Origin: Candidatus Kaiserbacteria bacterium CG10_big_fil_rev_8_21_14_0_10_59_10
GTDB lineage: Bacteria > Patescibacteriota > Minisyncoccia > Phycocordibacterales > UBA2100
DNA length: 35,233 nucleotides
Direction of reading: 5' to 3'
Assembly: GCA_002773285.1 (NCBI GenBank)
Contig: PFBM01000010.1
Span: 1-35,233, forward strand
This document shows, piece after piece, positions 1 to 35,233 of the stretch. Both the position numbers and the translations under genes were made by a program. The notes below the pieces were generated by a model. The model was not told the origin of the DNA. It did not search any database and saw only the letters and a list, made by a program, of their open reading frames with translations. Each line of letters starts with the position of its first letter. Position 1 is the stretch's first letter.

Positions 1-1
1 C

Positions 2-379
2 CCTGCGGAGTACTCACCCGCGGACGCCGGCATGCCTTCCAATCCTCTCCGCGCAATGAAAGCACTCCCGGATGTAGGGATACTTTCGATGATGCGTATG
101 AAAATGATGCTCGGAATGGAAAGCGGCGTCGCAAGAAGCGAGCGCAAGCTCGGCATCTCCGTTCCGAAAGAAGCTCTCCCGATGCCGGTGCTTTTTGTTG
201 GCGGAGAACTGGGAGAGTCCGTGCCGTTTGGTATTGGCATCAAAACAGCCCGAAGGATGGCCGACTATTACGGCAAAGATATCTTGGAAATCAAGGGTGC
301 AACACACCCGGGAATCCTCATCGGTACACATGCCACGGAAGCGGCCGAAAAAATAGAAGCGTGGCTCCGTGCACGGTAA
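2..379 (+). CDS. alpha/beta hydrolase-like protein, C-terminal part (open at the window's 5' edge)
   Basis: Frame is open from base 2. ...LPMPVLFVGGELGESVPFGIGIKTARRMADYYGKDILEIKGATHPGILIGTHATEAAEKIEAWL resembles the C-terminal part of alpha/beta hydrolases (PVLFVGGELG, GATHPG). Confidence 0.5.
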   Translation, partial: PAEYSPADAGMPSNPLRAMKALPDVGILSMMRMKMMLGMESGVARSERKLGISVPKEALPMPVLFVGGELGESVPFGIGIKTARRMADYYGKDILEIKGATHPGILIGTHATEAAEKIEAWLRAR

Positions 380-391
380 TGCGCAGCGTCT

Positions 392-862
392 ATGACGGAA
401 ACACATGACCATCGCGAGGGAGGCACCCTGGATTACAATTACATTGCTGACGGCATGTATATCGGAACAAATCAGTGTTGTGCGCTTGGATTGTCCGAGG
501 TCCTCAAAAAAGAAGGGGTTACAGTTGATATCTCGCTTGAAGATGTCCGTCTTGACCATCCATTCGGGGTTGCGATGTACGTGTGGCTCCCTACGCCGGA
601 TCATACGCCACCGACAGCTGATCAACTTTCATTTGGCGTTGCGGCTCTCAAGGAAGCGGTAAGGCAAAAGCGCAAGGTGTACGTGCACTGTAAGAATGGA
701 CACGGTCGCGCATCGACAATGGTTTCCGCCTACTTTATTTCTCTTGGTAAAACCGTAGAGGAAGCAATAGGGATAATAAAGCGAGGCCGCCCAACCATAC
801 ATTTGCAAGACAGCCAAAGAGAGATGCTTGAAGAGTTCTCACGCACCGTACGAATCTCATAA
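392..862 (+). CDS. dual-specificity/tyrosine phosphatase family protein
   Basis: HCKNGHGRAS matches the HCX5R(S/T) active-site loop; WLPTPDHTPPTADQL is typical of DSPs. Confidence 0.8.
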   Translation: MTETHDHREGGTLDYNYIADGMYIGTNQCCALGLSEVLKKEGVTVDISLEDVRLDHPFGVAMYVWLPTPDHTPPTADQLSFGVAALKEAVRQKRKVYVHCKNGHGRASTMVSAYFISLGKTVEEAIGIIKRGRPTIHLQDSQREMLEEFSRTVRIS

Positions 863-870
863 AGACCGAC

Positions 871-1179
871 ATGTATAACCCTCACAATTTGCATGAATGC
901 GAGCGGGAGAAAAGACGCAGGAGGCGAAAATACATTGACGGTCTCATGACCGCAATTGGCGGTGTCGCATCGGTGTCAAGTATCCCGCAGGTACTAAAGA
1001 TATGGCAAACGGGAGACGTGGCGGGAATCTCCCTTATTACGCAACTCTTGGCGCTCGGCGCAGTCATCTCGTGGTTTCTCTATGGCCTCTACATAAAGAA
1101 CAAGCCGCTCGCGATTACCAGCGGTCTCTCATTGCTTGTACTGGGCACCGTGGTAGTTCAGATCTTTGTGCATCAGTAG
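871..1179 (+). CDS. SemiSWEET / PQ-loop family small membrane transporter
   Basis: About 100 aa with IGGVASVSSIPQVLKIWQTGDVAGIS (PQ motif) and three hydrophobic segments. Confidence 0.75.
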   Translation: MYNPHNLHECEREKRRRRRKYIDGLMTAIGGVASVSSIPQVLKIWQTGDVAGISLITQLLALGAVISWFLYGLYIKNKPLAITSGLSLLVLGTVVVQIFVHQ

Positions 1180-1187
1180 CCGCACAA

Positions 1188-1201
1188 AAAAGCCGGCTTT
1201 T
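1188..1201. terminator. bidirectional intrinsic terminator-like palindrome AAAAGCCGGCTTTT
   Basis: Perfect palindrome flanked by A and T runs between convergent genes; a second hairpin TCTGCCCC-N7-GGGGCAGA follows at about 1215-1242. Confidence 0.45.
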
Positions 1202-1314
1202 CGAAGGGTCCTGTATTCTGCCCCCGCCCCAGGGGCAGACCGTCGTCTCGCGAGTAGGCGCGGCAGGTTGGCTCTTCTGATCTGAATACTCTCGGCGTAG
1301 ACAACCGTGCGGCG

Positions 1315-1689
1315 TCACGACGTGTACCGTTCCGTCATTTCCCAAAGGTGCTCAAGCTGAAAGGGCTTGGCGAGATAATCATCGGCCCCCGCCTCTTTGG
1401 TCAGCTCGTCCGCATTCTGGTAGGCAGTGAGTATGATGATCGGGATGTTTTTTGTCCCCCCGTGGCTCTTGAGTTCCCTCGCGACTTCACGCCCGTCCTT
1501 TCCGACAAGGGATATATCAAGGTAGATAAGATCAGGCGCGCTTTTTTCTGTCGCCGCCACACCGATAAAAATCTCGGATAGGTGCACGTCATAATTTCTC
1601 AGCGTCAGCGCCTCCTGCATGACAAATAAAATATCCGAATTATCATCGATGACCAGAACTTTTTTTCTTGTGACGGCTATAGTGTTCAT
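1315..1689 (-). CDS. single-domain response regulator (receiver domain)
   Basis: VLVIDDNSDI, DLIYLDISLVGKDG, IIILTAY and DDYLAKPF are the receiver motifs. Confidence 0.9.
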   Translation of the reverse strand: MNTIAVTRKKVLVIDDNSDILFVMQEALTLRNYDVHLSEIFIGVAATEKSAPDLIYLDISLVGKDGREVARELKSHGGTKNIPIIILTAYQNADELTKEAGADDYLAKPFQLEHLWEMTERYTS

Positions 1690-1697
1690 ATGCGATG

Positions 1698-4600
1698 TTA
1701 CTTTTTCACCTTTTGTATCGGGAGCGTGAAAGAGAACGTGGAACCCTTGCCCTTTTTGCTCTCAACCCACAGGCGACCCTGGTGCTGTGCAACGATAGCT
1801 GCAGAAATATAGAGCCCAATACCGAGTCCGGAAAAGTTTTTCCCGCCCTCGTTGCCTACCTGAAAAAGGCGCTCAAATATCTTGCTTTGATGCGTCTTGG
1901 CAATACCTATGCCGTAATCCTGAACGGTCACGCAAACTTCCTTCGGGGTCTTCGAGAGCGTAACGATGATCTTATGTGCCTCCGGAGAATATTTGATCGC
2001 ATTCACGAGCAAGTTGACGAACACCCTACTGATGCTATTTCGGTCCCCTTTTATCTTTGCATCTGTCTTTCCCTTAACGACAATGGTGTGCTGCGGCGAT
2101 AGAAGCCGGCAGTCGTTGACTATCTCCATCGCGAGAGTGTCGAAATCGAATGTTTTCTCGTCAAGCTCGAATTTGTCGTTTTTTATCTTTGAAACATCGA
2201 GGAGGTCGGCCACAAGCCTCGTCAGTTGGTTGATTTGCTGATCCATTCTCGTGAGGTATTCGACAAGCATTTTATCTTCACTTTCCTCAAAACGTTTTTG
2301 AAGTATCTGCACCAGCGTCTTTATCGTCGTCACGGGCGTATTTAGTTCGTGACTCGCCATGCTCATGAAGTTCTCGTTGCGCTGTTGAAGAACTTTTATA
2401 TCGTTGATGTCAATAAGCGTTATGACGGCTCCGTCAATTTTGTTGTCCCACGTCTTATATGGACGCACCCACAGGGTATACCAGCGCCCTTCTTCGTCCT
2501 CCACTTCCTCATGCCGAGGCTGTACGTTCTCGATGACATCGAGGAGCAGATCTTGCAGGTTGGGGAATCGGATCGGGAGCTTAATGTCCGTGATAGACCT
2601 CCCGATGTCGGAAGGGATGATACGAAGCGATTTCTCCGCTATTGGTGTGAGTCGCCTGATACACAGCTGCCTATCCACAATAATGATAGGTACGTTTGCG
2701 GAAGAGAGGACATTATTAAGGTCATTGTTAATTTGACTCAGTTCGGTATTGCGTGTCTGGAGTTCTTCATTGACCGTGACAAGCTCTTCATTTGTTGACT
2801 GAAGTTCTTCCTTGGCGGTCTCCAACTCCTCATTGGTACTCTGCAGCTCTTCGTTGGAAGATACGATCTCTTCGTTGACCGATTGGAACTCTTCACGCGC
2901 GGCCTCTTCCTCTTCAAGAGCAGTCCGCAGATGCTCTTTTGTAATACGTAATTCGCGCTCTAGTTTTTCGACTTGGCGAGCGGCGGGTTTCTTCGCCCCC
3001 CGTGCATTCTCATCCGTTTCCTCTTCTTTCGACGCTAGTGACTCGCCGCGGCGGAACACTATGAGAAAATGCCGCTCGCGCTTATTGCGGCGATTGATAG
3101 GTATCACCTCAATATTCACCTTGCCTGTCTGCCCGTTCTCCACAAGCTCCACGTCACTTCGCAAGATCGTCCTCTCTTTCTTTTTGGCGTCAATGATTGC
3201 CCCTCGAAGCTCCATTATGATTTCTTCGCGAGCCATCTTCAAAAGATGCCAGGTCGCTCTGCCTGCGGGGAAATTGAGATACGGAGTGAGGTCGCCGCGG
3301 AATTGCACTACCTGCAGGGACTCGTCAATAACGACACTCGGAGGAGCAAAGCCCGAGGAAAGAAGAATTCTGTCGATGTCCTTTGATAATTCGCCGTCGA
3401 TGCTGAAATTACTCTGCGTGTCTTGCGAGGACTCTTCAACGTTCTCCTCAGTATGTGCATTGTATGGTTTAACATCAGCATCATCAGAAGGAAGTCTGAA
3501 GTGAGGCCTTCTTGAAGACACTTTCTTGTTATATATCTTGTGCGTTTTATGTTTTGCCTGATACAAATCCGTATATTCGCCAACGCCCTCCGACTTTCCG
3601 AGCATAAGAAACCCGCTTGGCTTGAGCGCGTAATGGAACAGCGGCAGGATGCGCTTTTGCGCGGTTGGCTCTAGATAAATGAGCACATTTCGGCAGGTGA
3701 TGAGATCGATAAGCGAGAAGGGAGGGTCGCGCAAAAGGTCATGCTTGGCGAATACGCACATATTGCGAATTGACTTTGAGATTTGGTAGTGGCCATTCAT
3801 TTTTTTAAAGAAGCGCCGTAACCTCTCCGGCGAGACATCCGAGGCGATGCTTGTCGGATAGATGCCTGCGCGGGCCTTGCCAACATTTATTTCACTCAAG
3901 TCGCTTCCGAATATCTGAAAAGGGATGTTCTTTTTTATTCCTTCAAGAAACTCCACGAGGGATATCGCGACTGAATAGGTTTCCTCCCCGGTCGAACAGC
4001 CGGCAGACCAAATCCGTATTGGCTCATCCTTGGCGCGCCCTTTCACCAATGCCGGAAATAAGTTCCTTTTTAGATACTCAAATGCCTCACGGTCACGGAA
4101 AAACTGGGTGACGCTGAGGAGTAAATCTTGAAAAAGTGCATCAACTTCTGCCGGCGTGCGTTGAAGGTAGGCGATATATTCCGGCAACTCCTCAATTTTC
4201 TGCAAGACCATCCTTCGCAGAATGCGCCGCCTCAGTGTTGGTGGCTTGTACTGAGAAAAATCTACTCCGGTACGAGTCCGCAACATTGTGAATATCTTTT
4301 GCAAAGACCCCTGCTCCTTTTCGTCTACGGACATTGCGGACTCCACAGACGCCTTGCGCACAGAAGAGACATAGGGGTGACGGCTGATCCGGACAAGTTC
4401 TTTGGCAATATCGGCAGGCACGAGTACATGATCGGCTGCGCCCGATTCCTTCGCGCTATGCGGCATGCTCGAGTGTTTCGCGGATCTCTCGTCTTGTGCA
4501 AACGTGATGCCGCCTTCGCCTTTGATCGCCTCGAGACCCAACACGCCGTCGGACGCGTTACCCGAGAGAATAATGCCGACACTTCGATTATTCTGATCAG

Positions 4601-5003
4601 CCGCAAGAGAGCGAAAAAAGGTATCGATGGATACGAGCCTGCCCTCCCCTCCGACGCGAGTAACGAGACGCAATACCCCGCCTTCAATGAACATATTCTT
4701 GCCCGGAGGTATGACGTACAGATGATCTGCCTCGACGCGGGTCCCCTGCTTTGCTTCAGTAACCGACATGTGAGCAACCCGTGCAAGGATCGGGGTCAAC
4801 ATGCTCTTGTGCTGCGGGTCCAGGTGCTGCACGTACACGAACCCCATGCCGGTTTTTTCCGGAAGATTCTCTAGAAGTTCTGTCACTGCCTCGAGTCCTC
4901 CCGCAGATGCACCTATGCCGACAATCGCTCGCGGAGTGATTTTTCTTTTTCTTACGCTCTCACGTTGATATTGAGATTTTTTCTTGATCATTTTCTTCGA
5001 CAT
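1698..5003 (-). CDS. CheB methylesterase - CheR methyltransferase - coiled coil - PAS - histidine kinase fusion
   Basis: GIGASAGGLEAV/YVQHLDPQHKS (CheB), LLLSVTQFFRD...IWSAGCSTGEETYS (CheR), NEELQSTNEELETAKEELQ coiled coil, SHELNTPVTTIK (HisKA), GIGLYISAAIVAQHQG (HATPase). Confidence 0.95.
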   Translation of the reverse strand: MSKKMIKKKSQYQRESVRKRKITPRAIVGIGASAGGLEAVTELLENLPEKTGMGFVYVQHLDPQHKSMLTPILARVAHMSVTEAKQGTRVEADHLYVIPPGKNMFIEGGVLRLVTRVGGEGRLVSIDTFFRSLAADQNNRSVGIILSGNASDGVLGLEAIKGEGGITFAQDERSAKHSSMPHSAKESGAADHVLVPADIAKELVRISRHPYVSSVRKASVESAMSVDEKEQGSLQKIFTMLRTRTGVDFSQYKPPTLRRRILRRMVLQKIEELPEYIAYLQRTPAEVDALFQDLLLSVTQFFRDREAFEYLKRNLFPALVKGRAKDEPIRIWSAGCSTGEETYSVAISLVEFLEGIKKNIPFQIFGSDLSEINVGKARAGIYPTSIASDVSPERLRRFFKKMNGHYQISKSIRNMCVFAKHDLLRDPPFSLIDLITCRNVLIYLEPTAQKRILPLFHYALKPSGFLMLGKSEGVGEYTDLYQAKHKTHKIYNKKVSSRRPHFRLPSDDADVKPYNAHTEENVEESSQDTQSNFSIDGELSKDIDRILLSSGFAPPSVVIDESLQVVQFRGDLTPYLNFPAGRATWHLLKMAREEIIMELRGAIIDAKKKERTILRSDVELVENGQTGKVNIEVIPINRRNKRERHFLIVFRRGESLASKEEETDENARGAKKPAARQVEKLERELRITKEHLRTALEEEEAAREEFQSVNEEIVSSNEELQSTNEELETAKEELQSTNEELVTVNEELQTRNTELSQINNDLNNVLSSANVPIIIVDRQLCIRRLTPIAEKSLRIIPSDIGRSITDIKLPIRFPNLQDLLLDVIENVQPRHEEVEDEEGRWYTLWVRPYKTWDNKIDGAVITLIDINDIKVLQQRNENFMSMASHELNTPVTTIKTLVQILQKRFEESEDKMLVEYLTRMDQQINQLTRLVADLLDVSKIKNDKFELDEKTFDFDTLAMEIVNDCRLLSPQHTIVVKGKTDAKIKGDRNSISRVFVNLLVNAIKYSPEAHKIIVTLSKTPKEVCVTVQDYGIGIAKTHQSKIFERLFQVGNEGGKNFSGLGIGLYISAAIVAQHQGRLWVESKKGKGSTFSFTLPIQKVKK

Positions 5004-5437
5004 GTGAGGTTGGGCCGCTCCGAGCGTGCCCTAAACGACGGAGGAGATCGCTACCACATGCAGTATACCACAATATCGTGCTCCTGGTGAGTCTTTCATG
5101 AGTTCGCGGCCGACAGGTCTAACTACAGCGGCCACACACCACTCATCAAATCCGCGGTCTTCTGTACGAGACCCGGCATTTCATTTAGGACAGGTCTGTC
5201 GAATCCCTCTACCCTCCCACCCTATCACGCGCAGCTTTTTTCCGGTTACCGTTTTAATCTCAATCGGCCGCTCTACCATGCCGCCGCGTGCTCGTTTTTC
5301 TAAAAAACCCCTCAATCCCGGTAAATCTTGGATACAGGTTCTTGGGCACATGACCCTCTTAGGTCACTGTGTCCGAAGATGCTGCGGGACTAGTTCGACA
5401 GGCTCACTATAGCTTCCCTCCAGTACTATCGACAAGC

Positions 5438-5530
5438 TTATCGTGAACGACTCAGTTTTCGTAGCGTTTTTAGGTCGCCCTCAATGAGCGCTCTCTTCTT
5501 TGCTGCCGTCCACCCTTTTATCTGCCGTTC
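5438..5530 (-). pseudogene. possible remnant of the C-terminal end of a GIY-YIG nuclease
   Basis: The minus frame reads ERRERQIKGWTAAKKRALIEGDLKTLRKLSRSR*, resembling the (R)EKQIKGW..AKK.ALI.GD...L..LSR tail of small GIY-YIG proteins. Upstream the frame is only antisense to the SppA-like fragment. Confidence 0.45.
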
Positions 5531-5788
5531 ACGCCGCTCACTGCGGCCGAGCGGGCGCTGTTCGAGAGAGACTTGAAGATATATCACGAGGAGTTTATCA
5601 AACAAGTCGCGAAGAATAGGGGTATGGCGGTGAAAGATGTCGCAAAGCTCGCGGACGGCTCCTCGATGCCGGGCGCGCTCGCGCTTGAAAACCGACTCAT
5701 TGACGCTCTCGGCAATCAGGCGGCGACCCGCACGTGGTTTGCTGAACAACTAGGCCTAACCGTCCCAGACATCGAGTTTTGCGAATAG
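5522..5788 (+). pseudogene. orphan C-terminal fragment of an S49/SppA-like peptidase
   Basis: LPFTPLTAAERALFERDLKIYHEEFIKQVAKNRGMAVKDVAKLADGSSMPGALALENRLIDALGNQAATRTWFAEQLGL matches the S49 C-terminal pattern (F...VA..RG...V..LADG....A.A..LID.LG). No catalytic Ser/Lys region is present. Confidence 0.6.
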
Positions 5789-5801
5789 CACGGGCCTCTC
5801 T

Positions 5802-5936
5802 CTAAAGCTCCTCGGCAATCTCGATTGCCTCGTCCTCGTCCAGCCCTTCATCAATCAATTTCTGCGCCTGTTCCGCGACATCCTCATCCACATCATGTTC
5901 TTTCATGAGTCGCTTTGTTTCTTCGTCTGGCTCCAT
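5802..5936 (-). CDS. small acidic protein (44 aa) directly downstream of res
   Basis: Not in the ORF track. The minus frame reads MEPDEETKRLMKEHDVDEDVAEQAQKLIDEGLDEDEAIEIAEEL*; its ATG is 2 nt after the res TGA. Confidence 0.6.
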   Translation of the reverse strand: MEPDEETKRLMKEHDVDEDVAEQAQKLIDEGLDEDEAIEIAEEL

Positions 5937-5938
5937 AA

Positions 5939-8854
5939 TCAAAATAGCTTCCCTTTGGCTGTCGCCTCGCTCACCTTTGCTAGTCCACAGATTTCCTCAA
6001 TCGAAGCGTTGTTATCTTTCAAGCTGTAGAAGTGATTTTCTCCAAGTAAGACATATGACCATTCCCGCTCCATTCTTTTCTCCGGCGGTAACATATTGAT
6101 GCGCTTTACCCAGTCCAACGTGGCGAGTTGCTTTTGCCTCACATTCTGCTCGTTCAAATCTTTATCCGCCTTTGTTTCGATGAGATAGATCTTCGCTCCA
6201 GTCTTGATGATGAAATCGGGCGAATAGAGGCTAAGTAGTCCGTCAGTTCTGATGTAAGAAATTGCTGCAAAAGCATGGTAATACTCGTTCACTTTCATTA
6301 TCGCCTCCACGCCCGAATCACCGTCGGCATAAAGCATCAAATTCTTTTCAAATTCACCCTTGTTTGAGGGGTACGACAGTCTCTCATAAATCGTTTTTGT
6401 GATATCGAGAGAAAAGTTCTCGCGCACCCGCAATTCAGCGATCTCCGAGAAAAACCGTTTCTCGACTTTTGCTTCCGTCGGCTTGATGGACTGCTGCATT
6501 TCAAAAATTGCTTTGCCGATTTCTTTCACGATGTGATCGGTCACAAGGCCATTTTTAAGCAATAGAATCTTCCAGTTGTTATCGTCAAACGGATCAAAAT
6601 TCTGTCCGAACAAGCGCGTTCTGATGTACCTGTCCACAGTTCCGACAATTGCGACATTATTAACTTGAAGCGCGGGAAATACCTTGTTTTTCCTCTGGCT
6701 GATGCGGGCAATACGATTCACAACCACCCCAACGATTTTTTGGAGATATTCGTTATAGCTCTGCGACTTGAACAAAGCGGCATCAACGACATATTCGCCG
6801 AAGCGCGTCTTGACCGTCATCTCCTCGGAGATGAATTTCTCTCCATCTTTCGTGAAGAATTTTTTGAGATTTTCGAGCGGATACAGTGTGAATGGCTCCA
6901 GTTTCGCCATATCAATTTCGGTTTCTATCAGTTCCTCATCTGCATCCCGAATCACAATTGGCCAGAACAGGTCGTATTCTTGATAGTTTTGTTTTAGCCC
7001 AACCTTGATGATATCGCCAAGCACTTCTTTACCGCCCTTCGGATCATGCGTGATTTCACCAAGCAGTCCCTCTTTCAAGAGCTCGTCGTAAAATTGGATG
7101 AACGCTGGATGTTCGATGATGGTCAGCAGGTCAAGGTAGTTATTTGGCTCCCGTTTTTCAGCAAGTAATTTCCTGCGATTGTCGGCCTTAATTTCTTCAA
7201 ACTCCGGTTCGCGCCACATGAGCCGCAATCCGCGGCCAATAGTCTGCTCCAAGAGAATGGGCGCGGTTGAGGAGCGTAGTGGCACGATTACGCAGATATT
7301 GTTCACATCGAATCCTTCGCGAAGCATCAAGACCGATACAATGACTTTCGGATGTTCATGTTTGTCCACGTTAAATAGTCGTTGCTTGATTTCTTTCCAT
7401 TCCTCCTCCGGCACCTCGCCTTTGCGATTAGAGTCAATACGCATCACATCCTCTTGCGCAAGACCTTCTCCTTTCAGAAACTCCTCAATGAACGGCGTTA
7501 CCGTCGTATCCTCGCTCATCACAAGCATCTTTGGATGCTTGTTTGATACACCTGATTTGTCTTTCGAAAATTCTGTAAAGTGTTCCTCAAAAATCCGTAG
7601 CTTATTCAGTCCGGCGCGAAGCATCATCTTTTGTCCCTCGGAAAGCCCGACGACCACACCGTTCTCGCGAATGGCGTTATACTCAAGTGGTAAATCAACA
7701 AGCTCTTTCCGCTTATCTATAACGATTGTTTTTACCAACCCGCCGCGTATTGCGGTTTTCAAGTCAAAATCAACGATTGTATGCGGAAAATAATGCTTGA
7801 CTCGATTCTGCCCACTTCCGGTTACATCGTAGGGAGTAGCTGAAAAGTCGATTTGCACAAATTGCGTCCCCTTGTTTTTGGCGATCGTATTGAGACTTTT
7901 CTGCCACTCGACCTCTTTTACCTCGCCGTATGTTTTATTTTCGTGAATGTGATGTGCCTCGTCATTCATCACCATCAAGTCCGGCAAACTCGCCAGATAC
8001 TCGATTTCTTTTCCGCTCAAGTACTGCGCGTCGAGTGAATCAAGGGCATTTCCGCCCGAAGTTCCTGGACGCACAGGAAAAACATCTTTTACCACACCAG
8101 TTGGGTCATCAAGTGGCGCGGCCTCCACTTCGCTTTCCTCCGCGCCCATAAAAAGATGCCAGTTGGCAATTGCAATAAGGCCGTCGCCGGTAACCTTGCT
8201 TCCGATTTCTTGTTTTCGAGCGACTGCGCTTTGGATGAATCCGAATACATCCTCGCGATAACTTGGCGGAACAAATGTGTCGCGAAATTGGTGAATGTCC
8301 GATGTTGTAAAATCTCGTTCTCCCTCGTCGTTTTCCTTGCCGAGATATGCGTCCAAAAGCCGCTCATACACGATGAGCCCGGGCGCGACAAGCAGAAAGT
8401 TTTTCGTATATCGTCCCGATTTCGTTTCCTCATATTTTGCGTTCAGATACTGCCATATCAAAAGCGCGTGCATAACCCATGTCTTGCCGGTGCCGGTTGC
8501 CATCTTTATCGCGTATTTCGGGATTTCGTACTTCGCTTTCCTGAATTCGGCCATGTCAATTTCTGACAAAAGCTCAAATTCAATGTTTTCGTATATGTCC
8601 TTGACGGCCTTCACCCCAAGAACCTCATGCAGATAAATCGTATTCAAAAACGCTTGCCGTTGTCCCTCGTGGAAATTCGCATAGCGCGTCTCTATGTGCG
8701 GCCCTGTAAACCAGAACGTGAGAAGGTCGCGCGTGATGGGCGAACATTTCGCCATCATCTCTCCATTTGCCCACGATTCATTCACCTTGTCCGTGAGCGT
8801 TCGGGCAAGCTTGAGCGGAATATCACGTGTACCGATATTAATGGGGGATGCCAT
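5939..8854 (-). CDS. type III restriction endonuclease Res subunit (helicase/nuclease)
   Basis: KMATGTGKTWVM (Walker A), MVMNDEAHH (motif II), QTIGRGLR (motif VI) and C-terminal SPDFIIKTGAKIYLIETKAD (PD-D/ExK nuclease). Confidence 0.93.
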   Translation of the reverse strand: MASPINIGTRDIPLKLARTLTDKVNESWANGEMMAKCSPITRDLLTFWFTGPHIETRYANFHEGQRQAFLNTIYLHEVLGVKAVKDIYENIEFELLSEIDMAEFRKAKYEIPKYAIKMATGTGKTWVMHALLIWQYLNAKYEETKSGRYTKNFLLVAPGLIVYERLLDAYLGKENDEGERDFTTSDIHQFRDTFVPPSYREDVFGFIQSAVARKQEIGSKVTGDGLIAIANWHLFMGAEESEVEAAPLDDPTGVVKDVFPVRPGTSGGNALDSLDAQYLSGKEIEYLASLPDLMVMNDEAHHIHENKTYGEVKEVEWQKSLNTIAKNKGTQFVQIDFSATPYDVTGSGQNRVKHYFPHTIVDFDLKTAIRGGLVKTIVIDKRKELVDLPLEYNAIRENGVVVGLSEGQKMMLRAGLNKLRIFEEHFTEFSKDKSGVSNKHPKMLVMSEDTTVTPFIEEFLKGEGLAQEDVMRIDSNRKGEVPEEEWKEIKQRLFNVDKHEHPKVIVSVLMLREGFDVNNICVIVPLRSSTAPILLEQTIGRGLRLMWREPEFEEIKADNRRKLLAEKREPNNYLDLLTIIEHPAFIQFYDELLKEGLLGEITHDPKGGKEVLGDIIKVGLKQNYQEYDLFWPIVIRDADEELIETEIDMAKLEPFTLYPLENLKKFFTKDGEKFISEEMTVKTRFGEYVVDAALFKSQSYNEYLQKIVGVVVNRIARISQRKNKVFPALQVNNVAIVGTVDRYIRTRLFGQNFDPFDDNNWKILLLKNGLVTDHIVKEIGKAIFEMQQSIKPTEAKVEKRFFSEIAELRVRENFSLDITKTIYERLSYPSNKGEFEKNLMLYADGDSGVEAIMKVNEYYHAFAAISYIRTDGLLSLYSPDFIIKTGAKIYLIETKADKDLNEQNVRQKQLATLDWVKRINMLPPEKRMEREWSYVLLGENHFYSLKDNNASIEEICGLAKVSEATAKGKLF

Positions 8855-8857
8855 GAT

Positions 8858-9994
8858 TTATGTTAGAAAGATGTTTACATAGTTGCGGTATATGTACGAT
8901 CTATCGTAAGTGCCCTTTTCTTCCTGTGACTCAAGAATGCCGAGTTTAATAAATCTATCAATGACTTTCTGAGCGCCAGCTCTGGTAAAGCCAGTCCATT
9001 CCATCACACGCGCTGTATTTACAATCGGCATACCGAACAAATGCGACAATACCAAAACTCCGCTTTTCGATTCTCGCTTGGCGAGCGCTTGTATTTTCAT
9101 CATATCTGTATCGCGCAACGAGCGTATCTTCCGAGAGATTTCTATAGACTCTTGCGCCGTCTCGATCACACCGTCGAGGAAGAAACGCATCCAGCTCTCA
9201 ACGTCCCCGTTGTGGTAGTCGTCCAATTTTTGGTAATAAACTTTCTGGTGCTTTTTGAAGTATGAAGACAAAAACAGCACCGGCCGCTCTAGGAGTTTGC
9301 GGTGGCACAAGAGGAGGGTGATGAGAAGACGTCCCGTTCTGCCGTTACCGTCGAGAAATGGGTGGATGGTTTCAAAATGCGCGTGCATGATTCCGATATG
9401 TACGAGCGGAAGTACCACCTGCTCTGAATGCAGAAACTTTTCAAAATCATCGAGAGAGCGCTTCATGTCGAGAACCGACGGCGGTACGAAATGCGCGTTG
9501 TCTGGGCGCGTGCCACCAATCCAATTTTGACTTTTGCGAAACTCTCCCGGGTCCGAGAAGTGGCTCGATCGCGCCCCCGTCATGAGCTCCGAGTGTATTT
9601 CTCTTATGAGCCGCAATGAAAGCGGCAAACTATCAAGGCGCTTGAGTCCGTAATTTAGGGCCTTTATATAGTAGAGAATATCGTCGGCATCAGTTTCTTT
9701 TGCGGCAACTCCCGACTCCATTTCAAGAGCGTCGATAATAGTAGCTCGTGTTCCCTCGATTTGCGCCGATGAGGTCGCATCCTTTGCAACGAACATACGC
9801 AAGAAAAAATCAACATCGGGAAGCGCATTTTCAGTCGTGGCACCATCAAGTTTACCTACCAAGCGGCCCGCTTCGTCCACTTTAAGAAGGAGCTCTTGGG
9901 GAATATCGAAAAGGCCTTTGGGCGGAAATGGGTGCAGTACGAAGGCGGAAAAACCCTCTTTTTGTTTTATATTTTTGCCTATTTCAACATTCAT
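8858..9994 (-). CDS. Fic family protein with N-terminal inhibitory helix and C-terminal winged-helix-like region
   Basis: HPFLDGNGRTGR is the Fic motif (HxFx(D/E)GNGRxxR). SSAQIEGT matches the class II inhibitory motif (S/T)xxxE(G/N). Confidence 0.93.
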   Translation of the reverse strand: MNVEIGKNIKQKEGFSAFVLHPFPPKGLFDIPQELLLKVDEAGRLVGKLDGATTENALPDVDFFLRMFVAKDATSSAQIEGTRATIIDALEMESGVAAKETDADDILYYIKALNYGLKRLDSLPLSLRLIREIHSELMTGARSSHFSDPGEFRKSQNWIGGTRPDNAHFVPPSVLDMKRSLDDFEKFLHSEQVVLPLVHIGIMHAHFETIHPFLDGNGRTGRLLITLLLCHRKLLERPVLFLSSYFKKHQKVYYQKLDDYHNGDVESWMRFFLDGVIETAQESIEISRKIRSLRDTDMMKIQALAKRESKSGVLVLSHLFGMPIVNTARVMEWTGFTRAGAQKVIDRFIKLGILESQEEKGTYDRSYIYRNYVNIFLT

Positions 9995-10068
9995 AATTTC
10001 TAGTTTACATTGTTGTATAGGATATATACTATCTTATCACTTAGTATATATTAAGTCAAACATGATTA

Positions 10069-11937
10069 CTATACTTCCTGAATTACCACGCTCTCGAACC
10101 CAAAAACATCGACTGCTTTGACGCACACCTTCCGTTTTCCGTTCTTTGGCACCAAAAGCTCGGTTTGATAGACAACATGCAAAGGGTCGCGATCGTTCTC
10201 GGTATTGCCGCGATAATCTTGCCACTTGCTGCGGAAAGTTACGCCATCATAGTCCGGGTCAATGCTCCAGTATTCAATAAGCGCGAGCGGGTCTTTGGCA
10301 ATCACTTCGGAAAGCTTTTCCTTATCCTTATCGTCAAGCGGGATGTTGTCGGGAGAAAGAAGAACATAGGTATCAAGTGCAACTTTTATGCGCTCTTTGC
10401 CATCGCCCGCATCTTCTGTCTCTATGGGCTTGATGGAGAGATACTGCAAGCTAGAGAAGCGCACTTTACCGCTCTCAACGAGTTTCTTGTAGCTCGCCTT
10501 GGTCTTGAGCTTGTCCAAGAGATCGGGCGGGATAACGAGCACTTCGAGTTTTGAATCATCGAGCGACTGAATCGCTTCAGTGATGTCGTAGGTAAAGTTC
10601 CAGCCGAGCACGACGACTTTCTGCCAGCCGCCCATGAATGTGTTGCGAAGCTCCTGCGCGCGCTTCAGTGTCGCAAGGCCGGTCATTTTGTTCGGCGAGT
10701 CCACCAAGACGAGCGTCTTGTTTTCCTTGATATAGCCCAAATTGCGTTGATGCTGTTCGGCATCGGCAAACGGAATGGCGCCGTAGAGTTGTAAGACAAC
10801 CTGCGACAAGTCGCCAACGCGGCGGTACATTTTTGAGCCCGCGAATACTTCTTTTTGATAATCACCGACGGCTTGGTACAAAAATGGCTTCGCGTTTTGA
10901 TCTATGAGCCGCTTGCGCGTGATAAGACAAGCGGGTTTGCCGAGGTCCGACATAATCCACTTACGCCCGAGTTTCTCTGCAACTGCGCCCGTCGTTCCGG
11001 AACCCGCAAAACAATCAAAAACTATGTCTCCTATGTTAGTTGATGCATCTATAATCCGCTCGAGAAGTGCTTCAGGTTTCTGCGTGCCGTAATCAACAAT
11101 CTCCGAATGTATTCTCCCAACTGGGGTAATATCACTCCACCAGTCTTCGGGGATTTTTCCGGCGGCATCCAATGTAAATTCAGACTTGAAAATTCCACTT
11201 GTTTTTCCAGTCTCTAGCTTTTTATACGGGATACGAATTTTGTCTCCATTGAAGATTTGACTGCCTTCCTTTTTTGCATACCAAAAAATTGTGTCGTGTT
11301 TTCGTGGAAAATATCCTTTTGTATTTGACGGCCCAGTGTAGGCCCAAATGATTTCATTTATCAAATTATCCTTTCCGAAAATCTCATCCAGCAAAATCTT
11401 TACATAATGCCCAACATGCCAGTCAATATGCACATAAATTGAACCTTTGTCTGAAAGAAGCTCACGCATCAGTGCGAGTCGGGGATAGAGCATTTTGAGA
11501 TACGAAACTGTACCGTCTTTCCATGTATCGGCGTAGGCAAACTGCTCGATAACAGTTGGTTTCTGTTGCAAATCCGCACCAGGGAGCGTTACCTTCGTAC
11601 GATAGTCGGCCTTTGAGTCAAACGGTGGGTCAATGTAAATCAAATCCACCCTTCCGCGCATGGACGGCAATCCCGTCTCCGGATCACCCGCAAGAAGCGC
11701 TTGTATCGCAAAAAGATTGTCGCCGTAGATGAGGCGGTTCATCCACTCTTTCTCATTAACCTCCGGAATCCTCCCCTCAAACATGCCGCTTTGAGCGACA
11801 TCTTTAGCAGGGAGCACCAGCTCATTCGTCTGGAGACCGAGCTTGTTCGCGCCCGAAAGCCGCTCAAGTATTTCCTCTACCTCCTTCCGCCCCTCGGCAA
11901 CAATCTTCGGTAATTCTTCAATAAGTGATTTTTTCAT
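10069..11937 (-). CDS. type III DNA-methyltransferase Mod subunit (adenine-specific)
   Basis: VDLIYIDPPFDSKADY (DPPY/F motif IV) and IVFDCFAGSGTTGAVAEKLGR (FxGxG motif I). Start chosen at MKKSLIEELPK; other in-frame starts lie up to 12018. Confidence 0.92.
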   Translation of the reverse strand: MKKSLIEELPKIVAEGRKEVEEILERLSGANKLGLQTNELVLPAKDVAQSGMFEGRIPEVNEKEWMNRLIYGDNLFAIQALLAGDPETGLPSMRGRVDLIYIDPPFDSKADYRTKVTLPGADLQQKPTVIEQFAYADTWKDGTVSYLKMLYPRLALMRELLSDKGSIYVHIDWHVGHYVKILLDEIFGKDNLINEIIWAYTGPSNTKGYFPRKHDTIFWYAKKEGSQIFNGDKIRIPYKKLETGKTSGIFKSEFTLDAAGKIPEDWWSDITPVGRIHSEIVDYGTQKPEALLERIIDASTNIGDIVFDCFAGSGTTGAVAEKLGRKWIMSDLGKPACLITRKRLIDQNAKPFLYQAVGDYQKEVFAGSKMYRRVGDLSQVVLQLYGAIPFADAEQHQRNLGYIKENKTLVLVDSPNKMTGLATLKRAQELRNTFMGGWQKVVVLGWNFTYDITEAIQSLDDSKLEVLVIPPDLLDKLKTKASYKKLVESGKVRFSSLQYLSIKPIETEDAGDGKERIKVALDTYVLLSPDNIPLDDKDKEKLSEVIAKDPLALIEYWSIDPDYDGVTFRSKWQDYRGNTENDRDPLHVVYQTELLVPKNGKRKVCVKAVDVFGFESVVIQEV

Positions 11938-12106
11938 GGATTTACTCTTCATTTTACCCCAGTTATAAGTGATACAAAAAAAATTGACCCGACCGAGCCC
12001 CGTTTTCCGCTCCTCCATTCTTTTCTTTTTTGGCGGGGGGATTCTTTTTCAAAATTGCATGGGCGGAAACGGCGAGGGCGAGAAAGCGCGGGGGGCTTTC
12101 GCAAGT

Positions 12107-12180
12107 TGGCTGGCGGGCTTGGATTCGAACCAAGGTGACGACTTCCAGAGAGTCGCATCCTACCGCTAGATGACCCGCCA
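12107..12180 (-). tRNA. tRNA-Gln(CTG), CCA encoded
   Basis: TGGCGGG...CCCGCCA acceptor, TTCGAAT T-loop, CGACT-CTCTGGA-AGTCG anticodon arm, then G+CCA. Confidence 0.9.
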
Positions 12181-12261
12181 ATCCTTGCAAGGATAGCCGA
12201 AAAGATGCTCTCGTTCAAGGCAATGATTGGCTAAATTTTGATAAATCTATATCCTGTGCCG

Positions 12262-13407
12262 ATGACTTCGTTCGGATTCAAGATACTCAAACGCTCCAAA
12301 AAGAGCCGTGCGCGTCTCGGTGTCATATCCACGCCGCACGGCGAGATAGAGACGCCCGCCTTCGTACCTGTCGCGACGAACGCGACGGTGCGCATGCTGG
12401 ACAGCACGGAAATAGCCGCGCTCGGCTCGCAAGTCCTCATATGCAACACCTACCACCTCCACCTCGCGCCCGGCGGGAAGCTCATCAAAAAGGCCGGCGG
12501 CCTGCATGCGTTCATGCACTGGAACAAGCCGCTCATGACGGACTCCGGCGGCTTTCAGGTGTACAGCTTGGGCTTCGGAACGGACCACGGCATCGGCAAG
12601 GTGCTCAAAACGCCGACGGGCAAAACCATCGAGCGCGACGCGCAGCCCGTGAACGTCCGCATTACCGACGAGGGCGTTCATTTCCGCTCTCCCATCGATG
12701 GCACGGCGCTATTCCTCGGGCCGAAGGAATCCATCCGCATACAGGAAGCGCTCGGCGCGGACATCATCTTCGCCTTCGACGAGTGCCCCTCGCCTGTCGC
12801 GACGAAAGCGTATATGCGCGAATCGCTCGAGAAGACCCACCGCTGGGCGAAGCAGTGCCTCGAAGCCCGCCGCTCGAAGCTCTCGGCCCTATACGGCATC
12901 GTCCAGGGCGGCAAGCACCGCGACCTGCGCGAGGAGAGCGCTCGGCTCATCGGCGCCTTGCCGTTCGAGGGATTCGCCGTCGGGGGCGAGTATGGATACG
13001 ACAAGCCGACAATGGGAAAGCTGATGGGATGGGTTTCCGATATCTTGCCCGAGGAGAAGCCGCGCCACGCGCTCGGCATCGGCCACCCGGAGGACTTCGC
13101 CGCGCTCGCAAAAAGCGGCATGGACACCTTCGACTGCATCGCCCCCACGCACTACGCGCGGCGCGGCGTCGCCTTCACCTCGCGCGGCCGGCTCGATATG
13201 CGCGCCAAACGCCATCTCACCGAACACAAAGCGCTCGACCAAACATGCGCGTGCGATGTCTGCGGCACGTACTCGCGCTCGTATATTTCGCACCTCGTCC
13301 GAAAGAACGAGCTCACCGGCCTGAAGCTTCTCACCATGCACAATCTCCACTATTTCAACGCACTTGCCGCCCATCTCCGAGCAAAAATAAAAAACGGCCA
13401 ACTATAA
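12262..13407 (+). CDS. tgt: queuine/archaeosine-type tRNA-ribosyltransferase (TGT)
   Basis: MTDSGGFQVYSLG, SPIDGTALFLGPKESIRIQEALGADIIFAFDEC, ALGIGHPED and zinc-binding CACDVCGTYSRSYISHL. Confidence 0.96.
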   Translation: MTSFGFKILKRSKKSRARLGVISTPHGEIETPAFVPVATNATVRMLDSTEIAALGSQVLICNTYHLHLAPGGKLIKKAGGLHAFMHWNKPLMTDSGGFQVYSLGFGTDHGIGKVLKTPTGKTIERDAQPVNVRITDEGVHFRSPIDGTALFLGPKESIRIQEALGADIIFAFDECPSPVATKAYMRESLEKTHRWAKQCLEARRSKLSALYGIVQGGKHRDLREESARLIGALPFEGFAVGGEYGYDKPTMGKLMGWVSDILPEEKPRHALGIGHPEDFAALAKSGMDTFDCIAPTHYARRGVAFTSRGRLDMRAKRHLTEHKALDQTCACDVCGTYSRSYISHLVRKNELTGLKLLTMHNLHYFNALAAHLRAKIKNGQL

Positions 13408-13436
13408 TCTCTCCCACTCCCCCCCCACGCACTATG

Positions 13437-13472
13437 CACTATTTGCTTATTCGCGCGAATAAGCAAATAGTG
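13437..13472. repeat. 36-bp perfect palindrome CACTATTTGCTTATTCGC|GCGAATAAGCAAATAGTG (copy 1)
   Basis: Base-by-base symmetry; shares its core with copies at 14717 and 15194. Confidence 0.9.
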
Positions 13473-13503
13473 GGACGGTATGAATTGCCATTGATCAAGC
13501 CGA

Positions 13504-13657
13504 GTGTTGAAACGGAGTGTTAAACGAATGTTGAAACCGCGTATTGAGACCGCGTATTGAGACCGAGTGTTGAAGCCGCGTGTTGAGACCGAGTGTTGAA
13601 GCCGAGTGTTGAAGCCGAGTGTTGAAGCCGCGTGTTGAGACCGAGTGTTGAAGCCGA
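13504..13657. repeat. 13-bp tandem repeat array, about 12 units (consensus GTGTTGAAGCCGA)
   Basis: Successive gtgttgaagccga / gtgttgaagccgc / gtgttgagaccga / gtattgagaccgc units; one shortened 11-bp unit near the 5' end. Confidence 0.92.
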
Positions 13658-13685
13658 AAATTGAATTCCCTTCCGAGCACAACAT

Positions 13686-14648
13686 TCATTGTGCTAGCGG
13701 GCACGTGCGCCTGTCCCTCTCCAGCCATACCGGTATTTCCTCAATGTGCTCTACACCGGCGGGAGAAAATGTGACGCGCACAAGCAAGCCGGTGCGCACC
13801 GCGTCCTCCCAGTACTGGTCAAAAATGAAATTGCCGAGGGAGTAGTAGATATGGGCGCCCTTGTAGATCTCGTCCTCCTGAATGACGTGCGGATGCGAGC
13901 CGATGACGAGCTGCGCCCCTGCATCGACAAAATCCCGCGCCAGCTCTTTTTGCCGCTCGGTCGCCGGCACATACTCCTCGCCCCAATGCGCGTATGCAAC
14001 GACGACGCGCCCTGCCGCCGCCTCGGCCGCTATCTGCGCAAGCGTCTCCTCCCTGCTCGGCCCATACCAGTCATTCCAGCCGACAAAAGACAGCGGAACG
14101 CCGCCGATATCTTCTCGCGCGATATAGTGCGTTTTGTTCTCCGGGTCGCCAAAAAAGGCGACGCTAGCGGCCTCAAGCCAGTGCCTCGTCTCCGCGAGGC
14201 CCTCGCCGCCCATGTCGAACGTATGGTTGTTGCCTATATGCACCAGGCGGACGTTGTGCCGCGCCAAAAGCTCGCCGGTCGTCGTCGGGAACGTGAATGT
14301 GTAGTTCTCGGGCGTATCGATAATGCTTCCGGCCGACATGGAAGGGCGCGACGTTATCGGGCCCTCCAGGTTCCCGACGACGATATCGGCCTCGCGCAAT
14401 ACATCGGCAATGCATGAAAATATATAGTCCTCCCGGTGCCGCTGTGCGGCTATACGGATAGCGCGGTCGAACATCATATCGCCCGCAAATAGCACCACCG
14501 CCTCGGGCGGCTTCTCGCCGGGGAGAAACCGCGCCGCGTATGTAAGCGCACGCGAGGACGCCCCCTGCACAAACAACGCCGCAGCAATAGAGCCCGCGAT
14601 AGCGAAGCAAGCGACGGCCAAAACTCCAAGTAAAACAGCACGCCTCAT
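13686..14648 (-). CDS. CapA family protein (poly-gamma-glutamate synthesis-type metallophosphatase)
   Basis: VVLFAGDMMFDR, VVGNLEGPIT, HIGNNHTFDMGG, VVAYAHWGEEY and GSHPHVIQ; N-terminal signal/TM segment. Confidence 0.9.
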   Translation of the reverse strand: MRRAVLLGVLAVACFAIAGSIAAALFVQGASSRALTYAARFLPGEKPPEAVVLFAGDMMFDRAIRIAAQRHREDYIFSCIADVLREADIVVGNLEGPITSRPSMSAGSIIDTPENYTFTFPTTTGELLARHNVRLVHIGNNHTFDMGGEGLAETRHWLEAASVAFFGDPENKTHYIAREDIGGVPLSFVGWNDWYGPSREETLAQIAAEAAAGRVVVAYAHWGEEYVPATERQKELARDFVDAGAQLVIGSHPHVIQEDEIYKGAHIYYSLGNFIFDQYWEDAVRTGLLVRVTFSPAGVEHIEEIPVWLERDRRTCPLAQ

Positions 14649-14716
14649 CGGTTAACTGTGCGCCTTTTCCGCGCCGCGCGCAACAGCGGCAAGGCGCCGC
14701 CACTATCCACATCCGT

Positions 14717-14744
14717 ATGTGCTTATTCGCGCGAATTAGCACAT
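14717..14744. repeat. 28-bp near-perfect palindrome ATGTGCTTATTCGC|GCGAATTAGCACAT (copy 2)
   Basis: One internal mismatch; same core as copies 1 and 3. The outer bases differ but still pair. Confidence 0.85.
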
Positions 14745-14763
14745 GGAGTGCTAGAGTTGAAAT

Positions 14764-15030
14764 ATGAAGGAGTCCGAGGCGGAGCGGATGTTGAAGCCGC
14801 TCGCCAATCGTCGCCGCCTTGCCATCCTCTCCCTACTCGCGAAACGCGGCGAGCTGCGCGTTGGCGACGTCGCGGAGAAAATACGCCTGTCCTTCACCTC
14901 GACGTCTCGCCATCTGCGGATACTCGAATCGGCGGGATTTCTGGAAAAGGAGCAGCACAGTCTGGAAATGCACTACCGCATTCGCCCCGACGCCCCGCGC
15001 ATCCTGCGCAGTGTGCTCGCCCTGCTGTAG
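14764..15030 (+). CDS. ArsR-family HTH transcriptional regulator
   Basis: MLKPLANRRRLAILSLLAKRGELRVGDVAEKIRLSFTSTSRHLRILESAGFLEKEQ is a typical ArsR winged helix. Confidence 0.9.
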   Translation: MKESEAERMLKPLANRRRLAILSLLAKRGELRVGDVAEKIRLSFTSTSRHLRILESAGFLEKEQHSLEMHYRIRPDAPRILRSVLALL

Positions 15031-15193
15031 CCAGCGCGCGGGATTCACTGCAGCCGGCATCCCACCGGCGCATGCTCCCGTTGGCGCCCTCTCCTCTCTC
15101 CCGCGCTCGCGCATGTATCCTCGCTGCCGCGCCTGTGGCAGCTCTCCCTACCCCGCGTGCCCGCGTGCGCCGCGCTCGCACGCTCCCGCTCCT

Positions 15194-15221
15194 ATTTGCT
15201 TATTCGCGCGAATAAGCAAAT
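15194..15221. repeat. 28-bp perfect palindrome ATTTGCTTATTCGC|GCGAATAAGCAAAT (copy 3)
   Basis: Base-by-base symmetry; identical core to copy 1. Confidence 0.9.
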
Positions 15222-15271
15222 GAGGGATTGCGCGAATGTGCAGATAGATCGGACGTGCGGGTCACGAGTAC

Positions 15272-15784
15272 TTATCCATCCTCCCGCAAATCGTGCTTTA
15301 GAAATTCGCCAACCCGCCGCTCGTGCCATGCCCGGAAGAAGCGGCGCGTCGTATCGACCATAACAGGCACTTCGAGATAGTCGATACCGATGGCGACCCA
15401 CGCGAGCCACGCCGGCAGAATAGTCTCGCCCGGCGCGCTGAAAACCGTGACTATGAACTCGTCGGTTATCCAAAAGATATGGAGCCACTGGGAGTTAAGG
15501 AACGCGAGATACATAAAGCTCTTCCAGTCCCACCCTTTGCGCAGCTCGTTTATGTAAATAAGCGAAACGGAAAGAAGCGCCGGTATTTCGGTATAATCCA
15601 CCACTACGATTATGCTGAGCCATATGCCGGCAAATTCGAAAAGCGGATAACCGAACATGCGCTCCCACGCCACCTCCCCCGTAAGCCACACGAGGTGGAT
15701 TATTTGCAGGAGGAAAAGGCCGAGCGCCACCGAAACGTTCAGCGCATACGTCCGCTCATACCAGCCCCAAAACGCACTCCACAT
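15272..15784 (-). CDS. integral membrane protein of unknown function
   Basis: MWSAFWGWYERTYALNVSVALGLFLLQIIHLVWL... with several hydrophobic segments. Internal ATG preferred; the ORF-track extension to 16048 is antisense to the next gene. Confidence 0.7.
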   Translation of the reverse strand: MWSAFWGWYERTYALNVSVALGLFLLQIIHLVWLTGEVAWERMFGYPLFEFAGIWLSIIVVVDYTEIPALLSVSLIYINELRKGWDWKSFMYLAFLNSQWLHIFWITDEFIVTVFSAPGETILPAWLAWVAIGIDYLEVPVMVDTTRRFFRAWHERRVGEFLKHDLREDG

Positions 15785-15847
15785 AGCTACAGTATATACG
15801 CCGCGGCTGTATTTCGCGTATGGGGGTGTTTGCAATACAATGGCGAA

Positions 15848-16735
15848 ATGGCTATTGATTCGTTGTCGCCGAATGGAAAGCGCCAAATAGAGAAACTTGA
15901 GACCGCCATCGAAGCGCACCTGTCCAAGCTTCCCCAAGATCTGCGCGAACCGTGGGAAAAAGAGTTTGCCGATACCCCCGACGCCAAGCTCCCGCGACTT
16001 GAGAGCAGATTGCGCTCGTTCCTGCAAGAGAGGAGCTCGGTAAAGCACGAGATACCGCCCCTATTCCCCGATGCCGAGCACCTCATCGCCGACCCCTCGC
16101 ATATCGATAAAACCCTGCGCATCGTCCGCCAAGCGGAACGCGACCCCGCGCTGTTCGTCGGCGAGGGGCGCGTCGCGCGTGTGTACAAAAGCCCGCTGAA
16201 CGCAACTATCTGCTACAAGGTCGTGCACAACGTTTCCGCATACGAGCAGTGGAACTCCGTCGACAAGGAGGGAAGGTATCTCGAGAAACTCGAGAACGTC
16301 TCGGTGCGCGGCGTGCGGACGCCGCACATAAGCGGGATAATTGATCGTCCGGACATCAAGGTGATAATTATGGAGTATCTCGATGCGAAGAGCATCGAGA
16401 AGGCGCTCGCGGACGATGACCAAATTCTTCGGGACATAGATGCTACGAAATTCTTCGGCCGATTGCGGGAGTACATCGCCGAGATGCACGACAAACACCA
16501 TATCTATCATCGTGACCTGCACGAAGGCAATATCCTCATCGGCAAGGACGGAACGCCGTACGTCATCGACTTCGGCTGTGCGGCTATCTCGATAGATCCC
16601 GAGGCCGCCTATGAGGGGTACGACAAGTTCGGACACAAAACACACTACTTCATTTCAGATGAGCAGCGTTTGGCCTCGGTAGAAAAGAAGGTCAATGAGC
16701 GCCGGCATTCGACTGCAGCGACGCAGTTGCTATAG
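15848..16735 (+). CDS. protein kinase-like protein (Ser/Thr kinase fold) with charged N-terminal region
   Basis: IYHRDLHEGNILIGKDGTPYVIDFGCA carries the catalytic-loop and DFG motifs; VGEGRVARVYKSPLNATICYKVV resembles the G-loop/VAIK region. Confidence 0.8.
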   Translation: MAIDSLSPNGKRQIEKLETAIEAHLSKLPQDLREPWEKEFADTPDAKLPRLESRLRSFLQERSSVKHEIPPLFPDAEHLIADPSHIDKTLRIVRQAERDPALFVGEGRVARVYKSPLNATICYKVVHNVSAYEQWNSVDKEGRYLEKLENVSVRGVRTPHISGIIDRPDIKVIIMEYLDAKSIEKALADDDQILRDIDATKFFGRLREYIAEMHDKHHIYHRDLHEGNILIGKDGTPYVIDFGCAAISIDPEAAYEGYDKFGHKTHYFISDEQRLASVEKKVNERRHSTAATQLL

Positions 16736-16776
16736 CCGAGCGGAGCAGTTATAATCCCGCGCCGGAGGTAAGGACG

Positions 16777-17004
16777 ATGTTTAGGATCAGCAGCGGCCTC
16801 TACAAGGCAGCACTCGCAGCCGTAAACAAGCTGCCCGCCGAAAAAACTCTAAATGGCGAGATAGAAATCGCCTTCGAGCATGGCGGCTCTCGATACCTCC
16901 TCGTTTCCCACTCGAGGCCCGTTGAGGGCATTGAGTATGGGAGGTTCAAACTTGGCCAGCGGGAGCTTCGATTGCTCCTTATGCCCAACGGTGAGCGAAC
17001 ATAG
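16777..17004 (+). CDS. hypothetical protein (75 aa)
   Basis: ORF MFRISSGLYKAALAAVNKLPAEKT..., preceded by ggaggtaagg (RBS-like). Confidence 0.5.
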   Translation: MFRISSGLYKAALAAVNKLPAEKTLNGEIEIAFEHGGSRYLLVSHSRPVEGIEYGRFKLGQRELRLLLMPNGERT

Positions 17005-17407
17005 GCGGCGTGCCTGGCACTAGGCCAGGCGCGCCGCAGCTTTTTATTGCCTCGGCGATATTCCCGCAAGAGAATGCGGCCCGCTCGACGTCGAACGGAC
17101 CGCATGCCGCCCCGATCGCCACGCCTTCTTTCTTTGCGTCACGCACCATTCGCACCTGCTCCGCCACGGAGCAATTGCGGTGTATCACGCCCAGTGCGCC
17201 AAGCTTGCCCAATGCGGCCGCCATTCGCGCTCCTGTCACCGTATCCATGGCGGCACTGACAAACGGCACCCGAAGAGGAATGCCGGCGACAGTTGTTTTC
17301 AGGGAGGCCTCCGCGGATTCGATTGAACTCGCGGCGGGGCGGAGGAGCACATCGTCGAAGGTGAACCCTTCGCTGTGGATCTTCCGTACCATGGTCAAGT
17401 ATACCAT
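16979..17407 (-). pseudogene. guaB: truncated IMP dehydrogenase (N-terminal fragment)
   Basis: GFTFDDVLLRPAASSIESAEASLKTTVAGIPLRVPFVSAAMDTVTGARMAAALGKLGALGVIHRNCSVAEQVRMVRDAKKE is the IMPDH N-terminus. The ORF ends after about 142 aa with no catalytic Cys loop or C-terminal barrel. Confidence 0.7.
17007..17048 (+). terminator. intrinsic terminator
   Basis: GGCGTGCCTGGC-loop-GCCAGGCGCGCC stem followed by GCAGCTTTTTATT. Confidence 0.6.
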
Positions 17408-17428
17408 GCACCTGAAACGCGCACGCAG

Positions 17429-17456
17429 TAAAAAGGCGCGCCTCCTCGGCGCGCCC
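17429..17456 (-). terminator. terminator-like hairpin GGCGCGCC-TCCTC-GGCGCGCC with T run on the minus strand
   Basis: Minus strand reads GGCGCGCCGAGGAGGCGCGCCTTTTTAC just downstream of the 17468-17728 ORF. Confidence 0.5.
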
Positions 17457-17467
17457 TTGTTTGCTCT

Positions 17468-17728
17468 TCACATGCCTGCGTACATCGTTAGCGACTCATC
17501 TGCCGCAAGCATCAGGTCCTGCGGAGGTATGCGGCGCAAATACTCCGCAGGGAGCGCGGGTACGCCGAAGGCCTTACAGACGCGCTCTGCGTCACGGTTT
17601 GTAAAGGAGTCGCCCTCCCATATCCGGCTTCCGGTCTCCCGAACCGACTTCTCCCACTCCCGGCCGTTCCATTCGGCGCAGCACTCGCCCCATTTCTCAC
17701 ACCAGAGAACGCGACCTTTCTCGCTCAT
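17468..17728 (-). CDS. hypothetical protein (86 aa)
   Basis: Compact W/C/E-rich ORF MSEKGRVLWCEKWGECCAEWNGREWEKSVRETG..., followed by a terminator-like hairpin. Confidence 0.55.
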   Translation of the reverse strand: MSEKGRVLWCEKWGECCAEWNGREWEKSVRETGSRIWEGDSFTNRDAERVCKAFGVPALPAEYLRRIPPQDLMLAADESLTMYAGM

Positions 17729-17842
17729 CTTTATGTACCCCTTTTACGGTTGTTCTCCAAAAAGCATTTTCTTCACTGTGCGCCCGAGAAGGAGCGCCTA
17801 TTGCAGAGTTTCCTCCCCTTTGCGCTCGCGGTCAAGCGTGCG

Positions 17843-19501
17843 CTATGCGCTTCTTCGTTTTTCGGCCGCACGTATGAACGCGCTAAAGAGGGGGTGCGGC
17901 GCGAGCGGCCGCGCGCGCAATTCCGGATGGAACTGCGTACCGACGTAAAACGGATGCTCCTTCGCTGGCAACTCGGCAATCTCCTTCAGATCCCCGTCGC
18001 GCCATGTGCCGGAAAACACCAAGCCCGCCTGCTCGAGCCGCTCGACATAATCGCGATTTATCTCATATCTGTGCCTGTGCCGCTCGGAGACGTCCGTCTT
18101 GCCGTAGGCGCGGCGCACCACACTCCCTTCGGTGAGGGTGCACGGATACGCGCCGAGGCGCATTGAGCCGCCATATTCCCCTTTTGCTATCTTTGCACGC
18201 TGCTCGGGCATGATATCGATGACGGGGTGCGCCGTTTTAGGATCGATCTCCGTCGTATTGGCGCCCGTAAGCCCCGCGACGTTGCGCGCGTACTCTATCA
18301 CGAGCATATGGAGGCCGTAGCAAAGCCCGAAGTACGGGAGCTTGTTCTCGCGCGCATACCGCGCCGCCATTATCTTTCCCTCTATGCCCGTCTCGCCGAA
18401 GCCGCCCGGAACGATGATGCCGTCGTACTCTCCGAGTGCAGAGAGCTCCAGCGTCCCTTTCTGGATGTCCTTCGCGTTTATCCATGCAATTTCCGGTCTC
18501 AAGTCGCTCGCGTAGGCGGAAAATTTTATGGCTTCGATGACGGAGAGATACGCATCCGAGAGCACGAAGTCGCCTGTGTCAAAATACTTGCCGACGATGC
18601 CTATCTTTACGACGCCGTTGCCGTTGTGCGCGTGGGCAGCGAACGTCTCCCACTCCTTCAGATCGGGCGCGCTCTTGGCCCGCTTGCCGAGCGCGCGCAA
18701 CAAGATGTCCGAAAGTTTGTCGCGCTCGAAATTGAGCGGCACGTCGTAGATGCTGTCGACGTCCGGCGCGGAGATGATGTGGTCGGAGAGCACGTTGCAC
18801 GAGGCGGCCAACTTTTCCTTGCGCCGCTGGTCCAAGGCGACCGCGCTGCGGGCAATGATTATGTCCGGCTGGACGCCATAGGAGTTGAGCATGGAAACGG
18901 CGTGCTGTGTCGGGCGCGTCTTCATCTCCCCGAGCGTTCCCGGTATCGGAAGATAACTGACCATGATAAAGAGCACGTTCGCGGGATTCTCCAAATGCAG
19001 CACGCGCGCGGCCTCGATAAAAAGCGCATTCTGGAAATCGCCGATGGTGCCGCCTATCTCGACGACGGATACGTCCGAACTGCTCTTGGCCGCCGCCTGC
19101 TTGTAGCGGCTGACGATCTCGTCGCGCACGTGCGGTATCGCTTCCACGCACTTGCCGCCGTAGCCGAGATTGCGTTCTCGTTCTATCACTGTGCGGTATA
19201 TCGAGCCGCTCGTCATGTAATCCTCCGGCCCGAGGTCGCGGCCGAGGAACCGCTCGTAATTGCCCATGTCCTGATCCGTTTCGAGGCCTGAGTCGAGCAC
19301 GAACACCTCTCCGTGCTCTATAGGGTTCATCGTGCCTGCGTCTACGTTCAGGTATGGATCGACTTTCACGAGATTGATGGAAAGTCCGCGCGCGGAGAGT
19401 ATTTTGCCGATGGACGCGGTGGCGATACCCTTGCCGACGCCCGACATGACCCCGCCGATGACGAAGATGTATTTGTGACCCCCCTTTCGCGCACGCACCA
19501 T
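17843..19501 (-). CDS. pyrG: CTP synthase
   Basis: YIFVIGGVMSGVGKGIATASIGKILSARG, KVDPYLNVDAGTMNPIEHGEVFVLDSGLETDQDMGNYERF and the glutaminase motifs PGGFG...YFGLCYG. Start placed at MVRARKGGHKYIFV. Confidence 0.97.
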   Translation of the reverse strand: MVRARKGGHKYIFVIGGVMSGVGKGIATASIGKILSARGLSINLVKVDPYLNVDAGTMNPIEHGEVFVLDSGLETDQDMGNYERFLGRDLGPEDYMTSGSIYRTVIERERNLGYGGKCVEAIPHVRDEIVSRYKQAAAKSSSDVSVVEIGGTIGDFQNALFIEAARVLHLENPANVLFIMVSYLPIPGTLGEMKTRPTQHAVSMLNSYGVQPDIIIARSAVALDQRRKEKLAASCNVLSDHIISAPDVDSIYDVPLNFERDKLSDILLRALGKRAKSAPDLKEWETFAAHAHNGNGVVKIGIVGKYFDTGDFVLSDAYLSVIEAIKFSAYASDLRPEIAWINAKDIQKGTLELSALGEYDGIIVPGGFGETGIEGKIMAARYARENKLPYFGLCYGLHMLVIEYARNVAGLTGANTTEIDPKTAHPVIDIMPEQRAKIAKGEYGGSMRLGAYPCTLTEGSVVRRAYGKTDVSERHRHRYEINRDYVERLEQAGLVFSGTWRDGDLKEIAELPAKEHPFYVGTQFHPELRARPLAPHPLFSAFIRAAEKRRSA

Positions 19502-19619
19502 ATGTCGCGCTTCACTGTACCACCATACAGACGGTCTCAAAAACGGATTTTTGTGTGCATATCCGCATGCGGGCGGGCGCGAGCGCGAGCCCGCGCGACG
19601 GTACGACCGTGCAAGGCCA

Positions 19620-19639
19620 GGCGCGGCCCCGGCCGCGCC
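19620..19639. terminator. GC-rich hairpin GGCGCGGCC-CC-GGCCGCGCC downstream of ftsX
   Basis: Perfect inverted repeat just after the ftsX stop; no clear T run. Confidence 0.35.
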
Positions 19640-19646
19640 ACGAGTA

Positions 19647-20570
19647 TTAGGCGCGCAAGTACCGGCGCACCGCAAGCAAGCTGGAAAGTGCCCCCAGAAG
19701 GATGCCCGTCCCCATGATAACGAGGAATAGTAGGGGGAACTGCGTCGTGTAGTAGGTAAGAACATTAAACGTGCCGAAGAATCGCTCGGAGGCCGGCCCT
19801 AGCCATAGTGCGATCGGGTACATAACGATGAGAACGACAAGCCCCGATACCACGCCGTACAGAATGCCCGCGATGACGAACGGACCTCGCACATACCAGC
19901 GCGAAGCGCCCACAAGATTCATCACGCCTATCTCGTCGCGTGAGGTGTAGATAGCGAGGCGGATAGTGTTGAAGGCAATGAGAATGGAGGCAAGGATCAG
20001 GAAACCCGCAATGGCAAAGCCCGCCGTGCGAGACGTGTCGATAATAGCGGTCAGCCGGTCTATGGCAGCTTTATTCTGATGAAAATTCACCTTGGTGATT
20101 ATCTCGCCGCCAGGAGCTTGGTGCTGCGCATCCAAAAACGCCGCGATTGATTCGTATTGAGAGGTTTCTTTGGCCCGAATTGCGAGTGACGCGCCCAGGG
20201 GGTTTTCGTCGAGCTGCTCCAGGGCCTGCAGCGTAAGCTGGTCGTTCTTATGCCGCTCGCGGAAATCGCTCAACGCCTGTTCGCGGCTGGTATACGAGAC
20301 GAGCGCGACTTCGGGCAGCGACTCGAGCGAGCGCTGCATCGCAAGCACCTGTTCCTCATCCGCGTCCGTCGCGAAGTAGACATTGACATCGACTTTGTTG
20401 GTAAGCTGCCTTAGCGTCTCTGAAAGCGCCGCGCTCGCGACAAGAAGCCCGGCGATGACGAACAGCGTGGTCGTCATAATGAGAATGGCCGAGAGCGATA
20501 CGAAACCGTTCCGCAGGAACCCGATAAGCCCGTAGCGAGCGATGCGTTTTGTTGTGACCCACATAGTCAT
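19647..20570 (-). CDS. ftsX: cell division protein FtsX (permease)
   Basis: Four-TM architecture, VDVNVYFATDADEEQVLAMQRSLESLPEVALVSYTSREQAL extracellular domain, ASILIAFNTIRLAIYTSRDEIGVMNLVGASRWYVRGPF. Confidence 0.93.
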   Translation of the reverse strand: MTMWVTTKRIARYGLIGFLRNGFVSLSAILIMTTTLFVIAGLLVASAALSETLRQLTNKVDVNVYFATDADEEQVLAMQRSLESLPEVALVSYTSREQALSDFRERHKNDQLTLQALEQLDENPLGASLAIRAKETSQYESIAAFLDAQHQAPGGEIITKVNFHQNKAAIDRLTAIIDTSRTAGFAIAGFLILASILIAFNTIRLAIYTSRDEIGVMNLVGASRWYVRGPFVIAGILYGVVSGLVVLIVMYPIALWLGPASERFFGTFNVLTYYTTQFPLLFLVIMGTGILLGALSSLLAVRRYLRA

Positions 20571-20663
20571 AGCATGTAGCTTGTAGCTTGTAGCTTGTAG
20601 TCGACAGGTGCAAAAGGCAAGCGAGCCGCGAAAGCAGCAGCGAGATCTGCGTTACGGAACGGA

Positions 20664-21344
20664 TTATAGAACATACTTTCCTTGTTTGTCGTCCCTGATA
20701 ATACGCCCCTGGTCGAGCGTGACGACGCGCCGCCCCACCGAATCGACGACGCCTTTGTTGTGCGTCGTGAGAAGTACGGTGGTGCCGAGGTCGTTGATGC
20801 GCTTCAGTATCTCAACTACGTCGAGCGTGTTTATCGGGTCGAGGTTGCCCGTCGGCTCGTCCGCGATAAGCACATCCGGCTGATTCACGATGGCGCGCGC
20901 GATAGCGACCCGCTGCTGCTCGCCGCCCGAGAGTTCGCGAGGGAAACTCCACATTTTATCCGGAAGTCCGACCAGCTCCAGCACATGCGGCACGTCGGCG
21001 CGTATCTCATCGTCGTCCTTGCCCGCAACCTCCATCGCGAAGGCGATGTTTTCATATACCGTTTTGGTGGGAAGCAGGCGAAAATCTTGGAAGACGGTAC
21101 CGATGTTGCGGCGCATCTCAAGAAGCTCTTTTTGAGAGAGGGAGGCGATCTCGCGAGAGCCGAAATATACGGAACCCGCGGTCGGAAAAAGCTCGGCAAA
21201 AAGCATTTTGAGCAGCGTCGTCTTTCCCGCGCCCGAATGCCCCACGATGGAAACGAATTCGCCCGGATCTATCCCGAGCGTGATGTCCTCAATGGCGGGA
21301 TACCCGCCGTTGTACGTCATCGTTACTTTGTCGTAGTAAATCAT
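20664..21344 (-). CDS. ftsE: cell division ATP-binding protein FtsE
   Basis: MIYYDKVTMTYNGGYPAIEDITLGIDPGEFVSIVGHSGAGKTTLLK, LSGGEQQRVAIARAIVNQPDVLIADEPTGNLD. Confidence 0.95.
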   Translation of the reverse strand: MIYYDKVTMTYNGGYPAIEDITLGIDPGEFVSIVGHSGAGKTTLLKMLFAELFPTAGSVYFGSREIASLSQKELLEMRRNIGTVFQDFRLLPTKTVYENIAFAMEVAGKDDDEIRADVPHVLELVGLPDKMWSFPRELSGGEQQRVAIARAIVNQPDVLIADEPTGNLDPINTLDVVEILKRINDLGTTVLLTTHNKGVVDSVGRRVVTLDQGRIIRDDKQGKYVL

Positions 21345-21532
21345 GTGCTAGACATCCTTAACGAGCAACCGCGAGTTTAGAAGCTCTTGCACCCGCCAAA
21401 ATTCTTTTTGCGAAACGGCGCCCGCATTCCGCAAAACGGATCGCGCGAAATGCGCATGTATTGCTCACCGCATGTCCAGAATTTAGGCGGGTCAAGCGTA
21501 TGTAATTCCCTTCGGTCATAACATCCGCTTGA

Positions 21533-22423
21533 TTATACAGTACCATCGCCGCTGTCCAAGGTTTTCGCTTCATCAATGAAGGATTGTATGTCTCCTTCGA
21601 GCACACGTTCGACGTCCCGCCGCTCATGTCCCGTGCGATGGTCCTTGACAAGCTGGTAGGGATGCAGCACGTACGAGCGTATCTGGCTGCCCCACTCTAT
21701 TTTTGCACTCGAGGCCGCGGCAAGGCCGCGCGTTTCTTGTGCGGCCGCCTCCTCGCGCATCTGGTAGAGCTTCCCGCGCAGCATCTCGAGTGCCTTCTCC
21801 TTATTCTGCGCCTGGCTGCGCTCCGAGGTCACGTGGACGGAGATGCCGGTCGGCTTGTGCACGGCGCGCACCGCCGTTTCGCGTTTATTCACGTTTTGTC
21901 CTCCGGGGCCGCCGGCCCGCGCGAACGTCACCTCAAGCTCGTCCTCCGGAATGCGAAGTTCCCCCACATCCGGCAGCCGCGGCAGCACCTCGACGAGAGA
22001 GAACGATGTTTGCCGCTTGCCTTGCCCGAAGGGCGAGAGCCGCACGAGCCGATGCACGCCCGCCTCGCGCTTGAGCGCGCCATACGGGCCGCTTCCCGAA
22101 ACCTCGAACGAAACGCTCCGGTATCCGCCCATCGTATTCGCGTTCGCGGAAAGCAGCGACACGCTCCAGCCCTTCGCTTCCGCATATTTCGAATACATGC
22201 GCAGCAACATGCCGGAAAAATCCTCCGCATCGTCGCCGCCCGCGCCGGAAACGATGGTGACGATAGCGTCACCCTTGTCGTACGCACCGCTTCCCGCGCG
22301 CCTCGCTTTCAGCTCTTGGTACTCTCTCAGCGCCTCCTGCGCCGCCTCCTTGTCGGCCCAAAAGTCGGGCGCGGCCATCCGGGCCTCTATGTCGGCGATT
22401 TTCTTGCGAACATCCTCACTCAT
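21533..22423 (-). CDS. prfB: peptide chain release factor 2 (short form)
   Basis: [14 protein letters not shown] (SPF tripeptide), [20 protein letters not shown] (GGQ), [18 protein letters not shown]. Confidence 0.93.
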
Positions 22424-22446
22424 CACGAGAGCAGTATACACCTCGG

Positions 22447-22519
22447 AGCCAGCGGCCGGGATCGAACCGGCGACCTGCGCGTTACGAGTGCGCTGCTCTA
22501 CCGACTGAGCTACGCTGGC
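22447..22519 (-). tRNA. tRNA-Thr(CGT)
   Basis: GCCAGCG...CGCTGGC acceptor, CTCGTAA anticodon loop, TTCGATC T-loop. Confidence 0.9.
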
Positions 22520-22623
22520 CTATGCGGCATGGAATATACCATTTTCCTCCTTATTCTCCAATGGAGGATGCCGGAATAGCGCACTCGTACCGCCCCGCCC
22601 CGCCCGCGGCAGAGGTTGCTGCA

Positions 22624-22968
22624 TCAGAAATTCCAAAGCGACCTAAAGAGCTCGTCCTGGCGCTTGAAGAACTCGTTCACGCGCTCAAACTCTTTCTCCA
22701 CCTCCGCGCGCATTCGAAGAATATCGCTTTCGCTTAACGGCGTTGACGTTGCATACGTACGGAACTGCTTGCCGTCGAAAACCGTGATTATCTCATTCCT
22801 GAAGCCCGGGCTTTCAAATGCGCTCGAATATGATGCGATATCACCCAGAGCGTAGGTCGGCTCTTTTCTCTGTGTCTCCCGGTAGAGGAGTACGTTGCCA
22901 GTGACGCTTGCCACAAGCAAGAGCGCGAGCAAACCTGTCAGCAGTTTTTGGTCCTCTTCCCACCTCAT
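22624..22968 (-). CDS. small membrane-anchored protein of unknown function
   Basis: MRWEEDQKLLTGLLALLLVASVTGNVLLYRETQ (one TM), then a charged helical tail. The upstream ATG at 23004 lies in the hsp20 terminator hairpin. Confidence 0.6.
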   Translation of the reverse strand: MRWEEDQKLLTGLLALLLVASVTGNVLLYRETQRKEPTYALGDIASYSSAFESPGFRNEIITVFDGKQFRTYATSTPLSESDILRMRAEVEKEFERVNEFFKRQDELFRSLWNF

Positions 22969-22986
22969 ACCTGCTCTTGAAGCGCT

Positions 22987-23018
22987 GCGGCGCCATCCCG
23001 TCACTGGGATGGCGCCGC
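22987..23018 (-). terminator. strong hairpin downstream of hsp20
   Basis: GCGGCGCCATCCC-GTCACT-GGGATGGCGCCGC, 13-bp perfect stem immediately after the hsp20 stop. Confidence 0.55.
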
Positions 23019-23022
23019 GCGA

Positions 23023-23526
23023 TTAATCGACGACCTCGACCTTTACCTTGTGTTTCTTTGCCTCCTCCGATTTCGGCAACGTAATGGTGAGAACACCATT
23101 TTTTGCCTTTGCCGAGATGTCATCCGTCTTCACCCGTGCCGGCAGCGCGAATTCCCTCCTGAACTCGCCGAATTCACGCTCATAGCGATACACCTTTCCT
23201 CTCTTATCCTCGTCCTTCACTTCCTTCTCGATCCTTCCGGAGAGCGAAAGGTAGTCCTCGCCGACCTCAATGTTGATTTTATCCGGATCAATGCCTGGCA
23301 CGTTCGCCACGACCTTGATCTCCTCATCCGTTTCGGATACATCCACTTTCGGGAACAAGGTACTCACGCCCGAGAGTCCGCGGTTGCGGAATAAACTCGG
23401 AGTGAGCACATTGAACGGGTCGAAGAGATCGTCGTCAAAGAAACGATTGATGAGTGTGAACGGACTTCTCGACTCGTAGGACGCAACCGAGCGGTCCTGG
23501 TCGTCTCGTTTTGCTATATTTACCAT
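23023..23526 (-). CDS. Hsp20/alpha-crystallin family small heat shock protein
   Basis: PKVDVSETDEEIKVVANVPGIDPDKINIEVGEDYLSLSGR...FRREFALPARVKTDDISAKAKNGVLTITLPK. Confidence 0.95.
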   Translation of the reverse strand: MVNIAKRDDQDRSVASYESRSPFTLINRFFDDDLFDPFNVLTPSLFRNRGLSGVSTLFPKVDVSETDEEIKVVANVPGIDPDKINIEVGEDYLSLSGRIEKEVKDEDKRGKVYRYEREFGEFRREFALPARVKTDDISAKAKNGVLTITLPKSEEAKKHKVKVEVVD

Positions 23527-24077
23527 ACGCAGTTAGTTTGTTCGTTACATGCTGATAATCTCGACCTGTATGTTCTCTCCAAACACATCTCAGTACCGGA
23601 GAAGTTTGCTATCTGCTCAAACAAACCTGCAAAATGCGCGGATATGCTTTTTGCGCAATTGCCAACCTTGGTTCAACACATAACACATGCATCTCTCGCG
23701 TTAACTGGTCGCGTCTGTACTTTACCCATACAGCCCGAGGATGCCGTTTGTGGTTATCCCCTCGGGCCAGTGCCATACGCATGGCACTCACAATCAATAC
23801 ATGGGACACCTCACGAGCTATTCAATTGTCGATACGGCAGGAAACCTACGCAAGCACTTCGGATGCGCTTCTGGGAAAACCCGAGAATCTTTGCTAAACC
23901 GCATCGGACGTTGAACGAACGAACTTCCGAAGCGTTTTCGCATTTCCTTCCGCGTAACGGATCGGTACAGTCGCCATCGCTCAAACAGATGCCCTTATGT
24001 CTCCGATGGTTCGACCACGCCATCTGACCGCATCTGACCGTTTACACCCTATATAACGGACCAGGCGCAAAAAGGTG

Positions 24078-24671
24078 TCACCTTCCCTGTAGGAACCGGG
24101 GGCTGGTATACATGCGTTTTTTGGGGGCGAACGCCGCGATATCCATAAGATACGGGTGGGAGGCCAGTTTTTTGCGCGTGCGGGAGAGAATAAGCTTCAC
24201 CGCGTTCTCGGACGCATTCATAATACGGGCGATATCCTTGATGGGCTTTCCGTCCTGGTAGTACATAAGAAGCGCATCGCGGTTCCTCGCAGGCAACTCC
24301 TGAATGGCGCGCCAAAGCGCTTTCGCCTCTGACTTTCGATACACGTCTTCCGTTATCTCGTACGGAACCGCATCGGTCGGCAGCTCATTGACCGGAACGC
24401 TCTTTGGTTTTCGATAGTGGTCGACGAGAAGATTATGGGCGATGCTGAGGAGGTAGGTGAGGTACGGATATCCGCGATGCTTGAACTTCCGAAGGTGCCG
24501 AAAGGCGCGCAGGAACGTCTCCTGCATCAAATCCTCCGAGAGTTCTTTGTCATGCCCCGTGCGGTACCAAAAATAGTTGAAGACCTTGTCAGCGTACTTT
24601 CTGTAGAGCGCTTCGTATTTCGCAGGGGTGGCTTTGGCGGTATCTATTAGCAATACGTCGTCGTGATGCAT
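24078..24671 (-). CDS. ECF-type RNA polymerase sigma factor
   Basis: YEALYRKYADKVFNYFWYRTGHDKELSEDLMQETFLRAFRHL (region 2), LPARNRDALLMYYQDGKPIKDIARIMNASENAVKLILSRTRKKL (region 4). Confidence 0.93.
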   Translation of the reverse strand: MHHDDVLLIDTAKATPAKYEALYRKYADKVFNYFWYRTGHDKELSEDLMQETFLRAFRHLRKFKHRGYPYLTYLLSIAHNLLVDHYRKPKSVPVNELPTDAVPYEITEDVYRKSEAKALWRAIQELPARNRDALLMYYQDGKPIKDIARIMNASENAVKLILSRTRKKLASHPYLMDIAAFAPKKRMYTSPRFLQGR

Positions 24672-24797
24672 AGCTATCGAAGCATATGGCTGGTGAGCGG
24701 TTCTCTAGCGTCAACCAAAGTGGCTCGCCGCGCCTGCTGTTGGATATTCATTGTACTCCTCATAAATCTTTTTTTGCAAAAAAGATACTGGTACGAA

Positions 24798-24830
24798 CAC
24801 CCCCCATCGCGCTGCGCGCGATGGGGGGTG
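24798..24830. terminator. 15-bp perfect GC-rich hairpin CACCCCCCATCGCGC-TGC-GCGCGATGGGGGGTG
   Basis: Exact inverted repeat between the DUF5667-like gene and the sigma factor gene; a second A/T palindrome ATCTTTTTTTGCAAAAAAGAT lies at 24766-24786. Confidence 0.55.
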
Positions 24831-24850
24831 GATATTTCCGAATATAGGGT

Positions 24851-25996
24851 TTACCGCCTTACTCCCGGGTTAGCCGGCACCGCTTCTCCTGCAGGCTGCC
24901 CTGCCGCTTCGTTCTCACTCTCCGGCCTGAGCGCGGCATCGCTCCCGCTGCTGGATTCCGCGACTTCTATTTCTTCCGACTCACTGCCCTGATCGGCACT
25001 TTCGACCGAATTCTCAGGAATACTTCTTCCTTGCGGTGCCGGTTCAGCAGGGCGTCCGGTTTGAACAGGCGCCGCGCGCTCCATGAGCTTTGGCGTACTT
25101 TTATCCAGTGCTCGCTGAATGCTCTCCCGTGCTTGCGCCGGAGCTTTGCTCTGCACATCACGCAATACATCGCGATGATGCGCTGTCGCCCGCTCTACCA
25201 ACTGCTCCACGGTCGTTTCCCCCGTTTGGAGTCCTTGTGCAAGCACGGATATTTCTTGTCCGAACTCGGCATATCGCTCGAACTCTGCGAGTACGTCCGC
25301 CACTCCGTCTCCGTCATCATCACCGTTCCTGCTCGTCGCCTCTCCTGCTATGCCCTCGATCTTAAGATATGCAGCCGCTCTCGCCTGTGCGGCATTGAGA
25401 CGGCCCTCGGCGGCTCGGGCAAAAATATCAACTGCCGCTTCGGGGTCTCGCTCTGCAACGGCGCGCAGGGCTTCTATCTGGCCTGCAATAGAGCGCTCCT
25501 TCGCCGCCCTAATAGATTCTTTTGCTTGTTCCGGCACGCGCTCAAGGACCTCATCGAGCACCGTAAGATGCTTTGTGGTGGCGTCAGCGATCCGTTTGAG
25601 CAAGTCAAAATCCGGGTCACCCTGAACGCCTCCTGTCCGCACCGTCGCGAGGTCTGATTTTAGTGTCGCTATCCTCGCGCGCTCACTTTGGTCTTGGAAC
25701 ATGGGGATGACGGCGGCCGCAAGGATCTCCCCCGCCTCTTCTCCGTCCCGCTCGACAAGCGCTTTCGCTTCAGCAAGCCGCTTTTCGGCCAGATATAGAT
25801 GCCGCTCCGCCTTTGCGCTGTTGCCAAAGGTAAGAAATGTGCCTACGCGCTCAAAAAACCCCTTAATGAAGTATGCAGGGCTGCCGGGCAGTATGCCTGG
25901 CTCCGGAAGGTCCTGTAACTGCGCAAACGCGGGGCCGGCAAACATGAGCATCGCGATCGCGAATGCTGTTATGGTTATATTTTTCATACGTATCAT
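24851..25996 (-). CDS. secreted protein with DUF5667-like domain
   Basis: Signal peptide; LPEPGILPGSPAYFIKGFFERVGTFLTFGNSAKAERHLYLAEKRLAEAKAL; acidic low-complexity C-terminus. Confidence 0.75.
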   Translation of the reverse strand: MIRMKNITITAFAIAMLMFAGPAFAQLQDLPEPGILPGSPAYFIKGFFERVGTFLTFGNSAKAERHLYLAEKRLAEAKALVERDGEEAGEILAAAVIPMFQDQSERARIATLKSDLATVRTGGVQGDPDFDLLKRIADATTKHLTVLDEVLERVPEQAKESIRAAKERSIAGQIEALRAVAERDPEAAVDIFARAAEGRLNAAQARAAAYLKIEGIAGEATSRNGDDDGDGVADVLAEFERYAEFGQEISVLAQGLQTGETTVEQLVERATAHHRDVLRDVQSKAPAQARESIQRALDKSTPKLMERAAPVQTGRPAEPAPQGRSIPENSVESADQGSESEEIEVAESSSGSDAALRPESENEAAGQPAGEAVPANPGVRR

Positions 25997-26161
25997 TATA
26001 TGTCCATTAATTTTCTTATACTAAAGTGCCCCACCCCTGTCTCACCCTATGCTACGCTACCTAGACATAATACGGATGGAACCCTTACACGATAGTATCA
26101 CTCTTTCTCTCACAGCGCACTCTCGGCGTAGGTAAAGCCACAGTGCTCATTCCAATTCTTG

Positions 26162-26234
26162 AGCCGATGGCCGGATTTGAACCGGCGACCTACCCCTTAC
26201 CATGGGGTTGCTCTACCAACTGAGCTACATCGGC
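26162..26234 (-). tRNA. tRNA-Thr(GGT)
   Basis: GCCGATG...CATCGGC acceptor, ACCCC-ATGGTAA-GGGGT anticodon arm, TTCAAAT T-loop. Confidence 0.92.
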
Positions 26235-26323
26235 ACGCTTATGCTCCATCTGCAACGGAAGCATATGCATAATACTGATTTTTTTGCGCATGCACAGAGC
26301 GAGCCGATGATATACTTTTCCGC

Positions 26324-26548
26324 ATGGCAAAAAAGAGACGCGGGAAGAACCTGGTGCAATACGTTATCGGCAATCTCGGGCTGCTGCTGGGATTCGTTCT
26401 CATCTGGCGAGGCGTGTGGCACCTTCTGGATGAGTTCGATATGCGCTTCATGGGCGGCGACCAGATCGTAACGGCCGTCGTCGGCATCGTCGTAGGGTTG
26501 CTCGTACTCTACCTGCCGGATCGCAAGCCGACCGATTCAGCGCACTGA
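26324..26548 (+). CDS. small two-TM membrane protein
   Basis: MAKKRRGKNLVQYVIGNLGLLLGFVLIWRGVWHLLDEFDMRFMGGDQIVTAVVGIVVGLLVLYLPDRK. Confidence 0.65.
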   Translation: MAKKRRGKNLVQYVIGNLGLLLGFVLIWRGVWHLLDEFDMRFMGGDQIVTAVVGIVVGLLVLYLPDRKPTDSAH

Positions 26549-27208
26549 TACCGGTACGGGATAGCTGTAGAGCTCCTCGGCCATCGGCGCAATGCGCTCG
26601 TCAGTGACGTGTTCGGGGGAGATGTCTGTTTGCGCGAATATCTGCTCTTCAATTTTCCTTAGCGCGTCGACATTCGCATCAGCGATATCATCCTGCGTAC
26701 TGCGCAGGTCGGCTCGTCTTTTTGCGTGCCTTTTCTTACCCTCCGCGAGCCGCTCCTCCATGCTCACGACACCATGGGGGCTCACGCGCTGGTCGGCATA
26801 CTCGGCGATCTTCAATTCCAACGGCACGGCGCCGGCAACAATGTGCGCTTTTGAGAACCCCATTGACCCAATGATGCGAATGGCCGACGGCGGCAATCCT
26901 ATTTCTCGTGCGATGTGCTCGGTCGCCGCATGCTCATCGTCGCCGTACTTCGCGTGGTACTCCTGCTTCACTTCCTGCCAATAGGCCAACCCTTGCGGCT
27001 CAAGAAATTCCGGAAAGAGCGAGAGGTCGGCTTTTATGATATTGCCCATGTCGTGAAAAAGGCCGGCGAATATGACATCTTGCTCCTTTACCTCTTTCTC
27101 CACTATGTGACGTGCGATCATCTTGCCCACCGCAGCGACGCGCACCTGATGCAGCGCAAGCCCGGGCATGATGCGATAGTGCTCGTATATGTCGCGAGCG
27201 GTGCGCAT
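26537..27208 (-). CDS. HD-domain phosphohydrolase
   Basis: HQVRVAAVGKMIARHIV...VIFAGLFHDMGNIIKADLSLF...EHIAREIGLP: His and HD metal-binding motifs. Confidence 0.85.
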   Translation of the reverse strand: MRTARDIYEHYRIMPGLALHQVRVAAVGKMIARHIVEKEVKEQDVIFAGLFHDMGNIIKADLSLFPEFLEPQGLAYWQEVKQEYHAKYGDDEHAATEHIAREIGLPPSAIRIIGSMGFSKAHIVAGAVPLELKIAEYADQRVSPHGVVSMEERLAEGKKRHAKRRADLRSTQDDIADANVDALRKIEEQIFAQTDISPEHVTDERIAPMAEELYSYPVPVSVR

Positions 27209-27218
27209 TGGAACGATG

Positions 27219-27647
27219 CTACCGTAGGCGCGGTTCGATGTCGAACACGAATATGTACTCGCTCGGCGCTATCTCCACTCCTTTGCGCGGCTCGGGGCGG
27301 ACTTCCGCGAGCGTAACCGTTTCCGCCTCTGTCGTGAGCGGCTCACCGAGAACGAACTCCGCAGGATATCCCGTGGGCGAGCCGAGCCCGCTTATCATCA
27401 TTGCCCGCACCCGTACCGTGCCCGCCCAAATGCACTGCATATCCGCCGGACAACGGCTGTCTTCGAGCACTTCCCACGGCGTTATGTATACACCCAACCC
27501 CGCGGCCTCCTCGCCAAGCCGAACTTCAGCACGCACCCTCTGCGGTTCAGCTTCTCCAGGGGCAAAGGAACCCTTATCGCCGAATAAATACCATATCCAG
27601 CCGACAAGTATCAGGAACACCGCAGGTACAATAATGTATTTCGCCAT
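27219..27647 (-). CDS. membrane-anchored protein of unknown function
   Basis: N-terminal TM (IIVPAVFLILVGWIWYLFG), then LGEEAAGLGVYITPWEVLEDSRCPADMQCIWAGTVRVRAMM. Confidence 0.65.
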   Translation of the reverse strand: MAKYIIVPAVFLILVGWIWYLFGDKGSFAPGEAEPQRVRAEVRLGEEAAGLGVYITPWEVLEDSRCPADMQCIWAGTVRVRAMMISGLGSPTGYPAEFVLGEPLTTEAETVTLAEVRPEPRKGVEIAPSEYIFVFDIEPRLR

Positions 27648-27822
27648 GGCGGCATTATACTCCCCTCTTTCACCCTACGCCCAGCCGCAGGTATTCACAC
27701 CCATTCCATCGGCTTGCTCCATACTGATACGTACGCAACAGCACCGCACAGTGGCCGCCGCAAGAAGGCGGTGCGGCGTTGTGTTGCTGGTCGTTTTACG
27801 AGCATTAACCATCAGGTCGCAT

Positions 27823-28014
27823 ATGTGGCAACAATGGGTTAACGCGCTACTCGGCCTCTGGGTCGTGGCCGTGCCGTTCCTTGGATTCACTGAAGCGAAC
27901 ATGATGTGGGCGCTCGTGATCACAGGTATAGCGATAGCCGTGCTTGCCTTGTGGGGCGGCGCGTACGAGCAATCCACATCGCATCGTCGTGACTTCCAAC
28001 ACAGGGCCGGATAA
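27823..28014 (+). CDS. SPW-repeat-like small membrane protein
   Basis: MWQQWVNALLGLWVVAVPFLGFTEANMMWALVITGIAIAVLALWGG resembles SPW-type W..W.N...G.W....P.... Confidence 0.6.
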   Translation: MWQQWVNALLGLWVVAVPFLGFTEANMMWALVITGIAIAVLALWGGAYEQSTSHRRDFQHRAG

Positions 28015-28034
28015 CGTAGCGGCGTGAGAGAAAA

Positions 28035-28060
28035 GAAAACAGCCCTTCGGGGCTGTTTTC
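28035..28060. terminator. bidirectional intrinsic terminator
   Basis: GAAAACAGCCCTTCGGGGCTGTTTTC. Minus strand has TTTTCTTTT after the stem, downstream of tRNA-Asp; it also follows the + strand ORF ending at 28014. Confidence 0.8.
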
Positions 28061-28084
28061 CTTTGCACCTTTCTCACGATACTG

Positions 28085-28381
28085 CGCGGCCGACGGGACT
28101 TGAACCCGCAACCTCCCGCGTGCATGCTCTCCACTGCTTTCGCAATGGCATGGACTATATCTTCACCTTAGATATGTACCCGTAGGTGCTCTGGTATCTA
28201 GTCTCTACGGCGCTCCCACTGAAATGGACTCATCGTCCATCTCTAGGGTTCCCACGGTGTTCGCATATTTTCTTCCGAAAACGTAGCCTTCACCGTTATC
28301 CCAGAGAGTTTCAATCTGACTTTCGAACAGAAAGCTGCACGTCTACAGGCGGGTGCTCGAACCAAATTGAGCTACGGCCGC
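28085..28381 (-). tRNA. tRNA-Asp(GTC) interrupted by a group I intron (exons 28345-28381 and 28085-28122)
   Basis: Joined exons read GCGGCCGTAGCTCAATTTGGTTCGAGCACCCGCCTGT|CACGCGGGAGGTTGCGGGTTCAAGTCCCGTCGGCCGC(G): full cloverleaf, anticodon loop CTGTCAC, 5-nt variable loop. Confidence 0.92.
28123..28344 (-). ncRNA. group I self-splicing intron (222 nt) in tRNA-Asp, between anticodon positions 35 and 36
   Basis: Core signatures GAGACTAGA and AAGATATAGTCC form P7. 5' exon ends in U; P1 can form by CUGU pairing with intron GCAG with the U-G wobble at the splice site; intron ends in G. Confidence 0.93.
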
Positions 28382-29065
28382 ATTTGGATACAACGTTCTT
28401 ATTGCCTTGCTAAATAAGCTGTATTTGCGCGGCAAATGAAGACTCGCTGCTGATGTAGTATCATATATGAAATGATAAAGTGCAAGGCTGTCATGATGGC
28501 TGAGAACCAGATTATAACCTCGATTACGATGCTTGGACCTTACAACCCCTTTCTGCACCCCATGGGAGAGCAGTATTGCATGCAGGTCCTCTAAACACTC
28601 TTTTGATCCTGACGTGAACTGCGAACTGAAAGACCATTTCATACGCCCCCGATCCTTTGCCCAATGTTTACGAAAATATATATTCCCGTCCCCGTCAAAA
28701 TATCCTCGCACAAAATCAGCAACAAAGGGCCTCGGTATATTCAGGAAACGAAGCTTCTTGCTCTTATTTTGTATATATCCAAGGGCAATCAGGTCTTGGA
28801 ACATTTTCTTACTCCCTAACTGAAGGCGGTACACATTCCGCTCAGGCGGTTTTCTGTAACGAATAGAAATCTTGTGCTCGGAAGACAGCGTACGCCGTAC
28901 AGAGTCAATAAGGCATCTATCGGTACTGCAAAACTCAATGAAGTGAGCACCGCGCTTGTTTTTAATCATCGAACCATCCGCAGCAAAGTAACCAAGCACA
29001 TAGGCCATTTCGGGCGACCATCGTTCGAAGAAATCGTGGTTCGCCGCACGATACATCGGCGACAT
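28343..29065 (-). CDS. LAGLIDADG homing endonuclease (two motifs) running into the tRNA-Asp 5' exon
   Basis: MAYVLGYFAADGSM and VADFVRGYFDGDGNIY are the two LAGLIDADG helices. The last 12 residues AAVAQFGSSTRL are encoded by the tRNA 5' exon and the stop TAG spans 28345-28343. Confidence 0.93.
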   Translation of the reverse strand: MSPMYRAANHDFFERWSPEMAYVLGYFAADGSMIKNKRGAHFIEFCSTDRCLIDSVRRTLSSEHKISIRYRKPPERNVYRLQLGSKKMFQDLIALGYIQNKSKKLRFLNIPRPFVADFVRGYFDGDGNIYFRKHWAKDRGRMKWSFSSQFTSGSKECLEDLHAILLSHGVQKGVVRSKHRNRGYNLVLSHHDSLALYHFIYDTTSAASLHLPRKYSLFSKAIRTLYPNAAVAQFGSSTRL

Positions 29066-29117
29066 GCCTTTATTGTACCGTGACAGGAAATATACCTAAC
29101 CATCGCTGTGGAAAATT

Positions 29118-29194
29118 TGGTGCCGGCGCCAGGACTTGCACCTGGGACCTTGGGTTTATGAGTCCCATGCTCTAACTACCTGAGCTACGCCGGC
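29118..29194 (-). tRNA. tRNA-Met(CAT), elongator-like, CCA encoded
   Basis: GCCGGCG...CGCCGGC acceptor with A+CCA, CTCATAA anticodon loop. A CAT anticodon could also be tRNA-Ile2. Confidence 0.88.
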
Positions 29195-29334
29195 GCATGG
29201 CAAGAATACCAATTTTCACCTCACTTCTCAATTTTCCCATCGCGCCTCTCTCAACACACGCCGACTGAGTCATGCGCGCTTGCCGCGCTCTCGCGGCCGA
29301 ACGCGGCATGAGCGTACTGACGAAAAGGGCGGGA

Positions 29335-30378
29335 TTATTGTAGGACTGCGCCTTGAATGCGGTCCGTGTTGGAATCGTACAGCGCCTTAATGCGCGTTGC
29401 GAACGTGGTTGCCGCAGTTCCATGAGTGCCGGTCTTCGTCGCCAGAAACGCATACCACGGATAGCGCACGGAAGTTTGCATCTCAGCGCCCGCGCGGGCT
29501 CTTGCCGTAACGGCAAAAGGAATAAAACCGAGAAACTTCACGGGCGCACTGAATGCTATTTCCACGTGGTCTTCCGCTACGACTATCTCTTCTATATCCT
29601 CCCGCTCTATCGCAACCGATGCGACATACACGCCGAAATCCTCCGCGCTCTCCACCTTCTCTAAAACACTTGCACGCGCGCTGATCGCCTCCTTTTTCTC
29701 CGGGTTCCATCCTCGCACGGTCCGACCGGTTACGACCAGCTCGGCTATCGCGCGCACATCGCTCTCCGCATCGCCACCCGTCGATGCTCTCGAGCGGTCA
29801 AGGCCTCCGTTCCTATCTGCATCTTGAAACGACCCGGAGCGTATTGCGATGCCATCTTCCTTGAAAATACTGCTCATCAGTACGGGTGCCACGCCGTCGG
29901 CAAGCGGCAAGTTTTGCCGCGTTTCGCCTGAGTCTGCTTCTTTCTGCGTATCCGTAGTACGGTTCCCGGTCGATACGGAAACTTCCACACGTTTCTCCAC
30001 GCGAGCGCTGTCTCCCTCGCCGGTGCGAAGCTCAAACACATACATACCCGGCACTGTCGGGGTGAACGAAGCACGCGCTCCTTCCCGCGTCTCAAACCTA
30101 AAGGGCCCAGACACCTGCGTCCAGATGAACGTGCGCGCCACACCGTCGTCGCTGCTTCGAGTCCCGTCAAGTATGAACGATTCTCCCGCTCGTGCTCGCA
30201 TTTCTATTGTTTCGATCTCCATTTTTACCTCTGAAACTTTCGTTGAGCTCGCACCGGTGCCCGCACTCGCGCCAGCTTCCACGCGAATATTAACGGTCGA
30301 CTGCGCAAAAGCCACAGACGCAAACGCAAGCGAAAGAACGACAACGCTCAAAAATGGTAGGTGCATAGTATGCATCAT
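29335..30378 (-). CDS. secreted protein with PKD-like domain
   Basis: Signal peptide; MRARAGESFILDGTRSSDDGVARTFIWTQVSGPFRFETREGARASFTPTVPGMYVFELRTGEGDSA is PKD/K319-like. Confidence 0.7.
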   Translation of the reverse strand: MMHTMHLPFLSVVVLSLAFASVAFAQSTVNIRVEAGASAGTGASSTKVSEVKMEIETIEMRARAGESFILDGTRSSDDGVARTFIWTQVSGPFRFETREGARASFTPTVPGMYVFELRTGEGDSARVEKRVEVSVSTGNRTTDTQKEADSGETRQNLPLADGVAPVLMSSIFKEDGIAIRSGSFQDADRNGGLDRSRASTGGDAESDVRAIAELVVTGRTVRGWNPEKKEAISARASVLEKVESAEDFGVYVASVAIEREDIEEIVVAEDHVEIAFSAPVKFLGFIPFAVTARARAGAEMQTSVRYPWYAFLATKTGTHGTAATTFATRIKALYDSNTDRIQGAVLQ

Positions 30379-30428
30379 GCGCTTTTCTCGAACTTAATCA
30401 AGCAGACCTACCGGCCGAACTCCGCCGC

Positions 30429-31502
30429 CTACAGCTCCAGCATTTCCCGGACGAACCTCTGCTGTAAAAGTGGCACATGTTGAACGAGCCACGTCGCGCT
30501 AATGAGGAAGGCGGCCACGAATGAATTCTTCGAAACGAGTGTTTTTCGTATGGATTCGGTGTCGCGTATGATGCGTGCCGCGATTTTCTTCCGCGCCACT
30601 TCGTACTCCTCTGTTTTGTTCTCCAGAATCGACTGTACCGCAGCATGGGCGTCGTCTATGCCGAGATTCATGCCCCGCCCGCCAACCGGAGAGTGCACGT
30701 GCGCAGCGTCCCCAGCTATTACTACGCGTCCTTTGACATACTGGCGAGCTTGACGAATTGAGATTTTAAACGTGCCTGAACGCCTCACGTCCTTGACATC
30801 CAACCGTATAGGCAATGCAGCCAAGCTATCTGGCGTGGAAGATACAAGGCGGACCCTGTTGTGCGTGATAGGAGCCATGACCATCGCGTCCCTCTGGGCG
30901 CCCGCACCCCTCATGAGCCACGCCCGTATCGTGTTCGGGTCGTACCCGTTTGCAAGCTCCACGTCGGCAATGGACCAGTCCTCTGCAAGCTCGTAGCCGT
31001 CAAAGGCAATGCCGAGGGATTCCCGAATGGTTGACCGAATGCCATCGGCGCCGATGACCCAGTCGTATGTCTTGGTGCTGCCATCTTCGAACGTCGCGGA
31101 TACATCGTTCGCGGTGGTTAGAACGCCCGTCACTTTTTTCCCGTATCGCACCGTGACGCCCATCTCGGCCAGCCGCTCACTCATGAGATGCTCCGTCCTA
31201 TCCTGCGGGAGGCCGATCAAGAATCTTTCTTTCCCTGCTATTTTTGAAATATCGAGGTCGATGAGGGCCCGGCCGTCCCGCTGTATGAGCACGTGCTTGA
31301 TGCGCGCTCCCTCTTGCAGTATGCGCTCCCCGACCCCGACCCTATCAAGAATCTCGATACTGTTCGGCAAAATGCCGACCGCGCGCGAAAGCGGGGACGG
31401 CTCGTCTTTCGCATCAACAATATCCGGCACGATGCCCTGCCGTGCAAACTCAAGCGCCGCCGTAAGGCCAGTCGGCCCCGCTCCCACCACCAGTATTCTC
31501 AT
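30429..31502 (-). CDS. FAD-dependent monooxygenase (aromatic hydroxylase family)
   Basis: MRILVVGAGPTGLTAALEFARQG (Rossmann GxGxxG), DWVIGADGIRSTIRESLG, VIAGDAAHVHSPVGGRGMNLGIDDA. Confidence 0.93.
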   Translation of the reverse strand: MRILVVGAGPTGLTAALEFARQGIVPDIVDAKDEPSPLSRAVGILPNSIEILDRVGVGERILQEGARIKHVLIQRDGRALIDLDISKIAGKERFLIGLPQDRTEHLMSERLAEMGVTVRYGKKVTGVLTTANDVSATFEDGSTKTYDWVIGADGIRSTIRESLGIAFDGYELAEDWSIADVELANGYDPNTIRAWLMRGAGAQRDAMVMAPITHNRVRLVSSTPDSLAALPIRLDVKDVRRSGTFKISIRQARQYVKGRVVIAGDAAHVHSPVGGRGMNLGIDDAHAAVQSILENKTEEYEVARKKIAARIIRDTESIRKTLVSKNSFVAAFLISATWLVQHVPLLQQRFVREMLEL

Positions 31503-31530
31503 CGACCGATTCTACCACTGCCGGGAGCTC

Positions 31531-31890
31531 CTATTCGGTCGCGACAGGTATCTGCGGGCACGGCGCATCCTGAAGGACGCGGAATACTTCGTCTATCGAG
31601 GGTTCGACGGCGCGTACGCGCTCGCCGCTTTTGAGATATAGATGTACATCGAGCGCGTGTGTCTGGAAAACCATGTCGACATCGCACTTTTTGATGCGCT
31701 CAACCGCCTCCTCCCATGAGATAACCCGTGCCTCGGGCTCTCCCGGCTCGCCGAGGCCGTTCTGAGCGGTCTCGGGAGCAGAGGAAAAAATATACATACC
31801 CACGCCGACAAGCACTATGGCGGCCAGCAATGCGAGAATTATTTTATTCATACACTCAGTATACTTCGCCCCCACTGAAGAGACACCCAT
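31531..31890 (-). CDS. small membrane-anchored protein of unknown function
   Basis: N-terminal TM (MNKIILALLAAIVLVGVGMYIF), then DVHLYLKSGERVRAVEPSIDEVFRVLQDAPCPQIPVATE. Confidence 0.65.
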   Translation of the reverse strand: MGVSSVGAKYTECMNKIILALLAAIVLVGVGMYIFSSAPETAQNGLGEPGEPEARVISWEEAVERIKKCDVDMVFQTHALDVHLYLKSGERVRAVEPSIDEVFRVLQDAPCPQIPVATE

Positions 31891-31980
31891 CTACTGTGCA
31901 TTGCGCGCGGCGGATGTATTAGCGACGCAGAGCAAGTGGAGCGAGTTCCGACATTCCTCGGGACGTGCCCCGAGGAACCT

Positions 31981-32619
31981 TTATTGCTTCAACCCTTCCA
32001 ACCCCTTTATCCGTATACCCGGATTGACTGTCGGCGCCGTTACTTTCGGTCGTGCGCCGCCGGACTCCAGAGAGCCACCGAACTCGTCCGGCGGCAGATC
32101 GGTCGAGAGAACACACTCGACGGAGAGCACGTCGCGGCTCGGGTCCGCGAACAGGCCGCGGCTCTCCTGCTGCACGCTGTACGAGAAAATGATGTGCGCC
32201 GCTCCTTCCTCCTCACAGGCGAACGTTGCCACCTCCGAAGTGATGCCGCGCTCCGTCTCGTCCGGCGGCGTTTCCACCTCCGGGCGCCCGACTATAACTC
32301 TCTCACCTGACACTATTACCGCCGGCCCGTCCACGACGTATTCGCCCTCTAGTCGCCATGGTCTTTGATACGGCTCCGTCGGCTCCCAGACACCCTGATA
32401 CTCCTCCAGCTTCGGCGTCACGGTCGTAACGACGGCCGTAACGCTGAAGGACTCGCCTATGGCAAAGACAGCCCGCTCCGGTATTTGGAAATCGATGGTA
32501 TACCGCGGCAGCGTTTCCCCCTCGTCTGATTGCATGAATAAAAAGTACGCTCCGATGCCCACAACTAGTACCGCCCCCGCAAAGGCCAAGATGGCCGCTT
32601 GTTTACTCATGTATTTCAC
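31981..32619 (-). CDS. membrane-anchored protein of unknown function
   Basis: MKYMSKQAAILAFAGAVLVVGIGAYFLFMQ TM anchor and a beta-rich extracellular region. Confidence 0.65.
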   Translation of the reverse strand: MKYMSKQAAILAFAGAVLVVGIGAYFLFMQSDEGETLPRYTIDFQIPERAVFAIGESFSVTAVVTTVTPKLEEYQGVWEPTEPYQRPWRLEGEYVVDGPAVIVSGERVIVGRPEVETPPDETERGITSEVATFACEEEGAAHIIFSYSVQQESRGLFADPSRDVLSVECVLSTDLPPDEFGGSLESGGARPKVTAPTVNPGIRIKGLEGLKQ

Positions 32620-32652
32620 TGTAGCACGCCGCTACATGAAGCCGCAATATCA
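32563..32652. repeat. ~90-bp direct repeat, copy 1 (start region of the 31981-32619 gene)
   Basis: aactagtaccgcccccgcaaa...gctacatgaagccgcaatatca; 5 mismatches over 90 bp to copy 2 at 34412-34501. Confidence 0.95.
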
Positions 32653-32964
32653 TTCGAAAACGCTATATATGAGGACTTTCGCAATGGAAAGTCACACCTT
32701 GTTGCCCAACTCGGTACCGCACCCCACAGGTCAATAACCACAAAGCATTTCAGCGTACCAAGCGTGCGCGCGACTGATGCCTGTTGGTATGGGTCAGTGT
32801 GAGCGCATTTGAAGGGCTTTCGGTGGTTTTGGGAAGACAAACGAGAGGGGCCTGCATGACTCAGCCGATTGAGTCATTCACCAGCACGTAATTCGGGTGT
32901 CTTTGACAGCCTTATGATTTTTCCAACATATTGTGAGTGTTGTGAATACTGATATCTTTTAGTG

Positions 32965-33582
32965 ATGGAACATGGTACTGAAAATCAGTCGCGCCTGAAA
33001 GTAAAATTTCCCGCTGAATTTATTCTGTTCGACTTTGAATATACAGCGTGGGAAAAGAGCGATGAACGCAATTGGTCTGGCCCAGGTGAACATAGAGAAA
33101 TAATCCAGATCGGCGCTATCAAAGTCTCCGCGACAACCCTTTCCGAAACCGATTCGCTTCTAGATTACGTTCGCCCGGAAAAAAATCCGGAATTGTCAGA
33201 CTTCATTATTCAGCTCACCGGGATTACGCAGACCGACATCGAGAGTCGTGGAATTCCATTCTCGCAAGCTCTGAAAAAACTTGAGGAATTTATTGGCGGC
33301 CTGCGTGCATACTGTTGGGGACGAGACATAGAAGTACTGAAGGAGAACTGCGAACTGCTGCAAGTATCTACTTCCTTGAGCTCCGACCATCTCACTAACC
33401 TGCGCCCGCTGATGGCGCCGATTTTTCTAAACCTCGGTGTGGACATTGATGCGTATTCGAGCGGAACGCTCATTCAAGCTTTTGAAGACGAGCCCTTATT
33501 GAAAGCGCATGACGCTTTGAACGACATGCGCAATCTCTTGTCCGCTATCCGTTACGTACGGGAATATGTAACAATCGCGTGA
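32965..33582 (+). CDS. DEDDh 3'-5' exonuclease family protein
   Basis: FILFDFEYTAWE (D-x-E), IIQIGAIKV, TGITQTDIES and KAHDALNDMRNL (H-D and D) match the DEDDh motifs. Confidence 0.85.
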   Translation: MEHGTENQSRLKVKFPAEFILFDFEYTAWEKSDERNWSGPGEHREIIQIGAIKVSATTLSETDSLLDYVRPEKNPELSDFIIQLTGITQTDIESRGIPFSQALKKLEEFIGGLRAYCWGRDIEVLKENCELLQVSTSLSSDHLTNLRPLMAPIFLNLGVDIDAYSSGTLIQAFEDEPLLKAHDALNDMRNLLSAIRYVREYVTIA

Positions 33583-33657
33583 GTAGGTTGACACAGATTT
33601 CTTTCTCTGCACTATTGCTGAAGTTGAAAAAGCGAAATCGTTTAAGGAGACGCATAG

Positions 33658-34348
33658 ATGGATATTGTGATTCTGGCGGGTGGCAGAGGCAGCCGCATGG
33701 GAGCCTTGTCGCATCGGAAACAGAAAGGAACGTTACGATTTCAAAGCAGGTCGATTCTTGCGCGGATCGTTGACAGCATCCTCGCACAGAAAGAAATCAA
33801 TACGGTCTGGGTCGCGACAGGTATCTGCGGGCACGGCGCATCCTGAAGGACGCGGGAGGATCAAAGTCATCGACGCTCCACACATAACGGGCGAATTACC
33901 GAGGTTCGTCCATGTTGTCGGATATATGGGCGGATACCGAAGCTGTCTGGTGAAGGGGGTCGACACGTTGTTGCCATCAAAAGTGATCGCTTCGATGATG
34001 CAACGCGCGAATGAATTGCAAGGCAGTGCCGCGGTAATCGCCGTGTCACACAGGATTGAGATCGCTCCGACGCATCATCGCGTTCACCTGCGCGGCGATA
34101 TTGTTGAAGCATACGATCCCCCGGAACGCCTACCGCAAGGGGCAGATCCTAGACTCTATCTTGACGTAGGTATGCGTTACTTTCCAGCGCGACTCGTTCG
34201 TGAAATGGCTGGCCTACCTCTGCATCAGGGCACAGACTTCGTGGACGGATTCCTGAAGTCGAGAGTCGAGCATGGCGAGCATGTCCACGCTATTGTGTTT
34301 GCCGATCGTTGGCGGCACTTTGCTTCTGGCATGGACTTCCTGAAATGA
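33658..34348 (+). pseudogene. frameshifted nucleotidyltransferase (sugar-nucleotidyltransferase-like)
   Basis: MDIVILAGGRGSRMGALSHRKQKGTLRFQSRSILARIVDSIL (LAGGxGxRM) stops at 33846. The C-terminal half (IKVIDAPHITGELPRFVHVVGYMGGYRSCLVKGVDT...) continues in another frame. Confidence 0.7.
33810..33855. repeat. 46-bp exact copy of 31537-31582
   Basis: ggtcgcgacaggtatctgcgggcacggcgcatcctgaaggacgcgg occurs at both sites on the same strand. Confidence 0.97.
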
Positions 34349-34367
34349 CGGGACGTGTGGCAGTTCC

Positions 34368-34402
34368 GAGACCCTTGCCTGTTAGCGGCGAGGGTCTCTT
34401 TT
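34368..34402 (+). terminator. intrinsic terminator downstream of the nucleotidyltransferase pseudogene
   Basis: GAGACCCTTGCC-TGTTAGC-GGCGAGGGTCTC-TTTT. Confidence 0.8.
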
Positions 34403-34411
34403 AACGCCGAA

Positions 34412-34501
34412 AACTAGTACCGCCCCCGCAAATGCCAATATGGCCGCTTGTTTACTCATATATGTGACTGTAGCACGCCGCTACATGAAGCCGCAATATC
34501 A
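34412..34501. repeat. ~90-bp direct repeat, copy 2 (orphan)
   Basis: Copy of 32563-32652; minus strand encodes MSKQAAILAFAGAVLVFGVKRDPRR* and then terminates. Confidence 0.93.
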
Positions 34502-34596
34502 CAAGCGTCATTGCGATACGCCCCTCCCATTCTCCGACCCTCTTCCAAGTCCCGATGTGAAGTGCGCAGGCACTTCGCTCCCCCTTCAACAGCAGC

Positions 34597-34632
34597 AAAA
34601 GCAAAACGCCCCTTGTGGGGCGCTTTGCTTTT
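34597..34632 (-). terminator. intrinsic terminator downstream of tRNA-fMet
   Basis: AAAAGCAAAACGCCCC-TTGT-GGGGCGCTTTGCTTTT, long stem with one mismatch, T-rich tail. Confidence 0.75.
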
Positions 34633-34637
34633 GGCTG

Positions 34638-34709
34638 TTGCGGGGGCGGGACTTGCACCCGCGACCTCCAGGTTATGAGCCTGGCGAGCTACTACTGCTC
34701 CACCCCGCT
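34638..34709 (-). tRNA. initiator tRNA-fMet(CAT)
   Basis: GCGGGG/CCCCGC acceptor with unpaired first base (A1 opposite A72), GGAGCAG...GCTCG D-arm, CTCATAA anticodon loop. CCA not encoded. Confidence 0.88.
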
Positions 34710-34768
34710 AGCAAAAGGGTAGCACGACTTACGGTCGGAAGCCAGAAACTAGAAGCTAGAAGCTAATT

Positions 34769-35233
34769 TTACTCAATATAGCGGAATTCGCGGAAGACCT
34801 GCTCATACATGCGAATGACGCGCCGCGCTTCGCGCGCCGTGAGCCCGTGCTCGCTCCCCTCGTGCGCGACACGATTCCTGACGCGGTGCGCCTCCCAGGC
34901 GAGGTCGATAGTGTTGAACTTATCCCGTCCCACCTGCTTCATTTTGTCCGACATGGTCTCGCCGCGAAGCCCAAGCGTATCCAAGAGGTCGTTCAGCATG
35001 ATATCCGCCTCCAGGATGGCGAGCCGCCACTTATGGTCATCGTCGGAGCTTACCTGCTCCAGAACACGCTGCCACCGCAACTCGGTGCGCGAAACGTCCC
35101 TTGCGGCAACCGGGCGCACATCCGCGAGGCGCGCTCGCCTCTCCTCCTCGCGTATCTGGCGGATCCGTATGACGCAATAGAGCATCACCGCGGATAGCAC
35201 CAGGCCAAAAAGAACCGCAAGCGCGTACCACCC
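34769..35233 (-). CDS. membrane-anchored protein of unknown function (5' end beyond the window)
   Basis: Frame is open to the right edge: WYALAVLFGLVLSAVMLYCVIRIRQIREEERRARLADVRPVAARDVSRTELRWQRVLEQVSSDDDHKWRLAILEADIMLNDLLDTLG. Confidence 0.7.
   Translation of the reverse strand, partial: GWYALAVLFGLVLSAVMLYCVIRIRQIREEERRARLADVRPVAARDVSRTELRWQRVLEQVSSDDDHKWRLAILEADIMLNDLLDTLGLRGETMSDKMKQVGRDKFNTIDLAWEAHRVRNRVAHEGSEHGLTAREARRVIRMYEQVFREFRYIE

Follow-up and report, generated by a model that had tools for sequence, protein, structure and literature searches.

Why does a LAGLIDADG reading frame in a Candidatus Kaiserbacteria genome run on into the neighbouring tRNA-Asp gene and end exactly where a group I intron begins? 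An earlier note on this DNA had described a two-motif LAGLIDADG ORF that lies outside the intron, crosses the tRNA-Asp 5' exon and ends at a U|AG on the 5' splice site, and we find this geometry to be right, with the coordinates, Pfam and ARAGORN in agreement. Mapping confirmed that the final ORF codons are tRNA nucleotides (Table 1) and that the TAG is made of the exon U (nt 37, standard position 35) and the intron AG. Joining the exons would open 67 further codons, as counted from the sequence, and the intron, to which ARAGORN gives the same length as the note did, has no ORF. From this geometry a functional switch had been proposed, in which the stop at the splice junction couples nuclease translation to tRNA splicing. 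Is the stop such a switch, or is its location incidental?

Organization of the locus

On the minus strand of the window, by which we mean the whole 35,233-nt stretch of DNA analyzed here, the order is tRNA-Met, a mimic of the presumed nuclease target, a -10-like TACAAT, the LAGLIDADG ORF, the tRNA-Asp 5' exon, the group I intron, the 3' exon and a hairpin, the last of which was missed by a terminator scan and revealed by folding. The complete tRNA-Asp(GUC) gene with its intron occupies 28084-28381 (L033; ARAGORN, introns allowed). No second tRNA-Asp was found among the tRNA matches of the source genome (completeness 98.95%), so tRNA-Asp appears to be single-copy and removal of the intron would be required in the cell.

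Table 1. Features of the tRNA-Met/tRNA-Asp locus, in window coordinates
Feature	Position	Strand	Basis or remark
Two-motif (monomeric type) LAGLIDADG endonuclease ORF, 240 aa	28343..29065	-	last 12 codons = tRNA-Asp nt 1-36
First LAGLIDADG motif, YVLGYFAADG	28973..29002	-	D30 invariant, 27 aligned members
Second LAGLIDADG motif, FVRGYFDGDG	28685..28714	-	D124 and D126 invariant, 27 aligned members
Target mimic TGGTTAG-N8-CCTGTCACG, 24 bp, putative operator	29079..29102	-	16/16 specified positions, 0/500 shuffles
-10-like TACAAT, directly 3' of mimic	29072..29077	-	TATAAT-like in many homologues
tRNA-Asp(GUC) 5' exon; D-loop TTGGTTCG, not canonical TGGTTAG	28345..28381	-	ARAGORN
Group I intron, 222 nt, without own ORF, between anticodon positions 35/36	28123..28344	-	Rfam, ARAGORN
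tRNA-Asp 3' exon	28084..28122	-	ARAGORN
Stop codon U|AG spanning 5' splice site	28343..28345	-	sequence
Hairpin with U-rich end just past tRNA, probable terminator	28031..28064	-	folding: -21.5 kcal/mol, z=-5.3
tRNA-Met(CAU), upstream neighbour	29118..29194	-	
Sigma-70-like promoter upstream of tRNA-Met, weak evidence	29203..29231	-	2 found vs 1.2 expected

The ORF and tRNA-Asp, which have no gap between them, are probably carried on a shared transcript. On condition of such co-transcription we accept the proposal that translation and RNA maturation compete for one RNA, since the ORF overlaps the tRNA. Because the probable terminator precedes the next in-frame stop, the spliced and terminated RNA would, by sequence arithmetic, contain no in-frame stop, and an RNase P cut at the tRNA 5' end would be expected to remove the ORF stop wherever that stop lies within the tRNA. 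A tmRNA is present. At the other end of the ORF the ATG lies 7 nt beyond the TACAAT, a spacing that suggests the mRNA may be nearly leaderless.

Two further regions of the window, both on the minus strand and read by eye, are 5939-12018, where a Fic-like protein is flanked by a helicase and a DNA methylase that form a type III-like restriction pair, and 1698-5003, a 1101-aa CheB-CheR-PAS-histidine kinase fusion with an adjoining response regulator, which is unusual for so small a genome.

The LAGLIDADG protein

LAGLIDADG homing endonucleases make site-specific double-strand breaks with 4-nt 3' overhangs. Some proteins of this type have other roles: I-AniI is an example that acts as a maturase, and WhiA is a regulator derived from LAGLIDADG. 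The window protein matches Pfam LAGLIDADG_3 in two stretches (E=8e-16) and has two motifs with acidic residues, as in a two-motif LAGLIDADG monomer; the motif aspartates are invariant across the aligned members (Table 1). Its relatives in the PDB by sequence are 2dch, I-AniI, I-HjeMI and I-DmoI, and NCBIfam yields weak matches alone, to intein-containing families and to WhiA. The ORF is not contained in the intron, of which it reaches base 2 and no further, and so differs from an intron-encoded endonuclease gene. It resembles instead the gene of a free-standing endonuclease, which has its own place beside its target, here a putative one, and for which empty alleles exist.

An insertion between two tRNA genes

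A first set of homologues, obtained by a search of 193 related genomes, shows 40-57% identity, and nearly all of its members adjoin tRNA-Asp; about 40 more distant homologues adjoin tRNA-Leu(GAG), -Leu(CAG), -Leu(UAG), -Cys or -Lys. The source genome itself holds a second family member (G000 contig C5:3529-4161, L075), which directly precedes tRNA-Leu(GAG) and has a Leu mimic of its own at its promoter. In other classes of the phylum the members adjoin tRNA-Asp, -Cys, -Leu-GAG and -Leu-UAA, and a few are near tRNA-Phe or have no tRNA. A named set, which overlaps the earlier sets, consists of the best 80 matches in a collection with one genome per species and was retrieved with an alignment as the query; the single window protein as query gave no match in that genome contig collection, whereas the alignment did. 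At all 77 named-set loci with a resolvable flank the ORF is 5' of the tRNA, which is tRNA-Asp at 75 of these. Viral LAGLIDADG relatives at a similar distance showed tRNA linkage in 1 of 41 cases.

The position of the ORF is explained by comparison with loci from which it is missing. Where there is no full ORF, the nearest upstream tRNA of tRNA-Asp is tRNA-Met(+) in 68/98 loci, commonly about 50 nt away, whereas the gap between tRNA-Met and tRNA-Asp is 736-1104 nt in 22 of the 23 loci that have the ORF and this same upstream neighbour, indicating that the ORF is an insertion between two tRNA genes. The ORF tree mostly follows the clades, apart from one other family (G143) that groups with the own-genus clade, and on this tree recent homing between distant hosts is no more than a possibility.

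Among the more distant sequences, a viral LAGLIDADG relative on a very large phage-like contig of 427 kb (L310, IMGVR_UViG_3300028920_000001) has tRNA-Trp, part of a tRNA cluster, 27 nt downstream. Two distant homologues (L254 and L258) have no tRNA nearby; one of them lies in a frame open for more than 1000 codons, and they are possibly inteins.

Position of the stop codon

Comparison of related tRNA-Asp loci revealed intronless alleles with the ORF 5' of the tRNA, and the splice-site stop did not hold up as a principle: it occurs in 1/24 Asp-linked homologues, and in the other six with an intron the ORF ends ahead of that intron. All 24 have complete context, and their stops fall inside tRNA-Asp in 23 and after it in one, an ORF (G005) that continues past the whole tRNA. 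TAG at tRNA nt 8-10 (U8-A9-G10) is the stop in 14/24, TAG at nt 13-15 in 6/24 and a D-loop codon in 2/24; a stop at nt 37 is found in the window alone. The suggestion that a defined C-terminus depends on the intron also failed, as 17/24 Asp-linked homologues are at an intronless tRNA-Asp. With most homologues at an intronless tRNA or stopping before the intron, the C-terminus in this family is independent of the intron.

An ORF that ends before the tRNA, which the earlier note had named as contrary to its model, was seen in none of the 24 Asp-linked homologues but in 20 of the best 80 one-genome-per-species loci, where a further 54 stop inside the tRNA, 3 stop beyond it and 3 meet contig ends. 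A stop inside the tRNA is therefore common and not obligatory, and with 20 loci stopping before and 3 beyond we dropped the idea of an obligatory one. Selection on the C-terminal tail of the ORF was also considered and dropped, since frame and tail differ among homologues.

The U|AG of the window follows automatically from two circumstances, namely that the 5' exon is open in this one of its three frames and that 10 of the 13 homologous introns begin with AG. Overall, ORF and tRNA do overlap and this arrangement is conserved; that the stop falls on a splice junction is incidental.

tRNA genes are altered where the ORF is present

Canonical tRNA-Asp DNA reads TGGTTAGAGCACCCGCCTGTCACG, and we defined the canonical site as TGGTTAG-N8-CYTGTCACG, a rule formed on the first set after inspection. 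The tRNA-Asp gene is non-canonical or split in 23/24 genomes with a full ORF vs 29/91 without (Fisher p=6e-9), and within the own genus in 9/10 vs 5/22 (p=6e-4); in these and the following counts of ORF against tRNA the genomes are not phylogenetically independent. Because the rule was derived from the first set, it was applied to held-out genomes that had not been used in forming it, which answers the post-hoc definition in part. Here a canonical intronless tRNA-Asp was found in 4/38 genomes with the ORF vs 117/214 without (p=2e-7). A canonical tRNA-Leu(GAG) likewise occurs in 0/22 genomes with the ORF vs 29/74 without (p=1e-4). In the named genomes, which overlap the earlier sets, 47 tRNA genes are altered, 22 contain an intron and 6 are canonical, so that 69/75 are non-canonical or split.

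The alterations are of several kinds (an extra spacer base, GGTTCG or GGTTCA, a short D-loop, an archaeal-like GTGGTGTAGCCTGGTTAACAC arm, TAGTTAG and TGGCTAG), and placed on the ORF tree they amount to 14 changes. Decayed ORF remnants adjoin altered or intron-bearing tRNA genes in 4/5 cases. Exceptions, in which the ORF accompanies a canonical intronless tRNA, are G038, the held-out genomes G486, G522, G581 and G586, and 6/75 named loci; G586 keeps both half-sites and has AGTACCCG at the centre in place of the usual AGCACCCG. Within the ORF-bearing genomes the tRNA is recoded in 2/7 that carry the intron vs 16/17 that are intronless (p=0.003), indicating that the intron replaces recoding.

The archaeal-like D-arm of tRNA-Asp (GTGGTGTAGCCTGGTTAACAC) recurs in scattered families, whether or not the ORF is present (L039, L040, L044, L048, L053, L059, L108, L143 and others), and G165 has an archaeal-like tRNA-Asp together with a canonical copy.

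The group I intron

A covariance-model search with Rfam Intron_gpI (RF00028) matched the full model at 28131-28356 with E=7e-8, which bears out the assignment to group I as regards extent and significance, although the score of 38.1 bits is below the gathering score of 50. Homologous introns score up to 50.8 and 82.2 bits, and the window intron aligns with 12 of them at the same tRNA position. Its 5' splice site is preceded by U, its last base is G and its core is conserved, with covariation: two-sided changes occur in 26 of the 45 pairs of the consensus fold. The intron interrupts the CCTGTCACG half of the putative target, a 24-bp site that would span the insertion point about 8 bp from the site centre. 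Introns without the ORF (G117, G083, G114, G092 and G170) and ORFs without the intron both occur, indicating two separate elements that meet in one target.

Group I introns are also seen in relatives' tRNA-Leu(CAA) and tRNA-Met genes as read by ARAGORN (L055, L058, L042, L048; 42.7-69.5 bits), and a weak match (22.9 bits) at G000 contig C5:53029-53201 (L002, L077), on a 23S rRNA gene read by cmscan, suggests an rRNA intron. The intron-containing tRNA-Arg (L040, L042) and tRNA-His (L054) genes called by ARAGORN gave no group I match.

A mimic of the putative target at the promoter

Upstream of the ORF, TGGTTAG-N8-CCTGTCACG repeats the D-loop-to-anticodon-loop segment of the tRNA-Asp gene at the same spacing; the window mimic agrees at 16/16 specified positions, which was equalled by 0/500 shuffles. 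Neither this mimic nor the correlation of the ORF with altered or split tRNA genes had been noticed by the earlier reader. In the wider family the mimic beats shuffles (p<=0.01) in 21/28 Asp, 19/23 Leu-GAG, 6/8 Cys and 3/4 Leu-CAG members. Beside tRNA-Leu(GAG) the mimic is TGGTANACGC-N6-CTTGAG, beside tRNA-Leu(CAG) it ends in CTTCAG and beside tRNA-Leu(UAG) in NTAG, so that the anticodon in the putative Leu operator tracks the neighbouring tRNA isoacceptor. For Leu-UAG the probe gave a weak result (2/6), yet the TAG anticodon is visible in most. The Leu mimic has one spacer base more than the commonest tRNA form, and the Cys mimic (GTGGTAA-N10-TGCAAA) is in inverted orientation. With a strict probe on the named Asp loci the mimic was significant in 30/74, suggesting that it has diverged or is absent in many.

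In most members the mimic abuts a TATAAT-like -10, and on sequence alone it has the features of an I-TevI-type operator, a target-like site overlapping the promoter. Both half-sites are conserved, but the N8 centre of the mimic is AT-rich and that of the tRNA is GC-rich, a difference that would be expected if the mimic were bound without being cut.

Discussion

We consider the ORF, with a probability of roughly 0.75, to be the gene of a free-standing and probably self-repressing endonuclease that is directed at tRNA-Asp genes and linked to an immune allele of the tRNA. The comparisons show the insertion site, the tRNA linkage, the mimic and its anticodon matching, the correlation with altered tRNA and the variable stop. 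The activities that we infer are binding, cleavage, repression and homing by co-conversion. In the proposed course of events a LAGLIDADG gene was inserted between tRNA-Met and tRNA-Asp, and its product would recognize about 24 bp of the tRNA-Asp gene from D-loop to anticodon loop and break that gene in genomes with the canonical sequence. Repair from the donor would copy in the ORF and the adjoining tRNA allele. The donor allele would be immune either by a recoded D-loop, the anticodon half being unable to change, or by an intron that splits the anticodon half, and both changes are present in the window allele. Bound to the AT-rich promoter mimic without cutting, the enzyme would probably repress its own gene. 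The ORF has no stop of its own and takes a stop triplet from the tRNA: for most Asp members this is the TAG at nt 8-10, and in the window it is U|AG.

Some of these observations could be read differently. A domesticated WhiA-like regulator that occupies both the promoter mimic and the tRNA gene but cuts neither, and so adjusts the supply of tRNA-Asp, would suit the operator-like mimic, the weak similarity to WhiA and the probable co-transcription of two genes with no gap. We regard it as unlikely, since a protein that does not cut gives no reason for loss of the site, yet in genomes with the ORF the site is lost or split; the patchy presence, the decayed remnants beside altered tRNAs and the conserved motif aspartates also fit a selfish nuclease better. 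The mimic might instead be the leftover of an older tRNA-Asp copy from insertion of the ORF, which would suit the Asp and Leu members, where it precedes the ORF in direct orientation. Such an origin is very unlikely given that the Cys mimic is inverted, that no acceptor-stem remnant was seen before the mimic on reading the upstream sequences, and that the half-sites alone are conserved, with a different centre and a -10 alongside in most members.

The switch model of the earlier note, in turn, appears highly improbable. It draws on an exact geometry, and with the sole tRNA-Asp found in a 99%-complete genome splicing must occur, but a stop that arises automatically in this frame beside introns mostly starting with AG, and that has 1/24 Asp-linked homologues to its credit against 6 other intron-bearing ones stopping before the intron and 17 intronless, does not suggest a conserved device. 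Scarcely credible to us is a maturase for the tRNA-Asp intron that is not, or is no longer, an endonuclease: most homologues are beside intronless tRNA genes, introns persist in five genomes without the ORF and the aspartates of both motifs are conserved, against which stands the precedent of LAGLIDADG maturases such as I-AniI, itself among the PDB matches.

Within the free-standing endonuclease reading we suggest, tentatively and with less than even confidence, that the locus could be a natural cleave-and-rescue element, in which the nuclease would eliminate a tRNA gene that is both essential and single-copy while carrying along a functional version of that gene, recoded or intron-split, and in which RNase P maturation would create a non-stop nuclease mRNA as an off-switch. 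It would then be a natural counterpart to synthetic cleave-and-rescue drives. If the endonuclease reading is true, a nuclease family across the Patescibacteria homes into tRNA genes and moulds their sequence. Immunity would then have left its mark in the unusual D-loops, in the anticodon-loop introns and perhaps in the archaeal-like tRNA-Asp, and part of the tRNA introns in this radiation would be explained. The family would also supply LAGLIDADG enzymes useful in specificity studies, with targets and operators that are legible in the genome sequence and that differ in a single base of the anticodon.

Comparison with known systems

Each single principle has precedent in phages or organelles. 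In the literature searched, which covered few subscription papers or preprints, we found no description of the combination of tRNA homing sites throughout a phylum, isoacceptor-matched mimics, a recoded tRNA antidote and a stop borrowed from the tRNA. In phage T4 SegB lies between tRNA genes (PMC2988022), and like the free-standing SegB, SegF, SegG and MobE the window family would place the nuclease gene beside its target, with a resistant donor and co-conversion of the flank expected. Unlike these phage enzymes, which are GIY-YIG or HNH, the family is LAGLIDADG and resides on bacterial chromosomes, its putative target is inside the tRNA coding sequence and no more than about 60 bp from the ORF, and the reading frame itself extends into the tRNA, which supplies its stop. 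LAGLIDADG enzymes of the same host radiation, I-ShaI and I-KazI, are known from rRNA introns of the CPR, with tRNA unmentioned in the main text of that report (PMC11270868); they lie within the rRNA insertions, and such precedents with the ORF inside an intron differ from the window ORF, which is upstream of the tRNA.

The I-TevI operator resembles the homing site, overlaps the promoter and is bound without efficient cutting (PMC2988022). A target-like site over the nuclease promoter is shared with the operators of I-TevI, I-TevII and I-TevIII; what differs is that the putative operator here is family-wide and its anticodon follows the tRNA isoacceptor. Collaborative and intronless homing are also known (PMC3984707); in the collaborative kind, as at cyanophage psbA, a free-standing nuclease and an ORF-less intron converge on one site. 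The window would resemble it in having an ORF-less group I intron that splits the putative nuclease target from within, and would depart from it in that intron and recoding are alternative protections of the same tRNA.
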